From Thermincola carboxydiphila (GTDB lineage: Bacteria > Bacillota > Thermincolia > Thermincolales > UBA2595): 64,000 bases of DNA. The notes under the pieces were generated by a model, which searched no databases, was not told the DNA's origin, and saw only the letters and a list, made by a program, of their open reading frames with translations. Every line of letters begins with the position of its first letter. Position 1 is the first letter of the stretch. The stretch covers positions 124,001 to 188,000 of the forward strand of contig JAENYP010000003.1 of the NCBI GenBank assembly GCA_016841725.1, in the 5' to 3' direction. Shown piece after piece: positions 1 through 64,000 of the stretch. A program made the translations under genes and the position numbers.

Positions 1-1556
1 ATGTTCTTAGTCGTTATCTTAAAGCTGCAGAGATGTCACAGGCTGAGTTGATAATTAGAATAACAGGGGATTGTCCATTAATCGACCCGCCAACTATTGA
101 TACTATGATTCAGTTAGCTAAAAAAGAAAAAGCAGAGTATGTTATCTGTAATCCCTCTGAACCTGTAATTCATGAAGGGTTTGAGGTTGTTTCAATTGAG
201 GCACTAAGGAAAGTCGATCAGTTGGCTTCAGAAGATTATCACCGGGAACATGTGACTATCTATATCAAAGAGAATTCGAACCTTTTTAATATCAAATATG
301 CTGATACAGATCCCGAATATAAAGGTGAGGGATATAGGATTTCAGTAGATAATAATTGTGACTTCAGGTTTATGCAGGAAGTCTACAAAAGATTATACAT
401 TCCCGGGGAGATTCTTGATTTAAAAAGAGTTATAGCACTGCTAAAGGATCATCCAGAAATCCGGGAATTAAATAGACACATTAGTCAAAAGAGTGTCAGA
501 GCGGCAAGTTACAGGGTAGTCTTTTTAATTGAAGGGGGTTCTCAGAGTGGATTAGGTCATTTAAGGCGCTGCCTGAGCCTGGCAAAGGTGCTTCATGAAT
601 CTTATCACTGTGGGATTGAATTTATCACTAACAATGATCCCAAAGTTACTGAAAGGATTGTCAAAAGGGGTTTTAGCGTTAGGGCGATACTTGATAGTGA
701 AGATATTGTTAAGTGTCTTGGAGATTTATATTCAAATGATTTGATTAACGTATTAGTAGTTGATACTAAGAACTATTATGGTGAGGGTTTAATCCAAAGA
801 TTGAGAAGAGAATTTCCTAATCTTTTAATAGCTGTCATTGACAAAGTTGATGGCGAATGTGAAATGGCCAACTTAGTAGTGATACCTGCAGCGCATGTAC
901 CTTATAACCAGGAGCCAACTTTTAAAAAAGCTAAACTATTAATAGGGCCTCAATACATAATTCTTGGCGAGGAGTTTTCAAAGGAACACAGAATAGGGAG
1001 GTTAAGGCAAAAGGATAAAAACAACCTGATAGTATCTATGGGAGGTAGCGACCCTAACAATATCACCCTTAAGGTTTTAAGGGCCCTGGAAGCCTCCCGT
1101 GACAGGTATAATATTACGGTGATAATTGGTCCAGCTTATGTACATAAAGATGAATTATTTAGTTTTACGAACAATTGTAAACGAAAAATTGAGGTGGTTG
1201 AAAATCCATCTGATATTGTTAGGTACTTTAAGACGGCAGCTGTAGCTATAGTTGCTTTTGGTGTTACAGTGTACGAAATGGCTGCTCTAGGTGTTCCGGC
1301 AGTTGTTATCACGCATACACCCAAAGATATCATTTATGCTGAACAGTTAGAAAAGACCGGTCTATGCTTAAATTTGGGTTACCACAATGATATATCTGTA
1401 GAGGGACTTGCATCAAAATTGGAAACCATTTTATCTCAAACAGAATCATTTCAACAAATTGAAAAAAAAAACGCATCCATTGTAGATGGAGGAGGAGCAT
1501 TAAGGGTATCCGAGGAAATCTACAAGTTAATACAATCCTATAACTTATCCACGTAA
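1..1556 (+). CDS. cytidylyltransferase (SpsF-like) / PseG-like fusion, 5' end cut by window
   Basis: The reading frame is open from base 3, so the true start lies left of the window; the ATG at 33 is internal. The visible 517 residues begin in an SpsF/NeuA-type CMP-sugar cytidylyltransferase domain (RITGDCPLID near residue 20, to about residue 165). The second domain resembles PseG, the UDP-sugar hydrolase of pseudaminic acid synthesis: GLGHLRR glycine-rich loop near residue 185, a MGGSDPNN loop, and a C-terminal VYEMAALGVPAVVI segment typical of GT-B folds. By family knowledge such fusions release a 2,4-diacetamido sugar from UDP and activate the derived nonulosonate with CMP. First visible gene of a glycan cluster leading to fliS, so a role in flagellin glycosylation is inferred. 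Exact substrate unknown. Confidence 0.85.
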   Translation, partial: VLSRYLKAAEMSQAELIIRITGDCPLIDPPTIDTMIQLAKKEKAEYVICNPSEPVIHEGFEVVSIEALRKVDQLASEDYHREHVTIYIKENSNLFNIKYADTDPEYKGEGYRISVDNNCDFRFMQEVYKRLYIPGEILDLKRVIALLKDHPEIRELNRHISQKSVRAASYRVVFLIEGGSQSGLGHLRRCLSLAKVLHESYHCGIEFITNNDPKVTERIVKRGFSVRAILDSEDIVKCLGDLYSNDLINVLVVDTKNYYGEGLIQRLRREFPNLLIAVIDKVDGECEMANLVVIPAAHVPYNQEPTFKKAKLLIGPQYIILGEEFSKEHRIGRLRQKDKNNLIVSMGGSDPNNITLKVLRALEASRDRYNITVIIGPAYVHKDELFSFTNNCKRKIEVVENPSDIVRYFKTAAVAIVAFGVTVYEMAALGVPAVVITHTPKDIIYAEQLEKTGLCLNLGYHNDISVEGLASKLETILSQTESFQQIEKKNASIVDGGGALRVSEEIYKLIQSYNLST

Positions 1557-1581
1557 ATCTGAAGGGAAGAAGGGATATTGT

Positions 1582-2688
1582 TTGAATCCCCAAATGAAGT
1601 TACCTGATGCTGTCATCTGTCTGGCGGCTGGTATGTCTCAACTGATAGTGATTCGTAAGGCTAAGGAGTTAGGATTTGCTGTTATTTCAGTTGATAGAAA
1701 TCCTAATGCACCGGGTTTTGCTGAAAGTGATAAACGAATTAATTTGAGTACTTATGATTCAAAACCTATCTTAGCCGAAATCAAAAAACTTCAGACCAGA
1801 TTCAACATTGTTGGTGTTATCAATAGATCTTCTGGCCCGCCGGTTATAACAAATGCTGAGATTTGCAGGGCTTTAGGCCTACCTGGTATATCTATCGAAT
1901 CAGCTAGATGCATTTTGAATAAAGCAGAGTTACTTTCAATGTGCGCTTCCAAAAAATTGTTAACACCTACCTGCTTTTCCTTAAGCTCGATAGATGAAAA
2001 TGACATTTCCCGGATAGGAATTCCATGTGTTATAAAACCGTCAGTTTCTCTTGTAGGGAAAAGCGGGGTGACGGTTGTGAAAAATAAAGCAGCAATTGCA
2101 GATGCTTTTGAGAAAGCAAAGAAAGCTTCTTTAACAGGTGTTGTTAATATCGAAGAGTTTGTCCCAGGGCGGGACGTAGTATTGATGGCAATAGTTAGTG
2201 AGGGTACGGTTTTTCCTATTACACTTCTTGATGAAATAAATGGGTGCGATGAAGCTGGGGTCACCCGTGGAATGGGATTTGCGATTCCTTCCGTTATGAG
2301 CGGTGCCAGGGAAGAAGAATTGATTCTCACACTTGCTCAGAGGATAGTAGATATTTTTGGTTTAAGAACAACATCCTTTTTAATGTCATGTCGATGTGAA
2401 AAAGGCGGTACCCCTAAATTAATTGAAATTCATCTTGACTTAGGAGGAGATTTAATATTCGATGAATTGATACCTGCAAGTACAGATTTTGATGTGTTGG
2501 GTTATTACTTAAAAGTTTTGGCAGGCCAAAAATTACAGCCTGTTAAACCAAGCTTCTCCCCCACAGCTGTTTTATACGAAAAAGGGGAAGGGCTCATCAG
2601 GGGGCGGTCTTTTAAAATAATAAGTTATGACTCTAGAGAATCATTAGAAGAGGAAATTACAAGGCGTTTAAATACTGCTGGTTTTTAA
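1582..2688 (+). CDS. ATP-grasp ligase (first of two)
   Basis: 368 residues, TTG start preceded by a GGGAAGAAGGG ribosome-binding site. The N-terminal part is a Rossmann-like pre-ATP-grasp fold (AVICLAAGMSQ, then VDRNPNAPGF near residue 38), as in carbamoyl-phosphate synthase-like and PurK-like proteins. ATP-grasp signatures follow: IKPSVSLVGKSGV near residue 152, an IEEFVPGRDV motif near 192, and a metal-binding KLIEIHLDLGGD near 282. Enzymes of this fold join a carboxylate to an amine or thiol through an acyl phosphate. In this glycan cluster it may attach an amino acid or acyl group to an amino sugar; that is inference. A second, distinct ATP-grasp gene lies at 5953. Confidence 0.8.
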   Translation: MNPQMKLPDAVICLAAGMSQLIVIRKAKELGFAVISVDRNPNAPGFAESDKRINLSTYDSKPILAEIKKLQTRFNIVGVINRSSGPPVITNAEICRALGLPGISIESARCILNKAELLSMCASKKLLTPTCFSLSSIDENDISRIGIPCVIKPSVSLVGKSGVTVVKNKAAIADAFEKAKKASLTGVVNIEEFVPGRDVVLMAIVSEGTVFPITLLDEINGCDEAGVTRGMGFAIPSVMSGAREEELILTLAQRIVDIFGLRTTSFLMSCRCEKGGTPKLIEIHLDLGGDLIFDELIPASTDFDVLGYYLKVLAGQKLQPVKPSFSPTAVLYEKGEGLIRGRSFKIISYDSRESLEEEITRRLNTAGF

Positions 2689-2720
2689 CATTTTTAACAG
2701 AAGGGTAGGTAGTTATTTAA

Positions 2721-3383
2721 ATGAAAAATAATATAGCATGGTGGGACAAAACTTATAGTTGGAATGCAGAAAACAAAAACCATTTGGTTTATCCCGATGA
2801 GGACCTAGTCCGTATAGTAAAAAAGTTTTTTATACCGAATAAGATTAAAAACGTATTAGATTTAGGGTGTGGGAGCGGCAGACATTCATTGATGATGGTT
2901 AGTGAGGGGCTGCAAGTTACAGGGATAGACAGTTCGCAAAATGCTCTTGATATTGCGGAGAAATTAACATCATTTGCGTCAGAGAAAAGAAGGTTTGATT
3001 TAGTAGATGTTACTCAGGGATTACCGTATGATGACGAATCTTTTGATGCCGTTGTGGGTTGGGGAGTTTTACATTACATAAGCACCCAAGATTCGAAAAA
3101 AACGCTGCAAGAAATCCACCGGGTGCTTAGGCCCGGCGGGTACTTTGCACTTACATTGAGGTCTGTAGAAGATTCGGAATGTACAAATAAAGATAATAAT
3201 GTATTCCAAAAGTCAAATGCTTATGAAAGCACAGAACTTTTATTTAGATATTACAATGAAGCGGATATACAACAAGAGCTCCCCGCATTTGAAGAAATAA
3301 AGTATGGACATAAAACAAGAACCCTTTTGGAGGATTCTAATCGTCGAATAGCTCATTGGTTCATAGTGTGTAAAAAAATATAG
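2721..3383 (+). CDS. class I SAM-dependent methyltransferase
   Basis: 220 residues. The SAM-binding glycine motif NVLDLGCGSGRHS is at residues 44-56, the acidic end of beta-2 (TGIDSS) near 72, and the VVGWGVLHYI post-motif plus LRPGGYFALTLR near 135, all as in Methyltransf_11/25 proteins. The N-terminal WWDKTYSWN resembles methyltransferases that act on sugars or small metabolites. It sits between an ATP-grasp ligase and a DXS-like enzyme with 32 bp upstream, so it probably methylates an intermediate or the finished glycan. Substrate cannot be read from sequence. Confidence 0.85.
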   Translation: MKNNIAWWDKTYSWNAENKNHLVYPDEDLVRIVKKFFIPNKIKNVLDLGCGSGRHSLMMVSEGLQVTGIDSSQNALDIAEKLTSFASEKRRFDLVDVTQGLPYDDESFDAVVGWGVLHYISTQDSKKTLQEIHRVLRPGGYFALTLRSVEDSECTNKDNNVFQKSNAYESTELLFRYYNEADIQQELPAFEEIKYGHKTRTLLEDSNRRIAHWFIVCKKI

Positions 3384-3405
3384 AATACTTGAAAGGAGCA
3401 TATAT

Positions 3406-5184
3406 ATGATTTCTCTTAGGGATATAAAGAATCCTGAGGATATTAAATCGTTAAGTTACAATGAACTTAAGCACCTGGCCAACGAGATCAGGAACTTTTT
3501 AATAGATAATATATCACAAACCGGTGGACACATTGGAGCAAATTTAGGAACAATTGAATTGACTATTGCCCTACATTATGTCTTCGATTCACCTAGAGAT
3601 AAAATTATCTGGGATATTGGGCATCAAGGATATACTCACAAAATACTTACAGGGAGAGCCCACCTTTTTACTACTTTAAATAAATATGGAGGCATGAACA
3701 GATTCATAACCTGGACTGAAAGTAAGCATGATGTAATTGAAGCATCCCATGCCGGCACCTCTGTATCAGTTGCTCTCGGTATTGCTTTGGCAAAAAAACT
3801 TAATGGTTTAAATGACTATACTATTGCGGTGGTCGGAGATGGAACCTTGGCTGAGGGCATGATTTGGGAGGCATTGAATCACGCAGCGGTTACAAAGACC
3901 AGGTTAATTATTATTCTTAATGATAACGGCTATGCCATAAGTGCCGGATTCGGAGCATTACATAATTACTTAAGTAAAATGCAGTTGGGCGATAAAAGCC
4001 CAGAAACGTTTTTTACTTCTTTGGGCTTTCATTATATTGGACCAATTGATGGACATGATATTCAAAAGCTATCGGAAGCTTTACAATTTGCTAAAAGCAT
4101 AGATAAAGTATCAATCTTGCATGCTAAAACTATTAAAGGCTGTGGATTACCACTAGCCGAACATCATCCTTTTAAAATGCATTTTTCTTTCCCTTTTGAT
4201 AAAAAAACGGGGAAAATACAAAAGGAACTATTATCTACAGGGTACCAGGATATAGCTGCCAGTATTATTGAGAAAGAGATGGAGAATGAAGATAAAATAA
4301 TTGCTATTACGCCTTCCACACTCTATGCCACGGGACTGCAAAAGGTATTTGATAGGTTTCCTAATCGTTGTTATGATCCGGGTATGGAAGAACAGCATGC
4401 AATGACAATGGCCGTAGGACTGGCACTTGAAGGTTATAAACCTATTGTTTTTTACCAGTCCACATTCTTGCAGCGAGCATATGACCAGCTTTTTCATGAT
4501 GTTTGTTTCATGAATAAACCAATTCTTTTGTTGACAGTTAGGACCGGTTTTGCAGGTTATGACAATTCTACTCATCATGGTATTTATGACTTTGCTTATC
4601 TACGCGGACTTCCAAACATAAGACTTATGTATCCCAAAGATCGTTTTGAGCTAGAGCGTATGATACGAGATAACTTGAGGAATTTAACCGGACCGGTACT
4701 TATTTCGATGCCTTACGGGCCTGTAGATATAATTGATGAAAGCGTGCTGGATGAGCCTCCACAAGTTTTCAGGCGGGCACAAGTAATAGAAAAGAGTAGA
4801 GAAATTCTTATAATTACTGTAGGGAATAAGTTCTTAGCTGCACGTGATACTGTGGAGGAACTTAAGAATCAAGGGATAAATGCTGGTCTAGTTAATCTGA
4901 GGTATTTAAAACCATTACCAGAAGAACAATTAGTCAATTTAATGCGTGATACTCTTAGGGTAGTAACACTGGAAGAAGGGGTTTTAGATGGAGGAGTTGG
5001 CAGCTCTATAGCTGCACTGGCCATTGATAATAATGTTAGATGTGAAATGCTGCGCATTGGAATTCCGTGTAAGTTTGTGGAACCCGGATCTAATTCAGAA
5101 CTTTGTAAAGTTTACGGACTTGAAAAAACAGGTATACTTGCTAAAATTAATAAACGTTGGCCAGAATTGTTTTTTACCAAATAA
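3406..5184 (+). CDS. DXS-like thiamine-diphosphate enzyme (transketolase family)
   Basis: 592 residues, single chain, closest in motifs to 1-deoxy-D-xylulose-5-phosphate synthase rather than transketolase: GGHIGANLG at 40-48, the ThDP/Mg site GDG at 144-146 with LNDN at 171-174, a GLPLAEHHP segment near 247 like the DXS GYAPAE region, EEQHA at 328-332 with the probable catalytic Glu329, and STFLQRAYDQ at 352-361. The conserved THHG follows at 389-392. DXS condenses pyruvate with glyceraldehyde-3-phosphate. Its place inside a glycan cluster, 26 bp before an SDR, argues that this copy is a paralogue adding a two-carbon acetyl unit to a sugar precursor (compare the YerE/YerF logic in yersiniose synthesis); that is inference. 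A housekeeping dxs role is possible and is not excluded. Confidence 0.85.
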   Translation: MISLRDIKNPEDIKSLSYNELKHLANEIRNFLIDNISQTGGHIGANLGTIELTIALHYVFDSPRDKIIWDIGHQGYTHKILTGRAHLFTTLNKYGGMNRFITWTESKHDVIEASHAGTSVSVALGIALAKKLNGLNDYTIAVVGDGTLAEGMIWEALNHAAVTKTRLIIILNDNGYAISAGFGALHNYLSKMQLGDKSPETFFTSLGFHYIGPIDGHDIQKLSEALQFAKSIDKVSILHAKTIKGCGLPLAEHHPFKMHFSFPFDKKTGKIQKELLSTGYQDIAASIIEKEMENEDKIIAITPSTLYATGLQKVFDRFPNRCYDPGMEEQHAMTMAVGLALEGYKPIVFYQSTFLQRAYDQLFHDVCFMNKPILLLTVRTGFAGYDNSTHHGIYDFAYLRGLPNIRLMYPKDRFELERMIRDNLRNLTGPVLISMPYGPVDIIDESVLDEPPQVFRRAQVIEKSREILIITVGNKFLAARDTVEELKNQGINAGLVNLRYLKPLPEEQLVNLMRDTLRVVTLEEGVLDGGVGSSIAALAIDNNVRCEMLRIGIPCKFVEPGSNSELCKVYGLEKTGILAKINKRWPELFFTK

Positions 5185-5210
5185 AAAGAGCGAATTAAAG
5201 GTGTGATTCT

Positions 5211-5960
5211 ATGAGATTAAAAGATAAAGTGGCGGTAATTACCGGCTCAAGTCGGGGTATAGGTAGGGAGATTGCTGAAACGTTTGCTCGAGAGGGTTGC
5301 GATATGGTTATTAATTATTATTCTGATGCAACATCTGCTGCTCAGATAGAAAAGAAAATAAGAGATATTGGGAGAAGTGTGCTTGTAATACAAGCAGATG
5401 TTACAAAAAGAAAAGATATTCAAAGACTCTTTTTTGAGGCTATAACGCATTTTGGACGTATTGATATATTGGTAAACAACGCGGGGATTAATAAGCGAGG
5501 ATTCTTTACTGAAATTACCGACGAAGATTGGGACATGATTATGAATGTTAATCTCAAAGGGCCTTTTATTTGCTGCCAGGAGATTTTTTCTTATATGAAG
5601 GAACAGGGTTCAGGCAGAATAATAAATATCTCTTCCGTGGCAGGTCAATATCATGGTCCTAAGACTGTTCATTATGCAGTATCTAAAGCAGGGTTAAATA
5701 GTTTAACAAAGGTTATTGCCAGGTACGGTGCACCTCATAATATCTTAGTTAATGCCGTTGCTCCGGGAATAATTCTTACAGACCAAACGCGAGATGAGCT
5801 TTCTAGTGTTGCGGGAAGAAATGTTATAGATATGACTTTATTAAAGAGGCCAGGTAACTTAGAAGATGTGGCTAACACTTGCATTCTACTTGCATCAGAA
5901 GAACAAAACTACATTACCGGACAAGTAATTAGTGTAAGTGGGGGTGCTTATCTTGGTTAG
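5211..5960 (+). CDS. short-chain dehydrogenase/reductase (FabG-like)
   Basis: 249 residues, classical SDR. The cofactor motif TGSSRGIG is at 11-18, NNAG at 89-92, catalytic Asn114, Ser142, and the YAVSK motif with Tyr155 and Lys159; the C-terminal GQVISVSGGAYLG fits the family end. Catalyses NAD(P)H-linked oxidation or reduction of a hydroxyl/keto group. Because it directly follows the DXS-like gene and overlaps the next ATP-grasp gene, it more likely reduces a keto sugar than a fatty-acyl intermediate. FabG proper cannot be ruled out by sequence alone, but no other fatty-acid genes are nearby. Confidence 0.85.
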   Translation: MRLKDKVAVITGSSRGIGREIAETFAREGCDMVINYYSDATSAAQIEKKIRDIGRSVLVIQADVTKRKDIQRLFFEAITHFGRIDILVNNAGINKRGFFTEITDEDWDMIMNVNLKGPFICCQEIFSYMKEQGSGRIINISSVAGQYHGPKTVHYAVSKAGLNSLTKVIARYGAPHNILVNAVAPGIILTDQTRDELSSVAGRNVIDMTLLKRPGNLEDVANTCILLASEEQNYITGQVISVSGGAYLG

Positions 5961-7197
5961 TACTTCAAATCAAAAAAAGACAGTTTTGGTACTTGGTGCC
6001 AGTCAGGACCAAGTTTATTTAATCAGAACGATTCAATCCATGGGTCTAAGAGTATTGGCGGTGGATATGAATCCGAAATCCCCAGGCTTAAAAGTATCTG
6101 ATGATAGTGCTGTAATAAGTACTAGGAATGTAGATAAAATATGTGCCTATCTAAAACTATATCAGGCTAAAGGGTATAAAGTAGTAGGAGTAATAACAAT
6201 GGGAAGTGATATTCCGGATGTGGTGGCGGCTATAAGCAGTTTTCTGGGTACACCTAGCATTTCAACGCAATCCGCTTTTTTGTCAGTTAATAAATATGAA
6301 ATGAAAAAGGCTTTTCAGGCGAAGAACATCCCTATTCCTTGGTTCAAACGAATTAAATCGCTGGAAGAGTTAAAACGTGTAGTTTCAGAAAGGGATTTTC
6401 CCCTTATCCTCAAGCCGATAGATAGTGCTGGATCAAGAGGCGTTTTTAAACTTGATAAAAGTTGCAATTTAGTAAATCTATTTAATAGATCCCTATCATT
6501 TTCCAGATCCGGGTACTGCCTTGTAGAAGAATTTCTTGAAGGCTCACAAATCAGTACGGAAACAGTCATGTTCAGAGGGTGTGGCGTTACCCCTGGTTTT
6601 GCTGATAGAAATTACGAATTTATGGAGCGATTTCTACCCCGGATTATTGAAAACGGTGGTTGGGTGCCGACGGTTCTTGAACCTGCTCAACAGGAAGAAG
6701 TTAGAAAATTGGTGATTAGGGCCTCTTTGGCTCTTGGTGTAACAGACGGAATTACAAAAGGTGATATTGTACTAACCAAGGAAGGACCCAAAGTTATTGA
6801 GATGGCTACACGCCTTAGCGGTGGTGACTTTTCGGCCGGTTTAGTTCCATTAAGTACGGGTGTAAATTATGTAGAGGCTGCAGTGAAACTTGCGATCGGT
6901 GAGGAAGTTGATTTCAAGGAATTAAAGTCTAAGATGCTTAGACATGTAGCTAATCGTTATTTTTTCCCGAAACCGGGGAAATTGGTTAGGATTGAAGGGG
7001 TAGAGAAAGTGTGCGCCCAGAAGTGGATAAAAAAGTTGGAATTTTGGTACAAAACAGGTGACTTGGTTCCGGAAATTCTAAGCCATGCTCATCGGTTTGG
7101 GGTATTTATGGTTGAAGGAAAGACACGAGAAGAAGTTGAGGAGCGAATTAAATGGGTATATAAAATGATCAATGTCGTAACTGAACCTGTGTATTAG
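5953..7197 (+). CDS. ATP-grasp ligase (second of two)
   Basis: About 414 residues from TTG 5953, which follows a GGGGGTG ribosome-binding site; an upstream GTG at 5938 is also possible. Overlaps the SDR stop, indicating translational coupling. N-terminal Rossmann segment KTVLVLGASQDQ and AVDMNPKSPGL mirror the first ATP-grasp protein. ATP-grasp core: PLILKPIDSAGSRGV near residue 143, CLVEEFLEGSQIS near 180, and the Mg-binding PKVIEMATRLSGGDF near 277. A C-terminal extra domain of about 100 residues (from MLRHVANRYFFPKPG) resembles the lid of carboxylate-amine ligases such as those making dipeptides or acylating sugars. Substrate unknown. Confidence 0.82.
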   Translation: MVSTSNQKKTVLVLGASQDQVYLIRTIQSMGLRVLAVDMNPKSPGLKVSDDSAVISTRNVDKICAYLKLYQAKGYKVVGVITMGSDIPDVVAAISSFLGTPSISTQSAFLSVNKYEMKKAFQAKNIPIPWFKRIKSLEELKRVVSERDFPLILKPIDSAGSRGVFKLDKSCNLVNLFNRSLSFSRSGYCLVEEFLEGSQISTETVMFRGCGVTPGFADRNYEFMERFLPRIIENGGWVPTVLEPAQQEEVRKLVIRASLALGVTDGITKGDIVLTKEGPKVIEMATRLSGGDFSAGLVPLSTGVNYVEAAVKLAIGEEVDFKELKSKMLRHVANRYFFPKPGKLVRIEGVEKVCAQKWIKKLEFWYKTGDLVPEILSHAHRFGVFMVEGKTREEVEERIKWVYKMINVVTEPVY

Positions 7198-7222
7198 CCA
7201 TTCCCTACAAAGGAGGAAGTTA

Positions 7223-8398
7223 ATGAGTACTTTGAATTCCGAAACTAATTTTAAATGTGATATATGTCGTAGTGAGATATCGAAAACTATTTTTTCGGAG
7301 CTGTCTCTTGGCCTCGATTATGGTAAACATGATTTTACATTGGAGGATTTGAAGGCCAATTATGTCGTCTGCCAACATTGTGGCACCGTTAGCCAGTACC
7401 CCCTGCCTGAAGAGGATAGGCTCCAAAGATATTATGCTACCAGCCAGGGCTATTTGATTGCAAACTATAAAAACGATGTTTACCAACACAGAGTTCAAAT
7501 GATTAAGGAAGTCACTAGTCTATCAAAAGGCAAAGCTTTAGAAATAGGGTCGTGTAAAGGCGTATTTTTGCAAATGCTTCATGAGGAATTAGAAATAGAG
7601 GTTTTTGGAATAGAGCCTTCTGAAGACTGTTGTGAATACTCAGAAAAAGTTGGTATCCCAGTGGTTAAGAGCCTTTTTGAAAATGTCGATCTAGAAAATG
7701 AAAAAATGGTTGGGGAATTTGACATTGTAATAGCGATGTGTGTCTTGGAGCACGTAAAATCACCGCGGGCATTTTTAGATAAGATGGCGCGTACAGTTAA
7801 GGAAGGCGGCTACTTATATATTGAAGTTCCCTCAAGTGAACTGTTATCCCGTTTTTCCACAAAGTGTAGATTTGGAGAAAACGTTAATAAAATTCACTTA
7901 TATCATTTTACTGGACAAGCTTTAGCCTATCTCGTAAACGATTTGGGGTTTGCCGTAGTTCATCAGTCTAACAGTAATGATTTCGATTATCCTTGTCTAC
8001 ACATTATCGCCCGAAAAATATCACCATCTTTATTAGGAGAAGAAGTTTTCCTGGGACAAATTAACATTAAGAAACGGAAAGTAAAGGAGATTGCGGAAAG
8101 GCTAATGAACACACTTCAGCAAAACAGGAACGTAGTTCTCTGGGGCGCATCGACAGAGCTTTATGATGTAATTTGTAGTTACCCGGAATTGAAAGTATTA
8201 ACTAACTATATATTAGTGGACCGAAACCCTCTGAAGCAAGGTAAAAAAATGCTTGAAATACCAATATATAGCCCAGAGGAAATTTTATCAAGAAATACCG
8301 ATTGTGTTGTGGTGACTACTAGGAATAAAGGGATTAATGCTAGCATACGTAAGGATGTGGGAATTATGTTACCGGGGGTTAAATGTGTTGATATGTGA
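7223..8398 (+). CDS. C-methyltransferase-type protein with zinc ribbon and sugar-binding C-terminal domain
   Basis: 391 residues in three parts. An N-terminal zinc-binding segment has Cys12, Cys15, Cys50 and Cys53, as in the putative zinc-binding domain of NDP-hexose C-methyltransferases. A class I methyltransferase core follows (KALEIGSCKGVF at 104-115, MCVLEHV near 172). The C-terminal part (VVLWGASTELYDVI near 308, DRNPLKQGK, IPIYSPEEI) matches the C-methyltransferase C-terminal domain family. Members such as TylCIII/NovU add a methyl branch to keto-deoxysugar nucleotides, so this enzyme probably makes a branched sugar. Strong ribosome-binding site AAGGAGGAAG before ATG 7223. Confidence 0.82.
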   Translation: MSTLNSETNFKCDICRSEISKTIFSELSLGLDYGKHDFTLEDLKANYVVCQHCGTVSQYPLPEEDRLQRYYATSQGYLIANYKNDVYQHRVQMIKEVTSLSKGKALEIGSCKGVFLQMLHEELEIEVFGIEPSEDCCEYSEKVGIPVVKSLFENVDLENEKMVGEFDIVIAMCVLEHVKSPRAFLDKMARTVKEGGYLYIEVPSSELLSRFSTKCRFGENVNKIHLYHFTGQALAYLVNDLGFAVVHQSNSNDFDYPCLHIIARKISPSLLGEEVFLGQINIKKRKVKEIAERLMNTLQQNRNVVLWGASTELYDVICSYPELKVLTNYILVDRNPLKQGKKMLEIPIYSPEEILSRNTDCVVVTTRNKGINASIRKDVGIMLPGVKCVDM

Positions 8399-8446
8399 CG
8401 AAAAGACTATTGAATATAAATTAGTCTTAAATACTGTTCAAGCTGA

Positions 8447-8852
8447 AATCCAGATCAATTTCCTGTTACTGAAAATACCTTCACATCCCCTTATGGAGTC
8501 AGTAAGCTAATTATAAGGTGCCTGCAGTATCGATTACGGTGTTTTACCGTGTTTGGGCCGCGACAGCGCCCTGACATGGCCTTTAATCGTTTTATTAAAG
8601 CAATTTTGGCTGGCGATGGAAAAAACAATATAGTAAAGTGGTTGGCAGGTAACTATTAATAAAAATTATATCAATATTAGAGGAGATTAAGGCAAAAAAG
8701 CTAATAAAAAATATGTAGAGAAACAAAAGGGCGATGTCCGGGATACATCAGGAGACATAAACAAAGCTCAAAAGGTCTTAAATTATAAGCGAAGGATTAG
8801 TTTTAAAGAAGGAATAACTGCAGAGGTGCAGTGGTTAAAGGAGAGGGAATAG
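8447..8852 (+). pseudogene. remnant of NAD-dependent sugar epimerase/dehydratase
   Basis: This 430-base gap holds two pieces of one extended-SDR sugar epimerase. From 8447 the frame reads [16 protein letters not shown], which contains the YxxxK active-site motif, and continues into [17 protein letters not shown], a near-invariant signature of the UDP-glucose 4-epimerase group, until a stop at 8660. About 50 bases on, with frame changes, INILEEIKAKK and, from 8712, YVEKQKGDVRDTSGDINKAQ followed by the VQWLKERE end match the normal C-terminus, closing at TAG 8850. The N-terminal NAD-binding half and the middle are missing. A TGA at 8444 precedes the first piece. Clearly decayed; it marks loss of one sugar-nucleotide step in the cluster. 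Confidence 0.85.
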
Positions 8853-8854
8853 GT

Positions 8855-11155
8855 TTGGGGAAACTTTTTTTATACGGAATATTTCACGCAAATCTACAGT
8901 TTTCCGGTATACCGGAAGAGCAATATCCCCTGATTTTAGACAGGTGTTACTGGCCTATACTGGAACTATGCCGGGACCTGCCAATCAAGCTGGGCCTAGA
9001 ATTTCCCGCATTCACCCTTGAAACAATAGCCGGTATGGACCCAAGTTTTATCGACGCTCTGAAATCCTTAATTGAGGGGAAAAAATGTGAGTTAATAGGT
9101 TCGGGTTACTCACAAAACATTTATCCTTTAATACCTGCTCAGGTAAACAATTATAACGCGGTCTTAGGTAATGGAAAATACTGGCACATACTAGGCGTAA
9201 AACCGTCTGTAGCATATGTGAACGAACAGGTATATGCATCCGGTTTGACTGAGTTATACCTTAAGAACGGCTATAAGAGTATTTTTGTAGACTGGGATAA
9301 TACAAGCATGGCCTGCCCCCTTCCCCAAGAGCTCCGGTATGCTCCTCAAATGATAGAACATGGCCAGGGAAGCAAACTCCAGGTAATTTGGAACAGCTTT
9401 ATCTCTTTTCAGAGATTTCAACGATACATTCATGGGGACTTATCTCTGGAACAATATATTGAATATTTATTGTCACACTGGAAGGCTGGAGAAAACCGTT
9501 CTTTTCCTTTTTACGGTTCTGATTGGGAAATTTTTGATTACCGCCCGGGTAATCCGGACTATTTTCACATCTCTTATAACGGAGAAGAAATCTGTAGGTT
9601 TAAAAATATGCTGGAAGCAATAATTTCCGAGGAACGTTTTTCTTTGCTGACACCCAGTGAAGTGACAGGAGTATTTCCTGAAGGGGAAACAATAAACGTA
9701 GTTTCACCTGAGTACCCGCTTCCCTGTAAAAAGCAGGTCAAGTATAATGTTACCCGCTGGGCTGTTTGCGGCAGGGAAAATACTAAGAAGAACACTCAAT
9801 GCTACAGGTTAATGCATAACCTGCAGAACTTAAGCGCTCTGGATAAGTTTGCGTCTGTTGGGGTATTGGGTGTGGATGAACTGGATAAAAGCTGGCGTGA
9901 CCTTTGTTACCTCTGGGGCAGCGATTTTCGTACCTTTACAACTGAGGAAAAAGAGGATAGGTTTCATAATCTTATGGGATACAATTTAGAAAAGGCGGAC
10001 CGTTTACGGCAGAGTTTAATTGATAAAATCACATGTACGGATGGCTTTTTACTACTAAACCCTTTGGAAGAAGACTGGGACAAAGTCCCCTTTGCCTTTG
10101 AACTGAAATTCAAACCGGGACAGGTTCGATACCCTTTTGCAGTAAATATAGACTGTAAAAAGGTTTTGCATCAGGTAGAGAACATTGAATATTATAAGGA
10201 CGGGAGCGTACGTAAAGCCGCTTTGGTTGTGTGTCCTGAAATTCCTGCCATGGGGCTGGGAAAAGGACAGATAGTACCTTTAGACAAGGTTGAGGAGTCC
10301 CCTAATGTCACTTTTGCCGAGTATACTATCGAAACGCCTGTCGTAAAAGCTGAATTTAATATAACAAGAGGACTTGCCATAAAGTCATTAACATTTCCAC
10401 AGATTAATAATCTGCCTCTTGTAGGGACACTATCACATGAGTTTTATGATCAGGTAGATTTATCTACAGACCAGTACACGGGACATGTAATTATTGACGA
10501 TCATCAGTTAGGTAAAGTAACGGACCTAAATAAGGCAGATACTCTGTTACCCGATAATTTAGCTAGGTATCCTATCCGGATACCCGTTAAGGCTAAAATT
10601 AAATTACCGGTTGGCCAGCTGTGGAAAACCGTATTTGTCTACGTTGACGAACCAAGGATTGATTTAAGCTATCATTTTAGATTGCAGGATTTGCATCCCC
10701 AATCCTTTAGAATGGGTATGCTTACAGTAAACCCACAGGCTTTTGATGCAGGCAACCTTAGATATGTTACTGCAAACGGTGGTAATGATATTGAAACTTT
10801 TCAGTTAAGCTCACAGAATATTAACCAGGAGTCCTCTGTAGACCCCAGGTTTTCCACGAGCCATTGTCTCGGCTCTACGGAGGGATGGGTAAGTGTTGGG
10901 GATGATGAAAAGTCTGTAGCATCCATTACCCATAAAAGTGGGATGTATTCTGTGCCTCTATTAAGTTATAAAAAAACGAAAGAGTCTTTTTATCTCAGAC
11001 TTTATAATTCAATTAGTGAAAAAGATGAAACCAGTTCTCAGTTTTGGCGAGGACATATTAAATTTGATGTTAGTTTTTATGGCCATAAAAAAGAAGACCA
11101 AAAAATCAGAAGGGTCAGCGAAATGATTAACAGAGGATTAATTTTAATTTCATAA
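8855..11155 (+). CDS. GH57-like glycoside hydrolase/deacetylase superfamily protein
   Basis: About 766 residues from TTG 8855, which lies 11 nt after GGAG; a GTG at 8831 would sit inside the dead epimerase reading. The first 300 residues look like the (beta/alpha)7 barrel of GH57/GH38-type enzymes: FHANLQFSGIPEEQYP near the start, LGLEFPAFTLETI near 45, CELIGSGYSQNIYPLIP near 80, VNEQVYAS near 125 with a candidate catalytic Glu, and FYGSDWEIFDYRP near 225 with a candidate acidic residue. The C-terminal half is beta-rich, as in accessory domains of these hydrolases. No signal peptide, so likely cytosolic. It lies between the glycan cluster and fliS; trimming or recycling of the glycan is an inference. 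Confidence 0.65.
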   Translation: MGKLFLYGIFHANLQFSGIPEEQYPLILDRCYWPILELCRDLPIKLGLEFPAFTLETIAGMDPSFIDALKSLIEGKKCELIGSGYSQNIYPLIPAQVNNYNAVLGNGKYWHILGVKPSVAYVNEQVYASGLTELYLKNGYKSIFVDWDNTSMACPLPQELRYAPQMIEHGQGSKLQVIWNSFISFQRFQRYIHGDLSLEQYIEYLLSHWKAGENRSFPFYGSDWEIFDYRPGNPDYFHISYNGEEICRFKNMLEAIISEERFSLLTPSEVTGVFPEGETINVVSPEYPLPCKKQVKYNVTRWAVCGRENTKKNTQCYRLMHNLQNLSALDKFASVGVLGVDELDKSWRDLCYLWGSDFRTFTTEEKEDRFHNLMGYNLEKADRLRQSLIDKITCTDGFLLLNPLEEDWDKVPFAFELKFKPGQVRYPFAVNIDCKKVLHQVENIEYYKDGSVRKAALVVCPEIPAMGLGKGQIVPLDKVEESPNVTFAEYTIETPVVKAEFNITRGLAIKSLTFPQINNLPLVGTLSHEFYDQVDLSTDQYTGHVIIDDHQLGKVTDLNKADTLLPDNLARYPIRIPVKAKIKLPVGQLWKTVFVYVDEPRIDLSYHFRLQDLHPQSFRMGMLTVNPQAFDAGNLRYVTANGGNDIETFQLSSQNINQESSVDPRFSTSHCLGSTEGWVSVGDDEKSVASITHKSGMYSVPLLSYKKTKESFYLRLYNSISEKDETSSQFWRGHIKFDVSFYGHKKEDQKIRRVSEMINRGLILIS

Positions 11156-11202
11156 AAACGAATTTTTCGAATGACTAAAAAGGTATAGGAGTGAGGACTG
11201 TG

Positions 11203-11229
11203 TAAAGAAATTATTTGAATCTACGATAA
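11203..11229 (+). promoter_or_regulatory. SigD (sigma-28)-type promoter of fliS
   Basis: TAAA at 11203-11206, a 15-base spacer, and TACGATAA at 11222-11229, against the flagellar sigma consensus TAAA-N15-GCCGATAT. Lies 75 bases before the fliS start. Class III flagellar genes, including filament chaperones, are normally read from such promoters. Confidence 0.7.
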
Positions 11230-11304
11230 TAAGTTTGGACAGGTAACTTTATTAAGGCTTTGATGCTTTAAAAAAATAATGAGTCAAAAGAAGGTGGAGT
11301 TTTA

Positions 11305-11721
11305 ATGCAGGCTAATCCTTACAATACCTACAAACAGACATCGGTGGAAACTGCCAGTCCTGAACGCCTGGTCATTATGCTTTATGATGGGGCCCTTAAA
11401 TTTCTGCGGATTGCTAAAGAAGCTATGGAGTATAAGAACATAGAAGAAGGAAATAGATATATCTGCAAAACCCAGGATATTATTAACGAATTTATTATCA
11501 GCCTTGACATGAATACAGGTGAAATTGCCTTTAACCTGCGCAATATTTATGATTTTTGGAACAGAATGCTCATTGAAGCAAACATAAAAAAGGACCCCGT
11601 TCTGATTGAACAAGTCATGGAACAGGTACAGGAAATGCGTGACGCGTGGGTAGAAGCTGCTCTTAAATATAAGTCGGGTCAGCCAACAACGGCTGCGGGT
11701 GGTGTGAATATTGAAGGTTAA
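11305..11721 (+). CDS. fliS: flagellar export chaperone FliS
   Basis: 138 residues, usual length for FliS. Begins with MQANPYNTYKQTSVETASPERLVIML in spirit of the family: the YNTYKQ and SPERLVIMLYDGALKF motifs at residues 7-12 and 20-35 are diagnostic. FliS is a cytoplasmic helical bundle that binds the C-terminus of flagellin and keeps it from polymerising before export. Ribosome-binding site AAGGTGGAG precedes the ATG. It follows the glycan cluster and overlaps the next gene, and a SigD-like promoter lies at 11203. Confidence 0.96.
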   Translation: MQANPYNTYKQTSVETASPERLVIMLYDGALKFLRIAKEAMEYKNIEEGNRYICKTQDIINEFIISLDMNTGEIAFNLRNIYDFWNRMLIEANIKKDPVLIEQVMEQVQEMRDAWVEAALKYKSGQPTTAAGGVNIEG

Positions 11722-12256
11722 AAATCTGAACAATCATATTCAGCATATTGTCACCGGCTTTAAGCAACAGGGCCAGTTGTACGTAAAACTGCTCCAAATG
11801 TCACAAAAGCTGGGGAAAACGCTTGCCGAAGAGTCGGCCAAAGCTGCTGACGGCGATATTGCCGACACCTCCGAAACTCTGTCTGTACACATTACTGAGA
11901 TAATGTCTGACAGAAGACTGATTATAAAAGATATTGCCAAATTGGAAGAGGATATTCGACCACACAAGGAAGCTGTAATGAATATTTTACACCTAAAAGA
12001 ATTTAATCTAGACAAGGTTCAAGACTTAATTAATGCTGACCTGAGAAAAGAGTTTTTTGAACAAAAACGAGTGATAGAAAAAATGATTAAAGAGATTATT
12101 GAAATTGATCATGATAACCAGACGACTATGGAAAACAGGATGCAGGATGTAGCGGCAGAGCTGAAAAAGATAAAGCAGCACCACCAGATTCAGAAGACAT
12201 ATCTTGACAGGCCGGAAAAATTCCCGGAACCCCGTTTTCTTGACAGCAAGAAATAA
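11711..12256 (+). CDS. FlgN/FliT-like flagellar chaperone candidate
   Basis: 181 residues from a TTG at 11711, overlapping the end of fliS by 11 bp. Almost entirely helical and charged, with heptad-like stretches (LYVKLLQMSQKLGKTL, DRRLIIKDIAKLEEDI, KRVIEKMIKEIIEID) and no membrane segment. This profile and position immediately after fliS fit a FlgN- or FliT-type chaperone for hook-associated or cap proteins, but no family-specific motif is visible, so the assignment rests mainly on context. The upstream RBS lies inside the fliS coding sequence. Confidence 0.6.
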   Translation: MKVKNLNNHIQHIVTGFKQQGQLYVKLLQMSQKLGKTLAEESAKAADGDIADTSETLSVHITEIMSDRRLIIKDIAKLEEDIRPHKEAVMNILHLKEFNLDKVQDLINADLRKEFFEQKRVIEKMIKEIIEIDHDNQTTMENRMQDVAAELKKIKQHHQIQKTYLDRPEKFPEPRFLDSKK

Positions 12257-12314
12257 GAAAATGCAGAAAAACTTTATATTACCCGGAAAAATACTCCCTA
12301 TTTACGGAAAATTA

Positions 12315-12343
12315 TTGCAAAATACCTAAACTGAATATATAAT
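12315..12343 (+). promoter_or_regulatory. sigma-A promoter of the zinc-ribbon gene
   Basis: TTGCAA at 12315-12320, exactly 17 bases, then TATAAT at 12338-12343. Transcription would begin near 12350, just before the structured leader at 12355. Confidence 0.6.
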
Positions 12344-12354
12344 TGACTCATAAT

Positions 12355-12426
12355 CCAACCTGCAACTGAGGCCTCCTTCTTAGGTGGCAAACGGGATCCA
12401 GGTTGAATCACCTAAGAAGTGGGAGG
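12355..12426 (+). promoter_or_regulatory. structured 5' leader that can hide the ribosome-binding site
   Basis: CTTCTTAGGTG (12376-12386) and CACCTAAGAAG (12409-12419) form a perfect 11-bp stem. The flanking CCTC (12372-12375) can pair with GAGG (12423-12426) inside the Shine-Dalgarno GGGAGG of the zinc-ribbon gene. A second pairing, CAACCTG (12356-12362) with CAGGTTG (12399-12405), uses the loop of the first, so a pseudoknot or a switch is possible. Sits between promoter and start codon. Confidence 0.6.
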
Positions 12427-12433
12427 TTCTATT

Positions 12434-12715
12434 ATGTCATTCGAAGACAAGACACTGGTATGTAAAGAATGTGGCAATGAATTTATATTCACTGCCGGGG
12501 AACAGGAGTTTTATGCCGAGAAGGGTTTTGAAAACGAGCCCCAGAGGTGTAAAACCTGTCGCTCCAACAGGCGTTCCGGAGGCAGGAACAACGGAAGGCC
12601 CAGGGAGATGCACACCGTCGTATGTGCTGATTGTGGAGCAGAAACTCAGGTACCTTTTGTGCCAAGGAATGACAGACCGGTTTACTGCCGTGACTGCTTT
12701 GAAAGCAGAAGATAA
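12434..12715 (+). CDS. zinc-ribbon domain protein (zf-trcl type)
   Basis: 93 residues from ATG 12434, 7 nt after GGGAGG; an in-frame upstream start at 12419 would fall in the leader stem. Two CxxC pairs form an N-terminal ribbon (CKECGNEF and CKTCRSNRR), with the AGEQEFYAEKGFENEPQRC spacing typical of the probable zinc-ribbon domain family. A Gly/Arg/Asn-rich linker (residues 40-55) leads to a second ribbon, CADCGAETQVPF plus CRDCF. The basic linker suggests nucleic-acid contact. The family is common in Clostridia with no firm function. Next gene downstream encodes a cold-shock protein but has its own promoter. Confidence 0.85.
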   Translation: MSFEDKTLVCKECGNEFIFTAGEQEFYAEKGFENEPQRCKTCRSNRRSGGRNNGRPREMHTVVCADCGAETQVPFVPRNDRPVYCRDCFESRR

Positions 12716-12727
12716 ACAGAATTGTCG

Positions 12728-12751
12728 ATAACCCGGAGAAATCCGGGTTAT
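12728..12751 (+). terminator. intrinsic terminator-like hairpin after zinc-ribbon gene
   Basis: ATAACCCGGA (12728-12737), loop GAAA, TCCGGGTTAT (12742-12751), a perfect 10-bp stem with a GNRA-like loop; the tail is TTAATTAT rather than a pure T run. Confidence 0.7.
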
Positions 12752-12845
12752 TTAATTATCTGAAGAAATTATTCGCAGCAAAACCGGCGGTCGCTTTTCG
12801 ACAAATAGACCAGGCAAATTTGACAAAATTTTCGGATTCACAAAA

Positions 12846-12922
12846 TTATCCCCAGTTGAACCCCTGATTTTAATACTTATTAACAGGCTTATCCACATTA
12901 TCCCCAGACAAAAGTATTCACA
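12846..12922 (+). other. cluster of DnaA-box-like nonamers in a 350-base gap
   Basis: The gap 12752-13102 has no gene. It holds a perfect DnaA box TTATCCACA at 12889-12897, TTATCCCCA at 12846-12854 and 12898-12906 (one mismatch each), and GTATTCACA at 12914-12922 (one mismatch), all in one orientation within 77 bases of AT-rich DNA. No dnaA, dnaN or oriC neighbours are present, so a replication origin is unlikely; a DnaA titration or regulatory site is possible. Sequence match only. Confidence 0.45.
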
Positions 12923-13018
12923 GGCGGGTTTTGTAATAGTAATTTTTCGACATTTACTTTTTGGATTTTTGTGGCTTTATATGGCAAAATTATGAATCTG
13001 ATAGAAATTTTCTACGTA

Positions 13019-13047
13019 TTGACAAAATTTAGCTGCTATGTTAGGAT
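13019..13047 (+). promoter_or_regulatory. promoter of the cold-shock gene
   Basis: TTGACA at 13019-13024, 17 bases, TAGGAT at 13042-13047. It leaves a 5' leader of about 48 bases before ATG 13103. Confidence 0.5.
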
Positions 13048-13102
13048 GAAGTAGTGGGTTTACCTAGGCTCACTGATATATTTTTTAGGGGGAATGTAAA
13101 GA

Positions 13103-13300
13103 ATGTTGGGTAAAGTAAAATGGTTCAATCAGGAAAAAGGATTCGGCTTTATTGAAAGGGAAGACGGAGGAGATGTATTTGTACACTTTTCCGCCATCCA
13201 GGAAGAAGGATTTAAAACCTTGGCTGAAGGTCAGAGTGTTGAATTCGAAATCGTGGAAGGTGCTCGTGGGCCTCAGGCTGCCAATGTTGTAAAACTGTAA
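13103..13300 (+). CDS. cold-shock protein, CspA family
   Basis: 65 residues, the full length of a single cold-shock OB-fold domain. Both RNA-binding motifs are intact: RNP1 KGFGFI at 13-18 and RNP2 VFVHF at 26-30. Opens with MLGKVKWFN, typical for the family, and ends PQAANVVKL. Binds single-stranded RNA and DNA and melts RNA structure. ATG 13103 follows a TTAGGGGGAATG ribosome-binding site. Own promoter at 13019 and strong terminator at 13325, so monocistronic. Confidence 0.95.
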
Positions 13301-13324
13301 ATTAGTACAATCCAAGCGAATTCA

Positions 13325-13352
13325 CCCCAGGGATCGATTCCCTGGGGTTTTT
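13325..13352 (+). terminator. intrinsic terminator of the cold-shock gene
   Basis: CCCCAGGGA (13325-13333) pairs with TCCCTGGGG (13339-13347) across a 5-base loop and is followed by TTTTT. Confidence 0.9.
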
Positions 13353-13522
13353 AAGTGGCTTTAGGCGGAAGGCAATACATGGATAAAAATAATAATTACC
13401 CTTTAAAAGGGGAATGGCAAAGATATTTCCAAAGTATACAGAATATTTGCCGCTACAGGAAGGATTTTTGCCCATATTAAGGGAATAATAATAAAGAAAG
13501 TGACCGAAAGGAGTGGCCATTT
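13353..13522 (+). promoter_or_regulatory. structured leader of the HPF gene
   Basis: 170 bases between the csp terminator and hpf. Contains a small CCCTTT/AAAGGGG hairpin (about 13401-13415) and a longer one formed by GGCAAAGATATT and AATATTTGCC (about 13418-13454) around a purine-rich loop. A large RNA motif called raiA is known upstream of raiA/hpf genes in Firmicutes; whether this leader is one cannot be decided by eye. Confidence 0.3.
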
Positions 13523-14041
13523 ATGAAGATCATTGTCAGGGGAAAGAATATTGAAGTTACTAATGCTTTAAAAGATTATGTCGAAAGAAAACTTGTAAAA
13601 CTAGAAAAATACCTTGATCTGTCCGAGGCACAGGTTACTTTGGTAGTTGTGAAAGATACCCACAAGGTGGAAGTTACCATACCTGTTAATGGAATGATTC
13701 TTAGAGGGGAAGAGGCAACCGGTGATATGTATGCTTCGGTTGACTTGGTTATTGAGAAACTTGAGAAACAGATCAACAAGTATAAGGGCAAGCTGAGCAA
13801 AAAGATCAGGGTCGAAGGCAAAGCCGCCCCTGCCGCTGCTGACAACGAGAGCTTTGAGGAACCTTTTATCAAGAAGACCAAGAGGTTTGCTGTTAAGCCA
13901 ATGCCGGTAGAGGAAGCGGTCATGCAAATGAACCTGCTGGGTCACAGTTTCTTCGTTTTTTCCAATGCAGAGACTGAAGAAGTGAATGTGTTGTATAAAA
14001 GGAAGGATGGAAATTATGGCTTAATTGAGCCAGAGTTCTAA
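13523..14041 (+). CDS. hpf: ribosome hibernation-promoting factor, long form
   Basis: 172 residues, the length of long HPF. The N-terminal S30AE/RaiA domain (residues 1-95) has MKIIVRGKNIEVTNALKDYVE and the K-K-rich stretch KYKGKLSKKIR; the C-terminal dimerisation domain (about 115-172) shows VKPMPVEEAVMQMNLLGHSF and the NVLYKRKDGNYGLIEPEF end. It binds the decoding region of the 30S subunit and pairs two ribosomes into 100S dimers during slow growth. GAAAGGAGTGG ribosome-binding site precedes the ATG; terminator follows at 14067. Confidence 0.96.
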   Translation: MKIIVRGKNIEVTNALKDYVERKLVKLEKYLDLSEAQVTLVVVKDTHKVEVTIPVNGMILRGEEATGDMYASVDLVIEKLEKQINKYKGKLSKKIRVEGKAAPAAADNESFEEPFIKKTKRFAVKPMPVEEAVMQMNLLGHSFFVFSNAETEEVNVLYKRKDGNYGLIEPEF

Positions 14042-14066
14042 AAATTATTAATATATTAAATGACAA

Positions 14067-14100
14067 AAAGGGCTCACCTTTCACAGGTGGGTCCTTTAAT
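14067..14100 (+). terminator. intrinsic terminator of hpf
   Basis: AAAGGGCTCACCT (14067-14079) pairs with AGGTGGGTCCTTT (14085-14097) with two G-U pairs and a 5-base loop. Confidence 0.8.
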
Positions 14101-14328
14101 GTTGTCAGACAGTTGTGAAGGGAGCGGCCAAGAACTCTTGAATCACTAAGATGTTGGGCAATTTAAACAAAAAAATATAAATTAACAGAATTTCGGAAAA
14201 ATTTTATATTATTTTGTATAAGAAAAAGAAGGAAAAACTGCTTAAAAGTAGAAAATAGAAATATAAATTTTCAGAACTTGGTACTGAATGCAGTTATAAA
14301 AAAATTAGAAAGAAACGCGGGGGTTTTT

Positions 14329-14985
14329 ATGGCACCAGACAGGTACGTCGAAGGTAAGCTTACTGATTATGAGGACATTATCAGGCAGATAAAAGACGTC
14401 ATTTCCGCGCGAATTGTAACAGATGAGGCCGGTGACATTGCCGAAATACATGTGCTCTCTGGGTCCAGCCGGAGTCCCAAACAGATAGTGCGGGATATTG
14501 AATCGGCTTTCATGGCTCAGTTCGGAATCAGTATTGACCATAAAAAAGTAAGTGTTGCTCAGATGCAGGATGATGAAGGCCCTGGACCCATGCAGGAAGT
14601 AAGGCCTAAACTGGTTGCTGTGACCGTTAGTTCGGGAGGCAGGAAGACTGAGGCCAAGGTTGAGCTTGAAATTGGCGGCGAAATGTATGGCGGCATTGCA
14701 TCAGGGCCAAGCACGGCAAATAATAAACTCAGAGTTATCGCACAGGCTACTGTTTTTGCTATAGAAAGCTATATGAAGGGAACCTGCAATATGGTGACAG
14801 AGGATATTACGCGTTTTTTGCTTGCCGGAAGGGATGCTGTTGCAGTTTCGATTTCCCTGATAACAAATGTGGGAGAAGAGAGGTTGATTGGCTCAGCATT
14901 TCTTAATCATGATGAAAGGGAAGCAGCCGTCAAAGCAACTCTTGCCGCTATTAACAGGCGGATGGCGCTGCTGCTTAATGATTGA
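14329..14985 (+). CDS. conserved protein of unknown function
   Basis: 218 residues from ATG 14329, which has GCGGGGG upstream; a TTG at 14278 would add 17 weak residues. Two apparent alpha/beta halves. Residues 1-75 carry VTDEAGDIAEIHVLSGSSRSPKQIVRDIESAF-type sequence with charged beta-alpha pattern, and residues 95-218 carry a VTVSSGGRKTEAKVELEIG segment that loosely recalls the regulatory (dimer) domain of 2-isopropylmalate synthase, then IAQATVFAIESYM. No catalytic motif or membrane span. Stands alone between hpf and the HD-GYP genes. I do not recognise a characterised family. Confidence 0.75.
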   Translation: MAPDRYVEGKLTDYEDIIRQIKDVISARIVTDEAGDIAEIHVLSGSSRSPKQIVRDIESAFMAQFGISIDHKKVSVAQMQDDEGPGPMQEVRPKLVAVTVSSGGRKTEAKVELEIGGEMYGGIASGPSTANNKLRVIAQATVFAIESYMKGTCNMVTEDITRFLLAGRDAVAVSISLITNVGEERLIGSAFLNHDEREAAVKATLAAINRRMALLLND

Positions 14986-15012
14986 TACCCAAATAGTAAT
15001 GTTATTTTAAAG

Positions 15013-15294
15013 GACCGACAGAGGCCAGATCTTTGTTTTGAAATTGTTTTTCGGTAAAGTATGACCAGAAAAAAAGTGCAACATACGAGCGGAACCACCC
15101 GAGCGGAAGTCCAGATACCGGCTGGTACATAGCGGTTACCGGTTGAGTCAGAGACGGAACGGGGGGTTACTTTACATGAAAGCAACTTTGGTTAAGATCG
15201 CTATGGCTATTGTTACTTTAGTTTTAGCAGGTGGTGCAGGTTGGAAACTGTAGAAAATGATCTGCCATTTCACTTAGAGTAACAACTGTCGGTC
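15013..15294 (+). other. gap with long-range inverted repeat and possible structured RNA
   Basis: GACCGACAG (15013-15021) and CTGTCGGTC (15286-15294) are perfect 9-base complements bracketing this gap. Inside, CCGG-CT-GGTA and TACC-GG around 15117-15141 form a small hairpin just upstream of the tiny gene at 15176. The T-rich TTATTTTTTT after the right arm could end a transcript. Overall meaning unknown. Confidence 0.35.
15176..15253 (+). CDS. 25-residue hydrophobic peptide
   Basis: Short ORF: starts MKATLVKIAMAIVTLVLAGG and ends AGWKL. A strong GGGGGG ribosome-binding site lies 9 nt upstream of the ATG. Two lysines at the N-terminus followed by about 17 hydrophobic residues predict a single membrane helix (N-in), or the stub of a signal peptide. 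It precedes two membrane HD-GYP genes by 68 bp. Could be a membrane-protein regulator or a leader peptide. Supported by RBS and composition only. Confidence 0.45.
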   Translation: MKATLVKIAMAIVTLVLAGGAGWKL

Positions 15295-15321
15295 TCTTAT
15301 TTTTTTAAGGTGGTCTTATTT

Positions 15322-16605
15322 ATGAAAGATTATCCTTATTTAGCCAAAATATATATTTGGATGATTATTTCTGTAGCCTCAATACTATTATGGTTCTTAA
15401 GTAATGATGTTAATTTTAACAAGGAAACTATTACGGGTTTTGTGTTTTTTGCAGTGTTAGCGGCTATCACTGATTCGCTTCCCGTTTCACTACCACGTGG
15501 AGGACGCGTCACAGTTACGGTGGCGGTAGCTTATGCAAGTATTGTTTTGTTTGGGCCTATGGTCTCGGTATGTATCATGATTTTTGCAAACTTAATCAGT
15601 GAGCTTCTCTCAAAAAGCCAATTATATAAATTTGCTTTTAATTGCGCCCAATTTGTATTAGCTACAGGATCCGCTGGACTGGTTTTTCAACATTTAGGTG
15701 GAGAAAATTACGCAGTTAGTTTTAATAACTTAATCCCTTATATAGGTGCTGCAGTTTGTTATATCGCCGTTAATGCAATAGCTTTTTCTATTGCCTTCTC
15801 TTTAGTTAATGGGGTATCTATTCATGTGGTTTGGTTATCCCATATCCGTTGGGCTATTCCTAATATGTTGTTGCTTGCCCCGCTAGGGCTTCTTATGGCT
15901 AAGTTGTATACCTACACCGGCCCTATGGGAGTAATCCTGTTTTTCGCTCCACTGCTCTTGGCCCGCTACATATTTAAATCTTACATGGACACCAGGGAGG
16001 TTTATAGTAATACCCTGGAGGCTTTGGCCGGTGCTTTGGACGCTAAGGACAGATATACCAGGGGCCATTCCGACCGGGTGGCCAATTATGCTGTGGAACT
16101 GGCACGCCAGATGAAGCTCCGGGAAGACCAGGTGGAAGCCATTCACCACATGGCCTTTTTGCATGATATAGGTAAAATAGGTATCAGTGATGAACTCTTA
16201 ACCAGGGTGGGCAGGCTGGCTGACAGTGAGTTTGACAAAATCAAGCTGCATCCGGTTATTGGGGAGCATATTTTAAAGGACCTCAATTACCTCGGGTCTT
16301 TTACACATTTTGTCAGGAGTCACCATGAGAAATACGACGGTTCCGGGTATCCTGACGGCCTCAAAGGCAAGGCCATCCCTCTTGGCGCCAGGATAATCAC
16401 TTTGGCAGATTCCTTTGATGCCATGACTTCTGACAGGTCTTACCGCAGCAAGATGACGCCGGAAGAGGCTCTGGAGGAGGTAAGGCGCTGTTCAGGGACA
16501 CACTTTGACCCCGAACTCGTAGAGGCTTTTTTGGCCTTGCGAAATGGGAAGCCGGCAGAAGAATGCAGCGCTTTTTTGGAGGCCGCATCAGCTGCCGAGA
16601 AGTAG
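15322..16605 (+). CDS. membrane HD-GYP domain protein, c-di-GMP phosphodiesterase (copy 1)
   Basis: 427 residues from ATG 15322, 9 nt after AAGGTGG. The first 220 residues form six to eight membrane helices of a MASE-like sensor. The HD-GYP domain begins at about 235: AKDRYTRGHSDRVANYA, then FLHDIGKIG (the HD metal pair) near 285, HHEKYDGSGYP (the GYP motif) near 335, and DSFDAMTSDRSYR near 375. All signature residues are present, so it is probably active, breaking c-di-GMP to pGpG/GMP at the membrane. Tandem with a paralogue at 16630. Confidence 0.92.
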   Translation: MKDYPYLAKIYIWMIISVASILLWFLSNDVNFNKETITGFVFFAVLAAITDSLPVSLPRGGRVTVTVAVAYASIVLFGPMVSVCIMIFANLISELLSKSQLYKFAFNCAQFVLATGSAGLVFQHLGGENYAVSFNNLIPYIGAAVCYIAVNAIAFSIAFSLVNGVSIHVVWLSHIRWAIPNMLLLAPLGLLMAKLYTYTGPMGVILFFAPLLLARYIFKSYMDTREVYSNTLEALAGALDAKDRYTRGHSDRVANYAVELARQMKLREDQVEAIHHMAFLHDIGKIGISDELLTRVGRLADSEFDKIKLHPVIGEHILKDLNYLGSFTHFVRSHHEKYDGSGYPDGLKGKAIPLGARIITLADSFDAMTSDRSYRSKMTPEEALEEVRRCSGTHFDPELVEAFLALRNGKPAEECSAFLEAASAAEK

Positions 16606-16629
16606 CGAAGTGAAAAGCGGGAAGATAGT

Positions 16630-17898
16630 ATGGGAGGGTCTATGGAAACAGGGGCTGTTTCTAAAACAACTATTATCGGTCACCGGGCAGTAACAGTTTT
16701 CACAGTGACATGTGGATTACTGGTTCTGTTCATCAGCATATTTCATGTAAATGAAAAATTCCTTTCGCCGGTGGCTATATATGCCATGCTCTCTTTTATT
16801 GCCCAGCTGATGCCGGTAAAGTTGTCACAGGGTACTGTTTTTTCGGTGGCATTTATCCTGGACTTGGTACTGCTCGCCCTTTACGGTGTTCCTGCAGCAA
16901 TAATAACAAGATTTGTGACAACTTTTGCCTCCGGGTTTTTTGCCATACTTCTTGGGAAGGACGAGTCCTTTGGCGGTATCGTCAAACTGTCTTCCCAGAT
17001 GGCTCTGGCTACAGGGGCGGCAGGTGTGGCTTACCTGGCGGGTTTGCCTCCGGTTGCTGCATCTGTAATGGCATCAGTGGTTTATTTCCTGGTATATACG
17101 GTATTTATTGCTGTTGAAGGTATGCGGCATACAGGAGATTCTTTTTATGCCAACTGGTCTTCAGCGATAAAGACAATTGGAGGCAATTATTTTGCCCTGG
17201 CATTTTTAACATATCTCTTAGTTTATATAATTAGCCACAGTGTTATGGAATCACAGTTATTTGTTCTCCTTCTCTTTTTTGTTCCGGTCATGCTGGTTAG
17301 TCATGCATTCAGGTTGTCACTGAATATACAGCAGAGCTATCTGAAAACTGTACGGACACTTGCTAAGGCTATCGAGGCCAAGGACCCGTACATGAAGGGA
17401 CATTCTGAACGGGTGGCAGAGCTGACCCTGGCGCTGGCAAAGGAGTTCAGTTTCTCGGAAAAAGACCTCCGGAAGCTTGAGTATGTTGCCCTCCTTCATG
17501 ATGCAGGAAAAATCGGAGTTTCTGACGAAATACTTAACAAGCCCGGGACACTTTCTTATGAGGAGTATGAGACCGTTAAACAGCACGCTGTTCTGGGGGC
17601 AGAAATTCTACACAAAATAAAATTTCTTTCGTCTAAAGCCCCGTTTGTGATGCACCATCATGAGAGGTATGACGGTACGGGTTATCCTGCCGGGCTGAAG
17701 GGCGAAAATATCCCGCTTGTGTCACGGTTATTGGCTCTGGCAGACGCATATGATGCCATGACCACTGACCGCCCCTTCAGAGGGGCCAGAACTCCGGAGC
17801 AGGCGGTTGCGGAGATAGAACAACTGGCCGGTACCCAATTTGACCCTAACTTAATTGGAAAGTTTAAAAAAGTACTTTACAGACGGGGTGAGATCTAG
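16630..17898 (+). CDS. membrane HD-GYP domain protein (copy 2)
   Basis: 422 residues. Same layout as the preceding gene: an N-terminal membrane sensor (about residues 15-225; KLSQGTVFSVAFILD resembles copy 1's LPRGGRVTVTVAVAY), then HD-GYP with AKDPYMKGHSERVAEL, LLHDAGKIG, HHERYDGTGYP and DAYDAMTTDRPF. The two are tandem duplicates that diverged mainly in the sensor, suggesting different inputs to c-di-GMP loss. Start chosen at ATG 16630; ATG 16642 is too close to its GGGAGGG. 24 bp after copy 1 and directly abutting the DUF5317 gene. Confidence 0.92.
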   Translation: MGGSMETGAVSKTTIIGHRAVTVFTVTCGLLVLFISIFHVNEKFLSPVAIYAMLSFIAQLMPVKLSQGTVFSVAFILDLVLLALYGVPAAIITRFVTTFASGFFAILLGKDESFGGIVKLSSQMALATGAAGVAYLAGLPPVAASVMASVVYFLVYTVFIAVEGMRHTGDSFYANWSSAIKTIGGNYFALAFLTYLLVYIISHSVMESQLFVLLLFFVPVMLVSHAFRLSLNIQQSYLKTVRTLAKAIEAKDPYMKGHSERVAELTLALAKEFSFSEKDLRKLEYVALLHDAGKIGVSDEILNKPGTLSYEEYETVKQHAVLGAEILHKIKFLSSKAPFVMHHHERYDGTGYPAGLKGENIPLVSRLLALADAYDAMTTDRPFRGARTPEQAVAEIEQLAGTQFDPNLIGKFKKVLYRRGEI

Positions 17899-18426
17899 AT
17901 GTTTTTTGAAATTATAATTGCTGCAGTTATTATCGGTATGGTGACCGGGGGACGTTTCAGCAACCTCAGTCAGTTAAATATCAAATTCATATATGTTATT
18001 GTGTTGGCCTACTTAATTCAAGTAGGCATTGATTTTGGAGCCCCCAGGTGGGAGTTTGGGGGATATTCCTATCTGCACACCATTTCATATCTGATCCTGT
18101 TGTTTGCCTTAGTTAAAAACCGCAGCATACCAGGGATGCAGCTGATTATTGCCGGCAGCCTGCTTAATTTTGCGGTCATTGCGTTAAATGCCGGCCAGAT
18201 GCCGGTGCGCGCCGATGTGATTCCGGCGCAGATGGCAGAGGCCCTGGCCTCCGGGAAGGGTGGGACCCACGGTTTAATGACAGGGGAGACGACATTGGCT
18301 TTCCTGGCAGACATATTTTATATAAAATTGCCATACCAGCATCAATTGATCAGCATAGGGGATATCCTGCTAAATGCAGGAGTTTTGGCATTGATAGTAA
18401 AAGGGATACGGGGTAAAACCCAATAA
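17899..18426 (+). CDS. DUF5317-type membrane protein
   Basis: 175 residues, four or five membrane helices ([63 protein letters not shown], and the C-terminal ILLNAGVLALIVKGI). The loop NAGQMPVRADVIPAQM and HQLISIGDILLNAG are features of DUF5317 proteins, which are widespread near HD-GYP genes in Clostridia. Starts at the base after the HD-GYP stop, so it is co-translated. No known activity. Confidence 0.8.
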   Translation: MFFEIIIAAVIIGMVTGGRFSNLSQLNIKFIYVIVLAYLIQVGIDFGAPRWEFGGYSYLHTISYLILLFALVKNRSIPGMQLIIAGSLLNFAVIALNAGQMPVRADVIPAQMAEALASGKGGTHGLMTGETTLAFLADIFYIKLPYQHQLISIGDILLNAGVLALIVKGIRGKTQ

Positions 18427-18464
18427 CATCCCTGAAACACTAATATTCCCCATTTCGCCGCGGC

Positions 18465-18493
18465 TTGAACTCTCCTGCCAAAAGTGCTAAAAT
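18465..18493 (+). promoter_or_regulatory. probable secA promoter
   Basis: TTGAAC at 18465-18470, 17 bases, TAAAAT at 18488-18493. Confidence 0.45.
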
Positions 18494-18520
18494 CTAAAAT
18501 GTGTATAACTGTGTTTTAGT

Positions 18521-18541
18521 GAGGCCGCACAGGTCTCTTTT
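18521..18541 (+). terminator. hairpin with T run in the secA leader
   Basis: GAGGCC (18521-18526), loop GCACA, GGTCTC (18532-18537), followed by TTTTGTTTATTTT. It may end the HD-GYP/DUF5317 transcript, or, because the likely secA promoter is upstream of it, act as an attenuator. Confidence 0.45.
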
Positions 18542-18567
18542 GTTTATTTTAAAAAAGGGGTGTTTTT

Positions 18568-21183
18568 ATGCTAGGGTTTGTGAAGAAGCTGTTTGATGAT
18601 AATGCCAAGATTATCAAAAAGCTCCAGAAAACCGTTAATGAAATAAATGGTCTTGAGCCGGAGCTTCAGAGGCTGACAGACCCCCAACTGCAGGGGAAAA
18701 CAGGAGAGTTCAAGAACAGACTGGCTGATGGCGCTGATATTGATGACATTCTTCCAGAGGCATTTGCCGTAGTCAGGGAAGCCTCAAAAAGAGTATTGGG
18801 AATGAGGCATTTTGATGTCCAGCTGATAGGTGGGATAGTCCTTCACCAGGGAAGAATATCTGAAATGAAGACCGGTGAAGGTAAAACCCTTGTAGCCACA
18901 TTGCCGGCATATCTTAATGCTCTTACCGGGCGGGGAGTCCATATTATAACTGTAAACGATTACCTGGCCACAAGGGACAGTGAGTGGATGGGACAGATTT
19001 TCAGGTTTCTGGGGCTTTCTGTCGGCCTGATAGTACACGGGCTGGATTATGATGAAAAAATTGCGGCCTACAACTCCGATATTGTTTACGGAACCAATAA
19101 TGAGTTTGGTTTCGATTACCTCAGGGATAATATGGTAATTCAAAAAGAGAACATGGTCCAGAGGGACCTCTATTATGCTATTGTGGATGAGGTTGACAGT
19201 ATTCTGATTGATGAGGCCAGGACCCCGCTGATTATATCAGGACAGGCTGACAAGGCTACCGACCTTTATTACACAATGGCAAAAGTAGTGCCAAGACTGA
19301 AAAAGGAAGAACATTTTACTGTTGATGAAAAGGCTCATACCGTTGTTCTTACCGATGAGGGTGTGACCGCAGTTGAGCAAATCCTGGGGGTTCAGAACCT
19401 CTATGAAGATGACCATATCGAACTCACCCACCACCTGAACCAGGCGCTCAAGGCCCATGGCCTGATGAAAAGGGACCGTGATTATGTGGTTAAAGACGGT
19501 GAAGTAATCATTGTGGATGAGTTTACCGGGCGGCTGATGCTGGGACGCCGTTACAGTGAAGGCCTGCACCAGGCTATTGAGGCCAAAGAGGGGGTCAAAA
19601 TTGAACGGGAGTCTCAGACCCTAGCCACCATTACGTTCCAGAACTATTTCCGGATGTATGAGAAGCTGGCGGGAATGACAGGTACCGCTATCACTGAAGA
19701 GGACGAGTTCCGCAAAATCTATGGGCTCGATGTGGTAGTTATTCCTACTAACAGACCAATGATAAGGAAAGATTTGCCGGATGTTATCTACAAGACCGAG
19801 AAGGCCAAGTTTGATGCTGCCGTAGACGAAATCGCGGAACGGCATGCCCAGGGGCAGCCGGTTCTGGTGGGTACCATTTCCATTGAGAAATCTGAAGAAT
19901 TAAGTATGACGCTGAAGAAACGGGGTATTCCGCATCAGGTACTTAATGCAAAGCATCATGAAAAGGAAGCGGAAATCGTAGCCCAAGCCGGTCGTTTTGG
20001 TGCAGTTACTATTGCCACTAACATGGCCGGTCGTGGTACTGACATCCTCCTGGGGGGGAACCCTGAGTTCCTGGCACAGGAACAGGCAAAGAAGGGTGAC
20101 AACGAACAGGTTGACCGGGAAAACTATGAAAAACTTTTCAATAAAATTAAAGCCGAAACTGATCAGGAGCACGAAAAAGTTGTATCTCTCGGAGGCCTCC
20201 ATATTATAGGTACTGAGCGCCATGAGAGCCGTCGTATTGATAATCAGCTCCGCGGTCGTACCGGACGGCAGGGTGACCCCGGGTCCACCAGGTTTTATAT
20301 TTCTATGGAAGATGATCTGATGCGCCTTTTTGGCTCTGATAATATCAGCTCTTTGATGGGCAAACTGGGGATGGAAGATGATATTCCGATTGAACATTCG
20401 CTGATTACCAGGTCTATTGAGACAGCCCAGAAGAGGGTGGAGAACCGCAACTTCGATATCAGGAAAAACGTTTTGGAATATGATGATGTAATGAACAAAC
20501 AGCGGGAAGTAATTTATGAACAGCGCCGGCGGGTGCTTCTTGAAGAAAACCTCAGGGAAACCATCAACCAGATGATTGAGACAATGATAGACAGCGATAT
20601 GGATGTTTACTGCAACCCGGGGGTACACCCCGAGGAATGGGACCTCCAGGGGCTGCTTGAGCACGCAGGTGAATTGTACCTGCCCCATCATGAACTGACT
20701 CCTGAGGATTTGGCAGACATGGGCAGGGATGCGGTCAAAGACCTGTTGTATCAAAAGTCAATGGATACGTATGATGCCCGCGAACAGGAGCTTGGTGAGG
20801 AAAATGCCAGGCATATCGAAAAGGTAATTCTGCTCCGCATGGTTGACGAAAAATGGATGGACCACCTGGATGCAATGGACCAGCTGCGGCAGGGTATCGG
20901 ACTCCGGGCGTATGGGCAGAAAGATCCTTTGGTGGAATACAAGTTTGAGGGATATGAGATGTTTCAGAACATGATTTCATCTATCCAGGAGGATGTCGTT
21001 CGTTATATCTTCAGGGTAAATGTTGTCAAGGAACCCGTAGCCCAGCACCAGAATGTTACTGAGAACAGATATAACGAGGACAGCGGACCCAGGCAGCCGC
21101 GGAAGGTGGCAAACCGGGTCGGCAGGAATGACCCGTGTCCCTGTGGAAGCGGGAAGAAATACAAAAAGTGCTGTGGCAGTTAG
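18568..21183 (+). CDS. secA: preprotein translocase ATPase SecA
   Basis: 871 residues, complete. Walker [12 protein letters not shown] near residue 95, the DEAD-type [16 protein letters not shown] near 208, the preprotein cross-linking region, [15 protein letters not shown] near 490, and the second helicase block [18 protein letters not shown] near 555. The C-terminal zinc motif [16 protein letters not shown] binds SecB or ribosomes. SecA pushes unfolded exported proteins through SecYEG. Own promoter region upstream and a bidirectional hairpin downstream. Confidence 0.99.
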
Positions 21184-21188
21184 CAGAA

Positions 21189-21224
21189 AACGGGCTCTAA
21201 GCGCTAAAGCGCAAAGAGTCCGTT
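21189..21224. terminator. bidirectional terminator between secA and the DUF4143 ATPase
   Basis: AACGGGCTCT (21189-21198) pairs with AGAGTCCGTT (21215-21224), and the inner GCGC/GCGC (21201-21204, 21209-21212) closes a TAAA loop. It separates two convergent genes. Confidence 0.75.
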
Positions 21225-21225
21225 A

Positions 21226-22518
21226 TCATATACAAAACACTGCATATAACGGTACAGATTTAATACTGTTTTCAAACCCGAAGTTCTTTGCTGATATTCG
21301 TATGGAATAAGGCGGATGATACTGCTTAATAAACTGGACAAGACTTTTCGATTTCACGTTCTCTGCAGACTTTACCTCCACCGGAACAATATTCCCATCT
21401 TTATCCTGGATAACGAAATCTACCTCAGCCTTACCCCGGGACTCCCAGTAAAAAGGTTTAATACCATTGCCGGTCAAAGCGGAACAGACATAATTTTCTG
21501 CAAGGGCACCCTTAAAGCCGATGAAGCCAGGCACATCTATAAGCACAGCATTAGCCGGGATGTCAAACTTTGAGCAGAGCAGCCCGGTATCGGTCATATA
21601 CACCTTAAAGGAGGAGTTATCTGCATATGCAGTCAGGGGAAGATGGCCTTCCTTCACCTTATGGCATTTTATGATAACTCCGGATGCCCTTAACCATTCC
21701 AGCGATGTTTCGTATTCATAAGCCCTGGCGCCGCTTTTAATAACTTTGTACTGAAATTTCCGGTTATCCTTGGCAAGTTGTGCCGGTATGGAGTTAAATG
21801 CAGCCATAATCTTTGTAGTTTCCACCGGTGTTGCATACTTTGCCATATCTGCGATGTAGGCATCATTGATATTCTTTTGTGCGGCCAAAACAAAATTGAA
21901 ATCCTGCTTTTCAATATATTCTAAAACTGCCCTGGGCATACCGCCTGTTACAAGGTAGGTTCTATATAAATCCATAGCAGTGTCATGCAGAGATAAGGGT
22001 TCACTTGTTTCAAAAGAATTGCGGATGATTTTTGCCAGATCTTGCTTACCTAATGCCCACAAAAACTCTTCAAAGTCAAGAGGATACAGTGTCAACATAT
22101 CCACCTTACCGACAGGGAAGGAATATTTTTCCCGATTAACAGCGACTCCCAAAAGGCTGCCGGCCGCTATCATATGATACTCCGGCGCATTTTCGCAGAA
22201 ATATTTTAGCGACGTCAAAGCACGCTCACAGGCTTGTATTTCATCAAAGATGATTAGCGTATCACCTTCTAATATTGTTTGTCCGGACTTTGCAGAAAGT
22301 TCCTTTATTATGCGTTCCGGGTCTAAGTCCCGCTCAAAAATGCCGGCAACTTCCTGGCTGTCTTCTAAATTGATATAGACAGTGTTTTTGTAAAATTCCT
22401 TACCAAAGGAAAGAGCAGTATAGGTTTTGCCAACCTGTCTTGCTCCATATAATACCAGGGGCATTCTATTATCTGAATTCTTCCATAATACCAGTCTATC
22501 GAACATTTTTCGTTCCAT
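21226..22518 (-). CDS. AAA ATPase with DUF4143 domain
   Basis: 430 residues. An N-terminal AAA_14 domain has Walker A LYGARQVGKTY at residues 23-33 and Walker B LIIFDEIQ near 88-95, then an arginine-finger region; the C-terminal half is DUF4143, with the nuclease-like FYWESRGKAEVDFVIQ and VPVEVKSAENVKSKSL (PD-(D/E)xK pattern: Asp, Glu-x-Lys). These are accessory genes, often present in many copies and transferred between genomes, with no settled function. It lies alone, head-to-head with motA and convergent to secA, interrupting the block between secA and prfB. Confidence 0.9.
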   Translation of the reverse strand: MERKMFDRLVLWKNSDNRMPLVLYGARQVGKTYTALSFGKEFYKNTVYINLEDSQEVAGIFERDLDPERIIKELSAKSGQTILEGDTLIIFDEIQACERALTSLKYFCENAPEYHMIAAGSLLGVAVNREKYSFPVGKVDMLTLYPLDFEEFLWALGKQDLAKIIRNSFETSEPLSLHDTAMDLYRTYLVTGGMPRAVLEYIEKQDFNFVLAAQKNINDAYIADMAKYATPVETTKIMAAFNSIPAQLAKDNRKFQYKVIKSGARAYEYETSLEWLRASGVIIKCHKVKEGHLPLTAYADNSSFKVYMTDTGLLCSKFDIPANAVLIDVPGFIGFKGALAENYVCSALTGNGIKPFYWESRGKAEVDFVIQDKDGNIVPVEVKSAENVKSKSLVQFIKQYHPPYSIRISAKNFGFENSIKSVPLYAVFCI

Positions 22519-22724
22519 AAAGTGTAATCACCTCACACTAATTATAACCTAATTATAATAAATTAATACTAAATGTCAAGCAAGGGCAGATTCCTGTCTT
22601 TTTTTTAACTGAAGATATAAGACAAGTGAAAAAAATGTCAAATTATCCATAATTTTTGCAGGAAAAGACGAAAAAACAGCCAATTATTATAATAAATAAA
22701 TGTGATTAAGAAGGTGGGCCAAGC

Positions 22725-23501
22725 GTGGATTTATCATCAATTTTAGGACTTGTACTCGGATTTGTAATGCTCGTAGGCGGCTTTTTGCTGGAGGGCGGTC
22801 ATTTTACGTCCCTTCTGGAACCGACTGCGGCCATGATTGTATTCGGTGGTACTGCAGGGGCAACTATTGCCAGTTTTTCGATGGAAGACATTAAACAGGT
22901 ACCGCAGCTGTTTAAAATCACTTTTACTGAGAAGAGATATGAGGTCCAGGAGCTTATTGCTATTTTAAGCAGTTTTGCAGAAAAGGCCAGGCGTGAAGGG
23001 CTGCTGAGCCTGGAAAGGGAGACAGCCACTATTGATGATGATTTTCTCAAGCAGGGGATACAGCTTGTGGTGGATGGTACCGACCCGGCCCTGGTAAGGG
23101 ATATTCTGGAGACACAGATAGAATTCACCGATCAGAGACATAAAATTGGGGCCGAGATCTTTGAAGCAGCTGGCGGTTATTCACCTACCATGGGTATTAT
23201 CGGAACCGTTATGGGTCTTGTCCACGTCCTCAGTAACCTGGCTGATCCGGATTCCCTGGGCCCGTCAATTGCAGTAGCTTTTATTGCGACACTTTACGGT
23301 GTGGCTTTTGCCAACGTAGCCTGGCTGCCTATCGGTCATAAGTTAAAACTGAAGAGTAAGCAGGAGCGGTTTGTTATGGAGATAGCCCTTGAGGGCATAC
23401 TTTCTATCCAGGCAGGTGACAACCCGAGTATTGTAAAGGAAAAACTGAAAGCCTTCTTAGCAACAAAAGTACGTCAGGAAAACATAGCCTCCAAGGAATA
23501 G
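22725..23501 (+). CDS. motA: flagellar motor stator protein MotA
   Basis: 258 residues, GTG start after AAGGTGGG. Four membrane helices: LSSILGLVLGFVMLVGGFLL, AAMIVFGGTAGATIASF, and the pair near 150-200 (GYSPTMGIIGTVMGLVHVL, SIAVAFIATLYGVAFANV) with conserved prolines. The large cytoplasmic loop between helices 2 and 3 contains charged residues that contact FliG. With MotB it forms the proton (or sodium) channel that turns the flagellum. motB follows after 10 bp. Confidence 0.96.
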   Translation: MDLSSILGLVLGFVMLVGGFLLEGGHFTSLLEPTAAMIVFGGTAGATIASFSMEDIKQVPQLFKITFTEKRYEVQELIAILSSFAEKARREGLLSLERETATIDDDFLKQGIQLVVDGTDPALVRDILETQIEFTDQRHKIGAEIFEAAGGYSPTMGIIGTVMGLVHVLSNLADPDSLGPSIAVAFIATLYGVAFANVAWLPIGHKLKLKSKQERFVMEIALEGILSIQAGDNPSIVKEKLKAFLATKVRQENIASKE

Positions 23502-23511
23502 GGGTGATTGC

Positions 23512-24276
23512 ATGGGCAGACGCAAAGGCGAGCCGGAAAAGGCGCCCAACCATGAAAGATGGCTCATTACATATGCTGACCTGATTACCCTCTTGATGAT
23601 ATTTTTCGTTCTGATGTATACTATCAGTAATGTAAATGCAAAGAAATTTGCTCAGCTGTCATCTTCTATGAGTGAGGCCCTGCTTGGGGAAAAGAGTGGT
23701 AATTTTGTTGGTGAAGCCCCGGGTCCGATGTTGGTGGATACAGGACAGACTGCTGCCGGCGCAAAGACTGAGGCGGCCAGCATGGAAGGGGCTCTGGAAG
23801 AACTGGAAAAGTATATCAAGGAAAAAGGACTTGAGGGCAAGGTCGAGGTGGGTCAGGAAGAACGCGGGCTGGTGATTAGTCTCAAGGAAGCCCTGCTCTT
23901 CCGGATCGGGTCTGCTGATTTGACACCGGAAGCCAGGAATGTAGTTGCCGATGTCGGCCAGGTTCTGGCAAAGATGCCGAATAATATCCGCATCGAAGGA
24001 CATACCTGCAACCTTCCCATCAATACGAGCCGTTATCCTTCCAACTGGGAACTCTCAACGGCACGGGCCACCAATGTGGTCAGGTACTTGGTAACCCAGG
24101 TCGGTCTTAAACCGGAAATGCTGTCTGCTACCGGTTATGGTGAATTCCGTCCGATAGTTCCCAACAACTCTGAAAAGAACAGGGTCAAAAACCGCCGGGT
24201 TGACATAGTAGTATTGAAGAGTGTGCTTAATATCTCTGAGCCCGGAAAGGATAATCAGGTTATTATTGTTGAATAA
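23512..24276 (+). CDS. motB: flagellar motor stator protein MotB
   Basis: 254 residues. A single N-terminal membrane helix (ITYADLITLLMIFFVLMY) carries the ion-binding Asp23. The periplasmic OmpA-like domain has the peptidoglycan-binding pattern IRIEGHTCNLPI near 162, NWELSTARATNVVRYL near 182, and GYGEFRPIVPNNSEKNRVKNRRVDI near 206. Completes the stator with MotA. The linker (residues 60-100) is rich in Ala/Glu. Confidence 0.96.
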   Translation: MGRRKGEPEKAPNHERWLITYADLITLLMIFFVLMYTISNVNAKKFAQLSSSMSEALLGEKSGNFVGEAPGPMLVDTGQTAAGAKTEAASMEGALEELEKYIKEKGLEGKVEVGQEERGLVISLKEALLFRIGSADLTPEARNVVADVGQVLAKMPNNIRIEGHTCNLPINTSRYPSNWELSTARATNVVRYLVTQVGLKPEMLSATGYGEFRPIVPNNSEKNRVKNRRVDIVVLKSVLNISEPGKDNQVIIVE

Positions 24277-24446
24277 CGCCGGTGAATATGGATGAAAAAC
24301 AGGACATTTCATAATACGGAGACAGCTTATAATATTTTAGACAACAGGGATGTCATGACACAATGTCAAAGGCATCCTTTTTTCTGCTGCAGGGAAGATC
24401 GCTTTTTACGAGGGCAACTGATGCAATTTGAAGGGAGGCCGGCCTG

Positions 24447-25622
24447 TTGCAGCTTAAGTTAATGTGTCATGGAGAGGCAGTCGAATGCGGCCGGACAGAC
24501 GACTGTCATTCAGCTATGTGCAGCCGTGAGCTGATGCTTAAAGTAATGCACAGTCTTGTCAGCCCACATATAAAGCCGGTCCTTAACCGGATATTTGAAA
24601 TACAGGAATTATTCCAGCTGGCTGATGTTGTCTGCCTTGGCGAGAATCAACTGCACCATGTTGTCCGGATGTGTGAACATGCGATTCAGATCAGGGAAAA
24701 CTGTCTTCAGGAGCTTGGCATAAGCAGGGAGAAACTCCTGACTGCGGTCTTGTTCCATGACTCCGGCAAAGGAGAAGAAGTTGACGACAGGGGTTTTGGC
24801 GGCCGGAAAATGAAACAGGTAAAGGTACCCAGGAAGTTGAAACACTTTGGTATTCCCTCCTGGGTGGAGTTCAGCACTCCTCTGCATGACCATATTGAGC
24901 GCGGTTTGGTAATTGGGGAGACGTATAATCTGAAAGATGATATCCTTGAAGCTATTGTACTTCATCATCATGTTAAAATTCTGCCTGAGACACTCAGACT
25001 CATGGCAAGAGGCCTTTTCCTGCCAGGTGTGATATATGAAGACATTCTTCATTACAAACCGGGGCAGTATGCAGTTGGCGGCAGCACACTCTCCCAGGCT
25101 GTCGCAGTTATTGACCAGCTATGTGCTATTGAAAGAAAGTTTGAAGGGCGGGTTTGCCTCAATGGTGAACCGGAAAAAATGGAAGATGAACTGGTAAAAG
25201 ACCTGGTGATAGGGGTGACCGATACCTCCGACCCGCGCATTTCCCTGCTGGGAAACTGCCTGGATGGCAGGGAGACAGTAATCCTCCTGGATATCAGGAG
25301 TTTTGGGTCTTTTGTGGCCAGCAATAGTGAATACAAGGTGCAGTCTATGAAAAAAGAGGTGCTGCATACTATCCGTTCTGTTATCCGGGTACAGGATTTT
25401 TACCGGGAAAAAGATATGGTAAGCCTGGTCGGCGGGGATGAATATGCTGTTATCACGAAAGTGCTGGAAGACAACATCATTAAAAAAATGATTAACAGGA
25501 TTAGGGCCGCAATAAAGGGCCGGACCGGCTTTGATGTCCGTTATGGTTTTGGAACCGGGGGCACGATAGAGGGAAACTTCCATATAGCCAGGGATATGGC
25601 AAATTCACAAAAAGGATATTAA
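24447..25622 (+). CDS. HD domain plus GGDEF-like domain protein
   Basis: 391 residues from a TTG that follows GGGAGG. The N-terminal half is an HD hydrolase: a helical lead, HHVVRMCEHAIQIREN near 75, LFHDSGKGEEVDD near 109 (the HD pair), PLHDHIERG near 146 and LHHHVKILPE near 173. The C-terminal 130 residues resemble a GGDEF diguanylate cyclase core: ILLDIRSFGSFVAS near 277, LVGGDEYAVI near 329 (a permitted GGDEY variant), and VRYGFGTGG near 365. So one protein joins a phosphohydrolase to a nucleotide cyclase-like domain. Lies between motAB and prfB; likely part of nucleotide signalling, possibly motility control. Target unknown. Confidence 0.8.
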   Translation: MQLKLMCHGEAVECGRTDDCHSAMCSRELMLKVMHSLVSPHIKPVLNRIFEIQELFQLADVVCLGENQLHHVVRMCEHAIQIRENCLQELGISREKLLTAVLFHDSGKGEEVDDRGFGGRKMKQVKVPRKLKHFGIPSWVEFSTPLHDHIERGLVIGETYNLKDDILEAIVLHHHVKILPETLRLMARGLFLPGVIYEDILHYKPGQYAVGGSTLSQAVAVIDQLCAIERKFEGRVCLNGEPEKMEDELVKDLVIGVTDTSDPRISLLGNCLDGRETVILLDIRSFGSFVASNSEYKVQSMKKEVLHTIRSVIRVQDFYREKDMVSLVGGDEYAVITKVLEDNIIKKMINRIRAAIKGRTGFDVRYGFGTGGTIEGNFHIARDMANSQKGY

Positions 25623-25625
25623 ATT

Positions 25626-25654
25626 TTGACAAAAATTTCAGGGGAAAGTATAAT
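25626..25654 (+). promoter_or_regulatory. consensus promoter of prfB
   Basis: TTGACA (25626-25631), 17 bases, TATAAT (25649-25654): perfect sigma-A elements. Confidence 0.8.
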
Positions 25655-25705
25655 TATATAGGCTGAGAAATATAACAGCTATAAAAAGAATTTGGGGGTA
25701 TACGC

Positions 25706-26810
25706 GTGCTGACTGATTTAAAAAAAGAACTGGAAATGCTCGGAAGGCGTATTGAAGATCTGAGGGTTTCTCTTTGACTTTGATGAAAAGTTAAAAAAGA
25801 CGGCAGAATTGGAATCGCGCTCCGCTGAGGACGGATTCTGGGATGAGCCGGAAGCGGCTCAAAAAGCGATGCAGGAGATTACCCGCCTGCAAGGCCGGAT
25901 AAATGATTATAACCAAGTGTCACGAATGTATGAAGACATCAACCTTCTCTGGCAGATGGGCATGGAAGAGGGAGATGAATCCCTGGAAAAGGAAATATCC
26001 AGGGATATGGAGCAGCTCGAAGCCATCCTTAGTGGTATTGAGCTGGTGCTGTTGTTAAGCGGCCCGTACGACCGGGCCAATGCGGTTATTTCACTACATG
26101 CCGGAGCAGGGGGTACTGAGGCCCAGGACTGGGTGGAAATGCTGCTGCGCATGTATACCAGGTGGGCTGATGAAAGGGGCTATGGTGTCGAAACCCTGGA
26201 CTTCCTGCCTGGGGATGAAGCCGGTGTCAAGAGCGCTTCACTGCTTATTACCGGTGAAAATGTTTATGGTTACCTCAAAACTGAAAAAGGAGTGCACCGT
26301 TTGGTAAGGATATCGCCTTTTGACGCCTCGGGCAGAAGGCATACTTCCTTTGCTTCAGTTGATGTGCTTCCTGAGGTTGAAGATGATAACCAGGTTGTTA
26401 TTGACCCGGGGGACCTGAAAGTTGACACTTACCGTTCCGGCGGAGCCGGTGGGCAGCATGTCAATAAAACCGATTCCGCGGTACGGATAACACACCTGCC
26501 TTCAGGAATTGTTGTTCAGTGCCAGAATGAACGTTCCCAGCATGCCAACCGCCTGAAAGCAATGAAGTTTCTTCAGGCCAAACTCCTGGACCTGCAACTG
26601 AAACAGAAGGAACAGGAGCTCAGCGCAATCCGTGGAGAACAGCAGGATATTGCCTGGGGGAGCCAGATAAGGTCATACATTTTTCAACCCTATACCATGG
26701 TGAAAGACCACCGGACGGGAGTTGAGATTGGTAATGTGGATGCGGTAATGAATGGAAACATCGACCCGTTTATTTCTGCTTACCTGCAGTCACAGGCCAA
26801 AAACCGGTAA
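25706..26810 (+). CDS. prfB: peptide chain release factor 2 with programmed +1 frameshift
   Basis: Starts at GTG 25706 after TTGGGGGT. The zero frame meets TGA at 25775-25777 after CTT; the following +1 frame continues as DFDEKLKKTAELE and runs to 26810, giving about 367 residues. The site reads GAGGG then CTT TGA C, the classical autoregulatory RF2 frameshift: with little RF2 the ribosome pauses at TGA and slips. RF2 motifs are intact: the SPF stop-recognition tripeptide (ISPFDASGRRHTS) and the GGQ hydrolysis motif (SGGAGGQHVNKTDSAVRI). Looks broken only if the shift is ignored. Confidence 0.97.
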
Positions 26811-26877
26811 GATATTGTGATTAGAACAGGCGCTCCCGAGGGATTATACTAGTAGCATACTTAGGGAGTTGGCTTCC

Positions 26878-27720
26878 TTGAAAATAAGGCTATTACGGGA
26901 ATATATTTTCATATTTATCGGTGTTTTACTTACTGCAGTTGGACTGGACATGTTTCTTGTGCCCAATAAGATTGCTGCCGGCGGGGTAAGCGGGATTGCC
27001 ACCATTGTTTATTATGCGGCACGTTTTCCGGTGGGCCTGACTATGCTCATCATAAACGTGCCCCTTTTCCTTATCGGCATCAGGAAACTGGGGGTGGGCT
27101 TTGGCATAAGGTCCTTGTTTGGGACGGTGGCCATCTCCCTGGCAGTAGACCTTCTGGCACCTGTTCTGCCTGTTCCCACCAGAGACCCGCTGCTTGCTTC
27201 CATATATGGAGGCATTGTAACCGGAATCGGAATCGGTATTGTTTTCCGCAACGGGGGCACAACGGGGGGCACCGACCTTGCTGCCGCTATTATAAATAAC
27301 TACATGAAAATGAGTGTCGGTGTTGTTCTCTTCATGATTGACGCCTGTGTTATAGCTGCCGCCGGAATTACCTTCAAGAGTGCGGAACTGGCCCTATATG
27401 CACTGCTTACAATATTCCTTACCTCAAGGGTAATTGACATGGTCCAGGAAGGGTTTGGCTATGCCAAGGCGGCACTGATTATTTCCGACAGGCCCCGGGA
27501 GATATCTGAGGCAATTCTGATCCAGATGGACCGGGGTGTTACTACCTTAAAGGGTAAAGGGATGTATACCGGGATTGACCGGGATGTTGTGTTTTCTGTT
27601 GTTACCAGGGCCGAAATCTCCATATTGAAAAAACTGGTACATAGTATTGACCCTAAGGCCTTTGTTATCCTGACTGATGTTCATGAAGTCCTGGGTGAGG
27701 GCTTTAAGAGAAGAGTATGA
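26878..27720 (+). CDS. YitT family membrane protein
   Basis: 280 residues from TTG 26878, 9 nt after AGGGAG. Five or six membrane helices (EYIFIFIGVLLTAVGLDMFL, VGLTMLIINVPLFLIGI, LFGTVAISLAVDLL, IYGGIVTGIGIGIVF, IDACVIAAAGI) contain the repeated NKIAAGGVSGIA and GGTTGGTDLAAA loops of the YitT_membrane family. A C-terminal DUF2179 domain (DRPREISEAILIQMDRGVT) with ferredoxin-like fold follows. Exported or transported substrate unknown. Precedes the transketolase genes by 35 bp. Confidence 0.92.
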   Translation: MKIRLLREYIFIFIGVLLTAVGLDMFLVPNKIAAGGVSGIATIVYYAARFPVGLTMLIINVPLFLIGIRKLGVGFGIRSLFGTVAISLAVDLLAPVLPVPTRDPLLASIYGGIVTGIGIGIVFRNGGTTGGTDLAAAIINNYMKMSVGVVLFMIDACVIAAAGITFKSAELALYALLTIFLTSRVIDMVQEGFGYAKAALIISDRPREISEAILIQMDRGVTTLKGKGMYTGIDRDVVFSVVTRAEISILKKLVHSIDPKAFVILTDVHEVLGEGFKRRV

Positions 27721-27755
27721 TATAATCACAAAACCGAGAAGGAGTGACAGAAATA

Positions 27756-28589
27756 ATGGATAGTTCTGTATTGCAGGATTTGGAGGCAAAGGCCTGCAAA
27801 ATGCGGCAGGATATTGTAAGGATGCTGGGGGAGGCCGGGTCAGGGCATCCCGGGGGTTCTCTTTCCGCTGCAGATATTGTTGCTGTTCTGTTTTTTAACG
27901 AGATGAAGACTGACCCACAGAAGCCGGACTGGCCCGAAAGGGACCGTTTTGTGCTCAGTAAGGGGCATGCTGCACCTGTTTTATATGCTGCCCTGGCTGA
28001 GAAAGGATTTTTTACGGTGGATGAACTGATGACCCTAAGGAAAACCGGCAGCAGGCTGCAGGGACACCCCAGTATGAAACACCTGCCAGGAGTTGAGATG
28101 TCAACCGGGTCCCTTGGCCAGGGACTATCGGTAGCTAATGGGATGGCTATCGCCGGTAAATTGGACAAGCGTGATTACCGGGTCTATGTTGTCCTGGGTG
28201 ACGGGGAAATTCAGGAGGGTCAGATCTGGGAGGCTGCCATGGCGGCAGTCCACTATAAACTGGATAACCTGGTTGCCTTCCTGGACCATAATGGACTCCA
28301 GATTGATGGGCCTGTATCCGAAGTAATGTCACCGGAACCTGTAGCGGATAAATGGCGCGCCTTTGGATGGCATGTTGAGGAGATAGATGGCCATAATATG
28401 AAGGAGATTACAGATGCCCTGGCCCTGGCCAGGACGATTAAGGGGAAACCTGTTATGGTTGTGGCCAACACTGTTAAGGGAAAAGGAGTATCATTCATGG
28501 AAAATCAGGTGGGCTGGCACGGCAGCGCCCCGAATGCTGAGCAGACAGGCCAGGCCTTGGCAGAGTTGGGAGGGGAAGCCGATGAGTAA
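27756..28589 (+). CDS. transketolase, N-terminal half
   Basis: 277 residues from ATG 27756 after GGAG. ThDP-binding half of a split transketolase: the [20 protein letters not shown] motif at 22-40, [13 protein letters not shown] near 68, the GDG site [20 protein letters not shown] near 148, and the metal-binding [10 protein letters not shown] near 175. Together with the next gene it moves two-carbon ketol units in the pentose phosphate pathway. The stop overlaps the start of the C-terminal half by 8 bp. Confidence 0.95.
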
Positions 28590-29526
28590 AAAGACAGCGA
28601 CACGTGAGGCTTATGGAAAAACACTGGCCCGTCTGGGGGCAGTGAATAAAAACATAGTAGTTCTTGATGCCGACCTTTCCAAATCGACAAAAACAGCCGA
28701 TTTTGCTGCGGTATTCCCAGAACGCTTTTTTGACATGGGGGTTGCTGAGCAGAACATGCTGGGGACAGCCGCCGGACTGGCAGCCGCAGGGAAAATACCT
28801 TTTGCCAGTTCTTTTGCGGTGTTTGCCACCGGAAGGGCTTTTGAACAGATTCGTAATTCCATAGCTTATCCGAAGCTGAATGTTAAGATTGCTGCCACTC
28901 ATGCAGGAATCAGCGTGGGTGAGGATGGAGCATCACACCAATCCATTGAGGACATTTCCCTGATGCGGACATTGCCTAATATGACAGTGATTGTACCTGC
29001 AGATGCTGTGGAGACAGAAAAAGCGGTAGAGGCAGCAATAGAGGTTAAGGGGCCTGTTTACCTCAGGCTGGGCAGACTGGGCCTTCCGGTGCTGTTTGAC
29101 GAAAGCTACCGTTTTGAGGTGGGAAGAGCTGTTACTCTCAGGGAGGGCAGTGATGTTACCGTCATGGCCTGTGGTTTAATGGTAGGTCAGGCAGTAGAAG
29201 CTGCTGAGATGCTGGCCGGGGAAAATATCAGTGCCCGGGTAATCAATATGCATACAATCAAACCCATTGACAGGGATATAATTATAAAGGCTGCCCGGGA
29301 AACCGGGGCTGTTGTTACCGCAGAAGAGCACAGCATCATTGGAGGTCTTGGCAGCGCAGTAGCCGAGGTCCTGGTGCAGTCCGAACCGGTTCCCCAGGAA
29401 ATGGTGGGTGTCAGGGACACCTTTGGCGAATCCGGCCCACCGTCCGAACTGCTGCAGAAATACGGGCTGATGGCAGGAGATATTGCTGCTGCAGCTAAAA
29501 AGGTCATGGGCAGGAAAAAAGGATAA
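28582..29526 (+). CDS. transketolase, C-terminal half
   Basis: 314 residues from ATG 28582, which has GGGAGGGGA upstream; the open frame further left is a shadow of the N-terminal gene. Pyrimidine-binding and C-terminal domains: [28 protein letters not shown] near 50 with the catalytic Glu, [38 protein letters not shown] near 108, and [17 protein letters not shown] near 252. Forms the holoenzyme with the preceding gene. Translationally coupled. Confidence 0.95.
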
Positions 29527-29567
29527 AGTAAAGGGACAGCCCAGTTATATAACCACAAAAGCATGTA

Positions 29568-29680
29568 AGGGGTAGATATATTCCTTCAGAACGGCTACAA
29601 CTCAGCCGGCTAGCCACTCGCGCAGAGCGCTCGTGGGCCGGCTGACGTCAGACTCGTTCTTCCGGAACATATCTACCCCT
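29568..29680. repeat. 113-base nested hairpin between convergent genes
   Basis: A perfect 12-bp outer stem AGGGGTAGATAT (29568-29579) / ATATCTACCCCT (29669-29680) is extended by TTCC/GGAA, AACG/CGTT (29590-29593, 29655-29658), AGCCGGC/GCCGGCT (29604-29610, 29637-29643), CCAC/GTGG and GCGC/GCGC around an AGA loop. Much larger than a normal terminator; may be a bidirectional terminator, a structured RNA or a MITE-like insertion. Confidence 0.7.
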
Positions 29681-29690
29681 TTCCAGCTTT

Positions 29691-30756
29691 CTAAATGTAT
29701 AACTGTTTTACAGCTGTCCTAACTGTCTCAAGGTCTACTTCAGGATGAACATATACCATTGGAACCGTATCAAGTAAAGTAAAATAGATATCTTTATGGA
29801 AAATTGATGCAAAATCTTTTGTTATTCCCGATAAATTGAGGTACACTTTTGGGCTTTTAAACTTGTACTCCGCTTTAACTGCAAAAATTTTGCCTTCGTC
29901 TAACTGCAGTTTCTCTTTTAAATCGCTTTCTATGTTGCTGGGGTCTGTATTAATAAATTGTCCTAATTGGGCATCTGCTTGTAACGTGATGGTTATATAC
30001 CCACATATACAGAGTATTTCTTGCATAAACAAAATTGGCAACAACACTTAGTGCAGATGAATCAAAGCACAGTTTACCACTAACTATATTATAGGCTCGT
30101 ATTAATCTATCAGTATCAATTGAAACTAAGGTGTTTCCTGTACCCGAAGAGAACGAATCTCTACAGAAGTAATCCAATTTGTCTACATCTATCGACGAAT
30201 TCAAAATCTCTATAATACCGTTTTTTACTTTGTTGTCGACTGTGTTTGGGTATAAATTACCAGTTATCATACGACAAAACAGTTCTTTATCACATCCAAA
30301 TTCCTCAAGTTCCTGGTTGAAAATATGTAATGCAACTAAGCAACTTAAGTATTCGTGTTGAGCCCCGTTAACCAGGTTAATTTTTCCTATTTTGTTATGC
30401 AATTCATCACGTAAATTATTTTTATCAAAAACAATTTCTCCGGTATGAGATAGTGGAGTATGTCCCACATCATGTAACAAACAAGCATACCGAACTGTAT
30501 TTTCTAAAGGTCTGATAATCTCTTGCTGGTCAGGTGGTAGTTTGTTAACAACCGTTTGGAATACTCTCATTCCTAAATGCATTACACCAATTGAATGTTC
30601 AAATCTAGTATGATTTGCACTAGGATACACTGTATGACAGCCTGATTGGCGTATCCTCCTTAATCTTTGAAAAGCAAGAGTGTCGATGAATTTCAAATCA
30701 TTCTCATTTATTTGTACATATCCATGGACCGGGTCCCGAAAAATCTTCGTCTTCAT
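29691..30756 (-). pseudogene. HD-domain phosphohydrolase, frameshifted
   Basis: Reads leftward from ATG 30756. The first 250 residues are an HD/SAMHD1-like nucleotide hydrolase: FRDPVHGYVQI near 6, RLRRIRQSG, the FEHSIGVMHLG His, LLHDVGHTPLSH near 93 (the HD pair) and SIDVDKLDYFCRDS near 190 with the last metal-binding Asp. After YMWVYNHHVT the frame breaks near 29990; a second frame (from about 30010 down to 29691) encodes the ending (QADAQLGQFIN, then KAEYKFKSPKVYLN and PMVYVHPEV). Known relatives have a further middle segment that is missing here, so an internal deletion plus frameshift is likely. AT-rich compared with neighbours. dNTPase-type function is inferred. Confidence 0.75.
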
Positions 30757-31105
30757 TATCGAAAACCTCGCTAAAAGTTGACGCTACTTTTTTGGCAATA
30801 ATCGACCTTCTGTCAAACAATCTCTGTAAGACAAATTCCTTGTTAAAATATTGTTTCTTTGATTCTATTATGCAAATATAATTATTGTTCTTCTCTATGT
30901 AATTCTGACTAATCCAGAAACTAAGTAACATTTCAATTTGATCACTATAATCTTCCAATTCAACGTCAATTCCGTGACTGTTTAGCTTCTCAACGATGGT
31001 TTTAAGTTTATAATAAAGTCGTTGCTCTTCGATGTTTGATTCTGAGTTCCAAGCAATACAACCCAATACCAAAGGCTTTAAATCTATCCTATCTGAGTTA
31101 AGCAT
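30704..31105 (-). CDS. small partner protein upstream of the broken HD gene, unknown
   Basis: 133 residues from ATG 31105, after the perfect TAGGAGGGG site; the longer frame to 31171 lacks a start context. Overlaps the HD gene start by 53 bp, so the two are translationally coupled. Alpha/beta, with an N-terminal RIDLKPLVLGCIAW, helical YYKLKTIVEKLNSHGIDVELEDYSDQ and a C-terminal acidic tail VFDNEDEDFSGPGP. The middle (EMLLSFWISQNYIEKNNNY) could be a winged-helix-like segment. Not recognised. Same AT-rich composition as the HD gene. Confidence 0.6.
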   Translation of the reverse strand: MLNSDRIDLKPLVLGCIAWNSESNIEEQRLYYKLKTIVEKLNSHGIDVELEDYSDQIEMLLSFWISQNYIEKNNNYICIIESKKQYFNKEFVLQRLFDRRSIIAKKVASTFSEVFDNEDEDFSGPGPWICTNK

Positions 31106-31171
31106 CGTACCCCTCCTAAAGTAAATATTAAGATATTGATTTGCTATTGTGTGAAAAATACCTCCTTTCAA

Positions 31172-31574
31172 AGATTATAATAATTTAATGAAAAAATTCT
31201 TTTGGGGTCGAATATTAATAAAATGTGTCTTTTTAATAATTCTTTTGATATACTTTTTTTATTTCCTGCATTATTATGCATATTTTTCCAAATGTTTTTA
31301 AATTCATTTATTTCTTACAAGTTTTGTGGAATGATACCGTGACAGTCCTATACTCCGGCAATGACATTGCCAAGTGGTGAGGTGCGGAAAATCGGTACAA
31401 TACCTCACCACCCCCCTTAGAAAATCCTGTTAATTCTAAACTTTAAAAGAGGAATTTAAGATATAATGTCGAAAAAATTAACTATATTTGAGAGTTCATG
31501 AGACAGGCTTATGTTACAGTCCAGCAGATGTACCACTGAGACGAAACAATATTGTTAGGGGTGTTAGTTCTTAA
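31172..31574 (+). other. 403-base AT-rich gap with two inverted repeats
   Basis: No gene found. GGCAAT-GAC-ATTGCC sits at about 31357-31371 and GTGGTGAGGT (31374-31383) pairs perfectly with ACCTCACCAC (31402-31411). The rest is strongly AT-rich. TATAAT at 31462-31467 could be part of an ftsE promoter, but no clear -35 is at the right distance. Confidence 0.45.
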
Positions 31575-32261
31575 ATGATAAATATGATTAATGTCTCCAA
31601 GGTCTATCCAAATGGGACCAAAGCTTTGACTGACATAACACTGAGGATAGAAAAGAGTGAATTTGTGTTTCTGGTAGGCCCCAGCGGCGCCGGTAAGTCA
31701 ACAATGACAAAGTTGATTTTTCGGGAAGAACAGCCATCAAGGGGCCAAATTCTCTTTAACAGGAAAAACATTTCCCGTTATAAGCAGCGTGAAATACCGT
31801 ACATCAGGAGGGCAATCGGTGTTATATTTCAGGACTTCAGGCTGCTGCAAAGCAAAACAGTGGCCGAGAATGTCGCTTTTGCCCTTGAAGTGATAGAGGC
31901 ATCCCGGAAGGAAATCAGGAAAGCAGTGCCGGAAGCGCTGGAACTGGTCCGGCTTGCCGATAAGGCTGATGTAATGCCATCTGAGCTGTCAGGCGGAGAA
32001 CAGCAGAGGGTGGCTATTGCCCGGGCTATTGTAAATAACCCGCCATTGGTTATCGCCGATGAACCTACCGGGAACCTCGACCCTGACACCTCGTGGGAGA
32101 TCGTAACCCTGCTCCAGGAAATAAACAAATGCGGGACAACCATCATTATGGCCACACATGCCAAAGAAATTGTGGACTCAATGAGAAAAAGGGTTGTTGC
32201 CCTGGAAAAGGGCAAGATTGCCAGGGATGAAGAAAGAGGTGGATACGGGTATGAGGATTAG
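31575..32261 (+). CDS. ftsE: cell-division ATP-binding protein FtsE
   Basis: 228 residues. ABC ATPase: Walker A GPSGAGKST at 36-44, Q-loop FQDFRLL near 87, signature LSGGEQQR near 138, Walker B LVIADEPTGNLD near 158 and the H-loop ATHAKEI. With FtsX it forms the FtsEX complex that relays cell-cycle state to cell-wall hydrolases. Overlaps ftsX by 11 bp and is followed by an EnvC-like gene, the expected partner. Confidence 0.97.
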   Translation: MINMINVSKVYPNGTKALTDITLRIEKSEFVFLVGPSGAGKSTMTKLIFREEQPSRGQILFNRKNISRYKQREIPYIRRAIGVIFQDFRLLQSKTVAENVAFALEVIEASRKEIRKAVPEALELVRLADKADVMPSELSGGEQQRVAIARAIVNNPPLVIADEPTGNLDPDTSWEIVTLLQEINKCGTTIIMATHAKEIVDSMRKRVVALEKGKIARDEERGGYGYED

Positions 32262-33144
32262 GACTTTTGGCTACTTCGTCCGTGAAGCCTGCAAATCCCT
32301 GTACCGCAATAACTGGATGGGCTTGGCCTCCATTGGCACGGTTGCCGTATCCCTGATTATATTCGGGGCTTCTCTGATAACTGTGATGAATGCTAATTAC
32401 CTGGCTGCCAGACTGGAATCTAATGTGGAGATAATTGCCTATCTGAAGGATAATGTGGCTGAAGCCGAGGCCCGGGCGTTAAAGGAAGAGATAAATGACC
32501 TGCCCGGGATTGCCAAGGCAGAGTTCAAAAGCAAGGACCAGGCCCTTAGGGAGTTCAGGCAGGAACTGGGGGCCCAGCAGAACATGATAGATGCCCTCGG
32601 CGGAAAGAATCCCCTGCCTCACCTGTATGTTATAAACACCATTGCACCTGAGGATGTGGTCAAGGTGGCCGAAGGTCTCCAGGGGCTTAAACAGGTGCAA
32701 AAGGTTGATTATGGAAAAGACTTTGTGGAAAAGCTTTTTGCAGTTATTAAGTGGGTGCGTATAGTAGGTATCACGATTATAGTCCTGCTGGGCCTGGCAG
32801 CTGTTTTTCTGATAGCCACAACCATCAGACTGACTGTGTTCAACAGGAGGAAAGAGATTGAGATAATGAAAGTCCTTGGCGCTACCAACTGGTTTATCAG
32901 GTGGCCCTTCCTGCTTGAGGGTATGGCGCTTGGTTTTACCGGAGCGCTGCTGGCAGTCATTGTAGTCGGTATTAGTTATGTTTCTTTTACTAATTACATC
33001 CAAAGCAATTTTAATTATGCTGTTTTTGGGCTGCAGACAGACCCGCAGTTCATGTTGGTGCTTGGCGGTTCCATGCTGGGAGCGGGTATGTTTATCGGCG
33101 CTGTGGGAAGTGGCATCTCAATGCGCAGGTTCTTAAGGATTTAG
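32251..33144 (+). CDS. ftsX: cell-division protein FtsX
   Basis: 297 residues from ATG 32251 (earlier frame positions are ftsE shadow). Helix 1 near 25-45 (WMGLASIGTVAVSLIIFGASLI), extracellular domain 46-165 with a beta/alpha pattern (NVEIIAYLKDNV, GIAKAEFKSKDQAL), then three C-terminal helices (IVGITIIVLLGLAAVFLI, LLEGMALGFTGALLAVIVVG, QFMLVLGGSMLGAGMFIGAV). The NRRKEIEIMKVLGAT motif is typical of FtsX/MacB permeases. Transmits FtsE ATP use to M23-type hydrolases outside the cell. Confidence 0.96.
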   Translation: MRIRTFGYFVREACKSLYRNNWMGLASIGTVAVSLIIFGASLITVMNANYLAARLESNVEIIAYLKDNVAEAEARALKEEINDLPGIAKAEFKSKDQALREFRQELGAQQNMIDALGGKNPLPHLYVINTIAPEDVVKVAEGLQGLKQVQKVDYGKDFVEKLFAVIKWVRIVGITIIVLLGLAAVFLIATTIRLTVFNRRKEIEIMKVLGATNWFIRWPFLLEGMALGFTGALLAVIVVGISYVSFTNYIQSNFNYAVFGLQTDPQFMLVLGGSMLGAGMFIGAVGSGISMRRFLRI

Positions 33145-33163
33145 TGGTGAAGGAGGGAAACCA

Positions 33164-34306
33164 GTGAATCAAATATCTAAAAGAGGCCGGATATTTGCGG
33201 CCATTATAACTTCCTGCATGCTGCTGGCGGGTACTATTATCCCGTCCTTTGCCGGGGAACTGGATAACCTGATTAGTGAGCAAAGACGGAAGCAGCAGGA
33301 AATGACGCAAACTCAGAAACAGATTAATACAGAGAAGAAAAAGGAAAAGGCCGTATTGCAGGAACTGTCTAATCTGGACAAGTCTATTGATCAGGTAGAA
33401 AATGACCTTGATATGCTGCGCACGAAAATTAAAGAGGTCAGTGAACAGGTTGATCAGGTGAGGATGGATTTAGAGGATGCTGAAGAGAGGCTGGGGGAAC
33501 GCACGGCAGTTCTTAATGTGAGGGTTAAGGATATATACATGAATGGACAGGTAAGCTACCTGGAAGTTCTGATAAGCGCCAACAGCTTCTCCGATTTTGT
33601 TACCAGGTTCGAGTTTTTAAGCCGGATAGTCAAACAGGACACCGAACTGGTAAATAACATTCAGGCTGAACGTCGGGATATTTCCAATAAAAAAGCTGAC
33701 CTGGAGATAAAATTAAGTGAAGTCAGGGACCTGGAAACCAAGAAGTCCACCCAGCAGTCAAGCCTGGAATCAATTAAGGACGACCGGGAAGAAAAGCTTG
33801 ACCAAATTAAGTCTACCCAGGAAGCATTAAAAGATGCCCTGGATGAAATGGAGAAAGAATCTAAGGCACTGGATGAGTTGATCAGGCGGAAGTCGGCAAA
33901 CTCAAAGGCCAAGGGTACCGGACAGCTTATCTGGCCCCTGCCGGGATATTCGAGGATAAGTTCGGAGTATGGCTGGAGGATGCATCCCATTCTGAAAACA
34001 CGCAGGTTTCATGACGGAATAGATATACCGGCGCCTTCCGGTACAGGAGTGAAGTCTGCAGACAGCGGGACGGTTATTTATGTCGGCTGGCAGAACGGTT
34101 ACGGAAAGGTAGTTATAGTTGACCATGGGGCAGGAATAACTACCATGTATGCCCACCTTTCGTCCCAGTTGGTATCTGACGGACAGGAAATCACCAAGGG
34201 TGAAACAATCGGAAAAGTTGGCAGTACCGGGTGGAGTACGGGTCCGCACCTTCACTTTACTGTCAGGAAAGATGGTTCGCCTGTCAGCCCGCACAGCTAT
34301 CTATAA
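33164..34306 (+). CDS. EnvC-like murein hydrolase activator, M23 peptidase
   Basis: 380 residues, GTG start after GAAGGAGGG. N-terminal signal peptide (RGRIFAAIITSCMLLAGTI, cut around 30), a coiled coil from about 33 to 240 rich in E/K/Q heptads, then an M23/LytM domain: GYSRISSEYGWRMHP, FHDGIDIPAPSG with the zinc His-x3-Asp near 283, GWQNGYGKVVIVDHG, MYAHLS, and GPHLHFTVRKDG near 362 with the HxH motif. All four metal residues (H, D, HxH) are visible, so unlike degenerate EnvC it may itself cut peptidoglycan. It follows ftsEX by 19 bp, the usual FtsEX effector arrangement. Confidence 0.93.
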   Translation: MNQISKRGRIFAAIITSCMLLAGTIIPSFAGELDNLISEQRRKQQEMTQTQKQINTEKKKEKAVLQELSNLDKSIDQVENDLDMLRTKIKEVSEQVDQVRMDLEDAEERLGERTAVLNVRVKDIYMNGQVSYLEVLISANSFSDFVTRFEFLSRIVKQDTELVNNIQAERRDISNKKADLEIKLSEVRDLETKKSTQQSSLESIKDDREEKLDQIKSTQEALKDALDEMEKESKALDELIRRKSANSKAKGTGQLIWPLPGYSRISSEYGWRMHPILKTRRFHDGIDIPAPSGTGVKSADSGTVIYVGWQNGYGKVVIVDHGAGITTMYAHLSSQLVSDGQEITKGETIGKVGSTGWSTGPHLHFTVRKDGSPVSPHSYL

Positions 34307-34420
34307 TGCAGCCACCAATTCTGAAAAAATCTCAGCTGTTGTTTTTTTTCTAATATTATTGTAGTATAGTACATATATTTAAGTGTGTATAAAATGTATT
34401 TGGGTAGGTAGGTGGTATTG

Positions 34421-35584
34421 TTGTCAGAACGGCGCAGGGTACTGGTTGGTGTTGTAGGGGTATTGCTTGTTCTTGTTGTTCTCTCAGGCGGATTCGTGAC
34501 CGGTGCCTTGATAACAGATTACGATAACCTGGGCACACTAACCCGGGTTATTTCTTTGGTACAAAAGCATTACCTGGAAACGGCAGAATCTGCGGATATG
34601 GTTGACGGGGCTATTAAAGGGGTTGTTGATTCACTGGGTGACCCATACTCGGTTTACATGCCGCCAAAAATGTACAAGGAACTGACCGACCAGGTGAGGG
34701 GAAGTTTTGGCGGAATCGGCATTCTGGTAAGCCAGCAGGCGGAACATATCGTAGTAGTGAAGCCGATTAAGGATACTCCTGCTTATACGGAGGGTATCAA
34801 GGCCGGGGATGTCATATTCAAGATTGACGGGAAAGATACCAAGGATATGGATATGGATTCGGCTGTTAACATGATGAGGGGTCCGGTGGGCACAGAGGTT
34901 AAGGTGACTGTATTCCGGAAGTCGGATAACAAGATGCATGATTTTACAATTGCACGGGAAATTATCAGAGTTCCCACTGTTGAAGGAGAGATTCTCCCAG
35001 AGACGGATATCGCCTATGTCAGCATAATGCAATTTACCTTGAATACTGCGGCTGAGCTTCAGAAAACTCTGGCTGACCTGGGGGTTTCCATAGAAAATCA
35101 GGATAACGAAAAGGTAAAAGGGATAATCCTGGATATGAGAGGAAACCCTGGCGGTGAATTGGAGGCTGCAGTTAATGTTGCCGATATGTTTGTCCCTGAA
35201 GGACCAATAGTTTTCATTACTTACCGGTCCGCTGACGAAGAAATGTATAAGGCAGACAGCCGGTATCTCAATTTGCCCCTTGTCGTCCTGGTTGATGGGA
35301 ACAGCGCCAGCGCTTCCGAAATAGTGGCCGGCGCCATTAAAGATACCCAGGCCGGTACTCTGGTTGGAACCAAGACATTTGGCAAGGGTGTTGTCCAGTC
35401 ACTTTATGAACTGCAGAATGACGCAGGTCTTAAACTGACCACCGGTAAGTATCTCACACCCAAAAGAAATGATATTAATAAAAAGGGTATTGAACCAAAT
35501 GTGAAAATTGAACTGGCTGAAGATGCTGAAACAGATGTCCAGCTTGAAAAGGCAATTGAAACTCTTGAGCAGAAGATAAAGTAG
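34421..35584 (+). CDS. ctpA: carboxy-terminal processing protease CtpA (S41)
   Basis: About 387 residues; TTG 34421 is 6-7 nt after GGTAGGTGG, better placed than GTG 34412, which lies in the RBS. N-terminal membrane anchor (VLVGVVGVLLVLVVLSGGFV), then a PDZ domain near 95-180 (GGIGILVSQQ, AGDVIFKIDGKD), and the S41 core with IILDMRGNPGGELEAAV, the nucleophile Ser in DGNSASASEIVAGA near 295 and the Lys base in GTKTFGKGVVQ near 325. A periplasm-facing protease that often trims envelope proteins and spore-signalling factors. Ends before a terminator. Confidence 0.95.
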   Translation: MSERRRVLVGVVGVLLVLVVLSGGFVTGALITDYDNLGTLTRVISLVQKHYLETAESADMVDGAIKGVVDSLGDPYSVYMPPKMYKELTDQVRGSFGGIGILVSQQAEHIVVVKPIKDTPAYTEGIKAGDVIFKIDGKDTKDMDMDSAVNMMRGPVGTEVKVTVFRKSDNKMHDFTIAREIIRVPTVEGEILPETDIAYVSIMQFTLNTAAELQKTLADLGVSIENQDNEKVKGIILDMRGNPGGELEAAVNVADMFVPEGPIVFITYRSADEEMYKADSRYLNLPLVVLVDGNSASASEIVAGAIKDTQAGTLVGTKTFGKGVVQSLYELQNDAGLKLTTGKYLTPKRNDINKKGIEPNVKIELAEDAETDVQLEKAIETLEQKIK

Positions 35585-35592
35585 ACTTAAAG

Positions 35593-35619
35593 GCCACGAT
35601 GGAGACTTCGTGGCTTTTT
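35593..35619 (+). terminator. intrinsic terminator after ctpA
   Basis: GCCACGA (35593-35599) pairs with TCGTGGC (35608-35614), then TTTTT. Confidence 0.85.
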
Positions 35620-35657
35620 GATTAAGATTGCCGCAAATTCAGGTAAGGGGCAGATTT

Positions 35658-36896
35658 ATGAGCGAAATAATTTATTTTGCCAAACTGATAGCCGGAGAAT
35701 TAACTGCGGTACTGCAGAACCTTCTTTTTTGGGTGGTTCTGTTCCTGGTGGCTTTTCAATACCGCAGGATTGCCAAAGCCAGGGAGAGCCTTTTTGGCAT
35801 TAGGGGCAATACCGTACTCCGGGACACGCTAACTGCTACGTGGTATGGTTTCATAGGCGGAATCCTGGGAAGCATCCTTCTGGTTTTGACAGGAATTAAC
35901 CTGACAGGACTTGCTATAAACTATATCTGGCCTCTGGCCTTGTTCCTGATGCTGATAAATCCCCGGTTCCTCTGTTTTTCATATGCCGGGGGCATAGTTG
36001 CCTTAAGCAACCTCCTGCTTGGAGTCCCAGCGGTTGATGTGCCTCAGTTGATGGGGTTGGTGGCTATCCTGCACCTGGTAGAAAGTCTGCTCATATATTT
36101 CAGCGGTCATGCAGGCGCTTCTCCCATGTATATGAAAAAGCCGTCCGGGCGATTAGTTGGAGGGTTCACCCTGCAGAAATTCTGGCCCCTTCCGATTGTG
36201 GCGGTTGCCTTTTTGCCTGAGGCATCAGGACTTACCTTACTGCCGCAAATGCCTGACTGGTGGCCTCTGATACAGTCTGGAAACGGTTTTATTCTGGGCA
36301 TGTCGGGAGTGCTCTTTCCTTTTGTGGCCGGACTGGGATATGGCGACCTGGCCCTGGCCCATACTCCTGTTGAGAAGAGCAAGCTGTCGGCGCGCAACCT
36401 GGGGATATACAGCTTTGTTTTACTGGGTCTGGCCCTATTAGCATCACGTTTTCAGGTCTTTGAGTACCTGGCTGCTGTTTTTGCTCCCCTTGGGCACGAG
36501 ATAGTGATCTATGTTGGGCAGCACATTGAGTTTAAGGGCAAACCTGTTTTTATACCTCCCCTGAGGGGGGTCCGTGTGCTGGAGGCCGTGCCCAACACGG
36601 CAGTACAGGCAGCAGGTATTCGCTCAGGAGATATTATCTATACGATAAACGGACAGCCGGTTAACAGTAAGCGGGATATTGAGGCTGTGCTGGGCAGCGG
36701 GACGCGCCTGCTGGAAATAGAATACATTACCCACAGCAAAAAGAAGTGGCAGAGAGTCATCCTGGAACTGAAACGGCACCAACCCACGGGTATAATTACT
36801 GTCCCGGAAGGTGATGAATACACATATACTGAGTTTGCCAGCCAGAGTATTATTTCCCGTATTGTAGAAAAATTCCTGAAAACTAAAAAAAGATGA
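35658..36896 (+). CDS. multi-pass membrane protein with C-terminal PDZ domain
   Basis: About 412 residues from ATG 35658, 7 nt after AGGGG. Around seven or eight membrane helices in residues 10-285 (for example NLLFWVVLFLVAFQYRRI, FIGGILGSILLVLTGINL, YIWPLALFLMLINPRFL), then a PDZ-like domain at about 300-375 (GVRVLEAVPNTAVQAAGIRSGDIIYTI, with a VNSKRDIEAVLGSG peptide groove). The membrane-plus-PDZ layout is common just after ctp-type protease genes in Clostridia. Could help CtpA recognise substrates. Helix-rich loop contains LPQMPDWWPLIQSG. No catalytic residues found. Confidence 0.85.
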   Translation: MSEIIYFAKLIAGELTAVLQNLLFWVVLFLVAFQYRRIAKARESLFGIRGNTVLRDTLTATWYGFIGGILGSILLVLTGINLTGLAINYIWPLALFLMLINPRFLCFSYAGGIVALSNLLLGVPAVDVPQLMGLVAILHLVESLLIYFSGHAGASPMYMKKPSGRLVGGFTLQKFWPLPIVAVAFLPEASGLTLLPQMPDWWPLIQSGNGFILGMSGVLFPFVAGLGYGDLALAHTPVEKSKLSARNLGIYSFVLLGLALLASRFQVFEYLAAVFAPLGHEIVIYVGQHIEFKGKPVFIPPLRGVRVLEAVPNTAVQAAGIRSGDIIYTINGQPVNSKRDIEAVLGSGTRLLEIEYITHSKKKWQRVILELKRHQPTGIITVPEGDEYTYTEFASQSIISRIVEKFLKTKKR

Positions 36897-37021
36897 AACT
36901 GTAATGTTATAGAATGTTAACCTTTTTGCCACATTTTGTTCACATTTAGTCTATATAATGTTAGTCAGGGGTTTTGTAAAATGCTTTTAAGAAATGTCCC
37001 CGAAAAAATCAATGGGAGACG

Positions 37022-37210
37022 ATGCCGGTGAAATGTCCTAGATGCCAAAGTGACAGGTGGATTGGTGTGCTTCATACTATCCACAGAAAAGACTGTACTT
37101 TGGAAACGTATTTCTGTAAAAATTGTTATATAGAATTCGTGCTGCGTAATGGCAGGATTTCAGGGGTATACAGGGTTTTGGCCAATGGAAGACTACTGCA
37201 GATAAGTTAA
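37022..37210 (+). CDS. small zinc-ribbon protein, unknown
   Basis: 62 residues. Two CxxC pairs, CPRCQSDRW at 5-13 and CKNCYIEFVL at 32-41, spaced like a rubredoxin-type ribbon. Basic C-terminal tail GRISGVYRVLANGRLL. ATG 37022 has GGGAGACG upstream. Function unknown; perhaps a nucleic-acid or protein adaptor. A short hairpin follows at 37241. Confidence 0.7.
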   Translation: MPVKCPRCQSDRWIGVLHTIHRKDCTLETYFCKNCYIEFVLRNGRISGVYRVLANGRLLQIS

Positions 37211-37240
37211 ACCAAACAACCAGTCTTTTCCGTCATGTTT

Positions 37241-37266
37241 AACCCCGTCACTTTGGTGGCGGGGTT
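37241..37266 (+). terminator. hairpin after the small zinc ribbon gene
   Basis: AACCCCG (37241-37247) with CGGGGTT (37260-37266), extended by CAC/GTG; no T run follows, so it may be weak or factor-dependent. Confidence 0.5.
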
Positions 37267-37317
37267 AAGTGTAACTTAATAATTAAGCAGATTAACCAAA
37301 ATGTTGAGGTGGTTTGG

Positions 37318-37911
37318 ATGCCGCAAAAGGAAGTGCTTGACAGTTGCAGTTCTATAGCAGACCTGGCTGTCCTGGCCTGTGAGTGCCGCAGCTGTGGGCT
37401 GCGGGAAGGTTGCCGGGGTGTTGTATTCGGGAAGGGCAGCCCGAAAGCAAAGCTGATGTTTATCGGAGAAGGCCCGGGCGCTGAGGAGGACCGGCAGGGC
37501 CTGCCTTTTGTAGGCGCTGCCGGGCAGCTTCTGGATAAGATAATTGATGCAGCCGGGTTTACTATGGATGAAGTTTATATTGCCAATATAGTGAAGTGCA
37601 GACCACCCGGCAACAGAAACCCTTCCCCTGAGGAAGCCGCTGCCTGCAGGCCATGGCTGTTAAAGCAGATAGAGCTGCTTAATCCGGCCATAATTGTCCT
37701 CCTGGGGTCAGTGGCCCTGCAGAATATGATTAACCCACAGGCACGGATAACCCGGGAGCGCGGCAAATGGATATTAAAGCAGGGCATTTACTGTATGGCC
37801 ACTTATCACCCGGCCGCACTGCTCCGTGATGCCAATAAAAAGAGGCCTGTCTGGGAAGACATTAAACAGGTCAGGGACCGCTACCGCCAATTTTTTGGCC
37901 CGCAAAGCTGA
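37318..37911 (+). CDS. uracil-DNA glycosylase, family 4
   Basis: 197 residues from ATG 37318 behind GAGGTGG. Motif A GEGPGAEEDRQGLPFVG (catalytic region, water-activating Glu/Asp), AANIVKCRPPGNRNP near 95 and motif B AT[YH]HPAALLRD near 165. Cysteines at CECRSCGLREGC and the later CRPW and CMATYHP pattern give the four Fe-S ligands of family 4 and 5 enzymes. Removes uracil from DNA, the first step of base-excision repair; Fe-S family-4 enzymes are typical of anaerobes and thermophiles. Stands alone before cdaS on the other strand. Confidence 0.92.
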   Translation: MPQKEVLDSCSSIADLAVLACECRSCGLREGCRGVVFGKGSPKAKLMFIGEGPGAEEDRQGLPFVGAAGQLLDKIIDAAGFTMDEVYIANIVKCRPPGNRNPSPEEAAACRPWLLKQIELLNPAIIVLLGSVALQNMINPQARITRERGKWILKQGIYCMATYHPAALLRDANKKRPVWEDIKQVRDRYRQFFGPQS

Positions 37912-37937
37912 ATTGCGGCAGATTCCTGGAAACAAGC

Positions 37938-38627
37938 TTATATCAAAAATGGGGATGCCGGGGTTCTTCCCTGGGTAGCCCCGTGGATGTCAGCCCAAAG
38001 GTTCGCGGTTTTCTGCAGGCGGTAGAGATGGCTTCCCAGAGCCAGGGAGATTCTCTGGGTTTCTTCAGAAACCACAATAATCAGGGCATCTGTAAGTTCG
38101 GTCAGTCCTAGTGCAGACCTGTGCCGCATGCCCATTGGCTGACCGTGTTCGAATAAGGTCTTCTGGGAAAGCGGGAGCACACATCCTGCCGCGGCAATCC
38201 GGTTTTCCCTGATTATTACAGCCCCGTCGTGAAGCGGGTTTCCCGGGTAAAGGATGCTTTCAATTAATGGGGCCGTAATAAGTGCATCAATAGGTGTACC
38301 GGTACGTATATAAGGAGACAGGTCATTGCTCCGCTCGATTACCAAAAGGGCGCCGTATTTCCGCTTAACAAGCCTGTTAAGCGCTTCCACAACTCCCTCA
38401 AAGTGCCCCAGGCTCGGAAGGAGACAGTTCTCCAACTGATAAGTAAGAAGCAGACTTTCTACCTCATCAGTAGTTTCCCTGAGGTCAGTAAACGTGCGGA
38501 AAATTTCTTCACATGATGCCTTTTTGTCCAGCAGCTTTTCAGTGGCTATTGCGGCTTCAACAATTTCAGACAGGTGGGCATTTATTTTTTCTTTGGCTTC
38601 TTTGCTGACAGATCCCGGAATATTCAT
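37938..38627 (-). CDS. diadenylate cyclase, CdaS-like
   Basis: 229 residues. The N-terminal two helices (residues 8-65) precede a DAC (DisA_N) domain: LVIERSNDLS near 94, PGNPLHDGAVIIR with the DGA motif at 134-136, AAAGCVLPLS, and RHRSALGL at 168-175, all residues needed for ATP binding and cyclisation. Makes c-di-AMP from two ATP. Absence of DisA's DNA-binding part and of CdaA's membrane helices, plus the short helical N-terminus, fits sporulation-type CdaS, whose N-terminus inhibits activity. Convergent with the uracil-DNA glycosylase gene; its start faces the M-box promoter region. Confidence 0.88.
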   Translation of the reverse strand: MNIPGSVSKEAKEKINAHLSEIVEAAIATEKLLDKKASCEEIFRTFTDLRETTDEVESLLLTYQLENCLLPSLGHFEGVVEALNRLVKRKYGALLVIERSNDLSPYIRTGTPIDALITAPLIESILYPGNPLHDGAVIIRENRIAAAGCVLPLSQKTLFEHGQPMGMRHRSALGLTELTDALIIVVSEETQRISLALGSHLYRLQKTANLWADIHGATQGRTPASPFLI

Positions 38628-38690
38628 TGCGTGCTCCTCCGTGAATGTATTTTACCACAGTATTGTTTACATATCTGAAATTATAATTCG

Positions 38691-38719
38691 TTGACATTTT
38701 GCAGCTATTGACATATACT
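38691..38719 (+). promoter_or_regulatory. consensus promoter of the M-box unit
   Basis: TTGACA (38691-38696), 17 bases, TATACT (38714-38719). Transcription would begin near 38726, just ahead of the riboswitch. Confidence 0.85.
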
Positions 38720-38747
38720 GAAAACGTAAGTTGATAATCAGCATCAA

Positions 38748-38905
38748 GCTTCGTTAGGTGAGGCTTCTGCACAGATCATACGCCACTGCCCGGAAATGTC
38801 GAGAGACGCCAATGGGTTAACAGGTACTGCCGGATTAAGGTTTTACCTAATGTGGCTGAACCCTCGGTTCTAGCTGTGTATGTGCCAAAGCTCGTACGAG
38901 GGAGA
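38748..38905 (+). promoter_or_regulatory. M-box (ykoK) magnesium riboswitch aptamer
   Basis: The conserved blocks of the M-box are present in order: TCGTTAGGTGAGGCT (38751 onward), TACGCCACTGCCCGGAAATG, GAGACGCCAATGGGTTAACAG, TAAGGTTTTACCTAAT, GGTTCTAGCTGTGTATG and CCAAAGCTCGTACGAGGG, which closes the P1-like stem. The M-box binds Mg2+ directly and turns expression off when Mg2+ is high. This assignment rests on recalled family sequence, not a model search. Confidence 0.9.
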
Positions 38906-38938
38906 CAGATGTGTTAGTTTTTGTATCTCCTTTAATAC

Positions 38939-38963
38939 ATCTTCCCTCTCGGAAGATTTTTTT
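38939..38963 (+). terminator. riboswitch-controlled terminator
   Basis: ATCTTCC (38939-38945), loop CTCTC, GGAAGAT (38951-38957), then six T. The 5' arm can instead pair with GAGGGAGACAGATGT (from 38899), giving the antiterminator expected for an M-box expression platform. Confidence 0.85.
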
Positions 38964-38980
38964 CATTTGGGGTGATTTAT

Positions 38981-39085
38981 ATGGATGCTGCGCCTAGTTG
39001 CGGCCCAAAAAACCAATTAAAAACCGGCATCCAAAAATTAATGAAAGAAAATCCTGCCAGGGGGTCTTTATGTCTTTTTAATTGA
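38981..39085 (+). CDS. 34-residue ORF under M-box control
   Basis: ATG 38981 follows GGGGTG by 6 nt and opens directly after the riboswitch terminator. The peptide begins MDAAPSCGPKNQLKTG and ends ARGSLCLFN, with two cysteines, no membrane helix and a basic middle. A strong terminator closes the unit at 39146. No other ORF lies between. It may be a Mg2+-response small protein, a leader peptide, or the stub of a lost transporter gene. Flanked by mgtE and corA, both Mg2+ transporters. Confidence 0.5.
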   Translation: MDAAPSCGPKNQLKTGIQKLMKENPARGSLCLFN

Positions 39086-39145
39086 GACGGGTATTCCTGT
39101 TTATATTCATTTGTATTGATGTGAATATTAGCGGTTGATATTTGG

Positions 39146-39181
39146 ATCCTCCCCGGGTAATTTTTCAGGGGAGGATTTTTA
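39146..39181 (+). terminator. intrinsic terminator closing the M-box unit
   Basis: ATCCTCCCC (39146-39154) pairs with GGGGAGGAT (39168-39176), followed by TTTTATTTT. Confidence 0.85.
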
Positions 39182-39190
39182 TTTTCCGGC

Positions 39191-40549
39191 TTACTGTAAG
39201 TATAGGATAAATGCAGAGGCAGTACCGAAGTAAACACTTAAGGAAAAAATATCATTGAGGGTTGTGATCAGGGGACCTGAAGCTATGGCCGGGTCTATCC
39301 TGAAGTAATAAAGCAGCAGGGGGATTACCGTCCCGGCAAGTGTCCCGATAATCAGGGTCAGGAACAGGGATATCCCAACCACAAAACCAAGAAAGAGATT
39401 CCTCTGCCAGGTATATGCCAATACTGCAATCAACAGCCCACATATGGCTCCAATCGTAATACCTACTCCCAGCTCGCGTGTCACCAGTCTAACCACTGCT
39501 CTGCGGTCAATATCACTGGCTGCGAGTCCACGGACCACCACGGCCAGTGACTGGGTTCCGGTGTTTCCTGTCATTCCGGCAATCATAGGCATAAAAAAGG
39601 CAAGAGAGACAGCTTTTTGCAGGATGTCTTCAAATTTACTAATAATACTTCCTGATATTAACCCGATAAACAGGAGCATAATCAGCCACGGCAGCCTTAG
39701 GAAGGATGCTTTCATTGCCCGGGTATCAAAATCTATTGCCTTGCCTGAAGCAGAGAGTTTGCCGATATCCTCATTGGCCTCCTGTATCAGTACATCAAGT
39801 ACATCGTCAACAGTCACTATTCCCAGGAGCCGGTCCTGCTCATCAGTGACCGGAAGGGCAACAAAGTCGTATTTTTCAAATAAGCGGGCGACTTCTTCCT
39901 GATCGGTATCGGCGGAAACAGAAATAATCCGGCTGAACATAATGTCATCAATCTTATCATTCAGGTCGGCCAGGAGCAGGTCGCGGTATGAGACAACACC
40001 GGTTAACCTGCTGCCTTCATCGAGCACATATAGGTAGTATATATTTTCTGCTATTTCTGCAAAGTCCTTTAGCTTATCAACTGCTTTTCTTACTGTATAA
40101 GTGTTGCGGATCCAGACATAACGGTTTGTCATAATGCCTCCTGCGGTTTCAGGAGGGTATTGCATCAGGTTCTTGACGTTTTTTGACTCCTCAAGACCCA
40201 TGGAAGCGAGGAATTCCTGGCTTTTATTAAGGGAAAGTTCATTAAGCAAATCTGCCAGGTCGTCATTTTCCATCAGGTTCATAACCCTGGATGACACACC
40301 GGTTCCCAGACGGTTAAGGATGTCCAGCTGTAACGGTATTTCCAGTTCCTGGATTAGAATCGCGGTCTCTTTCAGGTCCAGGTAGGAAATAAATTCATTC
40401 CGTAAATTTTCCGGTGTGTTTTGGTAAGCCTCTGCTACATCGTAGGGCTGCAGTTCCTCCAAGATTTCCCGGAAAGCCTGGCGGTTTTTACCGGTGATGC
40501 ACTTGAACAGATTATTCCGGATCCGGGTTTCCGATGTTTCATGCAGCAT
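39191..40549 (-). CDS. mgtE: magnesium transporter MgtE
   Basis: 452 residues. An N-terminal superhelical domain (residues 1-130, with ILEELQPYDVAEAYQNTP) precedes a CBS pair (about 140-260; GGIMTNRYVWI, FVALPVTDEQDRLLGIVTVDDVLDVL) that senses Mg2+. Five C-terminal membrane helices follow, with the channel motif FMPMIAGMTGNTGTQSLAVVVRGL near 325. MgtE lets Mg2+ in through a gated channel. Read leftward from the 115-bp divergent region shared with corA; ends next to the M-box unit without an M-box of its own. Confidence 0.96.
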   Translation of the reverse strand: MLHETSETRIRNNLFKCITGKNRQAFREILEELQPYDVAEAYQNTPENLRNEFISYLDLKETAILIQELEIPLQLDILNRLGTGVSSRVMNLMENDDLADLLNELSLNKSQEFLASMGLEESKNVKNLMQYPPETAGGIMTNRYVWIRNTYTVRKAVDKLKDFAEIAENIYYLYVLDEGSRLTGVVSYRDLLLADLNDKIDDIMFSRIISVSADTDQEEVARLFEKYDFVALPVTDEQDRLLGIVTVDDVLDVLIQEANEDIGKLSASGKAIDFDTRAMKASFLRLPWLIMLLFIGLISGSIISKFEDILQKAVSLAFFMPMIAGMTGNTGTQSLAVVVRGLAASDIDRRAVVRLVTRELGVGITIGAICGLLIAVLAYTWQRNLFLGFVVGISLFLTLIIGTLAGTVIPLLLYYFRIDPAIASGPLITTLNDIFSLSVYFGTASAFILYLQ

Positions 40550-40590
40550 AGTATTATCACCGTTCGCAAGAGTATTTTTGTACTTATACA

Positions 40591-40609
40591 GGTTAGTGTA
40601 CCCCTAACC
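40591..40609. promoter_or_regulatory. inverted repeat in the mgtE-corA divergent region
   Basis: GGTTAG (40591-40596), 7 bases, CTAACC (40604-40609), in the 120-bp region that must hold promoters for both genes; possible operator. Confidence 0.35.
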
Positions 40610-40673
40610 ATTATTATTTTACTACTTTACAGGCATAACCGTTTTTAAGCAGAAACAGAAAGGAGTGAGAGTG

Positions 40674-41621
40674 GTGATCAAGATATACAATTCGGATTTG
40701 TCCGGAAAGTTTTTTGAGACAGATACAATTCAACGGGGATGCTGGGTGAACCTGGTCGACCCCACCGAATCTGAAATACAGCTTGTTTCCGAAAAATTGG
40801 GGATTGAATCTGACTATATCAGGGATCCCCTTGATGAGGAAGAAAAATCAAGGATTGATAAAGAAGACGGGACCCTTTTGATTATTATTGACATACCGGT
40901 CTTCAGCACTGATGAGGAGACCTCCACTTTTGACACCATTCCCCTTGGTATGATAGTTGTGCAAGATAACTACTTTGTTACTGTCTGCCTGAAAGAAAAC
41001 CCTATCATAAATGACTTCGCCAATAACAGGGTTAAGGGCTTCTTTACTTTTAAGAAGACCCGGTTTATCCTGCAACTTCTTTACCGGATAGCTGTTTACT
41101 ACCTGAGATACCTGAAACAGATCGATAGAAAGACCGACCAGATTGAGAGAAGGCTTCACAAGTCAATGAAAAACCAGGAACTCTTTTCACTGCTGAGCCT
41201 GGAAAAGAGTTTGGTGTACTTTACTACTTCGCTGAGGTCAAATGAAGCTGTAATGGAGAAACTGCTTAAATCAAAATGGCTGAAGATGTATCCGGAGGAT
41301 GAGGACATCATGGAGGATGCCATTATCGAAAACAAACAGGCCATCGAAATGGCTCACATTTACAGCAATATTCTCAGTGGCATGATGGATGCCTTTGCTT
41401 CAGTTATTTCGAATAACCTGAACATTGTGATGAAATTTCTTACTTCAATCACGATTGTTCTCTCCATACCGACAATGGTGGCCAGCTTTTTCGGGATGAA
41501 TGTCAGGCTGCCCTTTGGCTTTGACACCGCAAACCCGTATGCTTTTCCGTTGATTATTCTCATTTCCATAGGAGGGTCAGTTTTTGTCACTCTGCTGCTG
41601 GCTAAGCGGAGAATGTTTTGA
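40674..41621 (+). CDS. corA: CorA-type magnesium/divalent metal transporter
   Basis: 315 residues from GTG 40674, 8 nt after AGGAG (GTGs at 40665 and 40671 are alternatives). Large N-terminal cytoplasmic domain, long pore helix about 200-250, then two C-terminal membrane helices (near 255 and 290) with the hallmark GMNV in FFGMNVRLPFG near 285. A pentameric Mg2+ (or Co2+) channel. Divergent from mgtE. A TGA ends it before a hairpin and terminator at 41626 and 41732. Confidence 0.95.
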   Translation: MIKIYNSDLSGKFFETDTIQRGCWVNLVDPTESEIQLVSEKLGIESDYIRDPLDEEEKSRIDKEDGTLLIIIDIPVFSTDEETSTFDTIPLGMIVVQDNYFVTVCLKENPIINDFANNRVKGFFTFKKTRFILQLLYRIAVYYLRYLKQIDRKTDQIERRLHKSMKNQELFSLLSLEKSLVYFTTSLRSNEAVMEKLLKSKWLKMYPEDEDIMEDAIIENKQAIEMAHIYSNILSGMMDAFASVISNNLNIVMKFLTSITIVLSIPTMVASFFGMNVRLPFGFDTANPYAFPLIILISIGGSVFVTLLLAKRRMF

Positions 41622-41625
41622 ACAC

Positions 41626-41654
41626 ACAGATTATAAAGCATGCGCAAATAATCT
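41626..41654 (+). repeat. inverted repeat after corA
   Basis: CAGATTAT and ATAATCTG pair perfectly across about 13 bases just past the corA stop, followed by TTT; could be a terminator. Confidence 0.5.
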
Positions 41655-41731
41655 GTTTCGGAGTTATCACTTAAACCAGGGACTTCCAAGGATAACGAGT
41701 ACCGTATCGGGGTATTATGCATTACCAGTTT

Positions 41732-41765
41732 AAGGGCGCCAATTATTATGTGGGGCCCTTTTTTA
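41732..41765 (+). terminator. intrinsic terminator before uvrB
   Basis: AAGGGC (41732-41737) pairs with GCCCTT (41755-41760) followed by TTTTTT; separates corA from the uvrBAC operon. Confidence 0.65.
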
Positions 41766-41871
41766 AATCTTCTCTCTGCCAGACCGGCAGTCCCGGCTGT
41801 TTTTCATTAGGCGTAAATGTGTTATAATATAATGTTACAAAATCTAAATATTAAGCAGTTGGAGGAACAAT

Positions 41872-43857
41872 ATGGAGTTTAAACTGCAATCAGAATATAA
41901 TCCTGCCGGGGATCAGCCGCAGGCTATTGACAAGCTGGTCAGGGGACTCGGGGAAGGCCTGAAACACCAGACTTTGCTGGGAGTTACCGGTTCGGGCAAG
42001 ACCTTTACCATGGCTAATGTGATAGCACAGGTAAAGAAGCCCACCCTTGTCATCGCCCATAACAAGACATTGGCTGCCCAATTGTGTGGGGAGTTTAAGG
42101 AGTTTTTCCCTGAAAATGCGGTGGAATACTTTGTGAGCTATTATGACTATTACCAGCCTGAGGCATATATCCCGCAGACTGATACCTATATCGAAAAAGA
42201 TGCATCCATTAATGAGGAGATTGACAAGCTCAGGCACTCGGCCACAGCCGCCCTTTTTGAGCGTCGTGATGTTATTATTGTGGCCAGCGTATCCTGCATT
42301 TACGGCCTGGGTGACCCGACAGAATACCGGGACCTGGTCCTGTCTTTGCGCAAGGGCGCCGAAATCGGCAGGGATGCAATGCTGCGGAAACTGGTGGATA
42401 TTCAGTATACCAGGAATGATATGAATTTTGTCCGGGGAACCTTCAGGGTTAGAGGGGATGTTGTGGAAATCTTTCCGGCCTCCCATGGCGAACAGGCCAT
42501 CAGGGTGGATTTCTTCGGTGACGAGGTGGAAAGGATACTGGAAATTGACACCCTCACAGGGGAAGTGCTGGGAGAAAGGAGCCATGTATCTGTTTTTCCT
42601 GCCAGCCACTTTGCCACTTCAAGGGAAAAGCTGGACAGGGCCATCGGTACTATTGAAGCAGAGTTGGAATGGAGGCTGGCCGGGCTCAGGGAGCAGGAAA
42701 AACTCCTGGAAGCTCAGCGCCTGGAACAGAGGACCAATTTTGATATTGAAATGATGCGGGAAATGGGTTACTGCTCCGGGATAGAGAATTACTCGCGGCA
42801 TATCACCGGGAGGAACCAGGGGGAACCCCCTTATACCCTGATGGACTATTTCCCGGAGGATTACCTGGTTATTGTTGATGAATCACATGTCACCCTGCCT
42901 CAGGTCCGGGGCATGTATGAAGGTGACCGCTCCCGGAAGAGTGCTCTCATTGAGCACGGGTTCCGGCTGCCCTCCGCTCTGGATAACCGGCCCCTGACGT
43001 TCCGGGAGTTTGAGGAACACATAAATCAGATTATTTATACTTCGGCAACTCCGGGGGCATATGAACAAGAGCACAGCCGGCAGGTTGTGGAACAGATTAT
43101 CAGGCCTACCGGGCTTCTCGACCCTGAGGTTCACGTCAGGCCTGTCAAAGGCCAGATTGATGATCTTCTCGATGAGGTCAGGATTCGTGTGGAAAAGGGT
43201 GAGCGGGTACTGGTAACTACCCTGACCAAGAAAATGGCAGAAGACCTGACAGATTATCTCAAGGAAACGGGAATCAAGGTAAGGTACCTGCATTCAGATA
43301 TTAAAACACTGGAGCGGATGGAGATTATCAGGGGACTGCGCCTGGGGGAGTTTGATGTCCTGGTTGGAATTAACCTGCTCCGGGAGGGCCTGGATATTCC
43401 GGAGGTGTCATTGGTAACTATTCTTGATGCCGATAAGGAGGGGTTCCTGAGGGCAGAGCGTTCCCTGATCCAGACCATCGGCCGGGCCGCACGGAATGCC
43501 GGGGGCCAGGTGATTATGTATGGTGATAAAATCACAGATTCCATGGCCAAGGCCCTGAATGAGACCAATCGCCGCCGCCAGATTCAGATGGAGCATAATA
43601 CAAAACACAATATCACGCCACAGACTATTAAGAAGGCGGTACGGGATGTGATTGAAGCTACCAGGGTGGCCGAGGCGGAAGCGGTTTACCGGACAGCCGG
43701 TCCCAGAACAGACAAGATGTCACGCCGTGACCTGAATAAATTTATCACTGGGCTGGAAAAAGAGATGTCGCAAGCGGCAAAGCATCTTGAATTTGAAAAA
43801 GCAGCACAGTTGAGGGACCTGATTATTGAACTGAGGGCCCAGGTAAGGGGGAAATAG
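41872..43857 (+). CDS. uvrB: excinuclease ABC subunit B
   Basis: 661 residues. Walker A GVTGSGKT near 39-46, the beta-hairpin [17 protein letters not shown] near 90-108 that clamps damaged DNA, DESHV (helicase II) near 338, the RAARN/IGRAARN motif near 540, and a C-terminal UVR domain ([22 protein letters not shown]) that binds UvrC. Opens the strands at a lesion delivered by UvrA. A TATAAT at 41823 may belong to its promoter. The TGA of uvrB overlaps the upstream start of uvrA. Confidence 0.99.
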
Positions 43858-43862
43858 TGAAC

Positions 43863-46706
43863 ATGGCAAAAAATAAAATAATAGTAAAGGGTGCCAGGGT
43901 ACACAATCTGAAGAATATTGATGTAGCCATTCCCAGGGACAAGTTTGTGGTCATTACCGGCCTCAGCGGTTCCGGGAAATCCTCCCTGGCTTTTGATACC
44001 ATATATGCAGAAGGGCAGAGAAGGTATGTGGAGTCTCTGTCGGCCTATGCCAGGCAGTTCCTGGGCCAAATGGACAAACCTGATGTGGAATACATTGAAG
44101 GACTGTCTCCGGCAATTTCCATTGACCAAAAAACTACCAGCCGCAACCCGCGTTCCACGGTGGGTACGGTGACCGAGATTTATGATTACCTGAGGCTGCT
44201 ATTTGCCAGGATTGGCCATCCTCACTGTCCTGAGTGCGGCAGACCGATATCTCAGCAGACAGTGGAACAGATTGTTGATAACCTTTTGGGTTTGCCTGAG
44301 GGGACCAAAATCCAGGTCCTGGCGCCACTGGTCAAAGGACGTAAGGGTGAACATGCCAAGGTATTTGAAGATATCCGCAAAAACGGTTATGTGCGGGTGC
44401 GGGTAGATGGGGAAATGATGGAGGTTACTGATGAGATTAAGCTGGACAAGAATAAAAAGCACTCCATTGAGGCAGTTGTGGACCGGATTGTAATCCGTCC
44501 TGACGGCGGGGGCCGTCTGGCTGATTCGCTGGAACTGGCCTTGAACCTCTCGGGAGGCACGGTCCTGGTAGATGTTATCGACAGCGAAGAAATGGTCTTC
44601 AGTCAGAACTTCGCCTGTGCCGAATGTGGTATCAGTATGGAGGAGATATCCCCCAGGATGTTTTCCTTTAACAATCCATACGGCGCCTGCCCTGAATGCA
44701 GCGGATTGGGCACCAAAATGGAGATCGACCCTGACCTGGTCATTCCTGACCGGACCAGATCTATTGCCCAGGGGGCCCTGATACCTTGGAGTTCCAATGC
44801 TGCCTGGTACTTCCAGTCACTGGAAAGCCTGGGGAAGGCTTATGATTTTGATGTCCATACACCGGTTGGGGAACTTACCGATAAACAGCTGAAAGTCATA
44901 CTGTATGGCACGGGAAACACCAAGATAAATTACCGTTTCGAAAAAGAGGGCAGAAGCCATATATTTAATGCTCCTTTTGAGGGAATTGTCAACAACCTCT
45001 CCCGCAGACATAAAGAAACAAACTCTGAGTGGATGAGAGAGGAAATTGAGTCATATATGAGTACACATCCCTGTCCCAAGTGCAACGGGGCCAGGTTGAA
45101 ACCGGAAACCCTGGCAGTGAAGATCGGAGACAGGTCCATATATGAGGTTACCAGGCTCACGGTACAGGAAGCCCTGAAATTCTTTGAGGGAGTGGAACTT
45201 TCCCAACGTGAAAGTGTTATCAGCCGTCAGGTTATGAAGGAGATAAAGGAGCGACTCGGTTTTTTGGTCAATGTGGGCCTGGAATACCTGACCATGGACA
45301 GGGCTGCAGGGACACTGTCAGGTGGGGAGTCACAGCGTATCAGGCTGGCTACCCAGATTGGTTCCAGTCTTGTGGGGGTGCTCTATATTCTCGATGAGCC
45401 CAGTATCGGCCTGCACCAGAGGGACAACAGGAGACTTATCCAGACCCTGGAACACCTGCGTGACCTGGGGAATACCCTTATTGTAGTCGAACATGATGAA
45501 GATACCATGCTGGCTGCAGATCACATCATTGATATCGGGCCCGGCGCCGGAGAGCATGGGGGACATGTGGTTGCTAAGGGGACCCTGAAGGACATCATTG
45601 CAGAGAAAAAATCTATTACCGGGCAGTACCTCAGCGGCAAAAAGAGGATACCTGTGCCTGTGATCAGGAGTAAGCCCAATGGCAATTGGCTGGAGATTAC
45701 TGCCGCCGGTGAAAATAACCTGAAAAATATAGATGTGCGCATTCCGATGGGGGTATTTGTCTGTGTGACAGGTGTCTCGGGGAGTGGGAAGAGTACCCTG
45801 GTCAATGAGATATTGTACAAGAAGCTGGCCCATGACCTGCATGGGGCTAAGGCCAAGCCGGGGGAGCACGGGGAAATCAGGGGACTGCACCATCTGGACA
45901 AGGTTATCAATATTGACCAGTCACCCATAGGACGGACCCCGCGGTCCAATCCGGCTACTTATACCGGGTTGTTTGACGGTATCAGGGAGATATTTTCCCA
46001 GACTCCGGAGGCCAAGATGCGCGGATATAAGCCGGGCCGGTTCAGTTTTAATGTCCGGGGCGGGCGCTGTGAGGCCTGTCGCGGTGACGGGATTATAAAA
46101 ATAGAGATGCATTTCCTTCCCGATGTTTATGTCCCGTGTGAAGTATGTAAGAGCAAACGATATAACCGGGAGACACTGGAGGTAAAATACAAGGGTAAAA
46201 CAATTTCAGATGTCCTGGACATGATAGTTGATGAGGCTGCTGATTTCTTTAAAAACATTCCCAGGATATACCGCAAACTGAAGACCATTCAGGATGTGGG
46301 GCTGGGTTATATCAGGCTGGGCCAGCCGGCCACTACCCTTTCAGGTGGTGAGGCCCAGCGGGTCAAGCTGGCCACAGAACTGAGCCGCAGGAGCAATGGG
46401 AAGACCCTTTATATCCTTGATGAGCCCACAACAGGCCTGCACATAGCCGATATTCACAAGCTCCTGGGTGTTCTCAACCGCCTGGTGGAGGCAGGGGACA
46501 CGGTTCTGGTCATTGAGCATAACCTTGATGTGATTAAGACTGCGGATTACCTGATTGACCTGGGACCTGAGGGTGGTGACCGGGGAGGAACCGTGGTAGC
46601 AGCGGGAACTCCCGAGGAAGTTGCCGCAGTGCCCGAATCCTATACAGGACAGTATCTGAAACAGCTTCTGGAGCGGGAAAAGGCCTTAGTAGTCAATGGG
46701 TCGTGA
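43863..46706 (+). CDS. uvrA: excinuclease ABC subunit A
   Basis: 947 residues from ATG 43863 (a GTG at 43857 overlaps the uvrB stop). Two ABC ATPase halves: [12 protein letters not shown] near 32, the zinc finger CPECGRP, signature LSGGESQR near 485, [10 protein letters not shown] near 640, the large zinc module CEACRGDG with CEVCKSKRY near 735, signature LSGGEAQR near 825, and Walker [12 protein letters not shown] near 850. Scans DNA for bulky lesions and loads UvrB. Middle gene of uvrBAC. Confidence 0.99.
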
Positions 46707-46739
46707 ACAGGCCCAGGTAATTGACGGAGTGTGAACAGG

Positions 46740-48599
46740 ATGGACTTGGCAGAAAAGTTAAAGCATTTGCCCCAGGCCCCCGGAGTTTATATCATGAAAA
46801 ACAGTTCCGGGGAAATAATCTATGTGGGTAAGGCCGTGTCCCTGAAAAACCGGGTCAGGTCTTATTTTCAGTCATCCCATAACCACAGCCCCAAGGTTAT
46901 CAGCCTGGTCAGCCAGGTGGCGGATTTTGAGTATATCCTCACCGACTCCGAGGTTGAGGCTCTAATCCTGGAATGTAACCTGATCAAGAAACACCGTCCC
47001 AGGTATAATGTAAGGCTGGTTGATGACAAGAGCTACCCCTATGTGAAAGTAACTCTGAATGAGGATTATCCCAGGGTTTTCATGACCAGGAACGTAGTCA
47101 GGGATGGGGCCCGCTATTACGGACCCTACACCGATGCCGGGGCTCTCAGGGAAACCCTCCGGCTGCTGAAAAAGGTATTTCCTCTAAGGCAGTGCCGCCA
47201 GAAATCGGTGGACAGGCAAAAACGTCCCTGCCTTAATTACCATATCAGGCGCTGCCTGGCCCCCTGCCAGGGTGAAGTGAACAGGGAAAAGTATCTGGAA
47301 ATGATACGAAATGTCTGCCTGTTTCTTGAGGGCAGGCATGAGGAACTGGTTAAAACCCTGGCGGTCCGGATGGAGGAAGCTGCGGAAAACCTGGATTTTG
47401 AACAGGCGGCAGAACTCAGGGACCGGATCAGGGATATCGAAAAAGTTGTTGAAAAACAGAAAATAGTTTCTGCAGATCCCACAGACCAGGATGTCATTGC
47501 CCTGGCCAGGGAGGGTGAGCTTTCCGGTGTAGTAGTGTTCTTCGTCAGAGGCGGTAAGCTGATGGGCCGGGAACACTTTATCATTGATGAAACCTCCGAA
47601 ATAGATGACAATGAAATTCTGACCTCTTTTGTAGAGCAGTATTATATCCAGGTGGAGTACATCCCGAAGGATATCCTGCTTCCCCTGGAACTGACCGAGA
47701 CTGGGGTTATCAATACCTGGCTGGAGGAGAAGAGAGGCGCCCGGGTCTATCTCAGGGTTCCCCGGCGGGGTGAAAAGGCCAAACTGGTGGAAATGGCCCA
47801 GAAGAATGCGGCAGAAGAACTGGCACAGCACCGGGCCCGGGAGGAACAGGCCCGGGCCAGGCTGGAAGGGGCGCTCCTGGGGCTTAAGGATTACCTGGGA
47901 CTTGCCAGGATTCCCCTGCGGATAGAGTGTTATGATATTTCCAACATCCAGGGAACGGAATCAGTTGGCTCCATGGTGGTTTTTGTGGGCGGGAAGCCGC
48001 GGAATGACCTCTACCGGCGTTTCCGCATCAAAACCGTCGAGGGGCCCAATGACTTTGCCAGTATGCAGGAAGTCCTCAGGCGGAGATTCACCAGGGGCCT
48101 CAGGGAACTGGATGAGATTGCAGCAGGGAAGCTGGAGAAAGAAAAGGCCAAATTTGCCGAAATGCCGGACCTGGTCATTATTGACGGGGGCAAGGGACAG
48201 CTGAGCGCAGCCCGGGAGATTATGAAGGAGCTGGAGGTGGATCCCATTGCCACGTACGGCCTCGCCAAGGAGCAGGAGCACCTGTTTGGTGAGGACAGTC
48301 CGGAACCGGTGATCCTGCCGCGCAATTCTGAGAGTCTTTACCTGGTTCAGCGCATCAGGGATGAGGCTCACCGGTTTGCCATCACCTACCACCGCAAGCT
48401 GAGGGGCAAACGTTCCCTGAAGTCGGTCCTGGATGATATCCCCGGCATCGGGGCCAAAAGGCGCAAGGCCCTGGTGGAACACTTCAGGTCCATGGCCCAC
48501 CTGAAAAATGCAACTATTGACCAGCTTGCAGAGGTGCCGGGGATAACGCGTCCGGTGGCCGAAGCTGTTTATGAGTTTTTTCAGCAGGAAGAGGAATGA
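46740..48599 (+). CDS. uvrC: excinuclease ABC subunit C
   Basis: 619 residues from ATG 46740, 10 nt after GGAG; GTG 46731 is nearly on top of the RBS. N-terminal GIY-YIG nuclease (APGVYIMKNSSGEIIYVGKA) makes the 3' cut, UVR domain near 205-235 (NLDFEQAAELRDRI), RNase H-like C domain (ECYDISNIQGT, VIIDGGKGQL) makes the 5' cut, and a helix-hairpin-helix pair (VLDDIPGIGAKRRKAL, AEVPGITRPVAEAV) binds DNA. Completes the nucleotide-excision repair operon. A MITE-like element follows. Confidence 0.98.
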   Translation: MDLAEKLKHLPQAPGVYIMKNSSGEIIYVGKAVSLKNRVRSYFQSSHNHSPKVISLVSQVADFEYILTDSEVEALILECNLIKKHRPRYNVRLVDDKSYPYVKVTLNEDYPRVFMTRNVVRDGARYYGPYTDAGALRETLRLLKKVFPLRQCRQKSVDRQKRPCLNYHIRRCLAPCQGEVNREKYLEMIRNVCLFLEGRHEELVKTLAVRMEEAAENLDFEQAAELRDRIRDIEKVVEKQKIVSADPTDQDVIALAREGELSGVVVFFVRGGKLMGREHFIIDETSEIDDNEILTSFVEQYYIQVEYIPKDILLPLELTETGVINTWLEEKRGARVYLRVPRRGEKAKLVEMAQKNAAEELAQHRAREEQARARLEGALLGLKDYLGLARIPLRIECYDISNIQGTESVGSMVVFVGGKPRNDLYRRFRIKTVEGPNDFASMQEVLRRRFTRGLRELDEIAAGKLEKEKAKFAEMPDLVIIDGGKGQLSAAREIMKELEVDPIATYGLAKEQEHLFGEDSPEPVILPRNSESLYLVQRIRDEAHRFAITYHRKLRGKRSLKSVLDDIPGIGAKRRKALVEHFRSMAHLKNATIDQLAEVPGITRPVAEAVYEFFQQEEE

Positions 48600-48623
48600 C
48601 TTTTTTAGTGGGAGTCAGAATTT

Positions 48624-48818
48624 AGTAGTCAGGAGTTAGAATGAGAGCTAAGTTTATTGTCTCAAAAACAGCCTGTTAGCAGACAATTGTGAAGCCTTTT
48701 TCATAGCGTCAGTCATCATGATACTACTGAAACTAAGCTCCTTTTGCAAGAGGTAAGTAAATTGCTGGAAGCATATTCTGAGAGCATTCTGAATTCTGAA
48801 TTCTGACTCCTGACTACT
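48624..48818. mobile_element. MITE-like element with 19-base terminal inverted repeats
   Basis: AGTAGTCAGGAGTTAGAAT (48624-48642) and its inverse ATTCTGACTCCTGACTACT (48800-48818) match at 18 of 19 positions, bounding 195 bases with no coding content. The interior adds weak inner symmetry (GAGCTAAGTTT near 48645 and AAACTAAGCTC near 48727). GAATTCTGAATTCTGA is directly repeated beside the right arm. Such units recur in Peptococcaceae genomes from memory; copy number here is unseen. Confidence 0.65.
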
Positions 48819-48878
48819 TTGGTTGCGGCTGTAAGCCGCGCTATGGTATTATATAGGTAAAGGGGAAGGGGGTTTCGT

Positions 48879-49247
48879 ATGAGGGGCCTGATTATTCGTT
48901 GGGTGTTGAATGCGCTGGCGCTGGTGGCGACAGCCTGGCTGATGCCGGGAATTGGTTTGGACGGTTTCGGGGCGGCTTTGATTACTGCCCTGGTCCTGGG
49001 AATTGTGAATGCCATAATTCGACCGGTAATCCTGTTTTTCACCCTGCCTTTAACCATCGTCACTCTGGGGCTGTTTACTCTGGTAATAAATGCGGTAATG
49101 CTCATGATAACTGCATCTGCAGTTGACGGTTTTTCAGTTTCCGGCTTCTGGGCAGCATTTTTTGGTTCGATTATAATCACCATCATCAGTGGTGTCTTAA
49201 GCAGTGCCGTTATTGATGATGACAACAGCAAAAAGAGATACAAATAA
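48879..49247 (+). CDS. YvlD/phage-holin-4-like membrane protein
   Basis: 122 residues with four membrane helices (IRWVLNALALVATAWLM, FGAALITALVLGIVNAIIR, LPLTIVTLGLFTLVINAVML, FWAAFFGSIIITIISGVL) and the conserved NAIIRPVILFFTLPLTIVTLG, so it belongs to the Phage_holin_4_2 (YvlD) family. These are chromosomal, not phage, in Firmicutes; function may lie in envelope stress. The cytoplasmic tail is DDNSKKRYK. Its last bases overlap a long frame of the next gene, whose real start is later. Confidence 0.85.
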   Translation: MRGLIIRWVLNALALVATAWLMPGIGLDGFGAALITALVLGIVNAIIRPVILFFTLPLTIVTLGLFTLVINAVMLMITASAVDGFSVSGFWAAFFGSIIITIISGVLSSAVIDDDNSKKRYK

Positions 49248-49269
49248 CGTAACGGAGGTTTCTGCTATT

Positions 49270-50076
49270 GTGCGGGGATTCAGACTCATAGCAACAGACC
49301 TTGATGATACTCTTCTGGATGATAACCTGGAGATTTCCCCCAGGACAAGAAAAGCGCTGCAAAAAGCGGCCGAAATGGGATGTGTGGTTACTATAGCGAC
49401 CGGAAGGATGTACCGTTCGGCCCGCCCGGTCGCCCTTGACCTGGGAATAGAGGTCCCTATTATCACTTACCAGGGCGCCTTGGTGAAAAACGCCCGCTCC
49501 GGAGAGGTGCTGGCAGAAACACCGCTGCCTTTCAGCCTGGCGGTTGAGGTGTTGGCTGAGGGATACCGGGCCGGTGTACATATGAACCTTTATTTTAATG
49601 ACTGCCTCTATGTGGACAGCGTGACCGAGGCAGGGACAGGCTATGCCCGGCTGGCCGGAATTGAGCAGCATCCTGTGGGCAGCCTGGTTAAATACCTGGC
49701 AGCTGTCAGGAACAACCCCACAAAGATTTTATATATTGCCAAACCTGAGCTGCTGGATTCACTGAAGACCGATCTGGCTGCAAAATTCAGTGGCAGCCTC
49801 TATATTACCAAGTCGAAACCAAACTACCTGGAATTCATGCACCCACAGGCCACCAAGAAACATGCCCTGGAAAACCTGGCCGGAAGTTTTGGTATTGCCA
49901 GGGAAGAGATTATCGTTTTCGGGGACAGCTATAATGACCTGGACATGTTAGAGTGGGCTGGTATGGGGGTGGCTATGGGGAATGCCCCTGCCGAGATCAG
50001 GGATAAGGCTGATTATGTTACAGATACCAATAACAGGGATGGAGTGGCCAAGGCTTTGGAGCGGTTTTTGGATTAA
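49270..50076 (+). CDS. Cof-type HAD-IIB phosphatase
   Basis: 268 residues, GTG 49270 after CGGAGG; earlier in-frame starts lie inside the upstream gene. HAD motif I DLDDTLLDDN near residue 9, motif II TGRMY near 41 (Thr), cap domain with FNDCLYV near 104, motif III Lys in the PNYLEFMHPQATKKHAL region near 195, and motif IV VFGDSYNDLDML near 218. Typical Cof-type sugar-phosphate or nucleotide phosphatase. Adjacent to the glucan block, so a sugar phosphatase is plausible. Confidence 0.92.
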   Translation: MRGFRLIATDLDDTLLDDNLEISPRTRKALQKAAEMGCVVTIATGRMYRSARPVALDLGIEVPIITYQGALVKNARSGEVLAETPLPFSLAVEVLAEGYRAGVHMNLYFNDCLYVDSVTEAGTGYARLAGIEQHPVGSLVKYLAAVRNNPTKILYIAKPELLDSLKTDLAAKFSGSLYITKSKPNYLEFMHPQATKKHALENLAGSFGIAREEIIVFGDSYNDLDMLEWAGMGVAMGNAPAEIRDKADYVTDTNNRDGVAKALERFLD

Positions 50077-50079
50077 TAA

Positions 50080-50997
50080 ATGTTGGGGGATGCGGAAGTG
50101 AGCGGAGGAAAGCACAGAATACTGGTCATAACAGGGACAATGCTGCTTTTTTTTATTTTGGCAGGCCTTGGGACAGCCGCTTTTACCGCAGGGCAGGCCA
50201 AAGAGAGATTTAACCGGGAGCGGGTCATTTTTGCTATGGAAGACTCTGCCGGTGATGATTATGGACCAGGGACCTATGAGTACCCTACGGATTCAATTTT
50301 TGACCCCAAAAAAGAACATTTCGACCTGCATGAGTTTTCGGTTTCTGCCCTGAGAAATACATATTACTTTGATTTGCTTTTTCCCAGAGTAACCAATCCC
50401 TGGGGCGCATCGGAAGGGTTCAGCCATGCCATGGTCCATATATACATATCAGATGACCCGGACAGAGGCAGGATCGAGACCTTCAGGGAAGGTGCCAATG
50501 TCATATTTGACCCCCGCCACCCGTGGCAGTATTTTATCAAGGTAGTCAGTTTTAACAAGACTGCTGTATATTATGCCGATGATTATGAGGGAGCCGAGGG
50601 CAGAGACAGTGGGGTTACGGCCCGGCTTCAGCCGGACGGCAGCACAGTGAGGGTAACTGTACCCAAAGCCCTGCTGCCCGGAGACCCGTCCAACTGGCAG
50701 TATTATGTCCTTGTCGGTTCCCAGGACGGCCTGGGACCGGACAATTTCAGGAAAGTTAATACCACTGCCAATCGCTGGGTATTTGGCGGCGGCACAGATA
50801 CTGATTATGATCCTAATGTTATTGACCTGCTGGCATCCCGGGGTAAACAGGAGAAGCTGCTGGGCTCCTATGATGCTTCCAAGCGGCAGCTGGCGGTGTT
50901 AGAACCTGTAGGCCCCTCCAAAATCGCGCCAACCCGGTGGGAAAACATCTTGGATAAGGTTATAGCAATTTTGCAAAAAATGAAGGTAAAGCTCTAA
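50080..50997 (+). CDS. membrane-anchored glucodextranase-C-like surface protein
   Basis: 305 residues. One N-terminal membrane helix (ILVITGTMLLFFILAGLGTAAF) is followed by a large extracytoplasmic beta domain: DDYGPGTYEYPTDSIFD near 58, FDLHEFSVS near 81, NPWGASEGFSHAMVHIYI near 105 and NWQYYVLVGSQDG near 202. This is the Glucodextran_C module, the carbohydrate-binding C-terminal part of glucodextranase, here without a catalytic domain. It may capture alpha-glucans for the GH15 enzyme encoded 13 bp downstream. Confidence 0.82.
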   Translation: MLGDAEVSGGKHRILVITGTMLLFFILAGLGTAAFTAGQAKERFNRERVIFAMEDSAGDDYGPGTYEYPTDSIFDPKKEHFDLHEFSVSALRNTYYFDLLFPRVTNPWGASEGFSHAMVHIYISDDPDRGRIETFREGANVIFDPRHPWQYFIKVVSFNKTAVYYADDYEGAEGRDSGVTARLQPDGSTVRVTVPKALLPGDPSNWQYYVLVGSQDGLGPDNFRKVNTTANRWVFGGGTDTDYDPNVIDLLASRGKQEKLLGSYDASKRQLAVLEPVGPSKIAPTRWENILDKVIAILQKMKVKL

Positions 50998-51010
50998 AAG
51001 GGGGCAGAAC

Positions 51011-52963
51011 GTGAAACCACTGATCAACACTGCAATTATCGGAAATGGCAGAATACTGGCGGCGCTCAGTTCCAAGGGAGGACTGCACAGATTCTTCTGG
51101 CCCCAGATAGACAATGCCCAGCATATTAACCATACCTGGGCGGCGCTTTTAACCCCGGCGTTTGGTGACCGGGCGGTCAGGATGGATGATGAGGGGAGCT
51201 GGGTTTACTCTCAGGATTATGTGGATAATACCGGAGTTCTGCAAACAACAGCAGGGTCGAAGCGAGGCGGACTGCAGGTTACTGCCCTTGACTTTGCCTG
51301 CCCGGACCGGGATATTGTCTGCCGCTGTTTTGAGGTTAGAAACTGTTCCGACAAGCCGCTGCCGGTGGTGTTTCTTTTTTATGCCTCAATGCACATTAAT
51401 GAGAGCATGCAGTATAACTCTGCCAGGTTTGACAATGACCGGGATATTTTATTTCATTATCGCCAGGACACATGGTTTGCCATTGCCGGTGACAGGGAAA
51501 CCGATGACTATCAGTGCGGCATGGGAAGTGAATATGCATTGTGTGGCAATTTTGACGGCAACAGTGTGGCCATGTCTCCCGACGGGTGCCAGGCATGGAA
51601 CCTGAGAACGCTGGAGCCGGGGCAGGCCGGGAATCTGGCTGTTTTTATCACTGCAGGGCATAACAGGCAGGAAGCCGAGGATAATATAAGATATGCCCGG
51701 GAAACCGGGTGGAACAATTTGCTGCAAGAAACGGCCGGATTTTGGGAACATTATCTGGGTCAGGCATATATTCCGGCAGGCACAGGCCCTAAGGTGATAA
51801 AGCTGTACCAGCGCTCGGTTATGGTGTGCCGGCTTTTGATGAACCGGGACACCGGGGGCATTATCGCAGCACCTGAATTTGACGAGTGTTATACCCGGTG
51901 CGGCGGTTATGCATATGTGTGGGGGCGGGATGCTGCCATGATAGCACATGCCATGCTAAAGGCCGGATACCCCGGTTATGCCGGGAACTTTTACCGCTGG
52001 GCAGCCAGGAACCAGTATCCGACGGGTGAATGGCCTCAGAGACAGTATACTTCCGGACAGTTGGCCCCGGGATGGGGAGACCAGATTGACTCAACTGGGG
52101 CGGTAATATGGGGAATTTATCAGTACTGCAAGGAAACATGGGATAATGAATTTCTGAGGGAAGTCTGGCCTGTGGTGATGCGGTCAGGGGATTTTTTGCA
52201 GAAGTGGGCAAGTGGAGAATCCGGTTTTTCCCGGATGTCATGGGATCTTTGGGAAGAACGCTTTGGCGAGCATGCCTATTCATGTGCCGCGGTCTATGGC
52301 GGACTTAAGGCAGCAGGATTGCTGGCCAAAACGTTTGGAGAGATTGATACTGCTCTCAGGTGGCTGGAAACAGCAAAGGTCTTTGGGGAGAATATGGTGA
52401 AATACTTCTGGGATTCAGGGCAGGAGAGGTTTATCAGGTCAGGGTGGATGGCTGCCGGGTGGGAGGAGTTTGCCTGTAAAAGAGATAATGGGTTTCAGGT
52501 AAGAGAGGTCCTTGGCCCCAAGGGATATATTTCTTACGAATATTTCGGTGATGAAACTGCCGATGCCAGTCTTTTGGGGCTGACAGTCCCTTTTGGAGTG
52601 GTCCTTCCGGAAGATGAAAAGATGGTCAAAACAGCGGAACACCTGGAGACTGTCCTGGCTGTTCCGGATGTAGGCGGAATTCGGAGATATGCCACAGACT
52701 GTTATATTGGCGGTAATCCCTGGGTATTGACGACCCTCTGGCTGGGAATGTATTACGCATCCAGGGGGAACTGGGAAAAAGCAGCCGGATTTGCCAGGTG
52801 GGCTCTGGAGCACCAAACCTCACTTGGTTTCCTTCCGGAACAGGTGGACCGCAATACAGGACAGACTGCCTGGGTTGTGCCTCTGGCATGGTCCCATGCG
52901 ATGTTCTTACTTCTGGTGAATATGTTTGCAGAAGCCGGGCAGACTTCCCATTTAGCCTGGTAA
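51011..52963 (+). CDS. glucoamylase-like GH15 protein
   Basis: 650 residues, GTG start. N-terminal super-beta-sandwich (to about 260) and C-terminal (alpha/alpha)6 barrel. Signature substrate region YAYVWGRDAAMIAHAM near 300, the catalytic-acid candidate Glu in WDLWEERFGEHAY near 410, and the second Glu in LGFLPEQVDRNTGQTAW near 605. No secretion signal, so cytosolic. Cleaves alpha-1,4 (and slowly alpha-1,6) glucosidic bonds from glycan ends, releasing glucose for the ROK kinase at 56839. Follows the glucodextran-C gene and precedes a debranching enzyme. Confidence 0.85.
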   Translation: MKPLINTAIIGNGRILAALSSKGGLHRFFWPQIDNAQHINHTWAALLTPAFGDRAVRMDDEGSWVYSQDYVDNTGVLQTTAGSKRGGLQVTALDFACPDRDIVCRCFEVRNCSDKPLPVVFLFYASMHINESMQYNSARFDNDRDILFHYRQDTWFAIAGDRETDDYQCGMGSEYALCGNFDGNSVAMSPDGCQAWNLRTLEPGQAGNLAVFITAGHNRQEAEDNIRYARETGWNNLLQETAGFWEHYLGQAYIPAGTGPKVIKLYQRSVMVCRLLMNRDTGGIIAAPEFDECYTRCGGYAYVWGRDAAMIAHAMLKAGYPGYAGNFYRWAARNQYPTGEWPQRQYTSGQLAPGWGDQIDSTGAVIWGIYQYCKETWDNEFLREVWPVVMRSGDFLQKWASGESGFSRMSWDLWEERFGEHAYSCAAVYGGLKAAGLLAKTFGEIDTALRWLETAKVFGENMVKYFWDSGQERFIRSGWMAAGWEEFACKRDNGFQVREVLGPKGYISYEYFGDETADASLLGLTVPFGVVLPEDEKMVKTAEHLETVLAVPDVGGIRRYATDCYIGGNPWVLTTLWLGMYYASRGNWEKAAGFARWALEHQTSLGFLPEQVDRNTGQTAWVVPLAWSHAMFLLLVNMFAEAGQTSHLAW

Positions 52964-53004
52964 ATTAACGCTGGTCAGGTGTGACTCTGATTGGAGGGCG
53001 AAAG

Positions 53005-54996
53005 ATGATTTTTGGCCGTAATGAACTGGGGGAGTATGAACACAATGCCGGCAGACAGTGGTTAGCTGCCAACGGGTTGGGAGGTTTTGCCTCAGCAACT
53101 GTTGTCGGCGCAAATACCAGCAAGTATCATGGGCTGCTTTTTGCGTCCCTGAAGCCCCCTGTGGAGAGGACTCTGCTGTTGGCTAAACTCGAGGAAGAAG
53201 TGGAGATTGAGGGAGATACTTATCTATTGGGCTGTAACCATACGGGGACAGGTATTTATCCGGAAGGGTATAATTACCTGCAGAGTTTTGAGCTGCGGCC
53301 TTTTCCGACATATACTTATGCATTAAAAAATGTAATTCTGGAAAAAACGGTCTTTATGATTCGTGAGGCAAATATTACTATTGTCAGGTATACTGCCTAT
53401 TCCGGCAGTACTGCCCCGGTACGGGTCAGGGTAACTCCTTTGGTAAACTGCAGGCATTATCACCATACCATACGGAAAAACGACTGGCCCTTCAGCCAGG
53501 AAACAGAGCAGAGGTCTGTGGTCATTGAGGCATATCCGGGAGCGCCGAAACTGCAGTTGTATTCGGACCGGGCGGTATATAGCAGAGGTTCCGGGTATTG
53601 GTTTGAGAGGATGTTTTATATACAGGAGGAGGACAGAGGGCTTGACCCCTGGGAAGACCATTTTATGCCGGGTAGTTTTGAGGTTGAGGTATCTGACGGG
53701 GAATCGTTTAGCATCATCGCTTCAGTGGCAGGAGAAAGAGTTATTACCAATCCCCTGCTGGAACAGGTGAGCGCCGAACGCCGCCTCGCCGGAATTGTTG
53801 AAGAGCTGGGATTTCATGAGGAGTTTGTTAACCGGCTTGTCCTGGCTGCAGATACATTCATCGTCCGCAGGGAATCAACCGGGGCCGGGACAGTTATTGC
53901 CGGATACCCGTGGTTTACCGACTGGGGCCGGGACACAATGATTGCTCTACCTGGGCTGACTCTGGTGACCCGCAGGTTTGCAGAGGCGCGGGAGATTTTG
54001 CAGACCTTTGCCAAATACTGTGCAGACGGCCTGATTCCCAACATGTTTCCCGACCAGGGGGGAGAGCCGTTATATAATACGGTTGATGCCTCACTGTGGT
54101 TTTTCCACTCTGTTTACAAGTACCTCCAATATACCGGAGATCATGAGTTTATTAAAAAAGAGATTTACCCGGTACTAAAAGAAATTATCATAAATTATCG
54201 CCAGGGTACGGCCTTCAATATTGGCATGGACGATGACGGCCTGATTTATGCCGGGGAACAGGGTGTTCAGCTGACATGGATGGATGCCAAGGCTGGTGAC
54301 TGGGTAGTGACCCCAAGACACGGGAAACCGGTGGAGATTAATGCCCTCTGGTATAATGCCCTTGAAGTAATACTTCGGCTGGCCGGTGAATATCGTGATA
54401 ACGATGTTGATTTTGACTCATTGGCTGCCAGGGTGAGGAATAGTTATGTAAACCTGTTCTGGAATCCGGAGAAAAAGTGCCTTTATGATGTGATTACCGG
54501 TAACAGTAAGGATGAGTCAATCCGGCCCAACCAGATCTTTGCGGTTTCCCTGCCTTTTTCGCCGCTGGACCACGGGAAACAGGTTCATGTGGTGAACACT
54601 GTATGGCGCGAACTGTATTTTTCCTATGGATTGAGAAGCCTGTCATCTGCTGACAGCGAGTACCGCGGAAGATACCAGGGTGATGTTATCCAGAGGGATT
54701 CGGCATATCACAGGGGAACGGGATGGGGATGGCTGGCCGGCCCGTTTATAACTGCCTTCCGGAAGGTTCATGACTACTCACCCGAGAGCAAGGTAATTGC
54801 AGAACGGTTTATCGTGCCTTTTAAGGCACACCTTAGGGAACATGGGGTTGGCACGATATCCGAAGTGTTTGACGGCGACCCGCCGCATCACCCCAGGGGC
54901 TGCTTTTCCCAGGCCTGGAGTGTTGCTGAGGTGCTGCGTGCTTATGTTGAGGATATACTCATGAAGTTACCGAATGAAGGGGGAAGAATTTTATGA
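53005..54996 (+). CDS. glycogen debranching enzyme (amylo-alpha-1,6-glucosidase)
   Basis: 663 residues from ATG 53005, 7 nt after GGAGG. N-terminal GDE_N segment begins FGRNELGEYEHNAGRQWLAAN and has GLGGFASATVVGANTSKYHGLL; the C-terminal (alpha/alpha)6 GDE_C barrel has IAGYPWFTDWGRDTMIALPG near 300, DQGGEPLYNTVDASLWF near 345, and DGDPPHHPRGCFSQAWSVAEVL near 630. Hydrolyses alpha-1,6 branch stubs in glycogen-like polymers. The final ATGA overlaps the PGI/PMI gene, so the two are co-translated. Confidence 0.93.
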   Translation: MIFGRNELGEYEHNAGRQWLAANGLGGFASATVVGANTSKYHGLLFASLKPPVERTLLLAKLEEEVEIEGDTYLLGCNHTGTGIYPEGYNYLQSFELRPFPTYTYALKNVILEKTVFMIREANITIVRYTAYSGSTAPVRVRVTPLVNCRHYHHTIRKNDWPFSQETEQRSVVIEAYPGAPKLQLYSDRAVYSRGSGYWFERMFYIQEEDRGLDPWEDHFMPGSFEVEVSDGESFSIIASVAGERVITNPLLEQVSAERRLAGIVEELGFHEEFVNRLVLAADTFIVRRESTGAGTVIAGYPWFTDWGRDTMIALPGLTLVTRRFAEAREILQTFAKYCADGLIPNMFPDQGGEPLYNTVDASLWFFHSVYKYLQYTGDHEFIKKEIYPVLKEIIINYRQGTAFNIGMDDDGLIYAGEQGVQLTWMDAKAGDWVVTPRHGKPVEINALWYNALEVILRLAGEYRDNDVDFDSLAARVRNSYVNLFWNPEKKCLYDVITGNSKDESIRPNQIFAVSLPFSPLDHGKQVHVVNTVWRELYFSYGLRSLSSADSEYRGRYQGDVIQRDSAYHRGTGWGWLAGPFITAFRKVHDYSPESKVIAERFIVPFKAHLREHGVGTISEVFDGDPPHHPRGCFSQAWSVAEVLRAYVEDILMKLPNEGGRIL

Positions 54997-56066
54997 ACAA
55001 CCTGAATGACCTGAACAGTCTTGAGCGGATTAAAGCCAATGACCCCGGTGGAATGCTGGATGCCCTGTGGAAGATGCCGGAACAGTGTGAGGAAGCCCTG
55101 GCAATAGGCAGGAAGACCGAGATACCTTCCAAATATGGCTCTGTTTCCAACATCGTTGTCACCGGACTTGGAGGGTCGGCTATCGGTGGTGATTTCCTGC
55201 GCCTCTATGTGACTGATAAGGCAGGAATACCGGTAATTGTTAACCGCGACTATAACCTGCCCGCATTTGTTGACAGCAAAACCTTGCTGTTTGCCGTAAG
55301 TTATTCCGGGAATACCGAGGAAACCCTCAGTGCATATGCCCAGGCCAGGGAGAAGGGCGCCAGGATAGTGGCCCTTACTAATGGGGGGAAACTGCGGCAG
55401 CTGGCTGAGGGTGACGGTTACCCTGTAATAGTTGTACCTGCCGGGATATCGCCCCGGGCGGCCACCGGCTACCTTTTAATTCCTACCCTGGCAGTGTTGG
55501 AAAAGCTGGGCCTGATCAGCGGCCTGGCAGTTGAACTGGAAGAATTGACGCGCATCCTGAGGTCTCTCAGGGAGCAGATGCAGCCTGAAGCCCCGGTTGA
55601 GCAGAACACAGCCAAACAGATAGCAGCCAGGTTTTATGGGAAAATACCCGTAATCTGGGGGGTTGGGGGCAGTACAGAGGTAGTTGCCATGAGGTGGAAA
55701 GGCCAGGTTAATGAAAATGGGAAGGCGCCGGCATACTGGAATATTTTTCCCGAACTTAACCACAATGAGATTGTTGGTTTCGAAGAACCTACCGCCCTGT
55801 TAGGACAGCTGGAAATTGTGCTCCTCAGGGACACTGATGACCATCCCCGGGTACAGAAACGCATGGATATCAGTAAAGACATTATCAAGGGTGTGGTCAG
55901 TGGTATCACTGAAGTGCGGTCCCAGGGTGAAGGGCGATTGTCCAGGCTGTTTTCCCTGACCTATATCGGCGATTATGTCAGTGTTTACCTGGCAGCCCTA
56001 TATGGGATTGACCCCACACCTGTGAGGAATATTGACTACCTGAAACAAAAACTGGCTGAAAGTTAG
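54993..56066 (+). CDS. bifunctional phosphoglucose/phosphomannose isomerase
   Basis: 357 residues, the usual length for this SIS-domain enzyme. GLGGSAIGGDFL near 55, SYSGNTEETLSAY near 102 (sugar-phosphate loop), the catalytic Glu in WGVGGSTEVVAMRWKGQVNENGKAP near 215 and the His-containing PELNHNEIVGFEEP near 250. Interconverts fructose-6-P with glucose-6-P and mannose-6-P. Links the glucan-degrading enzymes upstream to glycolysis. Starts inside the debranching enzyme stop (ATGA). Confidence 0.95.
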   Translation: MNNLNDLNSLERIKANDPGGMLDALWKMPEQCEEALAIGRKTEIPSKYGSVSNIVVTGLGGSAIGGDFLRLYVTDKAGIPVIVNRDYNLPAFVDSKTLLFAVSYSGNTEETLSAYAQAREKGARIVALTNGGKLRQLAEGDGYPVIVVPAGISPRAATGYLLIPTLAVLEKLGLISGLAVELEELTRILRSLREQMQPEAPVEQNTAKQIAARFYGKIPVIWGVGGSTEVVAMRWKGQVNENGKAPAYWNIFPELNHNEIVGFEEPTALLGQLEIVLLRDTDDHPRVQKRMDISKDIIKGVVSGITEVRSQGEGRLSRLFSLTYIGDYVSVYLAALYGIDPTPVRNIDYLKQKLAES

Positions 56067-56105
56067 TGCTGAAAGTTAGTATTGATACGGGAGAGGTGAA
56101 CTGCC

Positions 56106-56846
56106 ATTAAACTCCAACTGAAAGCGGATTTACATATTCATTCTGTCGCCAGCGGCCACGCTTACAGCACTATTGGGGAAATAGCTGCTGCAGCGCGGGA
56201 CAAGGGCCTGCAGGTGGCAGCTATTACCGATCATGGACCGGCGATGCCGGGAGGCCCTCATTATTACCATTTTGGAAACCTGCGGGTACTGCCTTCTGAG
56301 ATAGGTGGGGTCAAGATTCTTAAAGGTGTTGAGGCCAATATCATTAATGAAAAAGGAGAACTTGACCTGGACACGTATTATCTTGAGAGGCTGGATGTTG
56401 TCCTGGCGGGTTTTCATGCCAGGTGTTTCGGTTCTTCCGTTATGGAGGACTGTACCAGAGCCCTGTTCAATGCTATGGAAAACCCTCTGATTGATATCAT
56501 TGTCCATCCCGGTAATCCGGAGTTCCCTTTGGATTATGAGGCAGTAGTCAGGAGAGCGGCCGAAAAAGGTATCCCCCTGGAGATAAATAATAGTTCTTTC
56601 TGCGGCAGCCGCCGGGGAAGTTCCGGCAACTGCTCCGATATAGCCCGGATGATTGCGGCTTATGGCGGGCCTATGGTTATTGGGAGCGATGCTCACTTTG
56701 CCCAGGATGTGGGTCGTTTTGACTACGCTGTGGAGGCAGTGCTGGCGGCAGGTATCAGGGAGGAACAGGTGTTGAACAGTTCTGTGGAGAAAGTTCTGCA
56801 ATACCTGGGCAGGAAGAAAACTGATAAAGGTGATATCATTGAATAA
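56106..56846 (+). CDS. PHP-domain phosphoesterase starting at ATT
   Basis: 246 residues if it starts at ATT 56106, which lies 7 nt after GAGGTG; a TGA at 56097 rules out an earlier start. The first ordinary in-frame start (GTG 56214) would remove KADLHIHSVASGHAYSTIG, which holds the PHP metal motif HxH. The remainder has TDHGPA near 41, an internal VEANII, a FHARC near 103, HPGNPEF near 138, and SDAHFA near 197, as in YcdX-type phosphatases. Either a rare ATT initiator or a T where ATG was; homologues usually begin MKLKADLHIHT. Confidence 0.85.
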   Translation: MKLQLKADLHIHSVASGHAYSTIGEIAAAARDKGLQVAAITDHGPAMPGGPHYYHFGNLRVLPSEIGGVKILKGVEANIINEKGELDLDTYYLERLDVVLAGFHARCFGSSVMEDCTRALFNAMENPLIDIIVHPGNPEFPLDYEAVVRRAAEKGIPLEINNSSFCGSRRGSSGNCSDIARMIAAYGGPMVIGSDAHFAQDVGRFDYAVEAVLAAGIREEQVLNSSVEKVLQYLGRKKTDKGDIIE

Positions 56847-57804
56847 TGAATTTGTAATTGGAATCGATCTTGGCGGGACAAATATAAAAGGCGCCCTGCT
56901 TGACCTGAATGGGGGAATTATTGAAAAAAAGGAGATTCCCACCCTGGCCAATGCGGGGCCTGAAGCGGTTTCCGGCAGAATAGGCGAGATGATAACAGAA
57001 CTTGAAGCCAAAGTGAGAGACACCGGTAAAAGCGTGGCCGGTGTGGGTATAGGAGTGCCGGGACAGCCTGAGCGCAGGACAGGAGAGGTTATTTTTGCCC
57101 CAAACCTTTACTGGAGAAATGTTCCCCTGGTGAAATATCTGCACAGGCATACCATGCTGCCTGCTTTTCTGGAAAATGACGCTAATGTTGCCGCTTTGGG
57201 GGAACAGTGGCGCGGTGCCGGACAGGGGTCGGCAAACATGGTCATGGTGACAATTGGGACCGGCATAGGCGGCGGCATTGTCCTCGATGGGCGTTTGTAC
57301 ACAGGAGCAAACGGGGCTGCCGGGGAACTGGGGCATACTGTTATTGAGCCTGGCGGGCCCCAGTGCAGCTGTGGCCGCAGGGGCTGCCTGGAAACCCTGA
57401 CTTCGGCAACTGCCATGGTCAGGATGGCCCGGGAAGCAATGGACCGGGGCGTGAAAACTGAACTTTCCAAGGAGGAAAACCTGGAGGCCAGGGACATCAT
57501 TATGGCTGCCCGGGCCGGAGACAGGCTGGCCCTGGAAATAGTCGAAAAGGCGGCATATTACCTGGGAATCGGGTTGGGCAACATTATCAACATATTGAAC
57601 CCGGACACCATTGTCATCGGGGGTGGTGTTTCCAGAGCCGGGGAGCTGTTGTTTGAACCCCTCTGCCGGGCTGCCCGGGAAAACTGCCTGGAGTCTGCAG
57701 GCAGTATAGTCCGGATAGTTCCCGCCCAATTGGGCAATGACGCTGGATTTGTAGGGGCCGCAAAACTGGTACTCCAGGATAATCATAAAAAATGTATGAT
57801 TTAA
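56839..57804 (+). CDS. ROK family glucokinase
   Basis: 321 residues from TTG 56839 behind AAAGGTG; GTG 56830 is an alternative. ATP-binding IGIDLGGTNIKGALL at 5-19, the ENDANVAALGE near 114, the substrate/catalytic region GTGIGGGIVLDGRLY, the ROK zinc motif GGPQCSCGRRGCLETL near 174, and a phosphate loop IVIGGGVSRAGE near 258. Phosphorylates glucose with ATP. Overlaps the PHP gene and is the last gene of the glucan block, so it would trap glucose made by GH15 and the debranching enzyme. Confidence 0.94.
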   Translation: MNNEFVIGIDLGGTNIKGALLDLNGGIIEKKEIPTLANAGPEAVSGRIGEMITELEAKVRDTGKSVAGVGIGVPGQPERRTGEVIFAPNLYWRNVPLVKYLHRHTMLPAFLENDANVAALGEQWRGAGQGSANMVMVTIGTGIGGGIVLDGRLYTGANGAAGELGHTVIEPGGPQCSCGRRGCLETLTSATAMVRMAREAMDRGVKTELSKEENLEARDIIMAARAGDRLALEIVEKAAYYLGIGLGNIINILNPDTIVIGGGVSRAGELLFEPLCRAARENCLESAGSIVRIVPAQLGNDAGFVGAAKLVLQDNHKKCMI

Positions 57805-57817
57805 TATATATGTTATA

Positions 57818-57853
57818 TCCAAGGCTCGGCACCTTGGACTATTTGTTTTTTCC
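57818..57853 (+). terminator. hairpin after the ROK gene
   Basis: TCCAAGG (57818-57824) pairs with CCTTGGA (57832-57838), then TTTGTTTTTT. Confidence 0.65.
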
Positions 57854-58005
57854 GCCATCGTAGGCTTGGGAAATGACCGTTGTATATCAAGCCTGCTATT
57901 TAGGGGAAATACAATAAGTGAAAAGTGGACAAAATACCTCACGTATATTTACTTGGGCCAGCAAATTAATTTTTGTGCCGGCCGATTCGAGGGAGGTATT
58001 TTTTT

Positions 58006-58737
58006 ATGGAGTTTTTTGCAGACTGGCATACTCATTCCAAATACAGTGACGGAAGAGGCACAATTCAGGAAAATGCAGAGGCAGCTATGGCCAGAGGACT
58101 CAGCGAGCTGGCTATTACTGACCATGGGCCGGCTAATATCGGGACCGGGGTAAAAAGTGGTGCAACATATTTTGAAATTATTGATGAGGTCAGGGAGGTC
58201 AGTGCTTGGTATCCCGGACTCACCTTAAAGGCCGGTGCAGAAGCGGATATTACAGGCAGTGACGGTTCTATAGATATTCCTCCGGAGGTACGGGATAAGC
58301 TGGATATCCTCATTGTAGGCCTGCACCCCTATGTAGTTCCTGCTTCCCTGGAAGCAGTCTGGCCGGTGGTGGGAATTAACCGGTTGGCCGGTATCAGCAG
58401 GGGGGCACGGGAAAGAGCGCGGGTAAGCAATACTAAAGCCCTTAAGGAAGCGGTTTACAGGTATGATGTTGACTTTATCAGCCATCCGGACCTGAAAATG
58501 CCGGTTGATGTGAGCGAATTGTCCGCGGCTTGTGCTGCCTGTGATACGGCCATCGAAATTAATACAGGCCATCACTATGACAAGGAAGTCCTTGTGAGAG
58601 AGGCAGTGAAAACAGGGGTTAATTTTGTTGTCTGCAGTGATGCCCATTTTCCCGCATCAGTTGGAAAATTGCAGGAGGGAGCCGCTGTCCTGAAGAAGTT
58701 TGGGGTTCCCGGGGAGAGAGTGTTAAATGCTGTTTGA
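58006..58737 (+). CDS. PHP-domain phosphoesterase, second copy
   Basis: 243 residues from ATG 58006 after GAGGGAGG; the earlier in-frame start at 57973 is within a poor context. WHTHSKYSDGRGT near residue 6 supplies the HxH, ITDHGPA near 40, a GAEADITG near 73, HPY near 105, SHPDLKMP near 162 and CSDAHFPAS near 210. Related to but distinct from the PHP gene at 56106, and separated from it by the ROK gene. Probably acts on phosphorylated metabolites with a tri-metal centre. 56 bp before rapZ. Confidence 0.9.
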   Translation: MEFFADWHTHSKYSDGRGTIQENAEAAMARGLSELAITDHGPANIGTGVKSGATYFEIIDEVREVSAWYPGLTLKAGAEADITGSDGSIDIPPEVRDKLDILIVGLHPYVVPASLEAVWPVVGINRLAGISRGARERARVSNTKALKEAVYRYDVDFISHPDLKMPVDVSELSAACAACDTAIEINTGHHYDKEVLVREAVKTGVNFVVCSDAHFPASVGKLQEGAAVLKKFGVPGERVLNAV

Positions 58738-58793
58738 AGGAGAAACGGTTTTTTCGGCGAAATAGTCAGTAACCGATAATATGGGGTGGAAAA

Positions 58794-59672
58794 ATGAATG
58801 ATATAAAATTTGTAATTGTAACCGGGCTCTCCGGAGCGGGGAAAACCCAGGCCATATGGTGTCTGGAGGACCTCGGGTTTTTCTGTGTGGACAACCTGCC
58901 CCCGACCCTGATTCCCAAATTTGCCGAACTTTGTGCACAATCAGAGGGGAAAATAAATAAGATAGCATTGGTAGTTGATATCAGAGGCGGCGGATTTTTT
59001 GATGCTGTTTACGATTCCCTGGAAAATCTTAAAACTCTTGGAATCAAGTGTGAGATTCTATTCCTGGATGCATCTGACGAGACCCTGGTAAGGAGATTCA
59101 AGGAATCGCGAAGACGCCATCCCCTGGGTACCCACGGCAGGGTCCTGGACGGCATCAGGGAAGAGCGGCTGAAGCTTGAGGAATTGAAGGGCAAGGCCAG
59201 CAAAGTTATAGATACCTCCGAGCTTAGCAACAAACAGCTTAAGGAACAGATAACCCTGCTTTATGGAGGGGATAATGAAGAACATAATCTGAACATAAAT
59301 GTCATGTCCTTCGGATATAAGTACGGGATACCGATGGATGCCGACCTGGTCTTTGATGTCAGATTCCTGCCCAACCCGCATTATATTGAGGAACTGCGGC
59401 CACTGACCGGCAATGACAGCGAAGTTCAGGAGTATGTGCTTGATTCTCCTGTCAGCAGGACTTTTATGAGGAAATTTTCCGGCCTGATCAAATTCCTGAT
59501 TCCCCATTATATCAAAGAAGGGAAAACCAGCCTGGTCATAGCCATTGGCTGTACCGGCGGGCAGCACCGTTCGGTGACCCTTGTCAATAAGCTGTTTGAA
59601 TCCCTGAAAACCAACAACTACCTGGTTAACAAGAGACACCGCGACCTGGAGAAGAACACGTCAGGGGTGTAA
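58794..59672 (+). CDS. rapZ: RNase adapter / nucleotide-binding protein RapZ
   Basis: 292 residues. Walker A GLSGAGKT at 11-18, [19 protein letters not shown] near 21, and the C-terminal [23 protein letters not shown] near 178 and [14 protein letters not shown] near 245. RapZ senses glucosamine-6-phosphate and, in proteobacteria, delivers small RNA to RNase E; in Firmicutes it works in envelope precursor control. Directly followed by yvcK (3 bp) and the whiA region, the conserved rapZ-yvcK-whiA order. Confidence 0.97.
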
Positions 59673-59675
59673 TGT

Positions 59676-60974
59676 ATGGATAGATTGAAGTGGCTTTACC
59701 CCGGTATGCGCATTAAGCGCTGGATGTTCCTGGCTTTTGCGGGGGCAGTCTGTTTTGGGGCCGGGCTAATACTGGTGACAAATAAATTGCACCAGGTCCT
59801 CCAGGGTTCCTCCCTGGAAACAGGGCTCCTCCTTCTTGCGGTGGGAGCTTTTATGGTGTGTTTAGGGACACGGAATACGCTGAATTCAATTATAAAGGCA
59901 CTGGCCCCGGGGAGAGAAGAGGATGTTGCCGGCCTTATCTACCGCAAGCATCACCTTAAACGGGGTCCCAAGGTCGTTGTAGTCGGCGGGGGAACCGGCC
60001 TGTCGGTGCTGCTGCGGGGCCTGAAAAAATACACCAGCAATATTACAGCTATTGTTACCGTTGCTGATGATGGCGGCAGCTCCGGGAAACTCAGGGGTGA
60101 ATTTGGGATACTTCCTCCGGGAGATATCAGGAACTGCCTGGTTGCCTTGGCAGATAAGGAGACCCTGATGGAAGACCTGTTTCAGCACCGGTTTTCCAAT
60201 GGCTATGGTCTGGCAGGACACAGCATGGGAAACCTGCTGCTGACAGCAATGACCCAGGTTGTGGGTGATTTCGGGACAGCGGTAAGGGAGATGAGCAAGG
60301 TTCTGGCGGTCAGGGGGCAGGTTTTGCCTGCCACCCTAAAGACCTGCAGCCTGTGTGCCGAACTTGAGGATGGCAGTATTATTGAGGGTGAATCAAAAAT
60401 CCCGCGTACCGGTAAAAAGATTAAGCGGGTATTTCTGAAACCGGGTGACTGTGAGCCTGTTCCGGAAGCATTCCTGGCCATAGCTGATGCCGACCTGATC
60501 ATACTGGGTCCGGGAAGTCTGTATACCAGTGTTATCCCGAACCTTCTGATACGGGGGATGGCTGATGCTATCGCTGCATCACCGGCGGTAACGGTATATG
60601 CCTGCAATATTATGACACAGCCAGGTGAGACTGAAGGCTACACGGCTTCTGATCATATCAGGGCGATTCACCGCCATGCCGGGTCAGGGCTGATTGATTA
60701 TGCTATTGTCAATGTCCAGGAAATTCCCCGGAAGCTGCTGCGGAAATATCAAAGGGACGGCGCCGTCCCGGTTAAGGCAGACCTGAGGCAGATAGAAGAA
60801 ATGAAAGTAAGGCCCGTGAAGAAGGACCTGGTTTATGAGAGTGACCTGGTGCGCCACGACCCGGTTAAACTGGCAGAATCGGTGATGGGACTTATCGGTG
60901 AGTTAGGGCTGGGCCAGGAAAAATCCCTGCTGCAGGGCTTTTTCCAGGTAAAGCAGAAGGTCAAAGGAATGTAG
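59676..60974 (+). CDS. yvcK: gluconeogenesis factor YvcK (CofD-like)
   Basis: 432 residues with two N-terminal membrane helices (WMFLAFAGAVCFGAGLILV, SSLETGLLLLAVGAFMVCLG), an addition before the usual 310-residue YvcK domain. Core: KVVVVGGGTGLSVLLRGLKK near 100, ADDGGSSGKLRGEFGILPPGD near 130, AGHSMGNLLLTAM near 190, LILGPGSLYTSVIPNL near 275, NIMTQPGET near 312. Binds UDP-sugars and is needed for growth on gluconeogenic carbon. A hairpin at 60979 follows. Confidence 0.96.
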   Translation: MDRLKWLYPGMRIKRWMFLAFAGAVCFGAGLILVTNKLHQVLQGSSLETGLLLLAVGAFMVCLGTRNTLNSIIKALAPGREEDVAGLIYRKHHLKRGPKVVVVGGGTGLSVLLRGLKKYTSNITAIVTVADDGGSSGKLRGEFGILPPGDIRNCLVALADKETLMEDLFQHRFSNGYGLAGHSMGNLLLTAMTQVVGDFGTAVREMSKVLAVRGQVLPATLKTCSLCAELEDGSIIEGESKIPRTGKKIKRVFLKPGDCEPVPEAFLAIADADLIILGPGSLYTSVIPNLLIRGMADAIAASPAVTVYACNIMTQPGETEGYTASDHIRAIHRHAGSGLIDYAIVNVQEIPRKLLRKYQRDGAVPVKADLRQIEEMKVRPVKKDLVYESDLVRHDPVKLAESVMGLIGELGLGQEKSLLQGFFQVKQKVKGM

Positions 60975-60978
60975 ATGA

Positions 60979-61002
60979 AGCCGGCGCCCTTCATTGCCGG
61001 CT
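60979..61002 (+). terminator. hairpin after yvcK
   Basis: AGCCGGC (60979-60985) pairs with GCCGGCT (60996-61002); no T run, so a partial terminator or processing site. Confidence 0.5.
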
Positions 61003-61062
61003 AAAAGCATAAAATACTCCTCCGGAGGCAGACTAGTATTGACACGGAGGAGGTGAGACTAG

Positions 61063-61560
61063 ATGGCAAAAATAAAAGGCAAATTGTTTCCGGCCTTGAC
61101 TTTACTATTGGTGTTAATCGTATTGGGAGGCTGTGCGGCCCAAAAAAAACCGCTTCCGACTGAACCGAATGCACCTGACAGGGTTCCCGAAATGGAGGTT
61201 AAACCCGCTCCGGAAAGAAGTCCTGCCGAGGACAGGGATACAGCTGCAGATATTCGCAGGATTGCTGAGTCTGTCCCTGGGGTGGAAAGGTCTTATACGG
61301 TGGTAGTTGGTAATGCGGTTCTGATTGGGCTCGATCTTGATAGGAACCAACAGGAACAGGGTATCAGCAATATCAAGAACAGGGTTGCCGAGAAGGCAGA
61401 GGCTGATTCACGGATTGTCAGAGCTTATGTTTCATCTGATCCTGACACTACTGCAAGGATCAGGGAACTGGCAGACAACGTTAGGAAGGGCAGACCCGTG
61501 ACCGAGTACCTGGATGAAATCGGAGAAATAATTCAGCGTTTGACGCCCCAAACTGACTAG
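61063..61560 (+). CDS. YhcN/YlaJ-type sporulation lipoprotein
   Basis: 165 residues. Signal peptide II ending in the lipobox LGGC (Cys near 24), a Pro-rich linker (residues 28-60), then the YhcN/YlaJ domain: DIRRIAESVPGVERSYTVVVGNAVLIGLDL near 70-100 and a C-terminal DPDTTARIRELADNV. The family is found in spore membranes and coat and is spore-specific in Bacillus. ATG follows CGGAGGAGG. Its position between yvcK and whiA is not part of the standard block. Confidence 0.88.
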   Translation: MAKIKGKLFPALTLLLVLIVLGGCAAQKKPLPTEPNAPDRVPEMEVKPAPERSPAEDRDTAADIRRIAESVPGVERSYTVVVGNAVLIGLDLDRNQQEQGISNIKNRVAEKAEADSRIVRAYVSSDPDTTARIRELADNVRKGRPVTEYLDEIGEIIQRLTPQTD

Positions 61561-61573
61561 TGAGGATAATTTT

Positions 61574-61608
61574 GGGCCTGACTGTGGACAATTCCTGCAG
61601 TCGGGCCC
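61574..61608 (+). terminator. hairpin after the YhcN gene
   Basis: GGGCCTGACTG (61574-61584) pairs with CAGTCGGGCCC (61598-61608) with one G-U; no T run. Confidence 0.5.
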
Positions 61609-61678
61609 TGCCTGTCCCATATTGTAACTGTATGTTATAATTATTTATAGGTTATGACTAAATCGGAGGGGCGGAAGG

Positions 61679-62629
61679 ATGTCTTTTTCCACTGATACCA
61701 AAAATGAACTGGCCCGGGTTATGGCTCAAAAACCATGCTGCCAGACTGCTGAACTGGCTGCCCTGGTTAAGATGGACGGCCTTATCCAGATTAGCGGACG
61801 GCACCGGCTTTCTCTGCATCTGATAACTGAAAGCGCTGCGGTGGCCCGCAAATTAATTACCTATTTGAAAAATCTTTATGGGGTCCATACGGATATTCTT
61901 ATTAAAAAGAAAAACAAACTGAAAAAAAATAATGTCTATCTGGTCAGGATGCTAACCCCGGATGATGTGGCCACAGTGCTTCGTTCCCTTGGAATGATTG
62001 ATGAATTGGGCCGGCTGTTGGATGACATCAAACCAGATCTGTTAAAGAAGGAATGCTGCCGGAGGTCTTATCTTCGCGGAACTTTTCTCGGCGGCGGTTC
62101 AGTGAGTGACCCCGAGGGGGATTACCATCTTGAGATTCTTGTCAATGATGAAGAATTCAGCCGGGAATTATGTAATATTCTGAAACGGTATGACCTGGCG
62201 GCAGGAATTAACAGAAGGAAGAACTGGGATGTGGTTTATCTGAAGGGCAGTGAGGACATCATTAAGCTGCTTAACCTGATGGGAGCTCACGGGGCCTTGT
62301 TAAACTTTGAAAATGTCAGGATCTATAAAGATGTCAGAAATCAGGTTAACCGACTGGTCAATTGTGAAACGGCAAATCTGAACAAGACTGTCAATGCCGC
62401 TGTCAGGCAGGTTGAGGATATCAGGCTGATTGACAGGGTCATAGGCCTGGCGAAGCTTCCTGACAATCTCAGGATAATAGCTGAACACCGCCTCACTTAT
62501 CCCGATATCAGTCTCAAGGAATTGGGGGAGATGGTGAAACCCAAAATAGGCAAATCCGGGGTGAACCACCGGATGAGAAGAGTACAAAGAATTGCGGAAA
62601 AGATCAGGGAAACCATGAAAGCCGAATAA
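61679..62629 (+). CDS. whiA: DNA-binding protein WhiA
   Basis: 316 residues. The N-terminal homing-endonuclease-like fold has [12 protein letters not shown] at the start and [20 protein letters not shown] near 127-146 (the degenerate LAGLIDADG). The C-terminal helix-turn-helix ([17 protein letters not shown] near 268) and [17 protein letters not shown] complete it. WhiA acts as a developmental regulator in actinomycetes and in Firmicutes affects cell division and chromosome segregation. Standard third member of rapZ-yvcK-whiA. Confidence 0.96.
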
Positions 62630-62729
62630 GGACATATTTTGCCTGCATAGTATTATATTAACCGTAAAAGCAGGAAAACAACGGGGATTCACAGAAACAT
62701 TACTTATATTAAGTTAAGGAGTGGCTTTT

Positions 62730-64000
62730 ATGCGTATGGGGTTTGGGCTCTACCAGGAGCAAACACAAAAACTTATGATGACCCCTGAACTAAGGCTGGC
62801 AATAAAAATTCTGCAGTTTTCGACTGTTGAACTTACAGAATATATCGAAAATGAACTGGTGGAGAATCCACTGCTGGAAATTGCCGAAACTGCTGCGGAT
62901 ACGGTTGATTCCGCAGATTCCCCTGGTGACATCGAACGCGAGAACTCCGCCGAACAGGATTCTAAAGATGAAATGGAAAAGGTGGATATTGACTGGGAAC
63001 AGTATTTTGATGATGGTACCAGCTACCGGAATGAGTTTACTCTTAACCGTCAGGAAGAAACCCCGCGTTATGAAAATTTTATCGCAGAAGTCCCCACCCT
63101 TCAGGAGTATTTGATGTTTCAACTGGCGCTCACCCCTTTGGGTGCCGAAGAGAAATCAGTGGGGGAATTCTTTATCGGAAACATTGATGATAACGGCTAT
63201 CTGCATTGTTCCACAGAGGAGACTGCGGTCAAGTGCAATGTTCCTTCAGATACCGCTGAAAAGGTTCTGGGAATTATTCAGGGCATGGAGCCCCCCGGAG
63301 TAGGCGCCAGGGACCTTAAGGAGTGCCTGTTGATACAGTATGCACAGCTTGAAATTAAAAATAATCTGCTGAAAGAGATTATCTGTGATTACCTGCAGGA
63401 AGTTGCCGCCGGAAAAATCATGAAAGTTGCCAAAAGGCTGGGTGTTCAGCTGTATGAGATGCAGGAGGCAATGGATCTCCTGAAATTGCTTGAGCCAAAG
63501 CCGGGGAGGAGATTTTCACCTACTGACAGGACCCGGTACATTATTCCTGATGTTGTTGTGGAAAAGGTGGACCATGAATATATTATCCTTGTCAATGATG
63601 TTTCCACACCGCGTCTTACAGTTAGTAATGCTTATAAAAAGTTTGTCAAGGGAAGCAATGCTGATCAGGAAAGCCGCAAGTATATAGAGGAAAAGCTTAA
63701 CTCTGCCGTCTGGTTAATGAAGAGTATTGAACAGCGCCGGGAGACTCTTTATAAGGTTTCCCGCTGTATAGTTGATTTCCAGAAGGATTTTTTTGACAAT
63801 GGCATAAAGCACCTGAAAAGCATGAACCTGAGAAATGTGGCCGAAACCCTGGGGGTACACGAATCAACCGTAAGCAGGGCTGCTGCCGGTAAGTACATGC
63901 AAACACCCCGGGGATTGTTTGAAATGAAGTTTTTCTTTTCCAGCGGTGTCTCTAACGTTCATGGCACATCAACCTCTGCAGAGGCTGTAAAAAAAATAAT
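62730..64000 (+). CDS. rpoN: RNA polymerase sigma-54 factor, 3' end cut by window
   Basis: Open frame from ATG 62730 (AAGGAG 8 nt upstream) through the window edge; 423 residues visible. Region I Gln-rich activator-binding segment GLYQEQTQKLMMTPELRLAI with LQFSTVEL, acidic region II (residues 60-95), and the core-binding region III: LQEYLMFQLALTPL, NIDDNGYL, GMEPPGVGARDLKECLLIQ, FSPTDRTRYIIPD. The HTH start (LRNVAETLGVHESTVSRA) is at the right edge; the RpoN box lies outside. Directs enhancer-dependent promoters with AAA+ activators. Just 100 bp after whiA. Confidence 0.97.
   Translation, partial: MRMGFGLYQEQTQKLMMTPELRLAIKILQFSTVELTEYIENELVENPLLEIAETAADTVDSADSPGDIERENSAEQDSKDEMEKVDIDWEQYFDDGTSYRNEFTLNRQEETPRYENFIAEVPTLQEYLMFQLALTPLGAEEKSVGEFFIGNIDDNGYLHCSTEETAVKCNVPSDTAEKVLGIIQGMEPPGVGARDLKECLLIQYAQLEIKNNLLKEIICDYLQEVAAGKIMKVAKRLGVQLYEMQEAMDLLKLLEPKPGRRFSPTDRTRYIIPDVVVEKVDHEYIILVNDVSTPRLTVSNAYKKFVKGSNADQESRKYIEEKLNSAVWLMKSIEQRRETLYKVSRCIVDFQKDFFDNGIKHLKSMNLRNVAETLGVHESTVSRAAAGKYMQTPRGLFEMKFFFSSGVSNVHGTSTSAEAVKKI

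Follow-up and report, generated by a model that had tools for sequence, protein, structure and literature searches.

The 34-codon open reading frame (ORF) behind the M-box riboswitch of Thermincola carboxydiphila is best read, from the anatomy of the locus and with moderate confidence, as a regulatory leader in a two-gate Mg2+ switch and not as the gene for a working protein. The Thermincola unit is a leader detached from its transporter gene and is not a riboswitch built to serve a peptide. With confidence only a little above even, we further propose that leaders of this kind in Bacillota, apparently with that of Bacillus mgtE among them, are a widespread nascent-peptide sensor of Mg2+ that acts in series with the M-box, stands alone before some corA genes and arose apart from the enterobacterial MgtL.

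Coordinates are those of the window, the whole 64,000-nucleotide stretch of DNA that was analysed. The unit begins on the forward strand with a sigma-A-type promoter (TTGACA-N17-TATACT, 38691-38719), which the original prediction called perfect; the promoter is present, and with 11 of 12 consensus matches it is near-perfect. The M-box (Mg2+) aptamer that follows (38743-38911, + strand) is full length, as claimed, scoring 132.3 bits (E 1.7e-29) against the RF00380 covariance model, whose gathering score is 44. It is the only M-box in the genome. The riboswitch-controlled intrinsic terminator T1 (38939-38964, + strand) consists of a hairpin at 38939-38957 and a T-run. It is mutually exclusive with an antiterminator (38897-38949, + strand) in which 38897-38914 pairs with about 38932-38949 (GAGGGAG..AGAUGUGUUA with UAAUACAUCUUCCCUC; -19.9 kcal/mol, computed with the terminator 3' arm left out), and the predicted pairing of a regulated terminator with a matching antiterminator was thus recovered. 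A CdaS-like diadenylate cyclase gene (37938-38627, - strand; Pfam DAC, 131 bits) adjoins the unit divergently, as it also does in G001, G002 and G008.

The leader ORF (38981-39085, + strand) encodes MDAAPSCGPKNQLKTGIQKLMKENPARGSLCLFN and is probably translated in Thermincola. It is preceded by the Shine-Dalgarno (SD) sequence GGGGTGAT (38969-38976, + strand), a six-base match to the anti-SD complement at a spacing of 4 that is conserved in both congeners examined, in agreement with the good ribosome-binding site originally described. Its N-terminus carries an M-D-x-[G/A]-P motif that recurs class-wide, and the ORF has no Pfam match. Within the ORF lies a candidate anti-antitermination strand, A (CCTGCCAGGGGGTCT, 39053-39067, + strand), that can pair with the 5' arm of a second intrinsic terminator, T2. 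The latter (about 39144-39183, + strand) is the second strong terminator already noted, with a CCTCCCC..GGGGAGG hairpin of -19.2 kcal/mol and a T-run. A relaxed-threshold Rfam search of 38900-39260 returned only sub-threshold chance matches to other RNA families.

Beyond T2, again as described before, lies mgtE on the opposite strand (39191-40549, - strand; Pfam MgtE, CBS and MgtE_N), between the leader and corA (40665-41621, + strand; Pfam CorA, 195.7 bits). Just ahead of corA is a terminator-like hairpin (40591-40609, + strand) whose pairing is lost in G001 and G002 and whose central TTAGTGTACCCCTA is kept. In its aptamer, terminator and antiterminator the Thermincola unit is an ordinary M-box of the RF00380 (ykoK leader) kind, and the M-boxes of its relatives control Mg2+ transporters. 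Unlike the usual M-box, it has a translated-looking leader ORF behind it, a second terminator (in the Thermincola family) and, in Thermincola, no same-strand transporter gene downstream in cis. A Mg2+ transporter gene in cis, a usual if not strictly defining trait of M-boxes, is present in the relatives G003, G004, G005, G007 and G008 and absent from Thermincola.

Gene order and conservation among relatives

The peptide was found after the M-boxes of these same five relatives and across Bacillota, as the original prediction had suggested searching for it. The order in G004 and G008 is uracil-DNA glycosylase gene, M-box, leader, T2 and corA. Since the glycosylase gene also lies upstream in Thermincola, the loci correspond. 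G003 and G005 have M-box, leader, T2 and corA, G007 has M-box, leader and a PRC-type mgtE, and in G009 the M-box is followed by corA without a leader ORF. The T2 element is common to G001-G005 and G008, ahead of either corA or mgtE. The leaders begin MDGWPGNYL.. in G003, MDAGPSHKP.. in G004, MDGAPCYKC.. in G005, MDGGPYLYR.. in G007 and MDVAPSYFG.. (with a GTG start) in G008. Between genera only about the first five residues (M-D-x-[G/A]-P) are kept, with no conservation after about codon 6.

An opposite-strand mgtE separates the leader from corA in all three Thermincola species and is not at that place in G003, G004, G005 or G008. Because M-box, ORF and T2 run straight into corA in the related genera and Thermincola has mgtE in between, the Thermincola leader is cut off from its gene, and from the gene order we infer that insertion of mgtE split leader from corA. 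The original prediction held that the riboswitch controls a small peptide or sRNA in place of a transporter. It is right that only the short ORF follows on the M-box strand before T2; dedication to a peptide does not hold, given that the relatives' unit leads into corA or PRC-mgtE. That prediction was to fall if the ORF were unconserved and an mgtE-like gene stood in its place in relatives. The ORF proved to be conserved, and the gene behind it in relatives is corA, which comes close in spirit to the second point. The position of corA directly behind the relatives' ORF, like the survival of the ORF without an M-box described below, goes beyond what had been foreseen. The CorA encoded in JAENZJ010000001.1 (Thermincola ferriacetica MAG BM5_bin.4) is 93% identical. 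The Thermincola CorA is 55% identical to Methanosarcina CorA (L231, L243, L246), which suggests transfer between Bacillota and archaea.

The same arrangement could have an output of its own. In a putative excludon-like scheme, transcripts would read through both terminators, cross mgtE in antisense over some 1.5 kb and reach corA, such that low Mg2+ lowers mgtE and raises corA. The gene order is the same in three species, T1 and T2 are both of the regulated type and no good consensus promoter was found between mgtE and corA. We nevertheless think this unlikely in view of the terminator-like hairpin immediately before corA (the pairing of which G001 and G002 do not keep) and the strong SD that corA retains.

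The window genome (G000) was compared with two Thermincola congeners, G001 and G002, both of which have the leader ORF (88% and 79% identity). Between G000 and G001 the promoter is identical at 43 of 43 positions and the aptamer at 167 of 171 (97.7%), against 64% identity in the flanking sequence and a dS of about 0.77 for mgtE. Conservation of this degree exceeds chance and indicates strong constraint since the two species split, which argues that the Thermincola unit still controls something. In G002, unrelated sequence takes the place of the promoter and M-box and no good promoter for the leader strand was found; the SD, ORF and T2 remain (L003 1600-1900; L154).

Synonymous and nonsynonymous sites of the leader ORF both change slowly when set against mgtE synonymous sites. 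The pS of the ORF is 0.05 against 0.235 for mgtE between G000 and G002, and 0.23 against 0.48 between G000 and G001. Its dN/dS within the genus is 0.4-1.0, a rough figure from only about 20 synonymous sites. Such substitution ratios are more in keeping with a regulatory leader than with a working protein.

Set against this constraint is the possibility that the unit lost its target when mgtE came between and is now a decaying local relic, the class being functional only elsewhere. The loss of promoter and M-box in G002, the dN/dS of the ORF and a weakened strand A (poor in Thermincola: GGGGGUCU, with GGGGGUC instead of GGGGAGG and weaker pairing) all point that way. We hold it to be possible but doubtful, as decay sits poorly with a promoter and aptamer almost unchanged across the divergence from G001, and with synonymous sites in the ORF slower than those of mgtE.

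The original prediction also envisaged a new type of small Mg2+-response protein, akin to MgtS. An SD-preceded 34-codon ORF conserved in the genus is compatible with one, but we reject this candidate as highly improbable. Purifying selection on the ORF is weak by the ratio given above, nothing beyond the N-terminus is shared between genera, Pfam has no match and the relatives' ORF sits before a transporter gene.

Acidic and proline-containing leaders across Bacillota

Of 398 Bacillota genomes surveyed, 133 contained an M-box, and the stretch from aptamer to main gene was then read. Blind to the peptide, a script went through 100 nonredundant intervals and picked from each the ORF with the best SD among closed ORFs of 7-60 codons. 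An ORF with an SD of at least 5 bases was present in 67 of the 100 intervals and one with at least 6 bases in 53. Within the latter set, 39/53 carry Asp or Glu at codon 2, and in 38/53 codons 2-8 include Pro as well as an acidic residue. The corresponding counts are 2/134 and 5/134 for SD-preceded small ORFs inside main genes (p=6e-26 and 5e-22), 13/100 (p=7e-14) and 9/100 for main-gene N-termini, and 2/14 and 3/14 for the antisense strand, with p across controls ranging from 6e-26 to 1e-3. Behind Bacillota SAM and TPP riboswitches, an ORF of this kind occurs in 8 of 58 intervals, none of the eight with Asp or Glu at codon 2. Such an ORF is missing from roughly one third of the nonredundant M-box intervals, that of G009 being an example.

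The bias is confined to the start of the peptide: Asp, Glu and Pro together fall from a frequency of 0.41 in codons 2-8 to 0.10 thereafter, and the signal is over by about codon 8. Asp or Glu occupies codon 2 in 74% of leaders, Pro peaks at codon 5 (38%), and Lys and Arg are nearly absent from codons 2-6. Many leaders start with M-D-x-[G/A]-P (MDSGP, MDAGP, MDGGP, MDPGP, MDGAP, MDAAP), and other starts include MDDPDAD, MEDPYP, MDPDP, METDP, MDGDP, MESEEGD and MSADPEPP. Since all Asp, Glu and Pro codons are in use, the signal points to the peptide. Among Pro codons in the first eight positions, CCT accounts for 31 of 49, perhaps because of RNA pairing or because the codon is slow.

This recurrence bears on whether the Thermincola region instead makes an sRNA or structured RNA in which the ORF is incidental. 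Synonymous sites in the ORF are slow too, the 3' UTR (39086-39145) is 88.5% identical to that of G001 and ORF bases GGATGC..GCATCC are able to pair. An N-terminal amino-acid signal that returns across many genera with varying codons and an SD each time, together with the absence of an Rfam family match, makes this explanation quite improbable.

In Bacillus, all 31 loci read have a leader ahead of mgtE, beginning MDSPHSSQSEE.., MDSPHSRRFKH.. or MDHPDSRHIES... The first six positions (MD[S/H]P[H/D]S) are kept and the remainder differs. Codons 1-7 are conserved as nucleotides too, so Bacillus alone does not separate constraint on the peptide from constraint on the RNA.

Two candidate extensions of the class were rejected. 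Weak peptide matches in other families (L005, L007, L009, L012, L020) are attributed to chance, as no M-box scores above threshold there, and L005, L007 and L012 look like unrelated gene regions. T2 is not a general feature of the class: it is found in the Thermincola family and a few others, and elsewhere the ORF ends near or overlaps the transporter start.

A proposed two-gate switch and its precedents

We propose an ancestral unit of M-box, terminator, leader ORF with an acidic and proline-containing N-terminus, second hairpin and Mg2+ transporter gene, the last being corA at this locus and mgtE, PRC-mgtE or an MgtA-type gene elsewhere. The first gate would be the known action of the M-box, in which high Mg2+ ends transcription at T1. 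At the second gate, ribosomes supplied with adequate Mg2+ would finish the leader and cover strand A, leaving strand B (CCUCC) to pair with a third strand, C, and expression would be off. In low Mg2+, ribosomes would drop off on the first codons (M-D-x-G/A-P), allowing A to pair with B and expression to proceed. C would be the transporter SD or, in the Thermincola family, the 3' arm of T2. In Thermincola, the opposite-strand mgtE would have separated this switch from corA, its old target, and G002 would later have lost the promoter and M-box and kept leader and T2. The second-gate rule is inferred from the anatomy of the elements and from the MgtL and mgtQ precedents, and on these grounds the leader peptide is probably a second Mg2+ sensor in series with the M-box.

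The predicted pairings are clearest in Bacillus. There, strand A lies within the ORF's second half, and its partner B is an anti-SD element containing CUCC that immediately precedes the SD of mgtE (C). Every locus read can form this A:B helix, with free energies between -18.6 and -29.7 kcal/mol. Compensatory changes are found in this helix (GAGACA/UGUCUC versus GAGACG/CGUCUC, and also GAUCCUUAU/AUAAGGAUC). Phylum-wide, A:B exceeds dinucleotide shuffles in strength, with z<-2 in 15 of 43 cases (best -6.5, mean -1.17, t=-3.8). The alternative B:C duplex was not stronger than shuffles by the test used. In the Thermincola family, where C is the T2 3' arm, a strand A of GGGGAGG can be picked out by eye inside the ORF of G003, G004 and G008, and one of GGGGAGA in G005; the statistics are weak, and a test of A-C mimicry in this family was not significant (p=0.08). 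In Thermincola, pairing of A with the T2 5' arm (T2 3' arm left out) gives -14.1 kcal/mol, with a z of -0.47 that is not significant alone.

Several ribosome-based Mg2+ leaders offer precedents. MgtL, the mgtA leader peptide of Salmonella and E. coli, acts through ribosome drop-off at EPDP and is Rho-dependent (PMC11282234, PMC11552253). Like MgtL, the Bacillota leader is a short SD-preceded ORF ahead of a Mg2+ transporter gene (no longer contiguous in Thermincola) with acidic and Pro residues right after Met, and its efficient translation would likewise switch the gene off. For this rule, in which a finished leader means off, corL is a further Mg2+ leader-peptide precedent (PMC11552253). The Bacillota leader belongs to another phylum than MgtL, usually stands in series with an M-box and, apart from the kind of N-terminus, shows no homology to MgtL in sequence. 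Its predicted output is an intrinsic terminator or an SD-sequestering hairpin, whereas that of MgtL involves Rho. The Thermincola start, MDAAP, has one Asp and one Pro, and with its single acidic residue is weaker than EPDP. Convergence of the two leaders is likely, the sequences being too short to judge descent.

The mgtQ leader of the Salmonella mgtC-mgtB intergenic region carries Asp2 and Glu5 (PMC8092293). It shares Asp2 and an early Pro with the Bacillota leaders, and the Bacillus mgtE leader ORF similarly overlaps a stem whose alternative frees the transporter SD; mgtQ differs in having 8 codons, lying inside an operon and lacking a riboswitch. Another precedent is uORF2 (Rv1805A) of the Mycobacterium tuberculosis pe20 M-box, a conserved small uORF after an M-box reported in 2026 (PMC12810186). 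Both combine an M-box, a small uORF with a conserved N-terminus (Pro7 in pe20) and a transporter-type operon, and a homologue without an M-box exists. The pe20 case differs in that uORF2 was reported as mycobacteria-specific, the platform is translational and combined with Rho, and the peptide was not assigned a role in ribosome drop-off.

The M-box itself, enterobacterial ribosome-based Mg2+ leader peptides and a mycobacterial M-box with a uORF are already known. Full-text searches of a library of open-access papers turned up no leader peptide behind an M-box in Bacillota, and novelty is provisionally claimed for it. The mgtE leader of B. subtilis, the model M-box, is a textbook case of a metal-sensing riboswitch, and work on it has treated the RNA as the sole Mg2+ sensor. 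If the proposal is right, transcripts whose Mg2+ response was credited to RNA only hold a second, ribosome-based Mg2+ sensor, reporter studies with a shortened leader or an ignored ORF measured only half the switch, and at least two phyla have recruited ribosome stability to gauge Mg2+. Bacillus subtilis 168 is a directly testable case for the leader sensor. The Thermincola locus illustrates the outcome of separating unit from gene, the M-box having been lost in one species and kept almost unchanged in another.

Leaders without an M-box and other variants

Among 80 named corA loci, 68 showed no M-box core, and 16 of these 68 have a leader ORF. A covariance-model search found an M-box in four of the 16 (L213, L214, L219, L225) and also in L207. 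None was detected at the gathering score in L194 and L227 (both Caloramator), L259 and L268 (both Christensenella), L208, L211, L212, L223, L226 or L264. Together with Thermincola G002, these corA leaders without a gathering-score M-box indicate that the leader can occur alone.

Two further groups of loci depart from the common pattern. The leaders of L025, L077, L079 and L097 (MDGGGSSKNYKGICNMTLKKDG.. and MDDGGNSMNGGSTGICNMTLNS..) contain an internal ICNMTL motif, show longer peptide conservation than elsewhere and lie ahead of MgtA-type P-type ATPase-like genes. In L033, L035, L078 and L085, an M-box lies about 65 nt ahead of an unfamiliar permease-like membrane-protein gene (MNRVTNLALTMIMAALLISFAYFAYQGH..) without a leader ORF, and this membrane protein is possibly an uncharacterised Mg2+ transport system.
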